Shown here piece after piece: positions 1 through 40,697 of a stretch of 40,697 nucleotides of DNA (position 1 is the stretch's first letter; every line of letters starts with the position of its first letter). A program made the translations under genes and the position numbers. The notes beneath the pieces were generated by a model, which searched no databases, had not been told where the DNA came from, and was given only the letters and a program-made list of their open reading frames with translations. The stretch comes from Alphaproteobacteria bacterium HGW-Alphaproteobacteria-2. Its GTDB lineage: Bacteria > Pseudomonadota > Alphaproteobacteria > Rhodobacterales > Rhodobacteraceae. The DNA is taken from the NCBI GenBank assembly GCA_002842835.1, contig PHEG01000002.1, forward strand, positions 1 through 40,697, given 5' to 3'.

Positions 1-641
1 GCGAAGGCCACGAAAAGCACTGCGCCCACCGCATCGAAGCTCGCCACCGCGGTGGCCGAGGTGAGCCCCAGAAGCAGATGGAACACAAGCCCCGGCGCGC
101 AGCCCAGCGCCGCGGCGAGCCCCGGATCGAAGGTGGCGAGCTTCAGTTCTTTCCAGAGCGCCAGCACGAAACCGAGATTGACCACCAGCACCAGACCCAG
201 CGTGAGCGGCGCCCGCGGCACCTCCCATGCCCCCAGTGCCACGGTATCGAGCCACACGAGGCCGATCTGGCCCAGCAGCACCGCATCGGCATCGAGATGC
301 ACATCGCGGGCGTGGATGTTGATGATCAGCACCCCGGCGGCAAAGAGCGCCGGGAAGACAAGCCCGATGGCCGCGTCCTGCGCCACCAGCCGGGTGCGCG
401 TGAGCGCCTCGCTCAGCACCACGGTCAGCAGCCCGGCCGCCGCGGCGCCCAGCAGTTGCACAGCGCCCGAAGTGGCGCCCGTCATGAGCCAGACGACGAC
501 GATGCCGAAGAGCACCGAATGGCTGATGGCATCGGTCACCATCGCGGCGCCGCGCAGCACCAGAAAGCAGCCGAGCAGCGCCGCCGAAGCCCCGACCAGC
601 GCGCCGGTGGCGATGATGGTGAGCGCGATCGGGTCGGTCAT
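1..641 (-). CDS. Metal ABC transporter permease (TroD/MntD-like), partial
   Basis: Integral membrane subunit of a Mn/Zn-type ABC importer (ABC-3 family). The first 213 codons are visible from an ATG at 641 (MTDPIALTIIATGALVG); the C-terminus lies beyond position 1. The segment is almost wholly hydrophobic with several membrane helices. It contains VTDAISHSVLFGIVVVW, which matches the family's conserved GDxISHSxLPG-like helix expected to contact the ATPase. Its ATG overlaps the stop of the upstream permease gene as ATGA, so it is the distal gene of the operon. Because the prophage cuts this operon upstream, normal transcription from the troA-side promoter should not reach it. The family is confident; the metal is not readable from a permease. 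Confidence 0.88.
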   Translation of the reverse strand, partial: MTDPIALTIIATGALVGASAALLGCFLVLRGAAMVTDAISHSVLFGIVVVWLMTGATSGAVQLLGAAAAGLLTVVLSEALTRTRLVAQDAAIGLVFPALFAAGVLIINIHARDVHLDADAVLLGQIGLVWLDTVALGAWEVPRAPLTLGLVLVVNLGFVLALWKELKLATFDPGLAAALGCAPGLVFHLLLGLTSATAVASFDAVGAVLFVAF

Positions 642-1632
642 GGCCCCTCCCCCGCACCGCTGCGGTGGCCCTTGCCGGTCAGCACCCAGTGACGCGTCGC
701 CTCGGGCGGGTGGCTGACCGGGCGGATCATGCCCTCGGCCTCGAGTCGCGCCAGCGTGCGGCCCGCGGGGCCATGTCGCGCGGCGATCATGCCCTCCTCC
801 ACCGGATAGTCCGGGTCGCCATGCGCCGCCGCGAGCCCCTGGAAGGTGGCAAGAAGCCGCGCGCCGCGCAGTTGCCTCCGCCGCGCCGCCCGGGCGAGCC
901 AGCGCGCCACCAGCCCGCGGCGCGGGGCGGCGAGGATCGAGACGACGGTGAGCGCCGTGGCGCAGAGCACGACGAGCGGCCCGGTGGCATAGCCGCGCCC
1001 AAGTGCCGAGCCGAGCGCGCCGACGAGCCCAGCAAGCGTGCCGAAACCCGCCGCCAGCAGCACCATACGGCCCAGCCTGTCGGTCCATTGCCGGGCGGCG
1101 GCCGCCGGTGCGATCAGCATCGCCGTCATCAGCACCACACCCACCAGTTGCAGCCCCAGCACGATGGCCAGCGCCACCAGCAACGTAAGCCCAGCCTCGA
1201 GCGCCGCGACCGGCAGGCCGAGGCTGCGCGCGAAGACCGGGTCGAAGGCGACGAGCTTCAGTTCCTTCCAGAAGAGGCCCACGAGCCCCAGCGCCAGCGC
1301 CGCGCCACCGCCCATCACAAAAAGATCACCGCGCAGCATCGCGGCCGCCTGTCCGAAGAGAAAGGCAGTAAGCCCCGCCTGCCCGGCGCCGCCGCCCGCC
1401 TGCACCAGCGTGAGGAGCACCACGCCGATAGCGAAGAAGCCGCCCAGCACGATGCCCTGCGCGGCATCCATCTTCAGCCGCGTGTGCCGTGCGATGAGCA
1501 TCACGGCAAGCGCCGCGAGCCCGCCGGTGGGGCGAAGCTGCCCAGCACGCCGCTCGTCACGCCGAGGATCGCGGCGCCGAGCGCCACAGTCTGCACCGTG
1601 TGATCGCCCAGCAATCCGGCCAGCGCGCTCAT
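638..1632 (-). pseudogene. Metal ABC transporter permease (TroC-like) broken by an internal deletion and frameshift
   Basis: First permease of the metal importer. An ATG at 1632 opens a normal permease N-terminus (MSALAGLLGDHTVQTV, continuing to GVLGSFA at about 1531). The frame then runs PPAGSRRLP and stops. The rest of the permease is intact in another frame from about 1529 (PTGGLAALAVMLIARHTRLK onward) to 638. The joined product lacks roughly 40 residues that family members have between GSFA and the ARHTRLK loop, including the ISHSxLPG region that touches the ATPase. The C-terminal about 90 residues look like a cytoplasmic winged-helix, DtxR-like extension, as known in some TroC relatives. 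The 288-residue downstream frame alone lacks the first helices and is unlikely to work. A sequencing or assembly error is the alternative. Confidence 0.8.
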
Positions 1633-1672
1633 GCGGCGGCCCTCGCCGCCCGGCCCCGATACAGACCGCCGC

Positions 1673-1708
1673 TCACACCCCGCCCCCCTGCCCCGTTGCG
1701 GGACCGAT
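1673..1708 (-). pseudogene. Stranded 3' end of the metal-transporter ATPase gene
   Basis: Read on the minus strand these 36 bases are ATC GGT CCC GCA ... GTG TGA, encoding IGPATGQGGGV and a stop. They continue exactly in frame from the ATPase gene interrupted at 38161 once the prophage and one CCGAT copy are removed. The pre-insertion ATPase therefore ended ...AALIGPATGQGGGV, with its stop 40 bases before the ATG of permease 1 at 1632. It has no start of its own. Confidence 0.85.
1704..1708. repeat. Left copy of the 5-bp target site duplication (CCGAT)
   Basis: CCGAT immediately precedes the first prophage base at 1709 and recurs at 38161-38165 directly after the last prophage base. A 5-bp duplication is the hallmark of Mu-type transposition. 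Joining the flanks through one copy restores the ATPase reading frame, which confirms the boundary to the base. Confidence 0.93.
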
Positions 1709-1798
1709 TGTAGCTTGACACATGGTTTCACTTTTTTTGACACTTGATTTTGACACAACTTTTCGGCTCCAGAAAGCCTTATGACGGGGTTTCGAGGG
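1709..1798. other. attR (S-end) transposase-binding sites R1, R2 and possible R3
   Basis: Three inward-facing copies of a TTTGACACTTGGTTTCGACA-like site lie here. R1 (about 1714-1730) reads TTGACACATGGTTTCA, R2 (about 1735-1757) reads TTTGACACTTGATTTTGACAC, and a weaker R3 (1779-1798) keeps TGAC and GGTTTCGA. Their distances from the end (about 6-22, 27-49 and 71-90 bp) mirror the close R1-R2 pair and separate R3 of phage Mu. R1 and R2 are clear; R3 is tentative. Confidence 0.8.
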
Positions 1799-1913
1799 CG
1801 TCTAGAGGGGTGTTCGAGTAGATGATCTCTGGCGGTCGGCGGGGCGGTCGGTGCTTGCCCCGTGTCGGGCGGGGTTGCAGCACCGACCGGCCCCCGTGGG
1901 GCCCGGCTTGGTG
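1799..1913. other. Noncoding S-end leader between attR sites and last phage gene
   Basis: No credible gene is seen here. The stretch holds two GC-rich inverted repeats: CCCCG at about 1858-1862 paired with CGGGG at about 1870-1874, and the larger hairpin at 1879-1915 listed separately. It probably ends the late tail operon. Confidence 0.5.
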
Positions 1914-1915
1914 CT
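1879..1915 (-). terminator. GC-rich hairpin just after the last tail-operon gene (possible terminator)
   Basis: AGCACC (1879-1884) pairs with GGTGCT (1910-1915), and CCGGCCCC pairs imperfectly with GGGGCCCGG inside it. The stem starts at the stop codon (1914-1916) of the last minus-strand phage gene. No T-run follows on the minus strand, so a factor-independent terminator is unproven; it may only slow or protect the transcript. Confidence 0.4.
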
Positions 1916-2237
1916 ACTGCCGTCTGAGGGTGCCAGCGGCGAGGAATAGGGCCGCGGGGGCCAGCGCGGCGGGGAAACCGCTGGCGGCGAGCACGCCGCA
2001 TGTCACGAAGGCGAGGTCCTCGGCCGCGTCCCAGATGTCGGCCTGGAAGCGCAGGTACTGCACGGCCTCCCAGGCGGCATAGGCCCCCAGCACCAGCCAC
2101 CACGGCAGCAGCAGCGCCCCGAGCAGGCCCACGGCCAGCATGTGGCCCGACTGGTTGAGCAGGAAGCGCCACGGCTGGCCCTCGAACGACGAGGGAGAGC
2201 GCAGCGCGTCAAGAAAGAGGCGGCCAAAGGCTGTCAT
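1914..2237 (-). CDS. Small phage membrane protein at the S-end
   Basis: 107 residues, function not recognised. The ATG at 2237 is preceded by GGAGG at good spacing and overlaps the upstream gene by 29 bases; a longer frame to 2291 has no better signal. Two hydrophobic stretches (HMLAVGLLGALLLPWWLVLGAY, then LAFVTCGVLAAS through ALFLAAG) suggest two or three membrane spans. It is the last gene before attR. In Mu this end carries mom and com, but nothing here resembles them. A lysis, superinfection-exclusion or packaging-associated role is possible but unsupported. Confidence 0.7.
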   Translation of the reverse strand: MTAFGRLFLDALRSPSSFEGQPWRFLLNQSGHMLAVGLLGALLLPWWLVLGAYAAWEAVQYLRFQADIWDAAEDLAFVTCGVLAASGFPAALAPAALFLAAGTLRRQ

Positions 2238-2604
2238 CGGTGAAGTCCTCCGGTGGCGGGTCCATGTCCTTGATCTCCCAGCTCGCGGCATAGACGGCCG
2301 AGGCCCATCCCGCGCCGAGCTGCCACATCTCGATCACCTGCATCGGCGCGAGATTGTGGTCGGTATTGTCGCGGTCGCGGAAGCGGGTGAGCGTCGTCAG
2401 GTCTCCGGCCTGTGCGCGCAGCAGCGCCGCGTCCTTGATGCCGGTCAACGTCATCTGGTCTTCGAGGCGGCCCTGCAGTGCAACGGGGCCGTGCCCGGTG
2501 ACCGCGACGACCACGCCGTGGGCGAGCCGCCGCGCGCGCTCGGCATTCACCGCGTCCTGGAAGCGGCGGCGCAGCAGGGGCCGGTTGCGCCCGAACTCAG
2601 GCAT
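2209..2604 (-). CDS. Tail-fibre-associated protein, DUF4376-like
   Basis: 131 residues. The C-terminal half (TLTRFRDRDNTDHNLAP, then VIEMWQLGAGWASAVYAASW) has the layout of DUF4376-like domains found in tail-fibre and fibre-assembly proteins of many phages. The gene overlaps its upstream neighbour by 8 bases and lies three genes from the S-end, after the J-like hub, where accessory tip or fibre proteins sit. The N-terminal 50 residues (MPEFGRNRPLLRRRFQDAVN) are basic and unassigned. No catalytic motif is seen. Confidence 0.65.
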   Translation of the reverse strand: MPEFGRNRPLLRRRFQDAVNAERARRLAHGVVVAVTGHGPVALQGRLEDQMTLTGIKDAALLRAQAGDLTTLTRFRDRDNTDHNLAPMQVIEMWQLGAGWASAVYAASWEIKDMDPPPEDFTDDSLWPPLS

Positions 2605-2992
2605 CGCTCACCTCCACGTCCGCCGCCACGGGAAGCCAGGGCCAGGGCGGCGAGACCTCGACCAGGTAGACGCCCGCGTCGATCAGCGTCAGCGGCTCGG
2701 TCATGTCCGTGATTTCCAGCGCCTCGCCCTCCTCATTCTGCACCCTGACCGCGCTGCCCGAGGGAAGACCGTCGAGCGGGACGGCAAATGGCGCGGGCCC
2801 GCCCGCTGGCAGCGGCGGCACGTCCGGACGCGGCACCACCAGCCCGCCCTGCACCATGTCGCGCGCGAGGTCTGCCGTGCCCTCGATCCACGCCTCGCCG
2901 GGGCCGGTGTTGAGCGCCGCCTCGGCGGCATCGCGCAGGCGCAGCAGTCGCAGGGGGCGGCCCTCGGCAATGGAATGGACGATGACCATCAT
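2597..2992 (-). CDS. Hypothetical tail-tip protein
   Basis: 131 residues; family not recognised. It starts at ATGATG (2992 or 2989), overlapping the stop of the hub gene. It has a helical N-terminal half (RLLRLRDAAEAALNTGPGEAW), a proline-rich linker (PRPDVPPLPAGGPAPF) and a beta-rich end finishing in the acidic VAADVEVSDA. The position between the J-like hub and the DUF4376-like gene suggests a tip or fibre accessory. Confidence 0.6.
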   Translation of the reverse strand: MMVIVHSIAEGRPLRLLRLRDAAEAALNTGPGEAWIEGTADLARDMVQGGLVVPRPDVPPLPAGGPAPFAVPLDGLPSGSAVRVQNEEGEALEITDMTEPLTLIDAGVYLVEVSPPWPWLPVAADVEVSDA

Positions 2993-5295
2993 CTTTTGAG
3001 CTCGATCAAGGTGAGGTCCAGCAGTTGTATGTTGTTGTTGTTCGGCGTCGCGGTGATGCTGACGCTGCGCGGGCCTGCCGCCATGAGCAGCGACCGCGAG
3101 TAGGTGCGGAACTGGCGCGTCGGGAAAAAGACAGTCTGGCTGCCCTCGCTTCCTCCAGCCGCTGATCCGGTGAAGTCATCCGTGGCGGTGATGATGGGCG
3201 TTCCATTGGCTGATATCGTCGTCGTGATGTCCCGCGCGGTGGCATCTATGGACCCGATGATGAGAATGCGTGAAGTCTGGTCGAGCGTGAAATTCAGCGT
3301 GAGCGGCTTGGTCGATGAGCTCGCCGACCGCAACGTCGTGATCGCATCGTCGGCCATGTTCCCGGTCTCGATGCCACCGCTGGCCACGTCCTGCGACACG
3401 ATTAGCAGGTCCAGCGTCGTCACCGGTGCCCAGGCCGTCCACTCCGCTTCGCGGTGAGGTACCAGCAACGTGCCGCGCAGCTCGTAGGCCGTGGCGGGCA
3501 GCAGTCCCTCGGCGATCACCAGCCGCCCCGAGGCCACGTCCTGCGTGCTGCCGGTCAGCGCCGGGAAGGCCGCGCCAGCCAGCCGCAGCTCCCAGCCGAT
3601 GCCGTCGGCGTCGGGCTCGTCGCCGTCCCATGTCACCTCGATGCCCGGACGGCGGGGCGCGCCGGTGGCATCCTCTATGGCGATGGCGGAGACAGCCAGG
3701 TCGTCCAGCGTGCGCGGGGGCAGGCCCACCCCCGCCGCCACCGGCGGTTCGGTCGGCTGCTCGTCGGCGGGGTCGTGGGCGAAGTCTGCCGCGTCCTTCT
3801 CCTGCAGCATCAGCGTGACGGTGCCCTCGCGCAGGCTGCGCTCGACCGCCGCCACCTCGAAGACCTTGGCCTGGTAGCCGAAGCGCTGGGACGTCCAGGC
3901 GACGGCGTCGAGAGGGTCGAGCAGCATCGCCTCGGGCGGGGCCGCGATGACGTGGCGGATGAAGCGCCGGTTGTCGTTGACCCAGAGCCGCTGCAGACGC
4001 TGCACCTGCGTGGGCGAGAAGACGGCGGGCAGGTCGAGCTCCGCCACGCGGCGCTGGCCCTCGTCGAGTGCCTCCAGGTCGGGGCGCAGCAGCACCGGCG
4101 CCGCGCGCGGCTCCCACACGCTCTCGGGCTCTCGATAGGTTGCAGCAAGGCCGTTCCAGACGTCGCCCGGGTCCGGGAAGGGCGTGTGACGGTCCTCCTC
4201 GGTCACGATCACGTCGTCGTCGGTGAAGAACCAGACCGGAAGCGCGGGCGGGCCGACCCGCACCAGCAGCCGCCCGCCGCTCTCGGCGTATTCGGCAGCC
4301 GCGGCCTTGCCGAGCTCGCCCAGCACGTCGCGCGGCTCGTCGTCGAGCCGCACCTCGAAACCTGCCTCGAACTGTGGCTCGAAGGTGGCGTCGGCGCGCT
4401 CCACCGGAAGATCGCAGGCGTTCATGGCGGCAAACCACTGCGGCAACGGCAGTTGCTCCGCCCGGTAGCGGCCGCCCCAGACGAAGCCCGGCACCGGCAG
4501 GCGGATGCCGCGCGCGACGTTGTAGGCCAGCACCATCGGGTTGCGGCTGGGTTCGTGGGTCGCGGGGTCGTCCCAGCGGTGCGTCCCGCTGCCGCCCACG
4601 CTGCTGTCCTTGCGCGGGTCGTAGACGGGGATGCCGACGACCTCGAAGCGCACCTCGGGGAAGCCGCTGAAGACCTTGCGCTCGAACTTGAAGGTCAGCA
4701 CGGCATAGGGCACCCCCGTGCCCACCATGTCGGCGGACCATGGAAATTCGGCCGCCTGCGCCTGCACGATGCCGAAGGGCCCGGTCACCGGCTCGGCCGG
4801 GTATTTGGCCAGCATCAGCGCGTCGGCCTCGGTCTGTGTGCCGTCGTGCCACCTGATCCAGGCCAGATCCTCGAACTTGCCAAGGAGCGGCAGGCCGAAC
4901 TCGGGATCGGCGAATATGCCGATCTCGGCATATTCGCCGTTGATGATCAGCCGCGAAATCTGGTGGCCCGGCAGATCACCCACGTCGAGGATGTAGTTGA
5001 GGAAGGTGTTGTTCTTCTTCCCGGCCTTGGAATGGGTCACCGCCGGGGCGGCGGCAGTGCCCGATGTAGCGTAAAGGCCAACGATGAAGCTCTGCGGGTT
5101 GACGCCACCCGTGAGCGTCTGCTCGGTGCGCAGCCCGGGCTTGGGCACCTTGGGCGGGGCGAACAGCACCGACTGCAAGGCTGAGACGGCCACCGTGACA
5201 AGCAGCTTGCCGAAGGTCGTGGCCAGGAAGGTGCCGACGGCCGAGGCCTTGAAGGCGGCGGCGGCGGCGGCGATGGCGGGGGCGGCGGCGGGCAT
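2989..5295 (-). CDS. Tail tip/hub protein (J-like, host-specificity)
   Basis: 768 residues, the central tail-tip protein expected to bind the cell surface and anchor the tail tube. The N-terminus has an alanine-rich hydrophobic start (MPAAAPAIAAAAAAFKAS) and a LATTFGKLLVTVAVSALQSVLF helix typical of J/GTA-hub-like proteins. A long beta-rich central region follows (about 90-500). A fibronectin-III-like domain spans about 540-640 (IEVTWDGDEPDADGIGWELR ... YELRGTLLVPH), and a beta-sandwich C-terminus runs from about 650. It follows the DUF6950 gene, as in many long-tailed phages. The serine/threonine-rich C-terminal 120 residues look less GC-extreme than the rest and may be the variable receptor-binding part. 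Confidence 0.8.
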   Translation of the reverse strand: MPAAAPAIAAAAAAFKASAVGTFLATTFGKLLVTVAVSALQSVLFAPPKVPKPGLRTEQTLTGGVNPQSFIVGLYATSGTAAAPAVTHSKAGKKNNTFLNYILDVGDLPGHQISRLIINGEYAEIGIFADPEFGLPLLGKFEDLAWIRWHDGTQTEADALMLAKYPAEPVTGPFGIVQAQAAEFPWSADMVGTGVPYAVLTFKFERKVFSGFPEVRFEVVGIPVYDPRKDSSVGGSGTHRWDDPATHEPSRNPMVLAYNVARGIRLPVPGFVWGGRYRAEQLPLPQWFAAMNACDLPVERADATFEPQFEAGFEVRLDDEPRDVLGELGKAAAAEYAESGGRLLVRVGPPALPVWFFTDDDVIVTEEDRHTPFPDPGDVWNGLAATYREPESVWEPRAAPVLLRPDLEALDEGQRRVAELDLPAVFSPTQVQRLQRLWVNDNRRFIRHVIAAPPEAMLLDPLDAVAWTSQRFGYQAKVFEVAAVERSLREGTVTLMLQEKDAADFAHDPADEQPTEPPVAAGVGLPPRTLDDLAVSAIAIEDATGAPRRPGIEVTWDGDEPDADGIGWELRLAGAAFPALTGSTQDVASGRLVIAEGLLPATAYELRGTLLVPHREAEWTAWAPVTTLDLLIVSQDVASGGIETGNMADDAITTLRSASSSTKPLTLNFTLDQTSRILIIGSIDATARDITTTISANGTPIITATDDFTGSAAGGSEGSQTVFFPTRQFRTYSRSLLMAAGPRSVSITATPNNNNIQLLDLTLIELKR

Positions 5296-5296
5296 C

Positions 5297-5701
5297 TCAG
5301 TCCACCCGGAAGGTGCGGCGCGCCGCCGAGAGCGGCATCAGCCCCATGCCGCGGCGCCCCATCACATAGACGCATTGGCCCTGCACCACGCCCAGTGCCG
5401 GGCCCTCGGCAGTCTCCACCTCTGCCAGGTCGCCCGGCCAGGCCATCGCGGGCGGCACCTCGGCGAAGAGGCTCTGCGCCAGCGCGACGTGATCGGCGAA
5501 GCCCAGCGCGGCCAACCGCGCGTAGCCGTCATCGAGCGTGGCATACCGCCCGCGCAGTGACGCCGCCGGGTCAAGCCCGGTCACGGCCTCCACCGCGCCC
5601 GCGGCGAAGAGCGCGCAGTCCAGATCGCCCGGCCGGAACTCGCTGCGCGCGGCGCGGGCGAGGAAGGCGGTCAGCCGGGCATGCCAGTCGGTACACCTCA
5701 T
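5297..5701 (-). CDS. DUF6950 (papain/NlpC-like) tail assembly protein
   Basis: 134 residues. FRPGDLDCALFAAGAVEAVTG places a cysteine at the start of a helix, as in NlpC/P60-like tail proteins, and the remainder fits the DUF6950 pattern (ASLRGRYATLDDGYARLAALG, then WPGDLAEVE). It lies directly before the J-like hub, where lambda has gene K and gene transfer agents have a related peptidase. A catalytic His (RRGMGLM region) is not evident, so activity is uncertain; it may cut peptidoglycan at entry or be structural. It overlaps the upstream gene by 4 bases (ATGA). Confidence 0.7.
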   Translation of the reverse strand: MRCTDWHARLTAFLARAARSEFRPGDLDCALFAAGAVEAVTGLDPAASLRGRYATLDDGYARLAALGFADHVALAQSLFAEVPPAMAWPGDLAEVETAEGPALGVVQGQCVYVMGRRGMGLMPLSAARRTFRVD

Positions 5702-6312
5702 TTCTTGGGCTCCGCCTTCTTCTCGCCCCAGATTGTCTGCACGCTGCCCGAGATGTCGCCGTAGCGCCGGAAGCGGTCGCCACCGCGCATCTTCTGGGCC
5801 TCGTCGGACTTCTTCAGCGGCACGGTGAAGGTCAGCGCGCGCATCCCGCTCGCCAGCCGCAGGGTCACGCCGCCTTCGCCGCCCGGGGCAGGGCGCAGCT
5901 CCTCCAGTGTCTCGACCGCGCCCTCTGTCTCCAGGTGCGGCTCCGCCAGCAGTGACATGGTCTCGGGATCGAGATGCGCCTGGTGGATCTGGAAGGGCGC
6001 ACCGCGCAGGTCGTAGAGCCGGATCAGCGCCAGCACCTCGGGTGCGAGACCCGAGACGCGGACCTCCTGGCGCTGTACGTCGAGCCCCTTGCGCGAGACC
6101 ACGCCCACCGCGTCGGTCAGCACCCCGGCGCCGTGGTAGAGCCGCGGCTCGCCCGCGATGGTGAACTCGCTCTCGTAGGCGCCCGACCAGAAACCGGCGG
6201 GCGCGGGCGCGCCCGTCTGCCGGTTGCGCGCGATGATCCAGATCAGCGTCTCGGTCGCGAGCTGGCGGCGCGTGGCGAGGTGTGTCAGCACCGGCTGGGG
6301 CAGGTCTCGCAT
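5698..6312 (-). CDS. Tail tip component, unassigned
   Basis: 204 residues. Beta-rich N-terminal part (FWSGAYESEFTIAGEPRLYHG, GVLTDAVGVVSRKGLDVQRQ) and an acidic middle (ETEGAVETLEELRPAPGGEG). The C-terminus is highly charged and lysine-rich (KKSDEAQKMRGGDRFRRYG ... GEKKAEPKK), unusual for this genome. It sits between two tip genes downstream of the tape measure, the place of the distal tail/hub ring proteins in siphophages. No signal peptide or catalytic motif is visible. Confidence 0.65.
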   Translation of the reverse strand: MRDLPQPVLTHLATRRQLATETLIWIIARNRQTGAPAPAGFWSGAYESEFTIAGEPRLYHGAGVLTDAVGVVSRKGLDVQRQEVRVSGLAPEVLALIRLYDLRGAPFQIHQAHLDPETMSLLAEPHLETEGAVETLEELRPAPGGEGGVTLRLASGMRALTFTVPLKKSDEAQKMRGGDRFRRYGDISGSVQTIWGEKKAEPKK

Positions 6313-6316
6313 CGTC

Positions 6317-6979
6317 TCACCTCAGGGTCTGGAGCCAGCGCAGCGCCAGCCCGTCTGTGACGGTGGCGCGCGCCCGGCCGGGCTGCACCGAGCCGGGCAC
6401 CACGATGGCCTTGCAGGCGGGCGATCGCAGCGCGACCGCGGCGCCCGGCACCGCGCCGGGCCGCAGGTGGGGCCGCACCTCGAAGAGCGCCGTCGCTCCC
6501 GCCCCGTCGGCCACGACGGGGCCGTTCGAGACCTCGTGCAGCGCGAAGCGGGCGGGGCTCGAAAGGTATTCGAAGGCCAGCAGATCGCCCGTCGAAAGGG
6601 CATATCCGGCGGGCAGCCCGGCCAGCCCGATCATCCGCGCGTCGCCCGCGTCGAGCGCGCCGATCACCGGCAGGGCGCCGCCCAGGATCAGCCCGCCCGG
6701 ATCGGCCAGCGGGAAGCGTCGCTTCGGGTCGGCGATCATGAAGCTGCCACCGTTGCGCACGAGGTTGACCAGCGCCTTCTGCGCGCGCAGCTCCTCGGCC
6801 AGGATGCGCCCGAAGATCATCTCGCCGGTCCAGAGGTCCGGCCCCACCCGCGCGCTCAGTATCTCGCCGCCGCCGGTGCCGCTGATCGCCACCTGTTCGG
6901 GAAGGTCGAAGACCGCGTCGGTCAGCAGCAGCCGGTCCTGGAAGGCGGCAAGCGGGAGGGGGAAGACGGCGGCACTCAT
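6317..6979 (-). CDS. Distal tail/tip protein, unassigned
   Basis: 220 residues, starting 4 bases inside the tape-measure gene (ATGA). The chain is mostly beta (LPEQVAISGTGGGEILSARV, GDLLAFEYLSSPARFALHEV) with no membrane segment. Being the first gene after the tape measure, it is positioned like the distal tail protein of long-tailed phages that caps the tube and starts the tip. That role is inferred from order only. Confidence 0.65.
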   Translation of the reverse strand: MSAAVFPLPLAAFQDRLLLTDAVFDLPEQVAISGTGGGEILSARVGPDLWTGEMIFGRILAEELRAQKALVNLVRNGGSFMIADPKRRFPLADPGGLILGGALPVIGALDAGDARMIGLAGLPAGYALSTGDLLAFEYLSSPARFALHEVSNGPVVADGAGATALFEVRPHLRPGAVPGAAVALRSPACKAIVVPGSVQPGRARATVTDGLALRWLQTLR

Positions 6980-9489
6980 CCCAGCACCCCGCCCACGCGG
7001 TCGATCTCGCGCTGCCGGATCGGCAGCACGCTGTCGGAAAAGCGGTCGATGCCCTCGCGCGTCACCCGCGCCGCCACCCGCTCGGAGGAGGCCTCGATCC
7101 GCGCGTCCAGGTCTCCCGAGAGCCGCAGATCGACCATCAGGCGCTCGGGCCCTCCGCCCGCGCCGCCGCCCCCGGCGCCGCCGCGTCCGCCGGGGGGCGC
7201 GAAGCCCGGGCCGCCCACCCGCCCGCCAGCCGCCAGCCGTGTCAGCCCGCGCCCGCTGTTGATCGCCTCCAGCAGCGGCAGGCTGCGCGCGGCCGAGGCG
7301 GCGTTGACCACGAACTCCCCGTCCGAGAGCAGCGCCGGGATGCGGTCGTCGCGCGGCCCGCCCGGGCCGCTGACCCGCCCGCCGCCCGCCGCCTTCACGG
7401 CGCCGCCCAAGATGTCTCCGATCAGCCCGCCGCCGTCGCCGAAGAAGCTGGCGAGCGGCCCCTGGCCCAGCAGCGCCCCCTGCGCCACGGTGCGCAACAG
7501 CGTCGAGAGCAGGTTCTTCAGCACGTCCTCGGCCTTCTCGCCGCGGAAGACGACGCCGTCGAGGAAGTCGAAGGCCGCCTGACCCACGCCCTCGAAGATC
7601 GCGCGCTGCGCCTCGAGGGTCTCGTCGAGGCGCAGGTTCGCGGCGATCTCCGCCTCGATCTCGCGCGTCTGCTCGGCCGTCGCCCCGGTCAGCTGCCCGC
7701 GCAGTCGGATCATCTCGCGCTGTATCGGGTCTGTCTCCAGCAGCAGGTCGCGCTCGTCTCTCAGCCGTGCGAAGACCCGCTCGATGGCCTCCGCCTGCCG
7801 CTCGGCCTCGCGCGTCTCGGCCGAGCGTCCGCCGCCCCCCTGGCGGGAGCGCTCGCTGTCGAAGGTCCGCGCCGCCTGGGCCGCGATCTGCCTGCCGATG
7901 TCGCTCTGCGGGTCCTGCACGTCGGCCGCGCGCAGCTGGCGGCGGACGAATGCGTCGCGGTCGGGCAGGCGCGCGATCTCCTCGCGCTCGCGCAAGCTGT
8001 CCAGGACATTGCCCTGGCGCTGCGCCAGCCGCTCCGCCTCCATCGCCTCCAGCTTGTTGCGGATGGCAATTGCCTCGCCATCGATGGCGGCGCCGTGCTC
8101 GTTACGCAGGCGGATCATCTCTCGCTGCACAGGGTCCGCCACGAACATCAGCTGCAGCTCCAGATCCAGCGAAGCTGACAGATCCCTGACCGCCTGTTCC
8201 TGCCGCCGCGCCTCGTTGGCCGCATCCTCGGCGGCGCGCATGGCGGCGGCCTGTGCCTCCGCTTCGTCGAAGCGCCTTTGCACGAGCGTCTCGAGCACGG
8301 CCGCCTCGGCGGTCCCCTCGGCCACTCCCGCCTTGCGCGTCGCCTCGAATTGCGCCTGCGCGACCTCGCCGCGCTGCAGGGCCGCGATCTCCTGCTCGAT
8401 CGAGCCGCGCACGGCCTCGAAGCGCTCGCGCGCCGCTTCGGCCGCAGCCTCCGCCGCATTGCGTGCGGCCTCGTCCTCGTTCTCGCGGGCTGCACCCAGC
8501 CTGCCCTCGACCGCGGCCAGATCGGCCTGCCGCGCGGCGATGCGGGCCTCGATCTCTCGCAGCCGAGCTTCAAGCCCCTCTGCCTGGCGCGCGGGAAACG
8601 GGTCGCCAGCGCCGCGCAGGGAAGCGGCCAGCGCACTCATGCGACGGCGGTCCGCCTCGAGATCGGCGATCTCGGACGATATCTCGAAGGCCGCAACGCG
8701 GTCCGGCGGAAAGAGGTCCTCGCGGATGCGCGCCACGCCGCGGGCCATCTGCTCCAGTACGGCGGGCAGCCGCACACTCTCGCTGATGACGCGCCCCATC
8801 TCCTCGCGCAGCAGCCGCAGCTCCTCGGTCAGGGTATCCCCTGCTCCCGCCAGCGTGCCGCGCGCAGCAGCCTCGCCTGCTCCTCCGACCTGGCGGCGCA
8901 CCTGCGCGAGGATAAGTGCCTGCGCCTCGGCCGCGCGGCCGGTGTCCTGCATCACGCGGATCATCTCGATCTGTGCTGCGGAAAAACTGACGCCCACCCG
9001 CCGCAGGGCTGCGAGGCCCTGTTCCGGGTCCTCCAGCGCCTTGGCGAGCTGCACTGCGGACGAGCTGAGCGTGCCGAAGCCGGTTGCTGCGAGATCCTGA
9101 GACAGGCTCAGCACCTCGTCGAACGTCTGTCCGGCGATGGAACGGAAGGTCAGCAGTTGCGCCGCCGCCGCTCGAACCTCGCCGGTGGAAGCAAGCGTCG
9201 CCAGGCCGACGCTGCGCGCCTGCCGCTCGATCTGCTCTATGGTGCGTCCCGCGGCACCGCCGGTGGCGCGGATCAGCTGCTCGGTCGTTCGGATCTGCCT
9301 CTCCACATCCGCGAAGGCGCGCAGCGCCAGTCCCGCAGCGGCCACCATGGCGGCGCCCATGGCCGCGCCAGCGCGCCCGGCCACTCTTGCCGCCCCCTCG
9401 ACGCGCCGCGTGCCCTCCGCCGTGGCGTCGAGTTCGCGCACTGCCTGGCGCGCATCCGCGGCAATCCGCATGGACACCGTGAAGCTCAT
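6976..9489 (-). CDS. Tail tape measure protein
   Basis: 837 residues; sets tail length and leaves the tube during infection. The N-terminal domain (MSFTVSMRIAADARQAVREL) is followed by a hydrophobic AGAAMGAAMVAAAGLALRAF helix and then long alanine/arginine/glutamate-rich coiled-coil stretches (about 270-650). A glycine-rich hydrophobic C-terminus contains DILGGAVKAAGGGRVSGPGG and LLSDGEFVVNAASA, the latter a motif common at tape-measure C-termini. An internal repeat is visible: DP(V/I)QREMIRLR occurs twice about 136 residues apart. The usual rule of about 1.5 angstroms per residue predicts a tail near 125 nm. A long tape measure with no sheath gene supports a siphovirus tail. Confidence 0.9.
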   Translation of the reverse strand: MSFTVSMRIAADARQAVRELDATAEGTRRVEGAARVAGRAGAAMGAAMVAAAGLALRAFADVERQIRTTEQLIRATGGAAGRTIEQIERQARSVGLATLASTGEVRAAAAQLLTFRSIAGQTFDEVLSLSQDLAATGFGTLSSSAVQLAKALEDPEQGLAALRRVGVSFSAAQIEMIRVMQDTGRAAEAQALILAQVRRQVGGAGEAAARGTLAGAGDTLTEELRLLREEMGRVISESVRLPAVLEQMARGVARIREDLFPPDRVAAFEISSEIADLEADRRRMSALAASLRGAGDPFPARQAEGLEARLREIEARIAARQADLAAVEGRLGAARENEDEAARNAAEAAAEAARERFEAVRGSIEQEIAALQRGEVAQAQFEATRKAGVAEGTAEAAVLETLVQRRFDEAEAQAAAMRAAEDAANEARRQEQAVRDLSASLDLELQLMFVADPVQREMIRLRNEHGAAIDGEAIAIRNKLEAMEAERLAQRQGNVLDSLREREEIARLPDRDAFVRRQLRAADVQDPQSDIGRQIAAQAARTFDSERSRQGGGGRSAETREAERQAEAIERVFARLRDERDLLLETDPIQREMIRLRGQLTGATAEQTREIEAEIAANLRLDETLEAQRAIFEGVGQAAFDFLDGVVFRGEKAEDVLKNLLSTLLRTVAQGALLGQGPLASFFGDGGGLIGDILGGAVKAAGGGRVSGPGGPRDDRIPALLSDGEFVVNAASAARSLPLLEAINSGRGLTRLAAGGRVGGPGFAPPGGRGGAGGGGAGGGPERLMVDLRLSGDLDARIEASSERVAARVTREGIDRFSDSVLPIRQREIDRVGGVLG

Positions 9490-9502
9490 GTCAGTGCCCC
9501 TC

Positions 9503-9880
9503 TCACCCGGCCCGGCCGTTCATCGCGCGCACCGCCTCGGCTTCCATCACCTGCAGCCCCGCCCAGATCGCGGGCGTCACCCGGATCCCCGCGGCGGCGA
9601 GGCCGCAGCGCACGCCCGTGTAGTCGAGGCCGATCACAGCGATCCCACCCATGCCGCCCGCCACGACGCGCCACTGCGAGGCGACGGCCAGGAAGGCCAG
9701 CACGGCGGGCACGTTCTGGCGCCACACGCCCTCGTGCGGCTCCTCGCGCCGCGCGGCCAGCGCGTCCAGATCCCCGGGCGGCACGCCGAAGGCGCGCGCC
9801 TGCTCCAGGATATCCGGGCCGGGCGGCTCGGCCGTCTCCGCACCGCGGGCCCACTCCCGCGCCGCCCATCTCAGTTTCCC
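9503..9880 (-). CDS. gpT-like tail chaperone extension (DUF1799-like), made by -1 frameshift from the gpG-like gene
   Basis: About 124 codons in the -1 frame relative to the preceding chaperone gene, with no ATG at their start. The readable protein begins KLRWAAREWARG right after the slippery site and carries the DUF1799-like pattern VWRQNVPAVLAFLAVASQWR, then GLDYTGVRCGLAAAGI and LQVMEAEAVRAMNG. In lambda-type phages the second chaperone is produced only as a fusion (gpGT). Here the fusion would be about 232 residues. An internal GTG start (GVPPGD) is possible but lacks a clear ribosome site. It lies just before the tape measure, as expected. Confidence 0.8.
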   Translation of the reverse strand, partial: GKLRWAAREWARGAETAEPPGPDILEQARAFGVPPGDLDALAARREEPHEGVWRQNVPAVLAFLAVASQWRVVAGGMGGIAVIGLDYTGVRCGLAAAGIRVTPAIWAGLQVMEAEAVRAMNGRAG

Positions 9881-10200
9881 TCCACGACCCTGGTCTGCGC
9901 GCGGACATAGGCGCGTACCAGCGCCAGCCGCACATGCGGCAGCGCCAGCACGCGCTCGCGCAGCTCGTCGTTGTAGTCGAGTGCCTTCCCGGCCTCGTCC
10001 ACCAAATCCTCGAGCCGCACCAGAACGCGCCGCAGGTACTCCTTCGAGGCCTCGGCCGCGCCCAGGTCGCCGGTGTCCGTCTCGGCTTCCGGCAGGATGC
10101 GGAAGCGCGCCTTCAGCGTCTCCGCCTTCCAGCCGCCGTCGACGGGCACCTGCACCTCGACCGAGTGGGTGAATTCTGGGTTGTCCACGATGCGGAACAT
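9871..10200 (-). CDS. Tail assembly chaperone (gpG-like)
   Basis: 109 residues ending VVEGN at the slippery site. It is helical and charged (EYLRRVLVRLEDLVDEAGKA, DYNDELRERVLALPHVR), starting MFRIVDNPEFTHSVEVQVPV. Chaperones of this type coat the tape measure and recruit tube subunits; a minority of ribosomes shift to make the GT fusion. Position between the tail tube gene and the tape measure matches lambda G and its many analogues. The family name is assigned from order and the frameshift rather than from a diagnostic motif. Confidence 0.8.
   Translation of the reverse strand: MFRIVDNPEFTHSVEVQVPVDGGWKAETLKARFRILPEAETDTGDLGAAEASKEYLRRVLVRLEDLVDEAGKALDYNDELRERVLALPHVRLALVRAYVRAQTRVVEGN
9874..9880 (-). 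other. Programmed -1 ribosomal frameshift site GGGAAAC
   Basis: On the minus strand the gpG-like gene ends GAG GGA AAC TGA. The heptamer G GGA AAC is in the exact X XXY YYZ register for -1 slippage, and the zero-frame stop follows at once. After slipping, GGG AAA CTG continues into the 124-codon downstream frame. A possible stimulatory stem lies downstream (CGCGGG paired with CCCGCG within about 30 nt). Confidence 0.85.
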
Positions 10201-10221
10201 CTCGCCTCCTCGGGTTCGGGG

Positions 10222-11154
10222 TCAGGTTAGGGTCAGGGTCCACTGGTCGTCGCCTGCGACGGGCAGCGGCACCAGGCGCAACGGCCACTCCTTGATGCCC
10301 TGCTGGTTTTCCAGGCCCTGCGGGCGCTGCACCTGCGCCGAGGGGACGTCGATCTGCGCGATCCGTCCCGCCTGCGTGCCGTGGCGCAGCGCCACCGCCA
10401 CGCGGGTCTGGTCGCGCGCGATCTGGAAGGGGTCCCACGTCGTCAGCGGCAGCGCCTCCACCCGGGTCTCCACCAGCTCGGCGCGCTCGGTGACGATCAC
10501 CTGCTCGGCACCCACCAGGAAGCGGCCCTCCACGGTGTTGCCCAGCGCGAGCGAGAAGGCGCGCATCACCAGCGCCTGCCCGCCGATGGTGAAGAGCGGC
10601 GTGCGCGCGCTCGTCACCGGATCGGGCGCCTGGAAGTTCGTGAGTGTCGGCACCGGCGGGGCCTGCTCGACGGGCAGGGTGAAGAGGCCGCGGAACTCGA
10701 AGCGCAGCTTCGGGTTGGTCTGCGCGTCGAGCGCCATGGTCACGGTGCCGCGCGCCCCGGAGAGGGCATAGAGCGTGGAGCCGATCCAGAGCTTCAGCGT
10801 CAGGCTCTCGTGGCCCTGCGTCACCGGGTTGTAGGTGACAGAGACCGCCGCGGCGACGGTCTGCGCGATGCCGCAGCCGCGCAGCAGCGGGCCCCAGGCT
10901 GGCGGCGCACCCGCGGTGCCCGATGGCGCCAGCTCCACCTCGAAGGTAAGCTGCGCGCTCAGCTCCACCGGCAGCGTGGCCTGCGCGCCCAGCGTGGCCA
11001 GCTCCAGCTCGCGGCTCAGGTCGGTGCCGTCCATCGGCGTGATGGCGATGTTCTGCGCCAGGATGGCGTTCGCCGCCGCGGTCAGCCCCGGGTCGGTGCC
11101 GTATATCGCCTCGACCCCGGCCAGCAGGACCCTCTCTTTGAAGCGGATGGTCAT
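10222..11154 (-). CDS. Major tail tube protein
   Basis: 310 residues beginning MTIRFKERVLLAGVEAIYGT, the common opening of siphovirus tube proteins that self-assemble into the hollow tail. The chain is beta-rich with repeated strands and includes PTLTNFQAPDPV, near a segment seen in tube proteins, then a second beta domain. It follows the tail terminator and a small gene by ATGA overlap and precedes the chaperones. At 310 residues it is larger than the minimal tube (about 150-250), so a second surface domain is likely. Confidence 0.8.
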   Translation of the reverse strand: MTIRFKERVLLAGVEAIYGTDPGLTAAANAILAQNIAITPMDGTDLSRELELATLGAQATLPVELSAQLTFEVELAPSGTAGAPPAWGPLLRGCGIAQTVAAAVSVTYNPVTQGHESLTLKLWIGSTLYALSGARGTVTMALDAQTNPKLRFEFRGLFTLPVEQAPPVPTLTNFQAPDPVTSARTPLFTIGGQALVMRAFSLALGNTVEGRFLVGAEQVIVTERAELVETRVEALPLTTWDPFQIARDQTRVAVALRHGTQAGRIAQIDVPSAQVQRPQGLENQQGIKEWPLRLVPLPVAGDDQWTLTLT

Positions 11155-11303
11155 TCCTTGGTCTCCTTGCGGCGGCGCGCGGGCCTCGGGGCCCCGTCCG
11201 CGCCGGTGGTGGTGTCTTCGGCAGGCACCAGCCTGCCGTCCTCGATGCGCCAGCTGCCGCCCTTGCGCGGCAGCGGGGCCTTGGCGGTGTCGTCTGCGGT
11301 CAT
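11151..11303 (-). CDS. Small basic phage protein (50 residues)
   Basis: Very short gene encoding MTADDTAKAPLPRKGGSW and ending PARRRKETKE. It overlaps the upstream stop by ATGA (11300-11303) and the downstream start by ATGA (11151-11154), which is strong support that it is real. RIEDGRLVPAED looks like a small beta hairpin and the end is strongly basic. It stands where Mu-like phages have the small gp38-type (DUF2635) gene beside the tail genes, but no clear similarity is seen. Confidence 0.65.
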   Translation of the reverse strand: MTADDTAKAPLPRKGGSWRIEDGRLVPAEDTTTGADGAPRPARRRKETKE

Positions 11304-11734
11304 GGCGTGATCCTCAGGTGGTCGGTCAGGGTCAGGTCGATCTGGTAGACGATGGTGCCCGCGCTGATCGCCACGAGCTGCCCGCGCGAGAGGCGCAAAA
11401 CGCCGGTCGCCTGTGCCGGGGCCCAGCCCGCCAGCGCCGCGATCACCGTGTCGATCAGCGCCTCGAGCCCGGCCAGGGCGCGCCCGCCGGTCGGCTCGTA
11501 TCCGCGCCAGGTCAGCACCACGGCCACCGTCTCGTCGAAAGCCTGTCGGAAGAGCCCGGCCGCGGCGTCGGCCTGCAGCCCGCGCAGCCCGAGCGGCAGA
11601 ACATGCGCGGCGGGCGTGACCTGCGGCAGGCGGTTCTCGCGCATGAGCGCCGAAAGCTCGGCCGCGCCCTCGATGCGCCCGGCCAGATCGGGCACCCTTT
11701 CGGCCAGCCGCGCGATGACCTCGGCAACCAGCAT
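11300..11734 (-). CDS. Tail terminator-like protein (gp37-type)
   Basis: 144 residues. MLVAEVIARLAERVPDLAGR followed by strands (AVVLTWRGYEPTGGRAL) and a helix (LEALIDTVIAALAGW), ending VYQIDLTLTDHLRITP, fits the alpha/beta fold of tail terminator or completion proteins. It starts by TGATG overlap with the DUF1320 gene and precedes the tube gene, matching Mu gp37-like and lambda U-like positions. Assignment rests mainly on order and general shape. Confidence 0.65.
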   Translation of the reverse strand: MLVAEVIARLAERVPDLAGRIEGAAELSALMRENRLPQVTPAAHVLPLGLRGLQADAAAGLFRQAFDETVAVVLTWRGYEPTGGRALAGLEALIDTVIAALAGWAPAQATGVLRLSRGQLVAISAGTIVYQIDLTLTDHLRITP

Positions 11735-12162
11735 CAGATGAAACCCTTCAGGTTTTCGGCCGTCATCGGCCGCGCGCGGTCGGTGCTGCGCGCGCCCCCG
11801 CCGCCGGTGGTGGCGGGTTCGGCCCCCGCGGCGCTCAGCCGCACCGAGCCGTTCGAAAGGGCTTCGAGCGTGCGTATCGCGGCCTTGTAATCGGTCTCGA
11901 CCTTCGCATCCGGCGCCCCCGGATGCAGCTTCCAGATCGCGATGTCCTGTGCCAGCGCCGCGACCAGCGCGGGCACGGCCTGCAGCGGCAGCCGGTAGCG
12001 CACCGCCAGGTAGCCGTCGATCAGCGCGTCGGTCTCGGCCAGGGCGCGGTCCACCGCGGCGAGATCGATCGTGCCGGCCGGGGTCTGCGCGCGGTCGGTC
12101 AACGCGATCAGCATCCGCTCGCCGAAGCGGGCACTCAGGGCAGAAAGATCGGTATAGGCCAT
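11734..12162 (-). CDS. DUF1320 / Mu gp36-like head-tail connector protein
   Basis: 142 residues. MAYTDLSALSARFGERMLIAL, then ALIDGYLAVRYRLPLQAVPALVA-type text and DIAIWKLHP, is the standard DUF1320 pattern of Mu gp36-like proteins thought to act in head-tail joining. The C-terminus (SAAGAEPATTGGGGARSTDR) is a flexible glycine/serine tail. It links the capsid and fibre region to the tail operon. Confidence 0.85.
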   Translation of the reverse strand: MAYTDLSALSARFGERMLIALTDRAQTPAGTIDLAAVDRALAETDALIDGYLAVRYRLPLQAVPALVAALAQDIAIWKLHPGAPDAKVETDYKAAIRTLEALSNGSVRLSAAGAEPATTGGGGARSTDRARPMTAENLKGFI

Positions 12163-12175
12163 GTCCCCTCCTCCC

Positions 12176-12475
12176 TCAGGCCGCCCGCAGCGAGCGGCGT
12201 ATCTCGATGCCCGTCTCGACCGACTGCGTGCCGCGTCCGGGGATCGAGACGCGCACCTCCAGCCGCCCGCTGCCCGCGGGCAGGGTATCCGCGGGTACGC
12301 TCACAGTGACGGATGTCGCACCTATCCCGACGGGAAGGCTCACGGCCGCACCACCGCCGATGCGCGCCAGCCCCTCGGCGCTTGCCCCGGCGAGGTCGAT
12401 GGGCTGGCCGGTGGACTTCTCGACCACCGGCACCGAAAGATGCCAGTCGCTCAGCTCGTGAAAGGAAATATTCAT
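12176..12475 (-). CDS. Small beta-sandwich phage structural protein
   Basis: 99 residues from the ATG at 12475, chosen because GGAGG lies four bases upstream and the ATG overlaps the fibre gene's stop; a longer frame to 12490 has no signal. FHELSDWHLSVPVVEKSTGQ, LARIGGGAAVSLPVG and GSGRLEVRVSIPG suggest an all-beta immunoglobulin-like domain. It is coupled to the large fibre gene, so it may form the fibre's base or collar. Not named to a family. Confidence 0.65.
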   Translation of the reverse strand: MNISFHELSDWHLSVPVVEKSTGQPIDLAGASAEGLARIGGGAAVSLPVGIGATSVTVSVPADTLPAGSGRLEVRVSIPGRGTQSVETGIEIRRSLRAA

Positions 12476-14724
12476 GCGACCTCCTCCCATTCCAGCTTAA
12501 TTACGGGCTCGGTCCACGCCAGGCCGATCATCGGCACATGCCAGGCCAGCGGCACGACGGGATCGTCGCACCACCGGAGCGTTAGGATGGCGTTGATCCT
12601 GGCTGCGCCATCGAGGCCAGCCAGACCCGCCAGGGCCGCGATTGATCCGGGCGGGGACAACAGGTTCGCCGCCGCCGCCGCCGCCGCCGCCGCGATGGCG
12701 GCAAGATCGGCCCCGGGTGTGATCACCTCCGCCTGTGCCCAGGCCCGCGCCGCCGACTGCGCGGAGACGCTGACCCCTGGCGCGTCGATGCCCGCAGCAG
12801 TCCCGGCATGCGCGCCTGCCGATCCGTCGATGCGCCCCGCCGGGGCCAGAACCGTCGCCTGCACCGCGACTTCCGCCTGAGCCCCGCTGGCCGCGCGAAT
12901 AACCGGCACCGGGGCCAGGACATCCGCCGCCGATGCCGCCATCTGCGCCGCCGACTGCGCGGCGAAGGTGGCAGCCGGGGCCAGCACCGCGCCTGCCACT
13001 CCGGAAGCTGCCGCCGTGTCTGCGGCCAGCGCGGCAACCGGAGCCTCGATGCCAGACTGTGCGCCTGCCGCCGCGCCGGACTGCGCCGCAACCTGCCCTG
13101 CCACACTATCCAGCGCCGCCGCTGCCTGCACGCTCGCCCCGACCGAGGCTGCGATCCCGGACGCGGGCGCATGCACCGTGGCCGCCGCTGCCGCCGTCAT
13201 CGAGACCGCCACCGAGAAGCCGCCACGCGGTGCGGTGATGCCAACGGATGCACCGGCGGCGGCGGATGCCCCGGCAGCGACGGTGGCGGCGGGCGAGGTG
13301 ATCGCGACATCGGCGGCCACACCGGGCGCGGGCATCGCATACTGCACGTTCGCCGTGATCGCGTCGATCTGAACCGCGTTCCGCGCGGACCCGCTGCCGC
13401 CCACGCCAGCCGTCGCGACCTGCACGTCCACATCGACGAGACCATTCAGGATCGCGCCGTCGAAGGTGTATTGCAGGTCGGTGCCCGTGGTTGAGGTCAC
13501 CGTGGCTGACGCGCCGGAGATGGTGGCAACCTGCGTTCCGCCCTCCCACAGGGTCACGGCGGTGACGCTCGGGTTGCCGGAGTTGCTGCCCTTCCGCACA
13601 CGCAGGATCACCGTCTGCGTGCCGACCGGCTCCGCGTCCGGGACGGCGGTCAGCCGCCAGCGGGAAGTCCAGGAAACATTGACGTTGACATCGGTTGTCC
13701 ACACGCCGTCGGGCGGGCCGAGCGCGTTATTCGGGGTGGCGACCGTGCCGGTGACGTGGCTTGCCGCGTGGATCGTGGCCTGCGTGATGCCCGGCTCGAA
13801 CCATTCGTGCGCGCCGACATCCCAAGCCGGGCCCTGCGGTCGCGGCGTGCCGAATGCGTCTTCGGCGGGACCGATCCAGAACGGGTTGGCGCTGTTGTCC
13901 TGGCCCAGGTTGATCATCTGCGATCCGGGGGTCAGGCGCAAATCTTCCGAGCCAAGCACCGTGCTGACGAACGCGGCATTCGCAAGCGACATGGCCGCTG
14001 CGCCGTTCGTGCCGTCGGGAGAAAAGCAGTTGATCTTGACCCCGAAGGCGTCGAAGCCGACGCCGCCATCGGAAAAGCCGTAGCAGGAAATCGCGTTCAT
14101 CCCGGCAGCCGAGAATGCCGGATTTATCGTTGTCCTTCCAACGCAGTTTATGACGGTCGCTGTGCCCGCAGCGCGGGCAAAGGCGCGCGCCGGGCCGTCC
14201 ACGACGCCGATGCAGTTTACAGCCGCGCCGTCATTGTTGATCAGGAATCCGTGGGCACCGGAGTTGCCTGTCTGGAGGAACGCGGCGCAGTTCACCGCGC
14301 GGCGGGTGGCGTTATTGAGCTCGAAAGCCGTCCTGTCCGTGCCGGTGATCCACACCGCAAGGCCATTGAAGGTGATCGCCGCAGGCTGGTTCGTGAAGGG
14401 AAAGCCGAACCCGTTGTTGATCATCCGCAGATAGGTGCCCGTACCGCGCGACATCGCGTGACGGTTCTCGGGCGGCACGAATATCTCGACGGAGCGGGTC
14501 GCGTCCGTCACCCAGCCCGCGCCGAAATTGAGGATGCCCTGCCGCGCAGTCGCGGGCGTCGAGCGGTAGTTGACCGTCAACTTGCGGTCGAGCGCGACCA
14601 GATCACGCTGCGTCTCTGCGGCGAGCCATGCGTCCAGCGACGGGAAGGCGTCGGCCCATGACGTGCCATTCGCCGCTCCGCCGACTACATCGGTATCGAC
14701 GAAGCGGTTGGCGATCGTGGGCAT
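12472..14724 (-). CDS. Large beta-helix fibre protein with alanine-rich 21-residue repeats
   Basis: 750 residues in four parts. Residues 1-310 look like a right-handed beta-helix (LINNDGAAVNCIGVVDG, VINCVGRTTINP), closing in DVGAHEW as many such helices do. Residues 315-460 form a beta-sandwich-like domain (GVWTTDVNVNVSWTSRWRL). Residues 475-707 hold eleven tandem 21-23-residue repeats of the type [IVL]xxPxxx[IVFL]AA. Residues 722-748 are three 9-residue P[VM][VI]xLxWxx repeats. It is probably a virion fibre or spike recognising a surface glycan; a depolymerase role is possible but no catalytic site is recognised. It sits between head and tail-joining genes rather than after the tail hub, which suggests a head or neck fibre. 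The start has AGAGG upstream. Confidence 0.75.
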   Translation of the reverse strand: MPTIANRFVDTDVVGGAANGTSWADAFPSLDAWLAAETQRDLVALDRKLTVNYRSTPATARQGILNFGAGWVTDATRSVEIFVPPENRHAMSRGTGTYLRMINNGFGFPFTNQPAAITFNGLAVWITGTDRTAFELNNATRRAVNCAAFLQTGNSGAHGFLINNDGAAVNCIGVVDGPARAFARAAGTATVINCVGRTTINPAFSAAGMNAISCYGFSDGGVGFDAFGVKINCFSPDGTNGAAAMSLANAAFVSTVLGSEDLRLTPGSQMINLGQDNSANPFWIGPAEDAFGTPRPQGPAWDVGAHEWFEPGITQATIHAASHVTGTVATPNNALGPPDGVWTTDVNVNVSWTSRWRLTAVPDAEPVGTQTVILRVRKGSNSGNPSVTAVTLWEGGTQVATISGASATVTSTTGTDLQYTFDGAILNGLVDVDVQVATAGVGGSGSARNAVQIDAITANVQYAMPAPGVAADVAITSPAATVAAGASAAAGASVGITAPRGGFSVAVSMTAAAAATVHAPASGIAASVGASVQAAAALDSVAGQVAAQSGAAAGAQSGIEAPVAALAADTAAASGVAGAVLAPAATFAAQSAAQMAASAADVLAPVPVIRAASGAQAEVAVQATVLAPAGRIDGSAGAHAGTAAGIDAPGVSVSAQSAARAWAQAEVITPGADLAAIAAAAAAAAANLLSPPGSIAALAGLAGLDGAARINAILTLRWCDDPVVPLAWHVPMIGLAWTEPVIKLEWEEVA
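12601..13302 (-). repeat. Eleven tandem 63-bp-period coding repeats (fibre shaft)
   Basis: Encodes protein repeats beginning ITSP, ITAP, VHAP, LDSV, IEAP, VLAP, VLAP, VLAP, IDAP, VITP and LLSP, each 21 residues except two of 22 and 23. Position 4 is proline in ten, position 8 is always V, F, I or L, and the remainder is Ala/Ser/Gly/Gln. DNA identity between copies is modest, so the array is old or under protein-level selection. It includes a (GCC)n run near 12671-12693 encoding polyalanine. Confidence 0.8.
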
Positions 14725-14728
14725 CTTG

Positions 14729-15493
14729 TCAGACCTCTATCGCCCCGGCTGTCGGTGCCGTCTGGTTGCGGGCATTGCCGAAGACATCCCGCGCCACTGC
14801 ATAGGCCGGGTCGGCGGTGTCGATGAAGCCGCTGGCTGCGCGCGGGCGGTAATCGAATGCCGCCGGATCCTCGAAAACCGCAGCGGGGCTGCTGATCAGG
14901 GAGTTGCCGGTGAATGTCACCAATCCGGAAGCGGCATTGGAGGCCAGGGCCATGGCAAGGTTGTTCGCCACCACGGCATTGACCGGAGGACCGCCGCGCC
15001 TGTCAGTGTCCGAGGAAATCCGCGGCGACCATTTGAAGCCCGGCTGCAGATCGACGACGGTGTTGTGGCTGACGATGGAATTGATCGACCCGGCTATCGC
15101 AATCCCGTGGACATGCGTGATGGCGACGATGTTGTTGCGGATCACCAGGTCGGTATAGGGGCCGTCGAAAAGACCTATCCCCTGAAAGCTCGCGGACCGC
15201 AGCGGATGGGACGGGTCTTCGGTCCAGCCGATGATCGTGTTGCCTTCGATCAGCAGGCCACTCTGCGTGCCGTTCTTCGTCACGAAGGACTGGATGCCGC
15301 CAGCCGCCTCGTCGCTGGCCACCGCATTTGCAGTCGCCACGCCATCCACCGGCTCCTGGAAGGCCGGGGTGCCGAGCGCGTGGGCGCTCACGACCGCGTC
15401 CGCGGCGGTCAGCATCTCCAGCGTCCCGCCGTCGAGCAGCACCACCTGGGCGCCGCCGCTTGCATTCCTCATAGCTGTCGAGAATGTCGCCAT
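14729..15493 (-). CDS. Short beta-helix protein, probably fibre-associated
   Basis: 254 residues with GGAG well placed before the ATG at 15493. The first about 60 residues (MATFSTAMRNASGGAQVVLL) form a separate small domain. Residues 75-200 read as beta-helix rungs (GLLIEGNTIIG, LVIRNNIVAITHVHGIAIAG, SIVSHNTVVDLQPG). The end, FDYRPRAASGFIDTADPAYA then TAGAIEV, is the usual closing signature of bacterial right-handed beta-helix proteins. It ends five bases before the large beta-helix fibre gene. Both may recognise polysaccharide; the shorter one may be a partner or a diverged, shortened copy. No catalytic residues are assignable. Confidence 0.7.
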   Translation of the reverse strand: MATFSTAMRNASGGAQVVLLDGGTLEMLTAADAVVSAHALGTPAFQEPVDGVATANAVASDEAAGGIQSFVTKNGTQSGLLIEGNTIIGWTEDPSHPLRSASFQGIGLFDGPYTDLVIRNNIVAITHVHGIAIAGSINSIVSHNTVVDLQPGFKWSPRISSDTDRRGGPPVNAVVANNLAMALASNAASGLVTFTGNSLISSPAAVFEDPAAFDYRPRAASGFIDTADPAYAVARDVFGNARNQTAPTAGAIEV

Positions 15494-15610
15494 GTCGGTC
15501 TCCTTTCAGCCCGGCGACCCGCGCCGGGGCGAGTGGGTGCCCCGGGCGTGGCCGCCCGGGGCGAGGGCCCTCGCGGGGCCGAAAGGGGCGCGGGGGGGGC
15601 GCGCCACCTG
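15494..15610. other. GC-rich spacer with two perfect palindromes before the fibre locus
   Basis: CCCCGGGCG (15540-15548) and CGCCCGGGG (15553-15561) form a perfect 9-bp stem with a 4-nt loop, and GCGAGGGCCCTCGC (15561-15574) is a perfect 14-bp palindrome overlapping it by one base. It separates the capsid genes from the beta-helix genes. No T-run follows, so it may be an attenuator, an RNA processing point or a module-exchange joint. Confidence 0.6.
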
Positions 15611-16057
15611 TCAGGTCGCGGGGCGGGTCTCGATCGTCAGCGCACTGTCCGCGAGCAGCTGCGCCTTCTCGTCCTCGCTGAGGGCGTCGAGAGACAGCTC
15701 CCGGCCCTCGGGCCCGAAGAAGCGCCCGATACGCCAGCGCCCGCGCCGCGGCCCGCGCACGAAGACGACGAGCCCGGAAGGGTCGGCCGGGGGCGTCGGG
15801 CCCCCGGCCTTCGGCGTTTGGGCTTCCGCGCCCCCGCCTCTTGCCCCCCTCTTGGGGGGCTCGAATACGAAATCCGCCGCCCCCGCGATCCAGACGGCCA
15901 CGTCGCCGCGGCCCGCGCGCAGGCCGCGGAAGGCCTCGTGCCCCATCAGGTCGCCCGCGTCGGCCGCGGCCAGGGCCGCGAAGCTGTCGATGCCCGCCGC
16001 CGCCAGCGCCCGCGCCGTCGACGGCCCCACCCCCTTGATCCGCGTCAGGTCATCCAT
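15611..16057 (-). CDS. Mu gp35-like protein with helix-hairpin-helix domain
   Basis: 148 residues. The first 45 (LTRIKGVGPSTARALAAAGI) are a helix-hairpin-helix of the type that binds DNA without sequence specificity. A proline/glycine-rich linker follows (KAGGPTPPADPSG), then a small beta/alpha end (VVFVRGPRRGRWRIGRFFG). Proteins with this plan follow the major capsid gene in Mu-like phages (gp35/HI1506-like). Role in the virion is unknown; contact with packaged DNA at the head-tail joint is a reasonable guess. Confidence 0.7.
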   Translation of the reverse strand: MDDLTRIKGVGPSTARALAAAGIDSFAALAAADAGDLMGHEAFRGLRAGRGDVAVWIAGAADFVFEPPKRGARGGGAEAQTPKAGGPTPPADPSGLVVFVRGPRRGRWRIGRFFGPEGRELSLDALSEDEKAQLLADSALTIETRPAT

Positions 16058-16065
16058 GCCTCACC

Positions 16066-16959
16066 TCAGGCGAGCCAGGGGGAGACGAGCAGCTCGGCCG
16101 TGTTGCGGTAGACGTTGGTCGCGCCCGCCGCGTTGCGCTCGGTGTTCAGCAACTCCAGCGCCTGGCCCTCCAGGCTGGGCGGCACGACGAGCAAATTCGG
16201 CACGATGCCGAGCGGGCGGCCGTGGTCGCCCTTCATGCCCATCAGGCTCTCGCGCGCCAGCTTGTAGGTGGTCTGGCTCAGCGCCTGCTTGCTGCCCCAG
16301 GCCATCTGCCAGAACCCGTAGCCCACGTTCCAGCGTCCGTCCGAACCGAAGAGGAACTGCTTCTGGTCGAAGACATTGCTGTCCGTCGGGCGGTCCTTCG
16401 CCACGAATTCCGGCGCCTTGCGCAGCTGGTAGATGATCGGCCGGATCGAGCGGTTGACCGACAGCAGGAACCAGGGTGTGCCCGCGCCGCCATCGGTGTT
16501 CGCAACGGTGGTCGGCTCGCCGTTTTCGTCCAGCACCGGATGGTCGGCGTCGAAGAAATTCTGGCCGTCGTAGGCCGGTTGGGTGAAGCCATTCTTCAGG
16601 GCATTGAACACCAGCTGGTCGGGATGCGCCGCGACGCTCTCGCCCATCTCGACGAACAGGGGCTCGTAGACGCCCAGGTTGTCGTCCTCGATGTCGTCGC
16701 GATCGACCCCGATCGTCAGCTCGAAGGACTTGTTGCGGATCGCGTAGTCGTGCTCGGTCAGTCCGTGCACGGCGCGCGGGCCGATCCACTCGCTCATGTT
16801 GGGCATCTTGCCCAGCCAGCCGTACTTGTTCTCCTTCGTCGTGGAGGGCACGGTGGTGGCGATGCGCCCGAACTGGCTTTGCGCCTGGCCCAGCCCGCGC
16901 CGGAAAGCGGTCGAGAAGCCGACCCGGATCGCGTCGAGATTTGCGGAATTGATGATCAT
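16066..16959 (-). CDS. Major capsid protein (Mu gpT-like)
   Basis: 297 residues, close to Mu T (305). The start MIINSANLDAIRVGFSTAFR, the conserved STTKENKYGWLGKMP block and the VDRDDIEDDNLGVYEPLF block are typical of the Mu-like T family, an HK97-fold shell subunit. PTYDGQ-like and FFDADHPV segments also match. It follows the protease/scaffold and decoration genes. A Shine-Dalgarno GAGGA precedes the ATG. Confidence 0.93.
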   Translation of the reverse strand: MIINSANLDAIRVGFSTAFRRGLGQAQSQFGRIATTVPSTTKENKYGWLGKMPNMSEWIGPRAVHGLTEHDYAIRNKSFELTIGVDRDDIEDDNLGVYEPLFVEMGESVAAHPDQLVFNALKNGFTQPAYDGQNFFDADHPVLDENGEPTTVANTDGGAGTPWFLLSVNRSIRPIIYQLRKAPEFVAKDRPTDSNVFDQKQFLFGSDGRWNVGYGFWQMAWGSKQALSQTTYKLARESLMGMKGDHGRPLGIVPNLLVVPPSLEGQALELLNTERNAAGATNVYRNTAELLVSPWLA

Positions 16960-16969
16960 CTGTCAGTCC

Positions 16970-17404
16970 TCACTGAGCCAGGCGCGCGAGCGCGGCGTCG
17001 AGGTGGACCCAGACGCCGAAGGCATCCACGTGGTCCACAACGCCCGCCTTCGAGCGGGTGTTGGCGGCCGAGGTCCTGGCGACCGTCTGGTCGTCCACGG
17101 CCCAGGCGGCCTTGCCGATGTCGGCGGCGGTGATCTCGTCCGCGCCCGCGGAGTTTGCCAGGCGGAAGATGCCGGGGCGGTAGCGCGCGGCGATCGCCCC
17201 CGCGGCACCGGCCGCGTTGTCGGCCCGCGCCTGCGCGACGCCCGCGCCGGTCAGCCCCGTCGCGGTCTTGCCGCGCACCAGGTTGCCCGAGGCGTCGATC
17301 ATCACCATCGCGCCCTCGAAGATCGTCTCGGCCGCGGCGACCGGACCCTCGCGGTCCGGCCCCAGCGCCTCGGGCGTGTTGCGCCCCTCCGTCAGAGCCG
17401 CCAT
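16970..17404 (-). CDS. Capsid decoration protein (DUF2190-like)
   Basis: 144 residues between protease and capsid genes, as Mu gp33-like and lambda D-like cement proteins are. The beta-rich pattern EGAMVMIDASGNLVRGKTA, then IFRLANSAGADEITAADIGK and AWAVDDQTVART is characteristic of small decoration proteins that stabilise the expanded shell. It abuts the protease stop at 17404. Confidence 0.75.
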   Translation of the reverse strand: MAALTEGRNTPEALGPDREGPVAAAETIFEGAMVMIDASGNLVRGKTATGLTGAGVAQARADNAAGAAGAIAARYRPGIFRLANSAGADEITAADIGKAAWAVDDQTVARTSAANTRSKAGVVDHVDAFGVWVHLDAALARLAQ

Positions 17405-18693
17405 CAGACTGCCTCCTCGTCAGCCGCGCGCTCGGATGCGAGCGTGGCGGCATAGTCCTCGGGTTTCTGGCCCAGCATCCGGGCCACGGTGAGCTGCTCG
17501 GCCGAGAGAGCGATGCCCCCGGCGACCGGCTTCGGCGCCTGGCGCATCGCGGCGCCGGAAAGCCGCGGCATCGCGCCGATCTCCTTCTCGACGCGCGCCG
17601 GGTTCTCCATGTGCATCGCGACGTAGTGGTCGCGCAGCGGCTTGACGCCCGCGCGATCCAGGTTCGCGTCGACGAACGCATCGGCGGCGCGGCGCGCCGT
17701 CGCCTCGCGCATCGCGGCCAGCTCCGAGGCGACCGAGGTCAGCTCGGCCTGCAGCGCCACGACGGCATCCGGCGCGCGCCCGGCGGTGCGCGCCGCCGCC
17801 AGCACCCGCGCCGCGTCGCCGCCTGCGACGCCCAGCGCAGCGCCGATTTCCGAGAGGCTCGCATTCAGTGCCGCCGCATCCGCGGCCGGTGCGCGCAGCT
17901 TGTCCACGGCCTCGATCACCTGCGCCTCTGTGGCGGCGGCATCGAGGCCGAGCAGTTCGATCAGCCTTGCCAGCAGATCCATGTCGGTCTCCATGTTGAG
18001 CGCGGTCAGCCCGCGCAGGTTCGGGATGTTCACTAGGCTCGCGCGCAGGATCTGGTGCACGCGGCCGTCGCGGTCGTGCAGGAAGACGGGCGAGACGTGC
18101 CGGTAGGCGCGCTCGGCCACCAGGGTCGCGCCCTGCCGGTTCCAGGCGACGCGCGCCCAGATGCCGTCGGGCCGCGCCTGCATCTCCTCGATCCAGCCCA
18201 GCGCCGGGGCCGAGCGGCCCTCGCGCCCGGCCAGGTCGGTGGCGTGGTTCTCGTCGATGGCGACGCCGCGCTCGTCACTGAGGCTCGCGGCGATCACCGC
18301 CGCCGCGTCCTCCAGCCGGTAGGGCCCGCGCCCGTCGCGCGTGGCGATCAGTCCAGCGGGCAGGATGTGGATCCACTCGGGCGCCGTGGCACTGGCTCCC
18401 GGCCCCGGCAGCGGCATCGCGCCGCCCAGCGCCGCGGAAAGCTCCGCGCTCACCCGGCGCCCGGGCTGCGGGGCCGCGTCCATCAGCCCCTTGAGCGGCA
18501 GGTCGAGAACCTCGGCGAAGCCCCTGAGCCGGTCCTCGGGCGGGGTCTCGATCTCGCCGCGCAGGATCTGGTTGACCGTGCTGGGCTCGATGCCCGCGGC
18601 CTCGGCCATCCGGCGGATCAGCGCGGCGCGCTCCTCGTCGGTCTCGGCCTTGGCGGCGATCGCATCGCCCAGGATTTTCGCAAGCGTGTCCAT
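17404..18693 (-). CDS. Prohead protease/scaffold (Mu gpI-like) with N-terminal HTH domain
   Basis: 429 residues. From about residue 105 the text APEWIHILPAGLIATRDGRG, then IDENHATDLAG and APALGWIEEM, is the Mu I-type maturation protease; the alanine-rich C-terminal half (about 240-429) fits the nested scaffold Z. Residues 15-75 carry a helix-turn-helix (IRRMAEAAGIEPSTVNQILR) continuous with it. Ribosome-site evidence for the ATG at 18693 is weak. An internal ATG at residue 71 (MDAAPQPG) has AAGGGG upstream and would give a protease without the HTH. The gene follows a spacer with a candidate late promoter. Confidence 0.85.
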   Translation of the reverse strand: MDTLAKILGDAIAAKAETDEERAALIRRMAEAAGIEPSTVNQILRGEIETPPEDRLRGFAEVLDLPLKGLMDAAPQPGRRVSAELSAALGGAMPLPGPGASATAPEWIHILPAGLIATRDGRGPYRLEDAAAVIAASLSDERGVAIDENHATDLAGREGRSAPALGWIEEMQARPDGIWARVAWNRQGATLVAERAYRHVSPVFLHDRDGRVHQILRASLVNIPNLRGLTALNMETDMDLLARLIELLGLDAAATEAQVIEAVDKLRAPAADAAALNASLSEIGAALGVAGGDAARVLAAARTAGRAPDAVVALQAELTSVASELAAMREATARRAADAFVDANLDRAGVKPLRDHYVAMHMENPARVEKEIGAMPRLSGAAMRQAPKPVAGGIALSAEQLTVARMLGQKPEDYAATLASERAADEEAV

Positions 18694-18951
18694 GCGCCGG
18701 AGAGTGCCCGGCGGCGGATGGGCAAAACACCCGCAACGGCCTGCGGGGCGGGCGGCGGGACGCGGGATTTCGGGGCTGCCGGGCGATGATCTGCGTCCTT
18801 TGCCGGGCAGTCAAGCCCGCCGATGGCACGCCCGGGGCAGGGTCCGCCCCGCGATGGCCTTTTAAAAGGGGGTAGCGTGCGAATTAGAAGGGGGTAAGTG
18901 CCCTCCGGGTATCCGCGAGGCCCGCGATGCCAGAGGCCGCCAGCGGCCCGC
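18694..18951 (-). promoter_or_regulatory. Spacer with candidate second late promoter ahead of the protease/capsid genes
   Basis: A 258-bp noncoding gap in an otherwise overlapping operon. At 18725-18749 it holds a 25-bp element identical to one upstream of the endolysin gene (26932-26956). In both places GGCTGCCGGG starts 25 bp from the element's end. The element contains CCCGCA-N6-TGCGGG (18730-18747). Further upstream lies CCTTTTAAAAGG, and AGGGGGTA occurs twice 22 bp apart (18864-18896). No strong -10 is seen, as expected for an activator-dependent promoter. Confidence 0.6.
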
Positions 18952-19461
18952 TCAGGCGCCCGTGCCGCCGGGCGCCGCCGCGGCCCGGTCGAGCCATTCC
19001 TCGACGATAGCGATCAGCGCGGACTCGTCGTCGTCCGAGAGGCCGAGGAACGGCCGCGCCGGGATGTCGCCCCAGGGGATCGGCGCGCCGCGCGATGTCG
19101 CCCCGAAGGCGCCCCTCGCCGCGCCCTCCTGCATCACGCGCGCGTAGATCATCGCCGAGCCCCACTCGACGCTGCCCGCGTCCGCCTGCGCGAATATCCC
19201 GCGCGAGAGGCTGCCGGTGGGGCCGAAGAGGGGCCGCGGGTCCGCCGGGTCGCCGCGGCGGCGGTAGGCCTCCAGCGTGGTCGGGCTCTTCGGCGCCCAG
19301 GGCGTGCCGTCTGGCGCCGTGCCCGCCGGGAAGCGATCCTTGGTGGAGGCCACCAGGAACTCGCCCAGGTCCTGCATCACCGGCGTGAGATTGCCAAGCA
19401 GCGCCCCAAGGCGGACGAGGCTGGCCTGAAGTTCGGCGTCGTTGTAATCGATCCGAAGCAT
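18952..19461 (-). CDS. Virion morphogenesis protein (Mu gpG-like)
   Basis: 169 residues from the ATG at 19461 (MLRIDYNDAELQASLVRLG), preceded by GGGAGA; a longer open frame to 19623 is not needed. The conserved block STKDRFPAGTAPDGTPWAPK and the ending IPWGDIPARPFLGLSDDDES identify the phage virion morphogenesis family (Mu G, P2 S). It acts in tail-completion or head-tail assembly. It lies after the MuF-like gene as in Mu. Confidence 0.9.
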   Translation of the reverse strand: MLRIDYNDAELQASLVRLGALLGNLTPVMQDLGEFLVASTKDRFPAGTAPDGTPWAPKSPTTLEAYRRRGDPADPRPLFGPTGSLSRGIFAQADAGSVEWGSAMIYARVMQEGAARGAFGATSRGAPIPWGDIPARPFLGLSDDDESALIAIVEEWLDRAAAAPGGTGA

Positions 19462-19619
19462 GGTTATGTCTCTCCCGGTCCTGCCGCAAAATCTCCCGGC
19501 AGATGCTGAGGTGGCCTGACACCGAAGGTTGGCCAGGACATTTACTGGCCGGGGCTTCGGCCCTTGCGGCGGGGAGGGGAGTCCGCCGGGCAGGATCGCG
19601 GGGCCGCTCAGGCGCGGCC
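19462..19619. other. Noncoding spacer with two hairpins between MuF-like and gpG-like genes
   Basis: GGCCA (19531-19535) pairs with TGGCC (19546-19550), and GGGC-TTCG-GCCC (19552-19563) is a compact stem directly after it. No gene fits. On the minus strand no T-run follows the hairpins, so a terminator is uncertain. Confidence 0.45.
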
Positions 19620-20780
19620 TCACCCCCCCTTGTTCAGCAGGCGGCGCAGTTCCGCATCGCGCGCGGCGTCGCGGCGCGAGAGGCGTCGGAAACTTGTCAC
19701 GAAAACCCCGCTTCCGGTCCGCGTCGCCTTGACAATCAGCACATGCCCTCCCGCGACTGCGTCGGCGATCTCCTGCACATAGATCAGATTGCGCGGCCCC
19801 TCCGGGATCACGCGCGTCGGCGCGTCGACGACCGACTGCGCGCGCAGATATTCGCCCGCGGTGATCTCGGGGTGTTCGCGCAACTGCTTTGCGGCTGTCG
19901 CGGCGGACATGTCGGCCACGGTCTTCTTCGCGCCGATCCTGCGGGCGTCGGCCTCAGGCAGGCGCACGAGCGGCCAGTTACCGCGCGGGTCCGCCAGCCA
20001 TCGCCCGAAGGCATCGGATGCGATCCAGCTCTGGATCAGGTCGATCGCCGGGCGTTCCGGCAGTTCGTCCAGGCGGTCACGCAGCGAGAGGATCGCATCC
20101 GATGCACCGCGTCCCGGCGCGTGGTTCCAGCCGCGGTCGATGCCGGGCGGCGCGCCGGTGCGCGGGTTCGTGTCGTCCCAGCCCGGCGGCAGCGGCTTTC
20201 CCGGGTCGCCGCCCAGCCGCCGCGCACCCGCCTCAGAGCGCGCGCCGAGCACGAAGCACGAGCAGCCCCAGCCGTTGGGCGGATAATGTGTCTGCCACCA
20301 GGGATGGTCGGGCGGCAGGGTGATGCCGTTCCACGATAAATGCTCGGGGCGCGGCTCGCGCGAGCCGCCGTGCCGGTAGACCCAGAAATCGAACCCGCCC
20401 TCGACGAGCTGCGCCGCGCGCCCCGCCGCATAGGTCGTGGCCATGTTCGTGCGGTAGATGACCCGCGTGCGCCAGGCCTCGCCGCGCCGCGTGCCCTCGC
20501 CTGTCCAGCCGTGCCACCCGCGCCGGGTGACGATCTCGCGGAAGTCGCGCCGGAATTCCTCCAGCCCGCGGCCCTCGGATATGGCCTTGTCGACGGCGCC
20601 CGCCAGGTCGGCCAGCAGATCGGCCTTGGTGGCGCCCGCCACCATGAAGGCGCGGTCGTGCGCCGCGCCCGAGATGTCGTCCCAGCGCCGCGTGGGCACG
20701 AGGTTTCCCAGCCGCAGCCGGAAGGCGGCCACCTGCTCGGGGAAGGGCCGCCCGAGGATGCCCGCGACGGTGTCAGCCAC
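19620..20780 (-). CDS. Head morphogenesis protein (Mu gpF-like) with C-terminal PBECR-type nuclease-like domain
   Basis: 386 residues. The N-terminal about 210 contain the MuF/SPP1-gp7 pattern (RTNMATTYAAGRAAQL, WVYRHGGSREPRPEHLSWNG, HYPPNGWGCSCFV). This protein enters the prohead with the portal and DNA. Residues about 285-386 form a separate domain (HPEITAGEYLRAQSVVDAPT, LIYVQEIADAVAGGHVLIVK, GVFVTSFRRLS) with the look of the phage barnase/EndoU/colicin/RelE-like (PBECR) nuclease folds often attached to MuF proteins. If active it could be injected with the genome. The nuclease assignment is from pattern only; catalytic residues are not proven. Confidence 0.82.
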   Translation of the reverse strand: MADTVAGILGRPFPEQVAAFRLRLGNLVPTRRWDDISGAAHDRAFMVAGATKADLLADLAGAVDKAISEGRGLEEFRRDFREIVTRRGWHGWTGEGTRRGEAWRTRVIYRTNMATTYAAGRAAQLVEGGFDFWVYRHGGSREPRPEHLSWNGITLPPDHPWWQTHYPPNGWGCSCFVLGARSEAGARRLGGDPGKPLPPGWDDTNPRTGAPPGIDRGWNHAPGRGASDAILSLRDRLDELPERPAIDLIQSWIASDAFGRWLADPRGNWPLVRLPEADARRIGAKKTVADMSAATAAKQLREHPEITAGEYLRAQSVVDAPTRVIPEGPRNLIYVQEIADAVAGGHVLIVKATRTGSGVFVTSFRRLSRRDAARDAELRRLLNKGG

Positions 20781-22323
20781 CGGCGTCCTCCGTCGCCGCG
20801 CGCCCGGCGCCCTCGGCCGCGATCAGCGCCTGCGCCAGCGTTCCGGTCAGCGCGCCCGCGTCCAGATCGGGAAAGGCGGCAAGCAACATCTCGCGCAACT
20901 CGCCCAGGCTGCCCGCGCGGTTCACCATCGCCTCGATGCTCTCCAGCATCGACAGCACGCCACCCTGCGCCTCGGTCTCCAGCTGCGCGGCGAGTGCTGC
21001 GACATGGGCGCGCGCCGGGCGCGCCTCGTCGATCTCCGCGTTAAGCGCCACCGGCAGCGCGGGGCCGGGCGGCGCCGCGAGCGGGGCGGGCGCGGGCGCC
21101 AGCACCTCGTCGGCCGCGCCGGGCTCGGCCAGCCCGAAGCGGGCGCGCACCTCGGCCGCGCCCACGCGCAGCCCCAGCGGCACCAGCGCGCCCAGAGACT
21201 GGGCGAGCGCGCTCAGGTCCTCGGTCTCCGGCCGCGCGATCACCAGCCGCGGGTACCGCTGCTGCGGCCCGTATTCGAGGTCGATCCAGGGCCGGATCAG
21301 GTCGCGGTTGAGCACCGCCGCCAGCGCGCGGGCGTCGGCGCGCTCGATATCCTCCTGCACCAGCCGGTGTTCCTGGCTCACCGCATGCCCGCCGGAGACC
21401 GCGTCGGTCGTGGTCGTCTGGCCCAGCACGGCCTTCGATATCTGCCGGTCGAGCCAGTCGGCCCGGCGCTCGTAGAGGTCCGAGGAGGCGCCGGGGTTCG
21501 CGGTCTCGACGAAGTCGATCGACATGCTCTCGGGGATGATGGCCGCGCAGTCGCCCGCGATGTTCCCCACCGCCCGGAAGAGCGTGTCGCGGTCCTCCTC
21601 GCTGGCGCCGGGCCCGTATTTGCCCAGGCGCAGCGGCTGGCCGTAGGTCTGCGTGAACACCGCCCAGTCGCGCTGCGTGTAGGCCTTGAACATCCAGCCC
21701 CAGGCGGCCACGCGCGCCAGCCCGCCGCGCAGCGCGAGGCCCGACTTGGCCTTGAGCGCCGCGAAGATGAACCTGAAGCCGGGCAGCGGCTGCTCGGCGC
21801 CGTGCTCGTCCAGCATCATCGGCGTCGACAGATCCTCGCGCGCGAAACGGAACCAGCGCGGATCGCGCCACTCCAGCCGCTCGGGCCGCCACTGCCCCTC
21901 CGAGACGTCCCAGACAATCTCGGTAAAGCTGTAGCCCTTGCCCAGGCAGTCGAGGATGTCGAACATCTCCAGCGCCAGCTCGTCGCGCTTGAGCCAGTCG
22001 CGCACCATCGCCGCCATCTCGTCGGCGCGCGCGTCCTCGCCGCCCGGCTCGACGCTGATGTCGATCTGGCTCACCGCCCGCTTGCGGGTGCTCAGCACCG
22101 CCAGGTAGTGCGGGTCCTTCTCCTCGATCGCCTCGGCCAGCTCGAGGTAGGCGACCGCGTCGCCCTGGTCGGCGGCGCGCAGGATGCTGGCCAGGCGCAC
22201 CGGCGTCAGCCCGTCGGCGGGCCTGCCCGAGATGGGCGAGCGCACGCCGCCCAGCCGCGGCGCGGCGATTTCCTCGGTCAGCGTCCGGCGGTCCACCGGG
22301 CGTCCGAACTGATCGACAAGCAT
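20773..22323 (-). CDS. Portal protein (DUF935, Mu gp29-like)
   Basis: 516 residues. Ring at the capsid vertex through which DNA is packaged. DUF935 landmarks include PVRLASILRAADQGD, DPHYLAVLSTRKRAV, RWFRFAREDL, then AVFTQTYGQPLRLGKYGPG and ISKAVLGQTTTTDA. ATGATG at 22326/22323 follows AGGAGG; the second ATG has better spacing and overlaps the TerL stop as TGATG. The C-terminal 130 residues are alanine/proline-rich and variable. It overlaps the MuF-like gene by 8 bases. Confidence 0.93.
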   Translation of the reverse strand: MLVDQFGRPVDRRTLTEEIAAPRLGGVRSPISGRPADGLTPVRLASILRAADQGDAVAYLELAEAIEEKDPHYLAVLSTRKRAVSQIDISVEPGGEDARADEMAAMVRDWLKRDELALEMFDILDCLGKGYSFTEIVWDVSEGQWRPERLEWRDPRWFRFAREDLSTPMMLDEHGAEQPLPGFRFIFAALKAKSGLALRGGLARVAAWGWMFKAYTQRDWAVFTQTYGQPLRLGKYGPGASEEDRDTLFRAVGNIAGDCAAIIPESMSIDFVETANPGASSDLYERRADWLDRQISKAVLGQTTTTDAVSGGHAVSQEHRLVQEDIERADARALAAVLNRDLIRPWIDLEYGPQQRYPRLVIARPETEDLSALAQSLGALVPLGLRVGAAEVRARFGLAEPGAADEVLAPAPAPLAAPPGPALPVALNAEIDEARPARAHVAALAAQLETEAQGGVLSMLESIEAMVNRAGSLGELREMLLAAFPDLDAGALTGTLAQALIAAEGAGRAATEDAGG

Positions 22324-23996
22324 CATATGCCTCCTCTCAGGCCCGCGCCCAGCGGCGCGTCCCACCACTGCCGCCCGGGCGGCGCGTCGTCCTCGGGCAG
22401 GTCGCGCATCCGCCCCCCGGCGCGATCGGGCGGCACGGCGGCCCGGTAGCCGAATTCCTGCCAGCGCTGGCGCGAGGCGTAATGCGCGAGCGCCAGCGCG
22501 ATGGCATAGTCGCCGTGCCGCCGCTTGCCCTTCACGCCCTCGCGCAGCGGCGGCACCCGGGCGATGCCGCGCACCACCTTCACGCTGCGCAGGTCGGAGA
22601 GGTGCTCGGCATCCGCCGCGATGGCAATCGCGTCGTCCTCGAAGGCCGCCCGGAGCGGCGGCATGTGCAGCCGGTACCATTCCTCCGAGAACTTGACCGC
22701 GCGCACCAGGCCGCCCTCGCCCTCGCGCTCGGCCAGGCCCCAGAGCCGCCCCATGTCCTCGGCCACCGTCCAGCCCATGCCGGTGGCGTCGAAGGCGGCG
22801 CCGACAAGGCCGCCCTTGCGCATCGCCACCCGCAGGATGCGCCCCACCGCCTCCTTCTGCTCGTCGCCGGGCACGCCGCGCATCTCGATCGAGAGCCTTT
22901 CGACGCGCCTCAAGCGGTCTTCGAGGGCCAGCAGAACGCCCACGGAAAGGTCGGCGACGCGCGCGAAGTCGAAGCCGAAGGCATGCCCGCCGCGGGTTTC
23001 CGGCAGGGCATCGAGCGCGGCGTCGAGATCGGCCAGGAAGGGCTCGGCCAGCGCGCGCTGCTCGGGTCGAGGCCTGTGCAGGAAGTCCGCGGGCAGATCG
23101 ATGCGCAGGACGGGCGCGGGCGCGCTCATGCGCGCCTCGATCAGCGGCGCGGCGAGCCAGGCGCCAGAGCCCATGGCGGGCACGCAGAAGAGTTCCTCCT
23201 CCGCGCCCTCGCCGTAGAAATCGACGATCTCCTGCCGCCAGGCGGCCTCGGCCGCCAGTGACCAGGCGCGCCCGGTGACGAGGCAGATGCGCCGGTAGAG
23301 GCCGTCGCCCAGCGCATCGTCGAAATCCACCCGCATGTGGGCGTAGCGCGACCGGCCCGCCAGCACGTCCTGGATCAGCTCGTTGAAATGGTTGTCGGTG
23401 CCGTCGTGTGTCGAGCAGACGACGACCTGGCCGCCCCACATCAGGAACGCCAGCGCCGCCTTCATCAGCTCGCGCAGATTGTCCACGAAGGCCGCCTCGT
23501 CGACGATCACCACACCCTGCTTGCCGCGCAGGCTGCGCGGCGCGGAGCTGAGCGCGAGGATCTCGAAACCGGAGGCAAACCGGATGCGGAAGGCCTGGAT
23601 CGACCGCGCACCCTCGGCGGTGCCGTCGTCGAAGAGCGTCTCCTCGGCCGCCTCGGCCGCTACGGCGAAGGCGCGCGCCCACATCGCGCAGGCGTCGATG
23701 AACTCGCGCGTCATCTCCTGTGAGTACGAGATGTACATCGCGTCCATCCCTCCCGCCGCCCGCTCGCGCCCGGCGCGCAGCACCGCATAGGCGGCGAGCC
23801 CCCAGGTCAGGCCGACGCGGCGGGATTTCTCGACCAGCAGCACGCGGCAGGTGCTGTCTTCCAGCCGCTCGACGGTGCGCGCCTGGTAAGGCAGCAGCAC
23901 GCGCGGCAGCCCCACCTCGGCCTGCACGCGCGGCATCGCGTCCAGCGCCCGGCGGCGCTGCGCCTCCCACTCGGCCTGCATCAGGGGCCCGCTCAC
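22323..23996 (-). CDS. terL: Terminase large subunit (Mu gp28-like)
   Basis: 557 residues from a GTG at 23996 that overlaps the previous stop as GTGA and has GGAGG upstream; ATG at residue 6 is the alternative. It is the packaging motor: the ATPase part has a Walker A-like KSRRVGLTW (57-65) and Walker B VVIVDEAAF (162-170), and the nuclease part begins at FGFDFARVADLSV. The atypical Walker A (SRRxGLT) is usual for Mu-type terminases, which package headful from transposed copies and carry flanking host DNA. Confidence 0.93.
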   Translation of the reverse strand: MSGPLMQAEWEAQRRRALDAMPRVQAEVGLPRVLLPYQARTVERLEDSTCRVLLVEKSRRVGLTWGLAAYAVLRAGRERAAGGMDAMYISYSQEMTREFIDACAMWARAFAVAAEAAEETLFDDGTAEGARSIQAFRIRFASGFEILALSSAPRSLRGKQGVVIVDEAAFVDNLRELMKAALAFLMWGGQVVVCSTHDGTDNHFNELIQDVLAGRSRYAHMRVDFDDALGDGLYRRICLVTGRAWSLAAEAAWRQEIVDFYGEGAEEELFCVPAMGSGAWLAAPLIEARMSAPAPVLRIDLPADFLHRPRPEQRALAEPFLADLDAALDALPETRGGHAFGFDFARVADLSVGVLLALEDRLRRVERLSIEMRGVPGDEQKEAVGRILRVAMRKGGLVGAAFDATGMGWTVAEDMGRLWGLAEREGEGGLVRAVKFSEEWYRLHMPPLRAAFEDDAIAIAADAEHLSDLRSVKVVRGIARVPPLREGVKGKRRHGDYAIALALAHYASRQRWQEFGYRAAVPPDRAGGRMRDLPEDDAPPGRQWWDAPLGAGLRGGI

Positions 23997-24178
23997 GGCC
24001 GCCCCTCCTCGATGCGATATCCGGTCCGCTCCAGCGACCGCCAGAGGAGCTCCGCCTGGTCGGCCTCGGCCACCGGAAGCCCGCGCCGCTCGCGGCGCAC
24101 GGCGTCGGCGCGCGCGGACGCCGGGTCGAGGAACCACCGCCCCGTCAGCCCCAGATCGTCGCGCCAGCGCCAGGCCAT
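23993..24178 (-). CDS. Small phage protein between terminase genes (61 residues)
   Basis: MAWRWRDDLGLTGRWFLDPA to YRIEEGRP. Tryptophan/arginine-rich, with one central helix (AEADQAELLWRSLERTGY). Not recognised. Real by layout: it starts three bases after the DUF3486 stop and its stop overlaps the TerL start. It may be an accessory of packaging. Confidence 0.6.
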   Translation of the reverse strand: MAWRWRDDLGLTGRWFLDPASARADAVRRERRGLPVAEADQAELLWRSLERTGYRIEEGRP

Positions 24179-24181
24179 GGC

Positions 24182-24790
24182 TCAGGCCTCCCGCTTCGCG
24201 CCGACGCCGAGGATCTGCGCCTTGATCGCCTCGGCGGTATCCGCGGTGATGCCGCGCGCGCGCGCCACCGTCTCGACCGCCGTCTCCACCTTGCCCGCGA
24301 ACTCCGCCTCCAGCCTGCGCCGACGCTCGGTCGAGACCGCCTGCGCCTGGACTGCCTGGCGGAAGGCCGAGGCCAGCATCATCGCGTCCTTCGGTTCGAT
24401 CCCGGCCTCTCCCACATCGGAAAGCATGTGCAGCACAAGCGCCTTCATCGTCTCGGCGGCCATGATCGTCAGGTCGTCCGAGGCGCCCGCGTCGAACTTC
24501 TGCGCCAGCACGGCGACCATCTCGCGCGTCTGCTCCAGCCGCCGAGAGAGCCGGGCGAGCTTGATCGAGTAGCGGTTGAACGAGCTGAAGCTGGGGATGT
24601 CGAATTCCAGCTCGCCGCGATGCTCGGCCATCAGCGCCTCGCAGCGATCGACGAAGCCCGCGTAGATCTCGGTCTGCGTGTGCTCGCGCCCGGCCAGCGC
24701 GGACGCGGCCCAGGCGATGGCGGCGTCGCATTCGGGCGGCAGACGCTCGATCGCCGAAAGCCTTCCGCGCCCGGCCCAGCCCGCGGCCAT
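24182..24790 (-). CDS. DUF3486 protein (Mu gp27-like, likely small terminase)
   Basis: 202 residues, mostly helical. LSAIERLPPECDAAIAWAAS, QTEIYAGFVDRCEALMAEHR and FDIPSFSSFNRYSIKLARLS are the DUF3486 hallmarks. The N-terminal part resembles a helix-turn-helix-bearing small terminase that would recognise the phage end (pac) and load TerL. The ATG at 24790 overlaps the preceding stop (TGATG); a GTG three bases earlier is possible. Coiled-coil-like C-terminus (RRRRLEAEFAGKVETAVE). Confidence 0.85.
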   Translation of the reverse strand: MAAGWAGRGRLSAIERLPPECDAAIAWAASALAGREHTQTEIYAGFVDRCEALMAEHRGELEFDIPSFSSFNRYSIKLARLSRRLEQTREMVAVLAQKFDAGASDDLTIMAAETMKALVLHMLSDVGEAGIEPKDAMMLASAFRQAVQAQAVSTERRRRLEAEFAGKVETAVETVARARGITADTAEAIKAQILGVGAKREA

Positions 24791-25089
24791 CACGCCACCG
24801 GAAGGTCGGGGCGGCGCACGCCCTCGATGGCGATCTCGCGGTCGAGGTGGCGCTGGCCCTTCTCGGCGAGGGTGGCGACCAGCAGCTCGCCCGCGGGCGA
24901 GAGCACCAGCGCGCCGCGCTCGGCCAGCCAGCGCAGCTCGTCGTGCAGCCAGGCGCGGTCCTTGCGGATCCCGAAGAGCCGCAGGTGCTCGCGGACAAGC
25001 TCGGAATTGAGCGTGCCGCCCACCTCGCCCGCCAGCGCCTGGAGCGCGATCAGCCGGGCATGCTGGCGGATCGTGTCCTCGTAGCTCAT
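24790..25089 (-). CDS. VpaChn25_0724-like phage protein (Mu gp26-like)
   Basis: 99 residues: MSYEDTIRQHARLIALQALA, LVREHLRLFGIRKDRAWLHD, ELRWLAERGALVL. The pattern is a winged-helix-like fold of the family found just before DUF3486 in Mu-like phages. Function unknown; the position suggests a packaging or regulatory partner. Overlaps DUF2730 upstream by 4 bases. Confidence 0.8.
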   Translation of the reverse strand: MSYEDTIRQHARLIALQALAGEVGGTLNSELVREHLRLFGIRKDRAWLHDELRWLAERGALVLSPAGELLVATLAEKGQRHLDREIAIEGVRRPDLPVA

Positions 25090-25469
25090 CTCTTGCCTCC
25101 GTCGAGCAGGTGTTCCTCGTGGCGCGTGACGATGGCTTCCAGCCGCCGCATGATCTGGGAATTGCCTTCCATCACGGCCTGCATCGTCTGCAGCGATCCG
25201 CCGATGCGCGCCATCTCCAGCTGCAGCCCGTGCAGGTCATCGCGGCCGGGCAGGCCGCGCACCGTCTGCTCGATGGATTGCAGCCGCAGCTCGTGGCGGT
25301 CGATGCGCGCCGATCCCGCGGCAACAGCCGCCTTCACCTCAAGCTCGATGCCGTCGAAGCGCCCGTCGATGGCCTGCCGCCGCGTTCGCAGCACCGCGAC
25401 AAGGATGGCGCAGACCGAGAGCCCGAAGGAGGCCGCCTTGATGATGAGGTCGAAGACATCGAAATTCAC
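25086..25469 (-). CDS. DUF2730 protein (Mu gp25-like)
   Basis: 127 residues from a GTG at 25469 that overlaps the holin-like gene's stop as GTGA with GAGGAG upstream. One N-terminal membrane helix (IIKAASFGLSVCAILVAVL) is followed by a long coiled coil with the DUF2730 signature (LPGRDDLHGLQLEMARIGGS, MRRLEAIVTRHEEHLLDGGK). Spanin-like or packaging-membrane roles have been suggested for such proteins; unproven. Confidence 0.82.
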   Translation of the reverse strand: MNFDVFDLIIKAASFGLSVCAILVAVLRTRRQAIDGRFDGIELEVKAAVAAGSARIDRHELRLQSIEQTVRGLPGRDDLHGLQLEMARIGGSLQTMQAVMEGNSQIMRRLEAIVTRHEEHLLDGGKR

Positions 25470-25903
25470 CGGAGCAGCTCCTCCAGCGCGGGGTTGCGGC
25501 CCGGCCTCACCGCCTCCACCGACGCCGCCGCATCGCGCCCGGTGTCGGCCGCGCCCGGGCTGTCGTGGCGCAGCGCCTCCAGCGCGCGGATGTTCGAGAC
25601 GACCTGCGGCGCCTGCGCCACGATGCGCGCCGCCTCCTTCGCGATGCCCCCGGCGCGCATCTTCGCCATCTCGCGCGCGCCGAAGTAGAAGGCCACGATC
25701 GCACCCATCAGCGCCTCGACGAGACGGTTGAACCATCCCTGCCCGCCGAACTCGGCCGCCATCTGCGCCAGCGCCGCGGCCTGCGCATCGGCCGCGCGCC
25801 TGTCCGCGGCTTCGGCGTTGGGCCGGAAGACCTCCACGGTCTCGGTCACCACGTTGCGGCCCGCGCCGAAGAGCCCGCCCAGCAGGGAGCCGAGAATGGC
25901 CAT
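25466..25903 (-). CDS. Holin-like protein (GTA 3TM-holin type)
   Basis: 145 residues: glycine-rich start (MAILGSLLGGLFGAGRNVV), an amphipathic middle (AADRRAADAQAAALAQMAAE), one clear membrane segment (FNRLVEALMGAIVAFYFGAR) and a charged C-terminus. This resembles the holin family of Rhodobacterales gene transfer agents and phages, though only one strong membrane segment is visible. Its place two genes after the endolysin supports a lysis role. Confidence 0.6.
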   Translation of the reverse strand: MAILGSLLGGLFGAGRNVVTETVEVFRPNAEAADRRAADAQAAALAQMAAEFGGQGWFNRLVEALMGAIVAFYFGAREMAKMRAGGIAKEAARIVAQAPQVVSNIRALEALRHDSPGAADTGRDAAASVEAVRPGRNPALEELLR

Positions 25904-26268
25904 CACATTGGTTCCCCGACCGGCACGTCCGGCGCCGCGACCCAGCCCTCGCCCGCCGCGGCGAGGCAGGATATGCCTCCCGGGGTGGTGACAAGGATCG
26001 TCCAGGTGCCGCCATCGGGCGCGGCCCAGACCTCGACGATGCGCTCGCCGGAGAGGCCGCTGCCCACCTGCACCTCGCCGAAGCCCTGCGCGAGGCGGCG
26101 CACCATCTCGCTGCGCCCGCCGCACGCCGCCTGCGCCTCGGCCGGGCTTGCCAGTGCCCAGAGCACCAGCGCGCCAAGACCGGCGAGCGCGGCGAGCGCG
26201 GCCAGCAACACCAGCAGCCCGACGGCCACGCCGATCACCACCCTGTCTCCGCCACCTCTCAGCCCCAT
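25903..26268 (-). CDS. Membrane-anchored phage protein in the lysis module
   Basis: 121 residues from the ATG at 26268, preceded by AGGAG; it overlaps the endolysin gene by 10 bases. One long membrane segment (VIGVAVGLLVLLAALAALAG through LVLWAL) is followed by a small domain with two cysteines (AACGGRSEMVRRLAQGFGE, TTPGGISCLAAAGEGW) probably outside the membrane. Similar proteins occur beside holins in alphaproteobacterial phages; a spanin or lysis-regulator role is inference. Confidence 0.65.
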   Translation of the reverse strand: MGLRGGGDRVVIGVAVGLLVLLAALAALAGLGALVLWALASPAEAQAACGGRSEMVRRLAQGFGEVQVGSGLSGERIVEVWAAPDGGTWTILVTTPGGISCLAAAGEGWVAAPDVPVGEPM

Positions 26269-26879
26269 GCCGACACCCTCTCCTGCCACTCCGCCGCGCT
26301 CAGGTGGAAGCGCGCGCTGATGAACTCCTCGGCCCGCCGGATCCAGCCGCCCTTGCCGCCCGCCCGCGTCCGCGCGAACTTGCGCAGGGCCGGGCGGCGG
26401 TCGGCGAGCGCGAGATAGTAGTTGCGCCGGGCGATGCCGTAGGCATCCGCGAGCAGCGGCCCGGCCGCGGCCTGCGCGGCCTCGGCCGCCGCCGCCGTCC
26501 GGGGCCCGATCACGCCGTCCACCACCAGCTCGTGGCCCGTCTCGACCAGCAACCGCTGCAGGATGCGCACCGCGCTGGCCCCGGCATTGACCTGCATGTC
26601 GAAGACCGTAGGCCAGAGCGCCTCTGGCAGCCGGTCGATCCCGGGCTTGCGGAAATACTCCTCGATGAAGATATCGGTGGCCGTCTCCACCGTCACCGCC
26701 CGCACGTCGGCCACATCCACCGCGCCGTCGCCGGTGAGATCGAGCCCCAGCGCGCGCAGCGTCCCGATCGTGACGCCGTGCTTCGTGGCGCCGCCCGGGT
26801 CGTCCGGGTCGTTCACGAAGCCGCCCTCGCGGGTGACGATCTCGCGCGCCATGCGCTCGATTTCTGCGGCTTTTGTCAC
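26259..26879 (-). CDS. Endolysin (GH108 N-acetylmuramidase with peptidoglycan-binding domain)
   Basis: 206 residues from a GTG at 26879 (VTKAAEIERMAREIV) with GGAG upstream at long spacing; an ATG at 26852 is possible. The catalytic Glu is in REGGFVNDPDDPGGATKHG, the signature of GH108 (ZliS-like) muramidases. An insert, LDLTGDGAVDVADVRA, resembles an EF-hand/dockerin calcium loop. The C-terminal half (VVDGVIGPRTAAAAEAA ... GWIRRAEEF) is the usual peptidoglycan-binding part. No signal peptide is seen, so release depends on the holin-like protein. First gene after the Mor-like activator, as lys in Mu. Confidence 0.92.
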   Translation of the reverse strand: MTKAAEIERMAREIVTREGGFVNDPDDPGGATKHGVTIGTLRALGLDLTGDGAVDVADVRAVTVETATDIFIEEYFRKPGIDRLPEALWPTVFDMQVNAGASAVRILQRLLVETGHELVVDGVIGPRTAAAAEAAQAAAGPLLADAYGIARRNYYLALADRRPALRKFARTRAGGKGGWIRRAEEFISARFHLSAAEWQERVSAWG

Positions 26880-26990
26880 GGGGCGGCGGCTCCTGTCATG
26901 CCCCGCCACAGTCGCAGCCGCGCCCCGCGCGAAACACCCGCAACGGCCTGCGGGGCCGGGCGGGCGGTCAGAAGAGGGAGGGCTGCCGGG
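26880..26990 (-). promoter_or_regulatory. Candidate late promoter/activator site upstream of the lysis operon
   Basis: Holds a 25-bp element at 26932-26956 that is identical to 18725-18749 upstream of the protease gene. It includes the dyad CCCGCA-N6-TGCGGG (26937-26954), and GGCTGCCGGG follows at the same spacing (26981-26990). It lies at and beyond the stop of the Mor-like activator gene, just where Mu's middle/late promoter follows mor. Suggested role: binding site for the Mor-like protein. A -10 is not obvious. Confidence 0.65.
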
Positions 26991-27327
26991 TATCCGGGGG
27001 CGCGGCGCGGCGCAGCCAGCCGCGCACGGCAACGTCGGATGCGTGCAGTCTGCGCGCGATCTCTGCCACAGGCAAGCCCTGAGCGCGCAGCATCGCGGCG
27101 CACCAGGGCTTGGCCAGCGGCACGCGGGAGGGCAGCCGCTCCGCCGCCGCCGCCAGCGCGCGGGCGCGCTCGGCACCCACCAGGCGCACCACGCGCGAGC
27201 GCCGCTGCGGCGAGCGGGCGAGGTAGAGCTCGGCTCCGCCGAAGGCCAGCAGGAAGTCCAGCGCCAGCTCGGGCCCCAGCACCGAGACATAGGGCGCGAC
27301 CTGCGCCGGGGGATCGGGCCAGCGCAT
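26968..27327 (-). CDS. Mor-like middle/late transcription activator
   Basis: 119 residues. The ATG at 27327 overlaps the gemA stop (TGATG). The middle (LALDFLLAFGGAELYLARSP) resembles the beta-hairpin region of Mu Mor (LGGGQVYIPRG). The C-terminal helix-turn-helix (RAQGLPVAEIARRLHASDVA) and the ending RQPSLF against Mor's YQPSLL also agree. Order gemA-mor-lys is exactly that of Mu. No second activator (Mu C) was found, so this protein may drive both late promoter-like elements. Similarity is moderate and structural rather than high identity. Confidence 0.72.
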   Translation of the reverse strand: MRWPDPPAQVAPYVSVLGPELALDFLLAFGGAELYLARSPQRRSRVVRLVGAERARALAAAAERLPSRVPLAKPWCAAMLRAQGLPVAEIARRLHASDVAVRGWLRRAAPPDTRQPSLF

Positions 27328-27947
27328 CAGCCGCGCGCCGCGCGGATCGCCGCGCCCATGGCGTTCATCGCATCGTGCCATTCCGGTTTGTCAAGCCGGG
27401 CCGGGTCGGCCGCGGCGTCGCCCAGCACCTCGCGCAGCGCCTCGAGGAAGCATCCCTGCCAGGGCCCGCGGCGGAACTGCGCGAAGGCCACACGCCCCTC
27501 CGGCGTCCGCATCCAGGCCGCGCAGCCGTTGAGCGGCGACCAGTCCACGCCGCCGTCGCGCGCCAGCCAGGCCTTCAGCCCCTCGATGACGCGCATCGCG
27601 TCCGCCTGCTCGCGCAGGAAGCGCGTGTGATCGAGCCCGGTCTGCCGCTTCACGAAGGCCAGAAGCGCCGCGTCGGTGCGCGAGCGCGTCAGCCCGAGGT
27701 TCCAGGCCGCGATCCAGAGCGCGCGCAGCTTGGGAGCGTAGGGCCCGTCGAGGCGGCGTGCGCCGCTGCCGCCCGGCCCGGGCCGGAAGCCCAGGCGGCG
27801 CAGCTCGTCCACCACCGCCTGCTTGTCGCGCGGGCTCATCTCGCGCAGCCGCCGCCTGGCGGTGACGCGCTCGTAGAGATCGCGGCGCGTCTCCTCGTCG
27901 AGCCCCAGCGCGCGGCAGCCCGCGTAGATTGCCTTGACGCTGCTCAC
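27327..27947 (-). CDS. gemA: GemA regulatory protein (DUF1018, Mu gp16-like)
   Basis: 206 residues. MSSVKAIYAGCRALGLDEET, then RREMSPRDKQ-like text and VVDELRRLGFRPG, is the DUF1018/GemA signature; GPYAPKLRALWIAAWNLG and a C-terminal helical region follow. In Mu GemA modulates host gene expression and DNA supercoiling-related functions. It is the gene before the Mor-like activator and overlaps the upstream gene as ATGA. Confidence 0.92.
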   Translation of the reverse strand: MSSVKAIYAGCRALGLDEETRRDLYERVTARRRLREMSPRDKQAVVDELRRLGFRPGPGGSGARRLDGPYAPKLRALWIAAWNLGLTRSRTDAALLAFVKRQTGLDHTRFLREQADAMRVIEGLKAWLARDGGVDWSPLNGCAAWMRTPEGRVAFAQFRRGPWQGCFLEALREVLGDAAADPARLDKPEWHDAMNAMGAAIRAARG

Positions 27948-28210
27948 TGCACTCTTCCGGACACGAGGCCGCCCATGGCGCCCGGGTCGTTCATCGCCAG
28001 CATGTCGGCCAGCTTCAGCCGGTTCGACGCCGCCTCGCCGGGCGCGCTGCCCTCCTCGCAGATCTCGATCATCGCCGCGATCATGCCCACGAGGAAGTCG
28101 TGCACGCTGACCTCGCCGCCGATCTCGTCGAGGATCGCGATGATCGTGTCGCGCACCGCCAGCTCTTCCTCGCTCAAGCGGCGCATGACCGCCTTCTCCA
28201 TGCCCGTCAT
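27944..28210 (-). CDS. Small acidic phage protein (88 residues)
   Basis: MTGMEKAVMRRLSEEELAVR, then IIAILDEIGGEVSVHDFLVG and MIAAMIEICEEG. Helical and acidic, with no membrane segment or known motif recognised. It belongs to the early/semi-early operon, overlapping genes on both sides by 4 bases. Function not assigned. Confidence 0.6.
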   Translation of the reverse strand: MTGMEKAVMRRLSEEELAVRDTIIAILDEIGGEVSVHDFLVGMIAAMIEICEEGSAPGEAASNRLKLADMLAMNDPGAMGGLVSGRVQ

Positions 28211-28440
28211 CCGTCCCTCCTGATCAGCTCCACCTGCTGCACCAGCGCCACCGCCGCCCGCCGCCTCGGCTCGCCGTCGCGCCGCGGATCGCGACGGTCG
28301 CCATAAGCCACCCGCACCTCGCCGCGCCGCGGGTAGACGGCGGTGACCTGGCCCTCGAAGACGCCCCCGTCGAGAAGCAGCTCGACATGGTCGAAGGGCT
28401 CGACGGCCACGCCGTCGGAATAGGTGAGGCTGCGGCTCAT
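28207..28440 (-). CDS. Small beta-barrel-like phage protein (77 residues)
   Basis: MSRSLTYSDGVAVEPFDHVE, LLLDGGVFEGQVTAVYPRRG, EVRVAYGDRRDPRRDGEPRR. The strand pattern around GGVFEGQVTAVYP-VRVAYGD resembles small SH3/KOW-like barrels. It overlaps both neighbours by ATGA. Function unknown. Confidence 0.6.
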   Translation of the reverse strand: MSRSLTYSDGVAVEPFDHVELLLDGGVFEGQVTAVYPRRGEVRVAYGDRRDPRRDGEPRRRAAVALVQQVELIRRDG

Positions 28441-28835
28441 GGCGCCACCTGCGTATTCCGCTTCGCGCGCCATGCCGCGCGGTCCAGCCGCTCGATCTCG
28501 GCCAGGATCAGCGCAGCCGCCTTGACCAGGTCGCGCCGCTCGGTCGATGGCTTCCACCAGGCGGCGTCCACCGTCTCGGGCCACAGGTGCGGCAGCGGCG
28601 GCGCGTGATCGTCGCCCGCGTGCAGGATGTAGCAGGCCGCCATGTCGGCCAGCTCGCGCTCCTCCCACTCGTCGTCGAGCTGCGGCGTGCAGTACTCGGC
28701 CTCGATCTGGCGCCGCCGCTCGGCATAGGCGTCGCACAGCACCATGGCGCCCAGCCGGTCGAGACCGCTCAGCCCCGCCCAGTCGGCCAGGACGCGATCA
28801 TCATCGCAGGGGCGGAAGCTCAGCCTGATACCCAT
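28437..28835 (-). CDS. Conserved phage protein with WWKP...RRDLVKAAALILAEIERLD motif
   Basis: 132 residues. The helical motif WWKPSTERRDLVKAAALILA followed by EIERLDRA recurs in many phage proteins of nucleotide or DNA metabolism regions. The front half is rich in charged residues (EAEYCTPQLDDEWEERELAD). A MazG-like or pyrophosphohydrolase relation is conceivable but the metal-binding ExxE motifs are not clear, so no enzyme is claimed. It sits in the semi-early set. Confidence 0.6.
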   Translation of the reverse strand: MGIRLSFRPCDDDRVLADWAGLSGLDRLGAMVLCDAYAERRRQIEAEYCTPQLDDEWEERELADMAACYILHAGDDHAPPLPHLWPETVDAAWWKPSTERRDLVKAAALILAEIERLDRAAWRAKRNTQVAP

Positions 28836-28846
28836 CGTTCCCTCCC

Positions 28847-29494
28847 TCACGCCTTGGCCAGGTCGATGGTCACCGCGCGCCAGGCCCCGTCCGGGGTCTC
28901 GCGGCGGTAGACCCGCACATAGATCTTCGTGCCCACGATCCGCATCGCGTCGCGGATCGCCTCCATCGCCTTGAGCCAGCGCGGATCCTCGATCGCGAGG
29001 CGCAGCAGCATGAAGATCTCCGAGCGGTTGATCTGGCCTTCCTTGTCGGTGTTGAAGGCGCGCGTGACGATGGCGCGGATCTCGGGGCGCGCGTCCTCCG
29101 ACCACTCGTTGAGGCACTCGTCGACCAGCGCCTTGGCGATCTGCAGCTGCGGACCGAAGTCGATGTAATCGGCGACCTGCACCTGCACCTTCATCAGCCC
29201 GTCATGGGTCTGGTAGGTCTTGTTGCCCTTCGCACCGCCCTTGGTGAGATCGTATTCCTGCGCCAGCAGCGCGTCGAGCGCGCCCAGATCCTCGAAGGTG
29301 TGGCCCTTGAAGCGGGCGACCTGCGCGCTCAGCACTTCGGCGTAGCCGACCACCTTGCGCACCACCTCGTCCTCCAGCAGCACGGCGGGCCTGATCAGCT
29401 CGACGGGCACCAGATTGCCGCGCGCGTCGGGCATGTATGCCTTGCCATGCAGCTCCACCCGGCCGTCGGGCACGGGGATCGGAATGGTCGTCAT
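28847..29494 (-). CDS. DUF3164 protein
   Basis: 215 residues from the ATG at 29494 (MTTIPIPVPDGRVELHGKAY), one base after the upstream stop and with GGAG upstream; the GTG at 29506 is less likely. DARGNLVPVELIRP, QEYDLTKGGAKGNKTYQTHD, LIDECLNEWSEDARPEIRAI and IVGTKIYVRVYRRETPDG match DUF3164, a conserved early protein of Mu-like phages and related prophages. Exact role unknown; it is always near the transposition genes. Confidence 0.9.
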   Translation of the reverse strand: MTTIPIPVPDGRVELHGKAYMPDARGNLVPVELIRPAVLLEDEVVRKVVGYAEVLSAQVARFKGHTFEDLGALDALLAQEYDLTKGGAKGNKTYQTHDGLMKVQVQVADYIDFGPQLQIAKALVDECLNEWSEDARPEIRAIVTRAFNTDKEGQINRSEIFMLLRLAIEDPRWLKAMEAIRDAMRIVGTKIYVRVYRRETPDGAWRAVTIDLAKA

Positions 29495-29495
29495 G

Positions 29496-29747
29496 TCACT
29501 CTCCACCTTTCTGCTGCGTTGTTCTGTCCGGCGGCCAGCGCCCGCCTGGCGGCACCGGAACGAGGCCCAGCATCAGGAGCGCCGTCGCCATCGCATCGAT
29601 CTCGATCACGCTGAGCCCGGTGATCGCCCGGATGCCCTGCGCGTCGATCCGCCCCACGGCGCGCGCCGCGCGCTCCATGATCGCGTCCCGCAGCGTCTCC
29701 GCCGCGTCGTGTCCCGGCCGTGCCGGGGCAAATCCCGCCTCACTCAT
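29496..29747 (-). CDS. Small early phage protein (83 residues)
   Basis: MSEAGFAPARPGHDAAETLR, DAIMERAARAVGRIDAQGIR, ITGLSVIEIDAMATALLMLG. Helical; the VGRIDAQGIRAITGLSVIEI stretch could be a weak helix-turn-helix. It overlaps the upstream HTH gene by 8 bases. Function not assigned. Confidence 0.6.
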   Translation of the reverse strand: MSEAGFAPARPGHDAAETLRDAIMERAARAVGRIDAQGIRAITGLSVIEIDAMATALLMLGLVPVPPGGRWPPDRTTQQKGGE

Positions 29748-30273
29748 CGCCGCCTCCCATGTCGTCGAGCACCGCGTCCACCAGGTCGTGCCGGTCGTCG
29801 CCCAGCCCGGCCACGGCCCTCAGGATGCGCCGCGCCAGCGTCTCGACCGAGGTCGCGCGCAGCCAGGCATGCGGGACCAGCGCCGCCGCGATATCCTCGG
29901 GCAGCGCGACCGTCAGGCACCGCGGCGCGTCTGCGAGCCCCTCGAATTCCCCGCGCCGCTCGGCGCGGGCGAGGTGTTTCCTGACCGTTACCGCGTCGAC
30001 GCCCATGCGCAGCGCGATATCGCCGACGCCAAGCCCGGTGCGCGCCAGGCGGACCGCCTCGGTGCGGCGCCACGCAGGAGGCCCGCCCTTGCGCCGCGGC
30101 ACGTCGGCTCCGGCAAGGCGGGCGCGGTAGGTGTAGGCCCGCACGCTGTCCGGGCTGAGGCCGGTGCGCCGGGCGATCTCGGCATTGCCGAGGCCGCTGC
30201 GTACCAGCGCGAGCACCTCCGCGACGCGGGGGGGCATGGCGAGACGGGCGCCGTTTTGCGCTGCGCATGCCAT
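29740..30273 (-). CDS. DNA-binding protein with two tandem helix-turn-helix units
   Basis: 177 residues. Two similar HTH units are visible, VRSGLGNAEIARRTGLSPDS at 24-43 and ARTGLGVGDIALRMGVDAVT at 77-96, joined by a basic linker (DVPRRKGGPPAWRR). This looks like an internal duplication of a resolvase/LuxR-type HTH. The C-terminal half (SVETLARRILRAVAGLGDDR) is helical. The ATG overlaps the MuB stop (TGATG). An early regulator or transposition accessory is inferred from place and fold. Confidence 0.72.
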   Translation of the reverse strand: MACAAQNGARLAMPPRVAEVLALVRSGLGNAEIARRTGLSPDSVRAYTYRARLAGADVPRRKGGPPAWRRTEAVRLARTGLGVGDIALRMGVDAVTVRKHLARAERRGEFEGLADAPRCLTVALPEDIAAALVPHAWLRATSVETLARRILRAVAGLGDDRHDLVDAVLDDMGGGDE

Positions 30274-31307
30274 CACCGCAGCTCCTCGCCGCCGCGGTTG
30301 GCCCAGGCCTGACGCAGGTGCCCCGCGCCCAGCGCCTCGCCGCCGCCGAGCGCCAGCATCGAGGCGAGCTTCAGCGCCTTGCCCAGGCCGCGCAGCGCGC
30401 CGGGCCGCCGGGCGATGGCATGCGCCAGCTTGCGCGTCTCCGCGTCCTCGATGCCCCAGGCGTCGAGGATCGCCTCCACGTCGCCCGGCACCACCTGGCG
30501 CTGCAGGATGCGCAGACCGATCCGGCTCTGCACCTGCGCCAACCCGTCCTTGTCCGACGTGCCACCCAGGCTCCCCCAGCGCCGGTAGACCGCCTCGTTG
30601 CCCAGAAGCGCGATCCCGCAGCCGAACTCGTCGTTGAAGTAGCGGAGCTGGTTGACCGCATCGTCCACCAGGTTCTGCGCCTCGTCGATGATCAGGAGCG
30701 TGTGGCGCCCGTTGCGCTGGAGCTTCGCGCCGATCGAGCGGTCGAGCCGCGCCGGATTGGCCTCCGAGACCGAGAGTGCCATCGCCAGCTCCTGCAGCAT
30801 CGCGTGCCGCCCGGCGGTGGAGGGGCGCATCGTCACCAGGTAGGCATGCGGCCGCGTCGCCGCGTAGTGCCGCGCGGCGCAGGTCTTGCCCATCCCCGCG
30901 CCCATCGTGACGACCGAGAACTCGGGGAAGGTCTGCGCGTAGATCAGCGCCTCGATCAGCCGCCGCGCCGTCGGCGTCTCCACGAAACCCGGCTCCGCGG
31001 GCAGGCCCATCAGCGCCTCGCGCGCCTCGTCGTGGCTGGCGATCCAGCGCTGCACGCGCCGCGTGATGTTGGGGTAGCTGCCGTTGTAGCTGGCCGAATA
31101 CCAGGCCGAGAGCGTTGGCACCGGCACGCCCGACTTGCGCGCGACGTCCGAGAGCGAGAGGTCGCCCTCCCGCGCGATGGCCCGCGTCCGCTCGACCGCC
31201 TCGCGCCATTCGCGCAGCGCCTCCGCGGCCAGCGGCGGCTCGGCCTCGGGGGCCTCCCAGCGGTGGCGGTTGTCGGATGTCTTGTCGCTCGTCGCAGCCT
31301 GTGCCAT
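30273..31307 (-). CDS. MuB-like transposition ATPase (target-DNA activator)
   Basis: 344 residues. The ATG at 31307 is chosen because GGAGG lies at proper spacing; an in-frame ATG at 31319 lies before it. The N-terminal HTH (SLSDVARKSGVPVPTLSAWY) is as in MuB. The AAA+ core has Walker A GAGMGKT (136-142) and Walker B TLLIIDEAQN (from 203). MuB-type proteins bind target DNA, stimulate the transposase and give target immunity. It lies downstream of the transposase gene, separated by a hairpin-bearing 68-bp gap. Confidence 0.92.
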   Translation of the reverse strand: MAQAATSDKTSDNRHRWEAPEAEPPLAAEALREWREAVERTRAIAREGDLSLSDVARKSGVPVPTLSAWYSASYNGSYPNITRRVQRWIASHDEAREALMGLPAEPGFVETPTARRLIEALIYAQTFPEFSVVTMGAGMGKTCAARHYAATRPHAYLVTMRPSTAGRHAMLQELAMALSVSEANPARLDRSIGAKLQRNGRHTLLIIDEAQNLVDDAVNQLRYFNDEFGCGIALLGNEAVYRRWGSLGGTSDKDGLAQVQSRIGLRILQRQVVPGDVEAILDAWGIEDAETRKLAHAIARRPGALRGLGKALKLASMLALGGGEALGAGHLRQAWANRGGEELR

Positions 31308-31375
31308 GATGTCCTCCATTCTGCACTTGCCTTTTCATCGCGCCGCCGCCGGGGTCCCGCCCGGCGGCGGTGGCC
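31308..31375 (-). other. Transposase-MuB spacer with a 10-bp-stem hairpin
   Basis: CCGCCGCCGG (31343-31352) and CCGGCGGCGG (31361-31370) form a perfect stem with an 8-nt loop between the transposase stop and the MuB ribosome site. It may tune the ratio of transposase to MuB through attenuation or RNA processing. Confidence 0.55.
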
Positions 31376-33247
31376 TTACTCGTCGCGCGGGCGCAGCACG
31401 CCGCGGTCCATCAGGTCGACCACGCGCGAGAGCGCCGCGCCGTCCCACTCCGGTACCTCCGCGGCGCGCCCGGATGCGCCCGCCACCAGCCGCACCGCCG
31501 CCGGGCGCGCCGCGGGCGCCTCCGGCGCGGGCGCGGGCAGCAGATCGGCCACGTCGGCCACGCTGAGCCGCCGCTCGGCCTCCAGTGCCGCGCGGGAGGC
31601 GCGCAGGAACTCGCCGCGCGCCCTGGCGTGCGCCCTCGCCGCGTCCAGGTCGTCGAAGCGGGCGTCCCCGATCAGCGGCGCCTCGGCGATGAAGCGGCCG
31701 TCCGGCGCGCAGACGCTGACCCCCGCGGCAAGGTCCTGCGGGTCGAAGCGCGCGATCACCTGCCGCCCGGCATGCTCCACGAGCGCCTCGCACCAGTAGC
31801 GGCTGCCGTGCAGCCTGATCTCGCCGCTCTCGCGGTCGGCGCGCACCAGGTCCGAGGCCAGCGCGAAGAGCCGCAGCTGCGCGGCGCTCGCGCGGGTCAC
31901 CAGCGCCGTCTCCATCGCCTCCGCGAAGGTCGCATCGAAGGACCGCCCCGCGCAGGCCGCGGCGCGGCGCCCCGGGCGGGCGTTGTGCCGCGCGATCTCG
32001 GCCGCGACCAGCTCCTCGAAGCGCTCGAAGGGGATCGCCCGGCTGCCGTGATTGTCGGGCTTGTGCTGCGTGCTGCGCCCGGTATAGGCGCCCGCGCAGG
32101 CCGGGTGCCTGGCGATGGTCTCGCAGAGATCGCCGAAGGCGCGCTCGATGGGCTTCGCCTGCCCGTGATAGGGCGTCGTCCAGTGCACCTGCACGCCGAC
32201 CGAGGTCAGCAGCCCCTCCGGCTCGCCCTCGCGAACCTTGAAGCGGAAGCGGTTCACGGTGCCTCCGGTCATCCACTTGCTCGCGAACGCCCGGCCATTG
32301 TCGAGCCAGGCATGCGCCGGGATGCCATGGCGCGAGAGGACGTCGAGGAAGGCCAGCCGCACCAGCGGCCAGCACTCGCTCTCGCCCATCCGCCAGCCGA
32401 CGATCTTGCCGGAATAGAGGTCCTGGACCGCCAACAACACCGGGCGGAAGGGCTTCGGTCGCCCGGGCAGGGTCACGAACACGTCGAAGGTGTGGCCGTC
32501 GGCGTTGACCGCCTCCAGCGGCGCGAAATGCGCCCGCGTGCGCCGCTGCGCGGGGTAGACCCGCTGCGCCTTCTCGCGCCCGGCCCGCGCCATCACCCGC
32601 GCCGCGCGCGGCACCTCGCGCTCCAGCCGCCGCCGCAGCGTGCGCTCGGATGGCACGGGCGCCCAGCCATGCGTCGCCGCCGCATCGCGCAGCCGCTCGT
32701 AGCAGGCGCTGAACGCTGGGCACTCGGGGCGCAGGTAGTCGGCCACGATGCAGTCCCAGGCGCGGGGGTCGCAGTCGGCCTGCGCCGTGCGCCCGGCATG
32801 GCGTGGCGCCAGCGCGGGCAGCCAGTCGGCGCGCGGCACGCCCTTCACCAGGCGCAGCCAGCCGCGCAGGGTGGCGGCGGCGATGCCGTGCGCCTCGGCC
32901 ATCCTGATGACTGCGACGGATTTCCGACTGCCCGCCGCCGCATCGCAGGCCTCGACGACCAGCCTGTGGCGCCGCATGGCCTCCTTCCGAAGGCCCTCGG
33001 GAAGCCTCTCGAAGGCCGCCCAGACGGGGCTCTGCGGGCGCGTGCCGTTTCCTGTCCGCGCCAGCGCATGGCGCGCCCCGGCGGGCAGCAGGCTTACATG
33101 GTAGTGTACCGCGCCACCCTCGATGCGCCAGCGCGCCGGGTCGGCCTGCCAGGCCTCCGCGGCCAGCCGCCGCAGCCCGCGCTCGCTCGCGGGCAGGGCG
33201 GGGTGGCCCAGCTCGGCCAGCTCGGCGATGGTGACCCACTCACGCAT
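31376..33247 (-). CDS. MuA-type DDE transposase
   Basis: 623 residues (MuA 663). Start MREWVTIAELAELGHPALPA at 33247, overlapping the ParB-domain gene by 8 bases. The N-terminus is a Mu-type winged HTH for the internal enhancer, followed by end-binding HTH regions (about 80-230). The catalytic core has Asp250 in NADGHTFDVF, Asp316 in WLDNGRAF and Glu369 in AKPIERAF, the complete DDE set. A beta-barrel (DLVRADRESGEIRLHGSRYW) and a basic C-terminal tail follow. It cuts and joins the TTGACAC-containing ends for lysogenic insertion and replicative transposition. Confidence 0.95.
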   Translation of the reverse strand: MREWVTIAELAELGHPALPASERGLRRLAAEAWQADPARWRIEGGAVHYHVSLLPAGARHALARTGNGTRPQSPVWAAFERLPEGLRKEAMRRHRLVVEACDAAAGSRKSVAVIRMAEAHGIAAATLRGWLRLVKGVPRADWLPALAPRHAGRTAQADCDPRAWDCIVADYLRPECPAFSACYERLRDAAATHGWAPVPSERTLRRRLEREVPRAARVMARAGREKAQRVYPAQRRTRAHFAPLEAVNADGHTFDVFVTLPGRPKPFRPVLLAVQDLYSGKIVGWRMGESECWPLVRLAFLDVLSRHGIPAHAWLDNGRAFASKWMTGGTVNRFRFKVREGEPEGLLTSVGVQVHWTTPYHGQAKPIERAFGDLCETIARHPACAGAYTGRSTQHKPDNHGSRAIPFERFEELVAAEIARHNARPGRRAAACAGRSFDATFAEAMETALVTRASAAQLRLFALASDLVRADRESGEIRLHGSRYWCEALVEHAGRQVIARFDPQDLAAGVSVCAPDGRFIAEAPLIGDARFDDLDAARAHARARGEFLRASRAALEAERRLSVADVADLLPAPAPEAPAARPAAVRLVAGASGRAAEVPEWDGAALSRVVDLMDRGVLRPRDE

Positions 33248-34058
33248 CGCGCGCCTCGGCGTCGGCCAGCGCGGCATGCAGGGCGCGGCGCAGGATCGAG
33301 GCAAACTCGGCCCGTTCCGCGCGGTTGAGACGGCTGAAGGCGGCGATCGCCTTCGCGGCGCGGGCGCCGCCGTTCTTCTCCACATCGCCGCCGGTGGCGC
33401 GCAGCGCCTCGCGCACCGGCGCGCCGGAGCGGATCATCTCGGCCGCGCGCAGCTGGAACTCTTCCGGTACGTTGTCGGCGAAGCGCAGCAGGATGCGCTG
33501 GTTGTCCGCCTCCGGCGTACCCGAGAGCGCCGCGCGCAGCTCGGGCCTTATCTTCAGCGCGATCTCCTGGGCGTACATGATCGAGCGCTTGGAAAGTCCG
33601 ATCTTCTCCTGCGCATAAACTGTCCAGCCAGCGAAGCCGGACGCCTCCGACCAAAGTGCAATGTTTGCACTTTGGTCGCCGCCGCGCTTCACGGGCCCGT
33701 ATTTCTGCTCGAAGACCTCGCGCCAGCGCACGATGTGCATCGCCCGGTCGAGCTTGCTCAGCTCGTTGCGCACCGCGTTCTCGGCGATCTCCATCAGGAT
33801 CGCATCGAAGCCGTCCGCCTCGACCACCATCGCCGGGATCGTCTCGCGCCCCAGCAGCCGGTGTGCCCGCAGCCGGTGCGCGCCGCACACCAGCACATAG
33901 CGCCCCTCCGCGCCCGGTCCGCGCACGGTGATGGGGTTGATCAGCCCGCGCTGGGCGATGCTGCTCGCCAGCGCCTCGGCGATATCCTCGCTGACCGCGC
34001 GCAGCCGCTCGGGGGCGGCGTCGACCAGCCCGGTCTCGATCTCGCGGAATTCAGCCAC
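33240..34058 (-). CDS. ParB/Srx-domain protein upstream of the transposase
   Basis: 272 residues. The N-terminal ParB-like domain shows IAQRGLINPITVRGPGAEGR, YVLVCGAHRLRAHRLLGRET and DAILMEIAENAVRNELSKLD, with the GxHR motif of CTP-binding ParB proteins and the downstream ENxxR. A helix-turn-helix follows (EKIGLSKRSIMYAQEIALKI), then a helical C-terminus. Similar genes precede transposase in RcapMu-like phages. No ParA partner is present, so it is more likely a DNA-binding accessory than a plasmid-type partition protein. Its own coding DNA holds a long palindrome (33648-33678). Confidence 0.88.
   Translation of the reverse strand: MAEFREIETGLVDAAPERLRAVSEDIAEALASSIAQRGLINPITVRGPGAEGRYVLVCGAHRLRAHRLLGRETIPAMVVEADGFDAILMEIAENAVRNELSKLDRAMHIVRWREVFEQKYGPVKRGGDQSANIALWSEASGFAGWTVYAQEKIGLSKRSIMYAQEIALKIRPELRAALSGTPEADNQRILLRFADNVPEEFQLRAAEMIRSGAPVREALRATGGDVEKNGGARAAKAIAAFSRLNRAERAEFASILRRALHAALADAEARDA
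33648..33678. repeat. 13-bp-arm palindrome inside the ParB-domain gene
   Basis: CGACCAAAGTGCA (33648-33660) and TGCACTTTGGTCG (33666-33678) are perfect inverted repeats around a 5-bp spacer (ATGTT). The core CAAAGTGC also occurs in the early promoter region (36768-36778). It encodes DQSANIALWS in the ParB-domain protein. Candidate binding site for the ParB-domain protein or repressor, or an RNA hairpin. Confidence 0.75.
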
Positions 34059-34296
34059 GCCAGCCCTCCGGTGTCTGTCTCAGCGTGTAGAACCAGCGCC
34101 GCGTGCCATCCGGCAGGACGCGCTGCTCGCAGTCGATCCGCGCGCCGTTCTCGCGCAGCTCGGCGATCACCGCGTTGACCGCGCAGATCCGCGCGCGCCG
34201 CATCAGAGCCCGCGTCGTCAGGGGCCGCCCCGCGGCCTGCAGCGCCTTCAGCGCGCGCTGCAGCCGGGGCGATGCGGCAAGGCGGGCATGGCGCAT
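34051..34296 (-). CDS. Small winged-helix-like protein (81 residues)
   Basis: MRHARLAASPRLQRALKALQ, AAGRPLTTRALMRRARICAV, NAVIAELRENGARIDCEQRV, then DGTRRWFYTLRQ. The helix-helix-wing order with a C-terminal beta hairpin is that of small winged-helix DNA-binding proteins in early phage operons. It overlaps the ParB-domain gene by 8 bases. Confidence 0.7.
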   Translation of the reverse strand: MRHARLAASPRLQRALKALQAAGRPLTTRALMRRARICAVNAVIAELRENGARIDCEQRVLPDGTRRWFYTLRQTPEGWRG

Positions 34297-34297
34297 C

Positions 34298-34582
34298 TCA
34301 GACCCCCGCCAGTCCGCTCGTCGCCAGCATCTGCGCGTCGAGCGTCGAGCACCGCGACCGGCAGCCGTCGCAGAGCCGGTTGTGCGCGCCCTCGCTGCCG
34401 AACTTGCGGCCGCAGCGCAGGCAGGGGCGCACCCGCGCCCGGCTCTCCCGCTCCATCCTGTGGCAGGCGTTCTCGGCCAGCATGGCGGTGCTCAGGTATT
34501 TCGAGACGCGCGCGCCATCGGCGCGGCGCCGCACGAACCAGCCGCCGATATGCGCCCTCACCACCTCGTAGCGCTCATCCAT
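34298..34582 (-). CDS. Small zinc-ribbon protein (94 residues)
   Basis: Contains CLRCGRKFGSEGAHNRLCDG followed by C: two CxxC pairs 15 residues apart, a standard zinc ribbon. The N-terminal half (ERYEVVRAHIGGWFVRRRAD) is basic with an aromatic-rich strand. Such proteins are common in early regions of Mu-like phages (compare Mu Com, also zinc-binding, though elsewhere). Probably binds nucleic acid; target unknown. Confidence 0.7.
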   Translation of the reverse strand: MDERYEVVRAHIGGWFVRRRADGARVSKYLSTAMLAENACHRMERESRARVRPCLRCGRKFGSEGAHNRLCDGCRSRCSTLDAQMLATSGLAGV

Positions 34583-34593
34583 GGCGATCCCTC

Positions 34594-34692
34594 CTAGAGC
34601 AGCGCCGCCAGCGCCAGGCCGGTCACGATCCCGGCCCCGAATATCCCTGACAGCACGATGATCGCCGCCAGCACCGCGCCCTCGGCGGTCAT
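34594..34692 (-). CDS. 32-residue single-span membrane peptide
   Basis: MTAEGAVLAAIIVLSGIFGA then GIVTGLALAALL. Almost the whole peptide is one glycine-rich membrane helix. It starts inside the preceding stop (ATGA at 34689-34692), which supports expression. Similar peptides in early phage regions can act in exclusion or membrane stress; no function is claimed. Confidence 0.55.
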   Translation of the reverse strand: MTAEGAVLAAIIVLSGIFGAGIVTGLALAALL

Positions 34693-34895
34693 GCCCGCCC
34701 TCCGTTGCGCCGCTCCACCGCGTCCGCCGCCCGCGCCAGCCGCTGTGCCACGTCGCGCAGTTCGCCCACGCCCACCCGGCCCTCCTCGGTCAGGTCCACC
34801 AGCGCCGCCTCCAGCAGCACCGCGATGCGGCACGGCCGCACCCCCTCCAGCACCGGGCGCACCAGCGCCTCCGACCTCTGCTCCGCGATCGTCAT
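34689..34895 (-). CDS. Small helical phage protein (68 residues)
   Basis: MTIAEQRSEALVRPVLEGVR, then CRIAVLLEAALVDLTEEGRV and VGELRDVAQRLARAADAVER. Two or three amphipathic helices, no known motif. It overlaps the upstream membrane-protein gene and the downstream membrane peptide by ATGA each. Confidence 0.55.
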   Translation of the reverse strand: MTIAEQRSEALVRPVLEGVRPCRIAVLLEAALVDLTEEGRVGVGELRDVAQRLARAADAVERRNGGRA

Positions 34896-35185
34896 CTCCA
34901 CACCTCCGTCAGCCAAAGCCCCGCCCAGGCCAGCGCGACCAGCGCCAGCGCCCCGATCAGCGCGCCCGCGGGCCCGTCCTCGACGGCCCGCCAGAACCTG
35001 CGCAGCCGGGCCGGGACCGACAGGGGAGACAGCCCCCCCGGCCCGGCTGCATCCCCGGTCTCCCGCCGGGGTGTCTCGGTGAATTCGCCCATGTCGGCGG
35101 GCATCAGCCCGTGATAGGGATCGGCCATCTCGGCGGCCGTGAAGCGCCGCGGGCAACCGCGGCAGGAGCGGTGGAAGGGCATCAT
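34892..35185 (-). CDS. Small membrane protein with Cys-x-x-Cys start (97 residues)
   Basis: MMPFHRSCRGCPRRFTAAEM places two cysteines in CRGC, possibly half of a metal site. A flexible middle follows, and a C-terminal membrane helix (GALIGALALVALAWAGLWLT). The ATG at 35185 overlaps the antirepressor stop as ATGA. Function unknown. Confidence 0.6.
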   Translation of the reverse strand: MMPFHRSCRGCPRRFTAAEMADPYHGLMPADMGEFTETPRRETGDAAGPGGLSPLSVPARLRRFWRAVEDGPAGALIGALALVALAWAGLWLTEVWR

Positions 35186-36153
35186 GCGGTCTCCTGTCCG
35201 GTTGCATCTTCCAGGGCGCCGACCGTGGCGCCCGCCATGCGCTCGAACCAGCGGCGCAATGTCCTCTCGCTGGGCGCGGCGCCCCAGCCTTCGCGCGCCG
35301 CACGGGCTTCCACCTGCCGGGCGGCGGCGGCAAAACTCACCCGCGGCTCCGCCAGCTCGTCCATCAGCGCCCCCAGCACCCGCGCATCTGGCAGCGCCAC
35401 GGTCCGGCGGCCCCACGCATCGGCCAGCACCGCGCCAAGCTCCATCAGGTCCGTGCCGCGCGCCTTCTCCATCCACTTGCGCACGGTCGCGGGCGCGGCC
35501 TCGACCTCGCCCGCCGCATCGGCCAGCGCGTCCTTCGCCTTCCAGCCCTGCGCCATCAGCGCCTCCGCCAGCAGCACGGCATGCACCCGCTGACCCGTCC
35601 GCGCGTCGCGCCTGGCGGTCGAGACCGGCCGCGACCGCGCCCGCTCCCACGCCGCCAGCATCCGCTGCGCCTGGACCTCCCCGCGCGCGGTCCGCGCGCG
35701 CCCCTCGGGCGCATAGCCGCCCGTGCGCCGGATTTGCGGAAGAACCTCGCCCGTCACCCAGCGCCGGAAGCGCCGCGCCGAGGGCAGCTCGCTCAGGAAG
35801 ATCAGGCCATAGAGGCCGCTCTCGCTGACCACGAGATAGTTGGGATTGCCGCCCATCGCGCCTGACGAAACCTGGCCGCCGGAACCGGGGTTTTGACCAC
35901 CCGAAGTGCCCAAATCAGGGCTTTTTGCCAGATTGTTTGAAATCAATGGCTTACCGGTAGTTCCGGTATTCTCCGTTACGGAACCTATTCGCACCATCAT
36001 GCGCTCATCTTCGTCAAGCTTGTTGACGACCTTGCGGATCTGCGAATGCCCCAGAACCCGCCCCACATCGAAGGCGACGAACCACGGTTCGTCCTTGATC
36101 ATCACCACGCGCACCGGTTGCGCTTCGAACATGACGGAAACGATGTCGCGCAT
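35182..36153 (-). CDS. BRO-N antirepressor-like protein
   Basis: 323 residues from the ATG at 36153, which has AGGAGG upstream and overlaps the preceding stop as TGATG. Residues 1-130 are a BRO-N domain (EPWFVAFDVGRVLGHSQIRK, YLVVSESGLYGLIFLSELPS, ARRFRRWVTGEVLPQIRRTG), as in P22/P1-type antirepressors. The C-terminal part holds HTH-like helices (AAPATVRKWMEKARG, PSERTLRRWFERMAG). A 40-residue Asn/Ser/Gly-rich insert interrupts BRO-N (NTGTTGKPLISNNLAKSPDL). Likely counters the S24 repressor or acts as an early regulator; absent from classical Mu. Confidence 0.78.
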   Translation of the reverse strand: MRDIVSVMFEAQPVRVVMIKDEPWFVAFDVGRVLGHSQIRKVVNKLDEDERMMVRIGSVTENTGTTGKPLISNNLAKSPDLGTSGGQNPGSGGQVSSGAMGGNPNYLVVSESGLYGLIFLSELPSARRFRRWVTGEVLPQIRRTGGYAPEGRARTARGEVQAQRMLAAWERARSRPVSTARRDARTGQRVHAVLLAEALMAQGWKAKDALADAAGEVEAAPATVRKWMEKARGTDLMELGAVLADAWGRRTVALPDARVLGALMDELAEPRVSFAAAARQVEARAAREGWGAAPSERTLRRWFERMAGATVGALEDATGQETA

Positions 36154-36524
36154 CAGGCGACCTCCTGCGATTTCGGGGGGCGGGGGATGTCGGCGGGCCA
36201 GTCGGCACGTCGATCCCAGTTTGTGGAGAGCCAGCACAGCGCGCTGTTAGCGCGGTGTGTTGTAATGCGACGTCCTTCGCGCAGCCGCGCAACCGTATCG
36301 CCCGATCCAGTCGCCAGCCGTGAGATCGTGCTCACGGACCGGCCGCTCGCGCAGGCCATGATCTCGCAAAGAAGGCATATCATTTCGGGTGTACGATCCA
36401 TCTGGACCTCGCGCGCCTCGGCGGCTGGCACGCGCGCCGACCGGAACACCGGCAGCGGCCCCTCCGGCGCAGGCTCAAGCTCAGGCGCGAGCCACAGGGC
36501 AATGCGGCGGCGGAGCGACATCAT
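36153..36524 (-). CDS. Early HTH-like protein, copy 2 of a tandem pair
   Basis: 123 residues. The C-terminal 60 (SVSTISRLATGSGDTVARLR, EGRRITTHRANSALCWLSTN) match the neighbouring gene's layout and end almost identically (WPADIPRPPKSQEVA). The helix pattern around VSTISRLATGSGDTVARL is HTH-like (Cro/Ner type). The extra N-terminal 40 residues (MMSLRRRIALWLAPELEPAP) are specific to this copy. ATGATG overlaps the upstream stop, with AGGAGG before it. Possible negative regulator of early genes. Confidence 0.7.
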   Translation of the reverse strand: MMSLRRRIALWLAPELEPAPEGPLPVFRSARVPAAEAREVQMDRTPEMICLLCEIMACASGRSVSTISRLATGSGDTVARLREGRRITTHRANSALCWLSTNWDRRADWPADIPRPPKSQEVA

Positions 36525-36763
36525 GCGACCTCCTGCGATTTGTGTGGGCGGGGGATGCCCGACGGCCAGGGCAGATCGGCGGGCCAGTGGTCAGAGAACC
36601 ACTGAAGAACCCGGTGATAGGTTCTGATGGTGGTGCCTTTCCCGCCCCGCAGTCGCTCGAATAGCCGTGCGTGACCGACGATCCAGTTCGAGACCGTAGC
36701 CTCGCTGCGACCGACCTGCTCCGCGTAGCGGCTCGCGAGGACTATGAGATCATCCGTGTGCAT
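36521..36763 (-). CDS. First early gene: Ner/Cro-like HTH protein, copy 1 of a tandem pair
   Basis: 80 residues from the ATG at 36763 (MHTDDLIVLASRYAEQVGRS); a GTG at 36784 is an alternative. QVGRSEATVSNWIVGHARLF is an HTH recognition region. The end, WPSGIPRPHKSQEVA, repeats in copy 2. It is transcribed away from the S24 repressor across a shared operator region, the place of ner in Mu and cro in lambda. The ATG lies only a few bases from the predicted transcription start, so the mRNA could be leaderless. Confidence 0.72.
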   Translation of the reverse strand: MHTDDLIVLASRYAEQVGRSEATVSNWIVGHARLFERLRGGKGTTIRTYHRVLQWFSDHWPADLPWPSGIPRPHKSQEVA

Positions 36764-36868
36764 ATTGGCACTTTGCCCGCACACTTCACATCAGTCAATG
36801 CCTTTTTACACTTTCGGCAGCGCAGGCCACGGCTATGCAAGCTTTACGAATCGGTGCATATAAGCACC
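36764..36868. promoter_or_regulatory. Divergent early/repressor promoter-operator region
   Basis: Lies between the Ner-like gene (minus) and the repressor gene (plus) and is AT-richer than the rest of the phage. On the minus strand TTGACT (36793-36798) and CAAAGT (36770-36775) are spaced by 17 bp as -35/-10. The -10 sits in the palindrome GGCAAAGTGCC (36768-36778). CACTT occurs at 36769, 36782 and 36809, possible repeated operator half-sites. The repressor promoter is less clear (GCATATAA at about 36856-36863 could be its -10). Confidence 0.55.
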
Positions 36869-37624
36869 ATGGACGCGGGGGATTTGCTGGATATCATCGA
36901 GGCGAGACGCCGAGAGCTTGGCTTGACCCAGGCCGACGTCGCACGCCGGGCTGGCCGTAAGTCCAGCACTGGCACCGCCCTCATCCAGAACGTGAAGCGA
37001 GGCAAGAGCCCGACACTACAAAACATCAGTGCCATATGCGACGCCCTCGACCTTGAACTTTACATCGGCCCCCGGCGTGGTCCGGCCCTCTCCCCGGAAC
37101 AACAGGTCGACAAGCTCGCCATGGACGAGCTGCGCGCCGCCATGGCCAGCGCGATGGTTCCGCGCCTCGAAGTCACGGGCGTGGGTATCGAGGATCAGGG
37201 CTATGCCGCCATTCCGGTCTACGATGTCGACGCCGCCGCCGGAAACGGCTTTGTCCCCCTGTCCGAGGCCGCGCCAGGCAGCATCGCCTTCACCCGCGCC
37301 TGGCTCATGCGCCATGGCCTTGCCGCCGATCTCGCCGGTATCGTGCGCGTGCGCGGCGACAGCATGGCGCCCACAATTCCAGACGGGGCGCATGTGCTCG
37401 TCGATTTCCGCGCCCGCGCCGAGGCTCGCGCGTCGGGCGTCTGCATCCTGCGCCACGACGGCGCGATCCTGGTCAAGCGCCTGGTCTGGCCGCAACGCGA
37501 CGGCGAAAGATGGGTTGCCCTCGTCTCCGACAACCCCGCGCACCTGCCTGTGTTCATCCGTGCCCCGGAACGCCCGGCCTTCGAGCCCCTTGCGCGTGTC
37601 CGTGCCGTTCTGTCACTTGTTTAG
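36869..37624 (+). CDS. LexA/CI-type prophage repressor (HTH-XRE + S24 peptidase)
   Basis: 251 residues. The ATG at 36869 (MDAGDLLDIIEARRRELGLT) is chosen because the HTH begins there; the open frame extends upstream to 36671 without meaning. Residues 5-62 are an XRE HTH (LTQADVARRAGRKSS ... LIQNVKRGKSPTL). The S24 serine protease-like domain has Ser165 in RGDSMAPTIPDGAH and Lys203 in ILVKRLV, 38 apart as in LexA. An Ala124-Gly125 pair (DAAAGNGF) could be the self-cleavage site. It keeps lysogeny by blocking early transcription and could be inactivated in the SOS response. Transcribed toward the nearer end, as Mu c. Confidence 0.9.
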   Translation: MDAGDLLDIIEARRRELGLTQADVARRAGRKSSTGTALIQNVKRGKSPTLQNISAICDALDLELYIGPRRGPALSPEQQVDKLAMDELRAAMASAMVPRLEVTGVGIEDQGYAAIPVYDVDAAAGNGFVPLSEAAPGSIAFTRAWLMRHGLAADLAGIVRVRGDSMAPTIPDGAHVLVDFRARAEARASGVCILRHDGAILVKRLVWPQRDGERWVALVSDNPAHLPVFIRAPERPAFEPLARVRAVLSLV

Positions 37625-37755
37625 TACATGAAACCACGATCCGGCGGGTATCGTCGCCACCGTCACCGGCACCCTCCCGCGCTTCGGCTCGGTGCCGGGC
37701 TGAGCCTCGTCCGGAGCACCTCGCGTCGTCGATTTGGCGCCCGAAATCCTGTCCG

Positions 37756-37772
37756 TTGCGAATGATTCTCAA
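37756..37772. repeat. 17-bp imperfect palindrome resembling a Fur-type box
   Basis: TTGCGAATGATTCTCAA: halves TTGCGAAT and ATTCTCAA are inverted copies with one mismatch around a central G. It looks like Fur-family operators (GAATGATTC core), but it lies in the phage c-end with no gene downstream in either direction that a metal regulator would control. It may instead be a phage repressor or host-factor site. Confidence 0.5.
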
Positions 37773-37821
37773 CTTGGTGTAAGTCGTTGTTATCTAATGG
37801 GAACCATCGACAAGGCACCGG

Positions 37822-37846
37822 AGATAGTTTAACGGTCAAACTATCT
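37822..37846. repeat. 25-bp near-perfect palindrome in the c-end region
   Basis: AGATAGTTT (37822-37830) and AAACTATCT (37838-37846) are perfect 9-bp arms; the 7-bp centre AACGGTC adds further symmetry, so only one base pair of twelve mismatches. It lies about 200 bp past the repressor stop. It may be a protein-binding operator, or an AT-rich hairpin ending the repressor transcript, although no T-run follows. Confidence 0.7.
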
Positions 37847-37981
37847 GTTTCTGTCCGTTGTTGACCTTTTAACTCGGGCTTTTTTTGCCCCTTGGCGGCC
37901 TCTGCTACATACCAATGTTTTCAATGCCTTGAAGGCTTTCAGGCACCGTTAAAACGATCCTCGAAGGCATTAAAAGGATCC

Positions 37982-38158
37982 CCCTCTTTGTCGAAACCAA
38001 GTGTCAAAATCCGCCCTCTTTGTCGAAACCAAGTGTCAAATTCCCGCCGCCATAATCCACATCCCACACCGCCTAAACCCCTGCACCATCAACCATTTTC
38101 ACCACTTCTCGCATCATCCCACCTCTTCCCACCAATGTCAGGACTAAGTGTCAAACAA
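37982..38158. other. attL (c-end) transposase-binding sites L1, L2, L3
   Basis: Read inward from the end (minus strand), L1 (about 38136-38158) is TTTGACACTTAGTCCTGACA. L2 (38014-38040) and L3 (37982-38008) are identical 27-bp copies starting TTTGACACTTGGTTTCGACA, 32 bp apart. Distances from the end (about 3-25, 121-147, 153-179) match the unequal L1/L2/L3 spacing of Mu (about 6-27, 111-132, 154-175). The same consensus appears at the S-end. Confidence 0.88.
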
Positions 38159-38915
38159 CACCGATCAGCGCTGCCTGCCCGCCGTAGGCGGCACGCAGCG
38201 CCTCGGGGGTGTAAGCCTCGGCCACCGGGCCCTGCGCGATGATGCGGGTGTTGAGCAATACCAGCCAGTCGAAGTAGTCGGCCACCGTCTGCAGGTCGTG
38301 ATGCACCACCACCACGGTGCGCCCGGCGTCGCGCAGCCCCTTCAGGATCGCCACGATGGCGCGCTCGGTGGGCGCATCCACGCCCGCCATGGGCTCGTCG
38401 AGGAAGAAGATCTCGGGCTCCTGCACGAGCGCCCGCGCGAGGAAGACCCGCTGCTGCTGCCCGCCCGAGAGCGCGCCGATCTGCCGCCCGGCATAGTCCT
38501 GCATGCCGACCTCGGCCAGCGCCGCCTGCGCCTTCGCCCGTTCGGCGCGGCCGGGGCGGCGAAACCAGCCGAGCTGGCCGTAGAGCCCCATGGTCACCAC
38601 GTCGATGACGGTGGTGGGGAAATCCCAGTCCACGCCAGATCGTTGCGGCACGTAGGCGATGCGCCGCCGCATGTCCGAGAGCGGCCGACCGAAGAGCCGC
38701 ACATGGCCCGCGACCGGCTTCACCAGGCCCAGCACCGCCTTGAGCAGCGTCGATTTTCCCGCCCCGTTCGGCCCCACCACCGCCGCCATGACCCCGGGCG
38801 GGATATCGAGGTCGATGTCCCACAGCACCGGCGCGTCGTCGTAGCTGACCGTCAGGTCCTCGACATGCAGCGCGAATTGCGGCTCGTGCAGGCGGGCCGG
38901 ATCGAGCGGTGTCAT
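38151..38915 (-). CDS. Metal ABC transporter ATP-binding protein (TroB-like), 3' end replaced by phage DNA
   Basis: 254 residues. Cytoplasmic ATPase of the Mn/Zn importer, with Walker A GPNGAGKST, Q-loop YVPQRS, signature LSGGQQQRVFLARAL, Walker B IFFLDEPMAGVD and the H-loop His in VVVHHD. Start at 38915 overlaps the binding-protein stop as ATGA. The prophage entered near the 3' end: the original nine last residues (PATGQGGGV) are replaced by VV and a TGA read from the phage terminal sequence. All catalytic motifs remain, so the protein itself may be functional; the downstream permeases are cut off and one is broken. Confidence 0.92.
   Translation of the reverse strand: MTPLDPARLHEPQFALHVEDLTVSYDDAPVLWDIDLDIPPGVMAAVVGPNGAGKSTLLKAVLGLVKPVAGHVRLFGRPLSDMRRRIAYVPQRSGVDWDFPTTVIDVVTMGLYGQLGWFRRPGRAERAKAQAALAEVGMQDYAGRQIGALSGGQQQRVFLARALVQEPEIFFLDEPMAGVDAPTERAIVAILKGLRDAGRTVVVVHHDLQTVADYFDWLVLLNTRIIAQGPVAEAYTPEALRAAYGGQAALIGVV
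38161..38165. repeat. Right copy of the 5-bp target site duplication (CCGAT)
   Basis: Directly follows the last prophage base at 38160 and matches 1704-1708. It lies inside the ATPase codons for ...Leu-Ile-Gly, which continue in the flank at 1673-1708. Confidence 0.93.
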
Positions 38916-39814
38916 TCGAGCCCCCAGCGCGCCGCCCAGGGGGCCAGCGCCACGGGCCAGGCGGGCGGCGTGCCGCCGAGCGCCGTGACGATCGCCAGCG
39001 TGTTGGCGCGGATCATGCCGATGTAGCTGCCCTCGGGCGTGCCGGGCTCGCCCATCGCGTCGGAATAGAGCGTGCCGCCCACCCGCGCCGTGTGCCCCGC
39101 TGCCGCCGCCGCCTCCAGCACCGCGGCCACCGTGCGCGGGTTGATCGTGCTCTCCACGAAGACGGCCGGCACGCGCGCGGCGACCAGCGCATCGGCCACC
39201 GCGCGGATATCGGCGATCGAAGCCTCCGATTTGGTGGAGAGGCCCTGCACCGCCTCCAGCTTCAGCCCGTAGGCGCGCCCGTAATAGGCGAAGGCGTCAT
39301 GCGCGGTGACCAGCACGCGCGATGCCTCGGGCAGTACGGCAGCGCAGTCCGGGCGCCGCCGCGCGGCCTCGGCGGCGATGACTGGCGCGATGCGCGCCCA
39401 GAGACCCGGGTCCATCCACAGATGCGGGTCCACGCCCTCCAGATCATCGACCGGGATCAGTGCCTCGGGCGGCATCGCTGCGGGCCCCACCGCCAGCACC
39501 GCGCGCTGCGCGGCCAGCCGCTCGAAGAGCTTTCCCATCTGCCCCTCGAGCCCGAAGCCCGTGTGCAGGATCAGCTCGGCCTGTTGCAGGCGGGCGATGT
39601 CGGAAGGAGTGGCCTCATAGAGATGCGGATCGAGCCCCGGCCCGATCAGTGCCTCGGCGGCGAGGCATTCCCCGCCCAGTTCGGCGGTGACATCGGCAAT
39701 CATCCCCGTGGTAGCGAGCACCCGGAGGGGTGCCTCGGCGCGCGCCGCCGGAGCAGCCAGCGCCAGCCCCGCCGCAACCAGTATCGCTCCCGTCCAGCCC
39801 GTCGCCCGACTCAT
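38912..39814 (-). CDS. Metal ABC transporter substrate-binding protein (TroA/MntA-like)
   Basis: 300 residues from the ATG at 39814 with AGGAGGG upstream; a longer frame to 39862 is ignored. A signal peptide is clear (TGWTGAILVAAGLALAAPAA then RAEAP). Family motifs: VLATTGMIADVTAELGG, GPGLDPHLYEATPSDI, DPHLWMDPGLW, LVTAHDAFAYYGRAYGL, AVFVESTINPRT, GGTLYSDAMGEPGTPEGSYI. Likely metal ligands are the two DPHL histidines and the Asp of YSDAMG. The position of TroA's third His reads Ala in SEASIAD, so the third ligand differs and metal preference (Mn or Zn) is open. Captures metal in the periplasm. Confidence 0.92.
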   Translation of the reverse strand: MSRATGWTGAILVAAGLALAAPAARAEAPLRVLATTGMIADVTAELGGECLAAEALIGPGLDPHLYEATPSDIARLQQAELILHTGFGLEGQMGKLFERLAAQRAVLAVGPAAMPPEALIPVDDLEGVDPHLWMDPGLWARIAPVIAAEAARRRPDCAAVLPEASRVLVTAHDAFAYYGRAYGLKLEAVQGLSTKSEASIADIRAVADALVAARVPAVFVESTINPRTVAAVLEAAAAAGHTARVGGTLYSDAMGEPGTPEGSYIGMIRANTLAIVTALGGTPPAWPVALAPWAARWGLE

Positions 39815-39847
39815 CCGGCCCTCCTGCCCGCCGATTACAGCCCGGAG

Positions 39848-39867
39848 ATAGTGCAACTGCAAACTAT
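39848..39867. promoter_or_regulatory. Possible metal-regulator operator upstream of troA-like gene
   Basis: ATAGTGCAACTGCAAACTAT has inverted ends ATAGT/ACTAT and, inside, TGCAACTGCAA, resembling the TGCAA-rich Mur/Fur-family boxes ahead of manganese uptake genes in alphaproteobacteria. It lies 34 bp before the ATG in an AT-rich gap. Recognition by a Mur/MntR-type repressor is an inference. Confidence 0.4.
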
Positions 39868-39886
39868 TCGCAATAGAGGGTTTCCC

Positions 39887-40672
39887 CTAGTTCCCCACCT
39901 CACCGGCCTTCTCGGCCAGTGCCAGGACCGCGGGGCCGAGCGCCTCGACGATCAGCGCCACGCCCTCGCCCGAAGGGTGAAGCCCGTCAGGCTGCATCAG
40001 GCGGCCCATGGCGCCGGGGTTTCCCGCCTCGGCGCGCAGCGGCGCCAGCATGTCGGGCACGAGCCCCGCGCCGAACTCGTCGGCGAGATCGGGGAAGATC
40101 GCCTCGAAGTCGGCCTTGAAGCCGGGACCGTAATTGCCCGGTGCGGCCATGCCTACCAGCAGGACAGGCACATCACGCGCATCTGCGGCGGCGAGAATGG
40201 CGTGCAGGTTGGCGCGTGTCTCGGCCGGGTCGAACCCGCGCAGCAGGTCGTTGCCGCCAAGCGCCACCACCAGCGCATCCGCGCCACCGTCGAGGGTCCA
40301 TGCCACCCGCGCGGCGCCGCCTGCCGTTGTGTCGCCGGATACACCGGCATTGACGAGCACGACCCCGGCCTCGCGCGCGTCGAGCCAGCGCTGAAGCTGC
40401 GCCACCAGCCCCGCCTCGGGCAGGAGCCCGTAGCCCTGCGTCAGGCTGTCGCCCAGCATCGCCACGCGCAGGGGTTCGGCAGACGCCCCGCCCGGCAGTA
40501 CCAGCGCCAGCGCCAGAGCCGCCGCCTTTACCTTGCGCGCCCACGCCCCATATGCGACCCGTGGCAGAGGGCGGCAGGCTGGCAGGATGCGCGAGACAAT
40601 CCTTTCACTGAGCGATGTGCGGCTGACGCTCGACGGCAACGCCGGGCCGGTCGAGGTGCTGCGCGGCATCAC
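39887..40672 (-). CDS. tesA: TesA-like SGNH esterase/lysophospholipase
   Basis: Periplasmic hydrolase of the GDSL/SGNH family (arylesterase, thioesterase I/protease I/lysophospholipase L1 type). Blocks: MLGDSLTQGYG with the catalytic Ser, NAGVSGDTTAGG with the oxyanion Gly, ALGGNDLLRG, and DGLHPSGEG with the catalytic Asp and His. A signal peptide is visible (KVKAAALALALVLPGGASA). The start is unclear: the only ATGs in frame are at 40672/40669, which overlap the divergent ABC gene, and no ATG, GTG or TTG lies near the signal peptide. Expected true start is near 40560-40540. A local sequence error or rare start is possible. Confidence 0.85.
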   Translation of the reverse strand: MMPRSTSTGPALPSSVSRTSLSERIVSRILPACRPLPRVAYGAWARKVKAAALALALVLPGGASAEPLRVAMLGDSLTQGYGLLPEAGLVAQLQRWLDAREAGVVLVNAGVSGDTTAGGAARVAWTLDGGADALVVALGGNDLLRGFDPAETRANLHAILAAADARDVPVLLVGMAAPGNYGPGFKADFEAIFPDLADEFGAGLVPDMLAPLRAEAGNPGAMGRLMQPDGLHPSGEGVALIVEALGPAVLALAEKAGEVGN

Positions 40673-40697
40673 GCTCGAAGTGGCGCGCGGCGAGACG
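40587..40697 (+). CDS. ABC transporter ATP-binding protein (LolD/YbbA-like), partial
   Basis: The first 37 codons (MRETILSLSDVRLTLDGNAG, VEVLRGITLEVARGET) run off the window. This is the usual opening of LolD/MacB/YbbA-type ATPases ahead of Walker A. It is divergent from tesA, the well-known ybbA-tesA arrangement of proteobacteria. The ATG at 40587 has AGG upstream. Confidence 0.8.
   Translation, partial: MRETILSLSDVRLTLDGNAGPVEVLRGITLEVARGET

Follow-up and report, generated by a model that had tools for sequence, protein, structure and literature searches.

How is the second of two overlapping open reading frames (ORFs) translated when it has no ordinary start codon near its beginning? This question is raised by a pair of small tail ORFs (10200-9503) found on the minus strand of a Mu-like prophage within the window, i.e., the whole stretch of 40,697 nucleotides analysed here. 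Very probably, ribosomes reach it through a programmed -1 frameshift like that of lambda G/GT, with the slip signal at the end of the first of the two ORFs.

Two overlapping tail ORFs in a Mu-type prophage

The window encodes a Mu transposase (PF02914, E 2.7e-47) and Mu-type head proteins, namely gpT (E 1.1e-125), Portal_Mu (E 1.1e-98), Mu protein F, Mu I protein and Mu gp36, so that the phage can be assigned to the Mu type in replication and head. When compared with the lambda annotation, the tail genes follow the order V-G-T-H: the ORF pair sits between the Phage_tube_2 and TMP_2 genes (Table 1), a tail terminator gene likewise lies upstream, and the ORFs of the window between gp36 and the tube showed no sheath gene. 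Between gp36 and the head genes lies a gene (12472-14724, minus strand) whose 750-aa product has an alanine-rich and repetitive C-terminal half.

The first ORF closes, on the minus strand, with GTC GTG GAG GGA AAC TGA (9888-9871), in which the heptamer G GGA AAC lies in the exact register for a -1 slip, immediately followed by the stop. From this point the -1 frame is open for 123 residues plus a stop codon, the last residue codon ending at 9506, and its codon-position GC (0.80/0.58/0.94) is like that of the neighbouring genes. Its product matches DUF1799 in Pfam (PF08809; E 1.5e-11, 44.7 bits vs a cut-off of 26) and PHROG 680 (E 5.5e-20). The first, G-like ORF is matched by PHROG 569 (E 1.3e-12), the match covering only positions 25-129 of the 256-position profile; Pfam gave no match for this ORF, and no NCBIfam model was found for either protein. 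Both PHROG families are labelled "tail length tape measure protein"; the real tape measure gene is the next one. Between 60 nt before and 89 nt past the slip, the -1 frame contains no ATG, GTG or TTG, and the sole start-like codons in this stretch are CTG, one of which overlaps the stop as CTGA. An earlier note on this DNA, made from the sequence alone, had described a GGGAAAC in exact -1 register at the end of a gpG-like gene, followed by 124 codons (i.e., the 123 residues and the stop) of a DUF1799-like domain lacking its own start, and this description is borne out in each of its parts. The same holds for its view of the locus as a lambda G/GT arrangement carried by a Mu-type phage, to which gene order, register, missing start, the Mu head and transposase genes and the conservation of the heptamer all point.

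Table 1. Features of the probable frameshift locus and of its neighbours; positions are those of the window.
Feature	Position	Strand	Basis
Tail tube protein, upstream neighbour (lambda V position)	10222..11154	minus	PF18906 Phage_tube_2, E 1.8e-9
G-like tail assembly chaperone ORF, 109 aa	9871..10200	minus	ATG start; end GAG GGA AAC TGA
-1 slippery heptamer G GGA AAC	9874..9880	minus	Sequence; RRRAAAN in register in 75/75 DUF1799 loci
0-frame TGA stop directly 3' of slip	9871..9873	minus	Sequence; adjacent in 65/75 loci
T-like -1 extension, 123 aa + stop, DUF1799, without own start	9503..9874	minus	PF08809, PHROG 680, start scan
Candidate stimulatory hairpin GCG.CGCGGG / CCCGCG.UGC, 8 nt past slip	9840..9865	minus	Local fold
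Tape measure protein, downstream neighbour (lambda H position)	6976..9489	minus	PF06791 TMP_2, E 4.2e-8; PHROG 25241, E 1.1e-55

From a structural perspective, both parts were modelled by AlphaFold2 with high scores (pLDDT 90.7 for the G-like protein and 91.4 for the DUF1799 part). The G-like model ends in a helix (residues 88-107) running up to the slip, and the first helix of the DUF1799 model begins at residue 2 past it; judging from this model, a DUF1799 protein started at a later in-frame ATG, GTG or TTG would lose the first helix and more. In a fold comparison, the G-like model was placed closest to the tail assembly chaperone of HK97 (2OB9; Z 3.2, rmsd 5.5 over 81 residues), but unrelated chains scored equally well and the likeness is only suggestive. 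Foldseek returned nothing below E 0.6 from the PDB for either model, and the G-like profile had no match among the sequences of solved structures. In the corresponding search with the DUF1799 profile, ribosomal protein L20 was hit over a short C-terminal stretch (E 0.0015) and was judged to be a chance match.

Conservation of the slip signal among relatives

DUF1799 loci were sampled at three taxonomic levels of the host, i.e., its family (394 genomes), its class (385) and its phylum (398); hits obtained with protein queries were added and duplicates removed, giving 75 distinct loci. All 75 carry an in-register RRRAAAN at the end of the upstream ORF, which is AAAAAAC in 38 loci, GGGAAAC in 35, and AAAAAAT and AAAAAAG in one each; the exact form RRRAAAC is thus found in 73. 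The stop directly 3' of the heptamer, where present, is TGA (55), TAA (7) or TAG (3). By comparison, off-site RRRAAAN motifs in the same register within 300 nt number five in all 75 loci together. Since in nine genes from the tail region of the phage GGA is used for 8.7% of the glycines, and since 75 on-site motifs stand against these five, the heptamer is not a chance occurrence. The same scan recovered the GGGAAAG of lambda as a positive control. Column identity averages only about 31% for DUF1799 and 23% for the G-like part, so that conservation is much stronger at the DNA signal than in the proteins. The G-like protein is homologous to the upstream ORFs found in relatives, and an alignment of 37 rows shows its Asn109 to be invariant. 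The earlier note had named, as a finding that would speak against a frameshift, homologues without the heptamer that start the second protein on their own; none was encountered among the 75 loci.

One relative is an IMG/VR contig of 29.7 kb (L005, IMGVR_UViG_3300029890_000069), in which the G-like protein is 100% identical and the junction DNA is the same; a single-sequence scan of the genome contigs found no relative. The G-like profile matched about 100 genomes, most of the matches weaker than E 1e-12 spanning only columns ~50-101 and being left uncounted. Two loci found via the G-like protein and without a DUF1799 hit (L118 and L119) have AAAAAAC and a stop too, and the slip signal is carried as well by T1, Smarc2, Aval and VarioGold.

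Some relatives show peculiarities of their own. In four loci with distant G-like proteins (L121-L124; G183:C23, G150:C59, G239:C52 and G177:C27), AAAAAAC is in register, the 0-frame stop comes 90-120 nt later and the -1 frame holds a Cys-rich segment (such as YCRACGQPCDDCP) followed by a GG.LR...GWDF part recalling DUF1799. In T1 (L089, NC_005833), the annotated start of ST39 is an internal ATG (19339), and its frame (19180-19506) runs on from an AAAAAAC-TAA slip at 19180, the end of ST40. DUF1799-type extensions are annotated as separate genes with internal starts in the Acidovorax phage Aval (gp32, L091), where the record names the product 'FAD-dependent oxidoreductase', and in VarioGold (p13, L092); in both, an in-register slip lies directly before the stop of the preceding chaperone.

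Other origins of the second product and the downstream structure

The CTG overlapping the stop (AACTGA) could also serve for re-initiation after termination at the TGA, aided by the GGAGG located just upstream. In fact, RefSeq starts the homologues of RC1 (YP_007673208) and RS1 (YP_007676428) at such a CTG, and this is the first -1 codon in 54 of the 75 loci. However, a CTG arises automatically wherever ...AAAC is followed by TGA, and the GGAGG is not conserved among relatives. Moreover, 20 loci have a first -1 codon that is not start-like (CTA 11, CTC 6, CTT 1, GAA 1, CGG 1; one more has TTG) and keep the heptamer, and for this reason CTG re-initiation was rejected as very improbable. In L007, L019 and L022, which have CTC or CTT at this position, the 0-frame stop lies 36 nt away. 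A frameshift explains all these first-codon variants, whereas initiation at CTG does not.

A separate gene in the +1 frame, with the DUF1799 frame being non-coding, deserves still less credit. This frame is open for 127 codons from an ATG at 9869, one base past the stop (TGAGATG) and with the GGAGG upstream, to 9486, just before the tape measure gene, and a gene caller could pick it. Nevertheless, codon-position GC suits the -1 and not the +1 frame, the Pfam and PHROG matches fall in the -1 frame, and the median open length past the slip in the 75 loci is 24 codons for the +1 frame vs 122 for the -1 frame. The ATG, which is a by-product of the codons CTG AGA TGG, is shared by 11 loci, in which the open stretch of the +1 frame can be as short as 13 codons. 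As for a broken gene or a sequencing error, the fragmented source assembly (640 contigs) might suggest it, but the identical junction in the IMG/VR contig and the same signal, in different sequence, in 74 other loci refute this reading, whose probability is practically nil.

The earlier note also put forward a possible downstream stem. Over the family, the 60 nt past the slip form more stable folds than dinucleotide shuffles (mean z -1.36 +/- 0.18); elsewhere within 300 nt, z is mostly between +0.1 and -0.6, with one value of -0.81 at +80. Synonymous-codon shuffles give z -1.01 +/- 0.20 at +6 to +48, compared with 0 to -0.5 away from the slip, and a hairpin starting ~5-8 nt past the slip is possible in many relatives. 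The phage of the window has 72% GC, and its own 60 nt downstream are no better than composition-matched shuffles (z ~0); the fold of 9831-9868 (-18.5 kcal/mol, z -1.8) includes a modest local hairpin. A stem in the window is plausible at most, the signal for structure being a family-level trend together with this modest local hairpin.

Proposed mechanism and known counterparts

According to the proposed mechanism, most ribosomes would terminate at the TGA, yielding a 109-aa chaperone (G), and a minority, put at a few per cent from the lambda case, would slip back one base on G GGA AAC. This would be a tandem slip, in which the tRNA-Gly in the P site and the tRNA-Asn in the A site would re-pair from GGA AAC to GGG AAA; reading would then go on with CTG AGA TGG and produce a 232-aa G-T fusion. 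In tandem slippage, the junction residue is fixed by the tRNA that decodes the A site before the slip. This tRNA being tRNA-Asn, a junction ...VVEGN-LRWAAR is mainly expected, and the EGK-LRWAAR peptide predicted in the earlier note has to be corrected; with Lys at the junction, moreover, trypsin would cleave there. If the roles are those known from lambda, G may coat the tape measure protein and the few GT copies may recruit the tail tube subunit through their T (DUF1799) end. The statement of the earlier note that the heptamer joins two tail chaperones also needs rewording: since the second part lacks its own start, the product would be an extended form of one chaperone.

In E. coli, an A-site AAG shifts far more than AAC (A_AAA_AAG vs A_AAA_AAC; PMC5009743), so that efficiency may be low for an AAC site. 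A low rate has a precedent in lambda, where the ratio of G to GT is 30:1 (PMC5009743). The adjacent stop may contribute to the shift. A broader proposal, to be taken as tentative and at present rather doubtful, is that throughout the family the DUF1799 second protein is made only by frameshifting, on a signal consisting of an A-site AAC (not AAG) and an adjacent stop, which would aid slippage while in the A site and fix a low G:GT ratio.

The frameshift of the lambda tail assembly chaperone genes G/GT was reportedly described by Levin in 1993 and by Xu in 2004. The lambda system (for a review see PMC5009743) shares with the present locus the tube-G-T-tape measure order, a GGGAAA-containing -1 heptamer shortly before G ends and a T part reached via a -1 shift. 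It differs in its heptamer, GGGAAAG with a stop 15 nt later, whereas GGGAAAC is directly followed by the stop here, and in that Pfam recognizes DUF1799 in the second part and nothing in the first at the present locus. A GGGAAAC directly before the TGA of the first ORF was predicted in 2012 for gp18/gp19 of Burkholderia phage KL1, with a downstream stem-loop suggested as well (PMC3483164); KL1, however, is a siphovirus related to Pseudomonas phage PA73 and not described there as Mu-like, and the comparison made here is at the level of the slip site. The same two heptamers are known since 2012 from tape measure chaperones (gp93/gp94) of alphaproteobacterial phages, i.e., the Caulobacter phages phiCbK (AAAAAAC) and Colossus (GGGAAAC; PMC3556154), although these are large prolate siphophages and are compared here by their heptamers. 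In T1 (ST40/ST39) and Serratia phage Smarc2, siphophages for which no Mu features have been described, the gene preceding the tape measure gene ends in AAAAAAC, not GGGAAAC, with the stop right after it. ST39 was assigned from its position and its slip site only, and Smarc2, found by a DUF1799 query, has a record in which the product is joined under the name 'pre-tape measure frameshift protein'. Finally, a -1 shift before the tape measure gene has been proposed for the Mu-like Pseudomonas phages D3112/PaMx73 (PMC4378225), whose head and replication are likewise of Mu type and whose tail is long and flexible. In that case the proposed slip is T TTT TTC (5009-5015 in D3112, L093), 126 nt before the stop; neither GGGAAAC nor AAAAAAC was found there, and the chaperone signal of this Mu-like group seems to be another one.

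DUF1799 has been named as a domain-containing protein beside a tail assembly chaperone in a paper that does not mention a frameshift (PMC9658991). The arrangement itself is already known from KL1, the Caulobacter phages and Smarc2, and the family-wide statement is a modest addition. On this statement, DUF1799, a "domain of unknown function", would be the T half of a G-T tail chaperone across proteobacterial phages, which database entries misname or begin at an incorrect codon, such as CTG in RC1 and an internal ATG in T1. The near-invariant AAC together with the adjacent stop (65/75) would in turn offer a clue to how the chaperone ratio is set outside the lambda group.

What the first reader, a model, noticed from the sequence alone, without database searches (positions are those of the whole stretch)
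33648..33678. Perfect 13-bp-arm palindrome within the ParB-domain gene, sharing its core with the early promoter
CGACCAAAGTGCA / TGCACTTTGGTCG with a 5-bp spacer is very unlikely by chance in 40 kb. Its core CAAAGTGC recurs in GGCAAAGTGCC over the predicted early -10 (36768-36778). This could be a parS-like nucleation site inside its own gene, or an operator linking ParB-like spreading to control of the early promoter.
Basis: partly seen in the sequence, partly recalled or inferred. Interest (0 to 1): 0.7.

Follow-up and report, generated by a model that had tools for sequence, protein, structure and literature searches.

The report
Binding site inside its own gene
A gene for a ParB-like DNA-binding protein in Mu-like phages carries, inside its own coding sequence, the palindrome that its protein is predicted to bind, and across many relatives the palindrome and the protein's DNA-reading helix change together.

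Summary
It lies in a ParB/Noc/KorB-fold gene (34058-33240, minus strand) directly upstream of MuA and MuB of a Mu-like prophage. It encodes the low-confidence linker between the ParB N-terminal domain and the helix-turn-helix (HTH).

It is a family trait. Of 233 distinct homologues, 165 carry such a palindrome in the same linker, against 19 of 895 control segments. Sequences differ widely and more than one reading frame is used.

The palindrome covaries with the protein's own recognition helix: residue 161 with dyad base 6, 162 with base 3, 158 with base 4. A code fixed on 68 genes predicted new ones: base 6 67/68, base 3 67/77, base 4 65/66. In a class with shifted half-site spacing it gave 26/26 and 29/30. 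Close pairs with one residue class changed show the matching change in both arms.

So the best reading is a parS-like site addressed to the protein whose gene contains it, inherited with its reader as one cassette. The proposed link to the early promoter is not supported: the full site occurs once in the window and once in the host assembly. CTP loading, spreading and effects on transposition genes are inferred.

The parts
33648..33678 (.). Perfect palindrome, 14-bp arms, 3-nt spacer (CGACCAAAGTGCAA TGT TTGCACTTTGGTCG): predicted binding site of the protein encoded around it. Half-site outward from the dyad: (A)TTGCACTTTGGTCG
   Evidence: covariation; unique in window and own assembly
33240..34058 (-). 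ParB/Noc/KorB-fold gene (272 aa, GTG start): ParB N-terminal domain residues 6-94, linker about 121-140 (encoded by the palindrome at codons 127-137), HTH helices 145-153 and 157-169
   Evidence: PF02195; phrog_3264; AlphaFold2 pLDDT 92.6
33552..33590 (-). Codons 157-169, recognition helix; R158, M161, Y162 (i, i+3, i+4) couple to dyad bases 4, 6 and 3
   Evidence: coordinates computed from the gene start
31376..33247 (-). MuA-like transposase; start overlaps the ParB-gene stop (start codon chosen here by reading)
   Evidence: PF02914, PF09039, PF09299
30273..31319 (-). MuB-like transposition protein
   Evidence: PF09077, AAA_22
36869..37624 (+). Divergent repressor (HTH_3 plus S24 peptidase), the likely c repressor
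36767..36777 (.). GGCACTTTGCC near the early promoter: shares an octamer with the palindrome; judged not a site of the same kind

Best explanation
The palindrome is the cognate, parS-like DNA site of the ParB-family protein in whose gene it lies (supported by covariation, not by a binding assay). A dimer reads the two half-sites with its recognition helix: residue 161 sets base 6, 162 base 3, 158 base 4 from the dyad. The site sits in the codons of the loose linker between the CTPase-fold domain and the HTH, in the window about 60-90 nt before the recognition-helix codons. There any amino acids are tolerated, and site and reader are inherited or exchanged together. Inferred: CTP-dependent loading at the site and sliding over the flanking early operon (ParB gene, MuA, MuB), with KorB-like feedback on the transposition genes as the likeliest effect.
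For: Same-place palindromes in unrelated sequence: 165 of 233 distinct linkers score >=9 against 19 of 895 control segments of the same genes. Synonymous-codon shuffles: 48 of 93 linkers at p<=0.01. More than one reading frame is used: dyad phases 63/53/19, and ten half-sites occur in two phases. Code found on 68 genes: residue 161 E->G 13/13, Q->G 9/10, K->C 16/18, R->C 7/7, A/F/H/M/W/Y->A 15/15; residue 162 R->G 31/34, all others->T 33/33; residue 158 R->G or T 43/43, A/E/N->A 7/7. New genes: base 6 67/68 (shuffled pairs mean 0.44, max 0.63), base 3 67/77 (0.53, max 0.71), base 4 65/66. Even-dyad class with a one-base shift: 26/26 and 29/30, against 10/26 and 1/28 unshifted. Nearest-relative pairs: class change goes with base change in 26 of 27 (161) and 17 of 17 (162). 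Whole-protein scan with within-clade permutation: outside the linker that the palindrome itself encodes, coupling peaks at residues 157-163, which is the second HTH helix in the model. RcapMu and RcWaterboi differ sharply in a block of about 150 bp that holds both the site and the recognition helix.
Against: No binding data. 68 of 233 linkers score below 9; 47 of these score 7-8 and many of those still fit the code, while 21 score below 7. Base 3 is imperfect: 7 of 32 R162 genes have T and 3 non-R genes have G; 9 of 46 same-class pairs differ at base 3. No ParA-binding motif in any of 233, against a classical partition role. CTP binding, spreading and any effect on transcription or transposition are untested.
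Confidence: 0.88

Rival explanations
1. Operator for another phage regulator (c repressor, Ner or a downstream HTH protein) that lies in the ParB gene by accident of location.
For: RcapMu and RcWaterboi also swap the c-repressor HTH, and RcWaterboi's c-side palindrome contains TTGCACTTT, the window's arm. Degenerate half-sites lie near the window's early promoter.
Against: The bases follow residues 158, 161 and 162 of the ParB-like protein, on one face of its recognition helix, in new genes and in close pairs. The full site is absent from the early region.
Confidence: 0.04
2. An mRNA hairpin (translation, RNase or bypass element) kept for its stem, not its sequence.
For: Palindromic arms would pair in the transcript; arms vary while pairing is kept.
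Against: A stem has no reason to follow amino acids about 25 codons downstream, or to shift by exactly one base in another class. Spacers are often 0 or 1 nt, and base 2 (T) and base 5 (C) are nearly fixed.
Confidence: 0.02
3. A true partition centromere served by a host or plasmid ParA, with in-gene placement a side issue.
For: ParB fold with conserved GxxRxxA-like (228 of 233) and ENxxR (216 of 233) motifs; one site per phage in the window and three phages scanned.
Against: 0 of 233 carry the ParA-binding motif; no ParA annotated in the RcapMu, StopSmel or Aussie stretches seen; Mu-like prophages are integrated and replicate by transposition.
Confidence: 0.15
4. A mobile palindromic element (like Rickettsia palindromic elements, recalled) inserted into a permissive linker.
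For: It is inside an open reading frame in a variable linker, in more than one frame.
Against: The window's full site is found nowhere else in the assembly; sequences differ between relatives in step with the recognition helix.
Confidence: 0.01

Closest known systems
Chromosomal ParB-parS, with parS-359 of Bacillus subtilis inside the parB gene (PMC4442127, passage seen)
   Same: Palindromic site read by a ParB-family HTH; in B. subtilis one site also lies inside the gene of its reader
   Different: Chromosomal parS is one conserved sequence at several places (recalled). Here the site differs between relatives, lies in one fixed linker, is single in the phages scanned, and there is no ParA-binding motif
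ParB/Noc specificity switch (Jalal et al. 2020, PMC7383237, passages seen)
   Same: Recognition helix alpha4 sets specificity; few residues suffice; N178 contacts DNA
   Different: There the four switching residues are 173, 179, 184 and 201. Aligning by eye on the weak second-domain match, residues 158, 161 and 162 here correspond to 174, 177 and 178, and natural variation covers more base classes
KorB of RK2 (PMC11790492, abstract and outline seen)
   Same: ParB-fold CTPase clamp acting as a regulator; second-look fold match 8qa9_B Z 13.3, rmsd 5.1 over 198 residues
   Different: KorB works with KorA at plasmid promoters (abstract); here one in-gene site and no KorA identified
repABC replicons of Alphaproteobacteria (PMC9040568, passages seen)
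   Same: parS sites almost always inside or close to the operon of their ParB (RepB)
   Different: repABC parS follows one consensus GTTNNNNGCNNNNAAC; those are partition systems with a ParA (RepA)

Membership tests
ParB/Noc/KorB CTPase-fold proteins | ParB N-terminal (PF02195) domain | tested here: met
   PF02195 E 4.1e-12, 46.4 bits against cut-off 26.3
ParB/Noc/KorB CTPase-fold proteins | Overall fold including central HTH | tested here: met
   Foldseek E 6.8e-10 to Noc 7nfu_A; 6t1f_D Z 14.1, rmsd 4.4, 185 aligned
ParB/Noc/KorB CTPase-fold proteins | CTP-binding boxes | tested here: inconclusive
   Loose motifs GxxRxxA-like 228 of 233 and ENxxR 216 of 233; nucleotide binding not testable here
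ParB/Noc/KorB CTPase-fold proteins | Specific palindromic site read by the HTH | tested here: met
   By covariation only; no assay
ParABS partition system | ParA-binding motif in ParB and a ParA partner | tested here: not met
   Motif in 0 of 233; no ParA annotated in the RcapMu, StopSmel or Aussie stretches seen
ParABS partition system | Role in segregation | not testable with these tools
   Needs an experiment
Mu-like transposable phages | MuA and MuB next to the gene | tested here: met
   Window; MuA downstream in 170 of 207 homologues with 1.5 kb of room

The most novel reading that the evidence does not exclude
Selection against cross-reaction between co-resident transposable prophages, like plasmid incompatibility, drives the diversity, and clamp loading in the gene body feeds back on the transposition operon. 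The family is then a natural library that pairs a DNA-reading helix with its target and yields a recognition code.
Probability: 0.45. Interest if true: 0.92.

Novelty: new variant of a known kind. Interest (0 to 1): 0.85.

Why it matters
ParB-type readers and their palindromic sites are well known, but here each gene carries its own site and many variants can be read from sequence alone. That gives a testable residue-to-base code for a helix-turn-helix family, natural pairs whose recognition helices differ at one coded residue, and a lead on why a Mu-like phage keeps a ParB-like gene beside its transposase. It also shows a way for a DNA-binding protein and its target to evolve without losing each other. 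In my searches (open-licence PMC text only) I saw no report of it.

Tried and rejected
Second copies of the site near the early promoter: not found in most loci; exception POA1180, 23 of 29 letters, 4059 bp downstream. Exact-site scan of viral contigs: none. Close-relative protein scan of viral contigs with the window protein: no relative. c repressor as reader: the repressors were compared by eye, no formal covariation test was made. Different sites in co-resident prophages: looked at a few genomes, anecdotal, not counted. Mobile palindrome: rejected.

Mistakes and choices. One search used a wrong column map (residues off by two) and is discarded; one search repeats it with the same preset code. 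One search used only odd dyads with score >=8, and for L030 I set one of two adjacent palindromes by hand. Class N161->C was added after and used only. The one-base shift of the even class was noticed by eye before one search counted it; shifts 0 and 2 are given beside it. In one search the sorting was broken by undefined values; one search replaces it. Filtering for duplicates was on linker identity above 85%, not on the HTH. P0002, P0003 and the translation are wrong frames and were not used as evidence.

Full report
What is there. The window is one whole contig (40,697 bp) of an assembly of 2.93 Mb and carries a Mu-like prophage: MuA and MuB, a divergent HTH/S24 repressor, an Ant/Bro-N gene and a ParB-like gene at 34058-33240. 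The palindrome at 33648-33678 has perfect 14-bp arms and a 3-nt spacer. Shuffles of the window give 0.025 such palindromes (arms >=14, spacer <=8); the window has two.

Surroundings. The gene product has a PF02195 domain and a confident model (pLDDT 92.6, pTM 0.79) that matches Noc, ParB and KorB structures. Palindrome codons 127-137 fall in the least confident part of the model (blocks 121-130 and 131-140: 75 and 58). The HTH follows as helices 145-153 and 157-169.

Family. Homologues came from 394 same-family and 385 class genomes, from viral contigs (best 80 of 180, all 63, and best 80 of 225), from species genomes (best 80 of 240), and from named phages. First set: 123 ORFs in 116 loci, 93 distinct linkers. 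60 of 93 have a palindrome score >=9 in the linker, against 12 of 93 for the best of equal-length windows elsewhere in the gene; synonymous-codon shuffles give p<=0.01 in 48 of 93 and p<=0.05 in 63 of 93. All sets: 233 distinct linkers after dropping 119 duplicates and 7 unaligned. 165 score >=9 (odd or even dyad), 47 score 7-8 and 21 below 7; control segments of the same genes reach 9 in 19 of 895. Among the 135 odd-dyad genes there are 74 different 7-mer half-sites, and ten occur in two codon phases. Relatives outside Alphaproteobacteria that fit include loci titled Oscillospiraceae (L239), Deltaproteobacteria (L241) and Acidobacteriota (L231).

The reader of the site. Counting bases outward from the dyad, one search suggested and measured coupling between palindrome and protein in 68 genes. 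Of 2,670 residue-by-base tests the top two are 161 with base 6 (z 15.8) and 162 with base 3 (15.2); 158 with base 4 is fourth (11.3), behind 125 with base 9, a linker residue that the palindrome itself can encode. Residue 161: E or Q gives G, K or R gives C, and A/F/H/M/W/Y give A; 162: R gives G, others T; 158: R gives G or T, A/E/N give A. Residues 158, 161 and 162 are i, i+3, i+4 on one helix. A whole-protein scan of 135 genes with permutation inside clades finds, outside the linker, the peak at residues 157-163: mean of the best z per residue 9.6, against 2.6-2.8 over residues 1-112 and 2.6-3.2 over 164-272. Some other residues near the linker (112, 113, 123, 145) also reach z 8-10.

Prediction of new genes. 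The code was fixed before the 222 new loci were scored. One search was spoiled by a column error; one search repeats it. Of 140 distinct new linkers (47 duplicates of the first set, 45 duplicates among the new and 4 unaligned dropped), 79 score >=9: base 6 67/68, base 3 67/77, base 4 65/66; shuffled pairs reach at most 0.63 and 0.71 for bases 6 and 3. Thirty genes with an even dyad, not used to make the code, follow it with a one-base shift: 29/30 and 26/26, against 1/28 and 10/26 unshifted and 5/27 and 3/19 with shift two.

Relatedness. In disjoint nearest pairs by the N-terminal domain, 62 pairs for residue 161 give 26 class-and-base changes, 35 same-same, 1 class change without base change and 0 the other way. 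63 pairs for residue 162 give 17, 37, 0 and 9 (class same, base differs). L288/L184 (87% identical N-terminal domains) and L206/L199 (91%) carry Q versus R at 161 with G versus C at base 6. RcapMu and RcWaterboi are 93-98% identical over the first 360 nt of the gene and 87-100% after nt 540, but 68%, 40% and 83% between, where site (nt 411) and recognition helix (nt 490) lie. RcWaterboi has only an imperfect palindrome there (score 6), which fits the code.

How it works. Supported by sequence: site and reader belong together. Inferred: a dimer binds, closes with CTP and slides, as in ParB, Noc and KorB. The site is single in the window and in three phages scanned nearly whole, and MuA lies downstream in 170 of 207 homologues with enough sequence. 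No ParA-binding motif is found in 233. I therefore favour KorB-like feedback on the early transposition operon over active partition. This last step is a guess, at about 0.4.

The early promoter. CAAAGTGC there is an octamer shared by chance or by AT-richness: expectation 0.57 per window.

Known or new. parS-359 lies within parB of B. subtilis (PMC4442127, one passage). repABC parS sites lie in or near their operon (PMC9040568, passages). Specificity residues of ParB/Noc are known (PMC7383237, passages). A 2025 survey of the ParB-CTPase fold (PMC12704722, passages; 'palindrom', 'Mu-like' and 'transposase' do not occur in its main text) and phage papers (PMC5488378, PMC10783043, PMC8601537, PMC6536676, passages) did not mention an in-gene site in what I saw. 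Hence a new variant of a known kind.

Noticed in passing
window 4908-4939: Perfect 15-bp-arm palindrome with a 2-nt spacer inside a phage tail gene (2989-5295, minus strand; PF13550). By shuffles as unlikely as the one studied.
   Followed up: no
L012 2269-2985 and L010 1075-1794: c repressors of RcapMu and RcWaterboi share the C-terminal part but have different N-terminal HTH parts, and the c-ner regions carry different palindromes; yet PMC8601537 (passage) reports the lysogens immune to each other.
   Followed up: partly
L030 linker; L100/L110 and L101/L109: L030 has two adjacent palindromes in one linker. L100/L110 and L101/L109 (genomes G678 and G755) hold neighbouring ParB-like genes with different linkers.
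   Followed up: no
L009, 4059 bp downstream of its linker site: Ochrobactrum phage POA1180 has a second, imperfect copy (23 of 29 letters) of its linker palindrome downstream of the transposition genes.
   Followed up: no
L115 (Streptococcus phage phi-SsuZKB4_rum): A distant ParB-like gene of a Streptococcus suis phage also has a linker palindrome (CGTCACAAGTTGTGACG core). It fits residue 162 but not 161 of the code.
   Followed up: partly
window 36766-36814: Two same-strand sequences one mismatch from AAAGTGCAA lie 40 bp apart at the early promoter; possibly operators of another regulator.
   Followed up: partly
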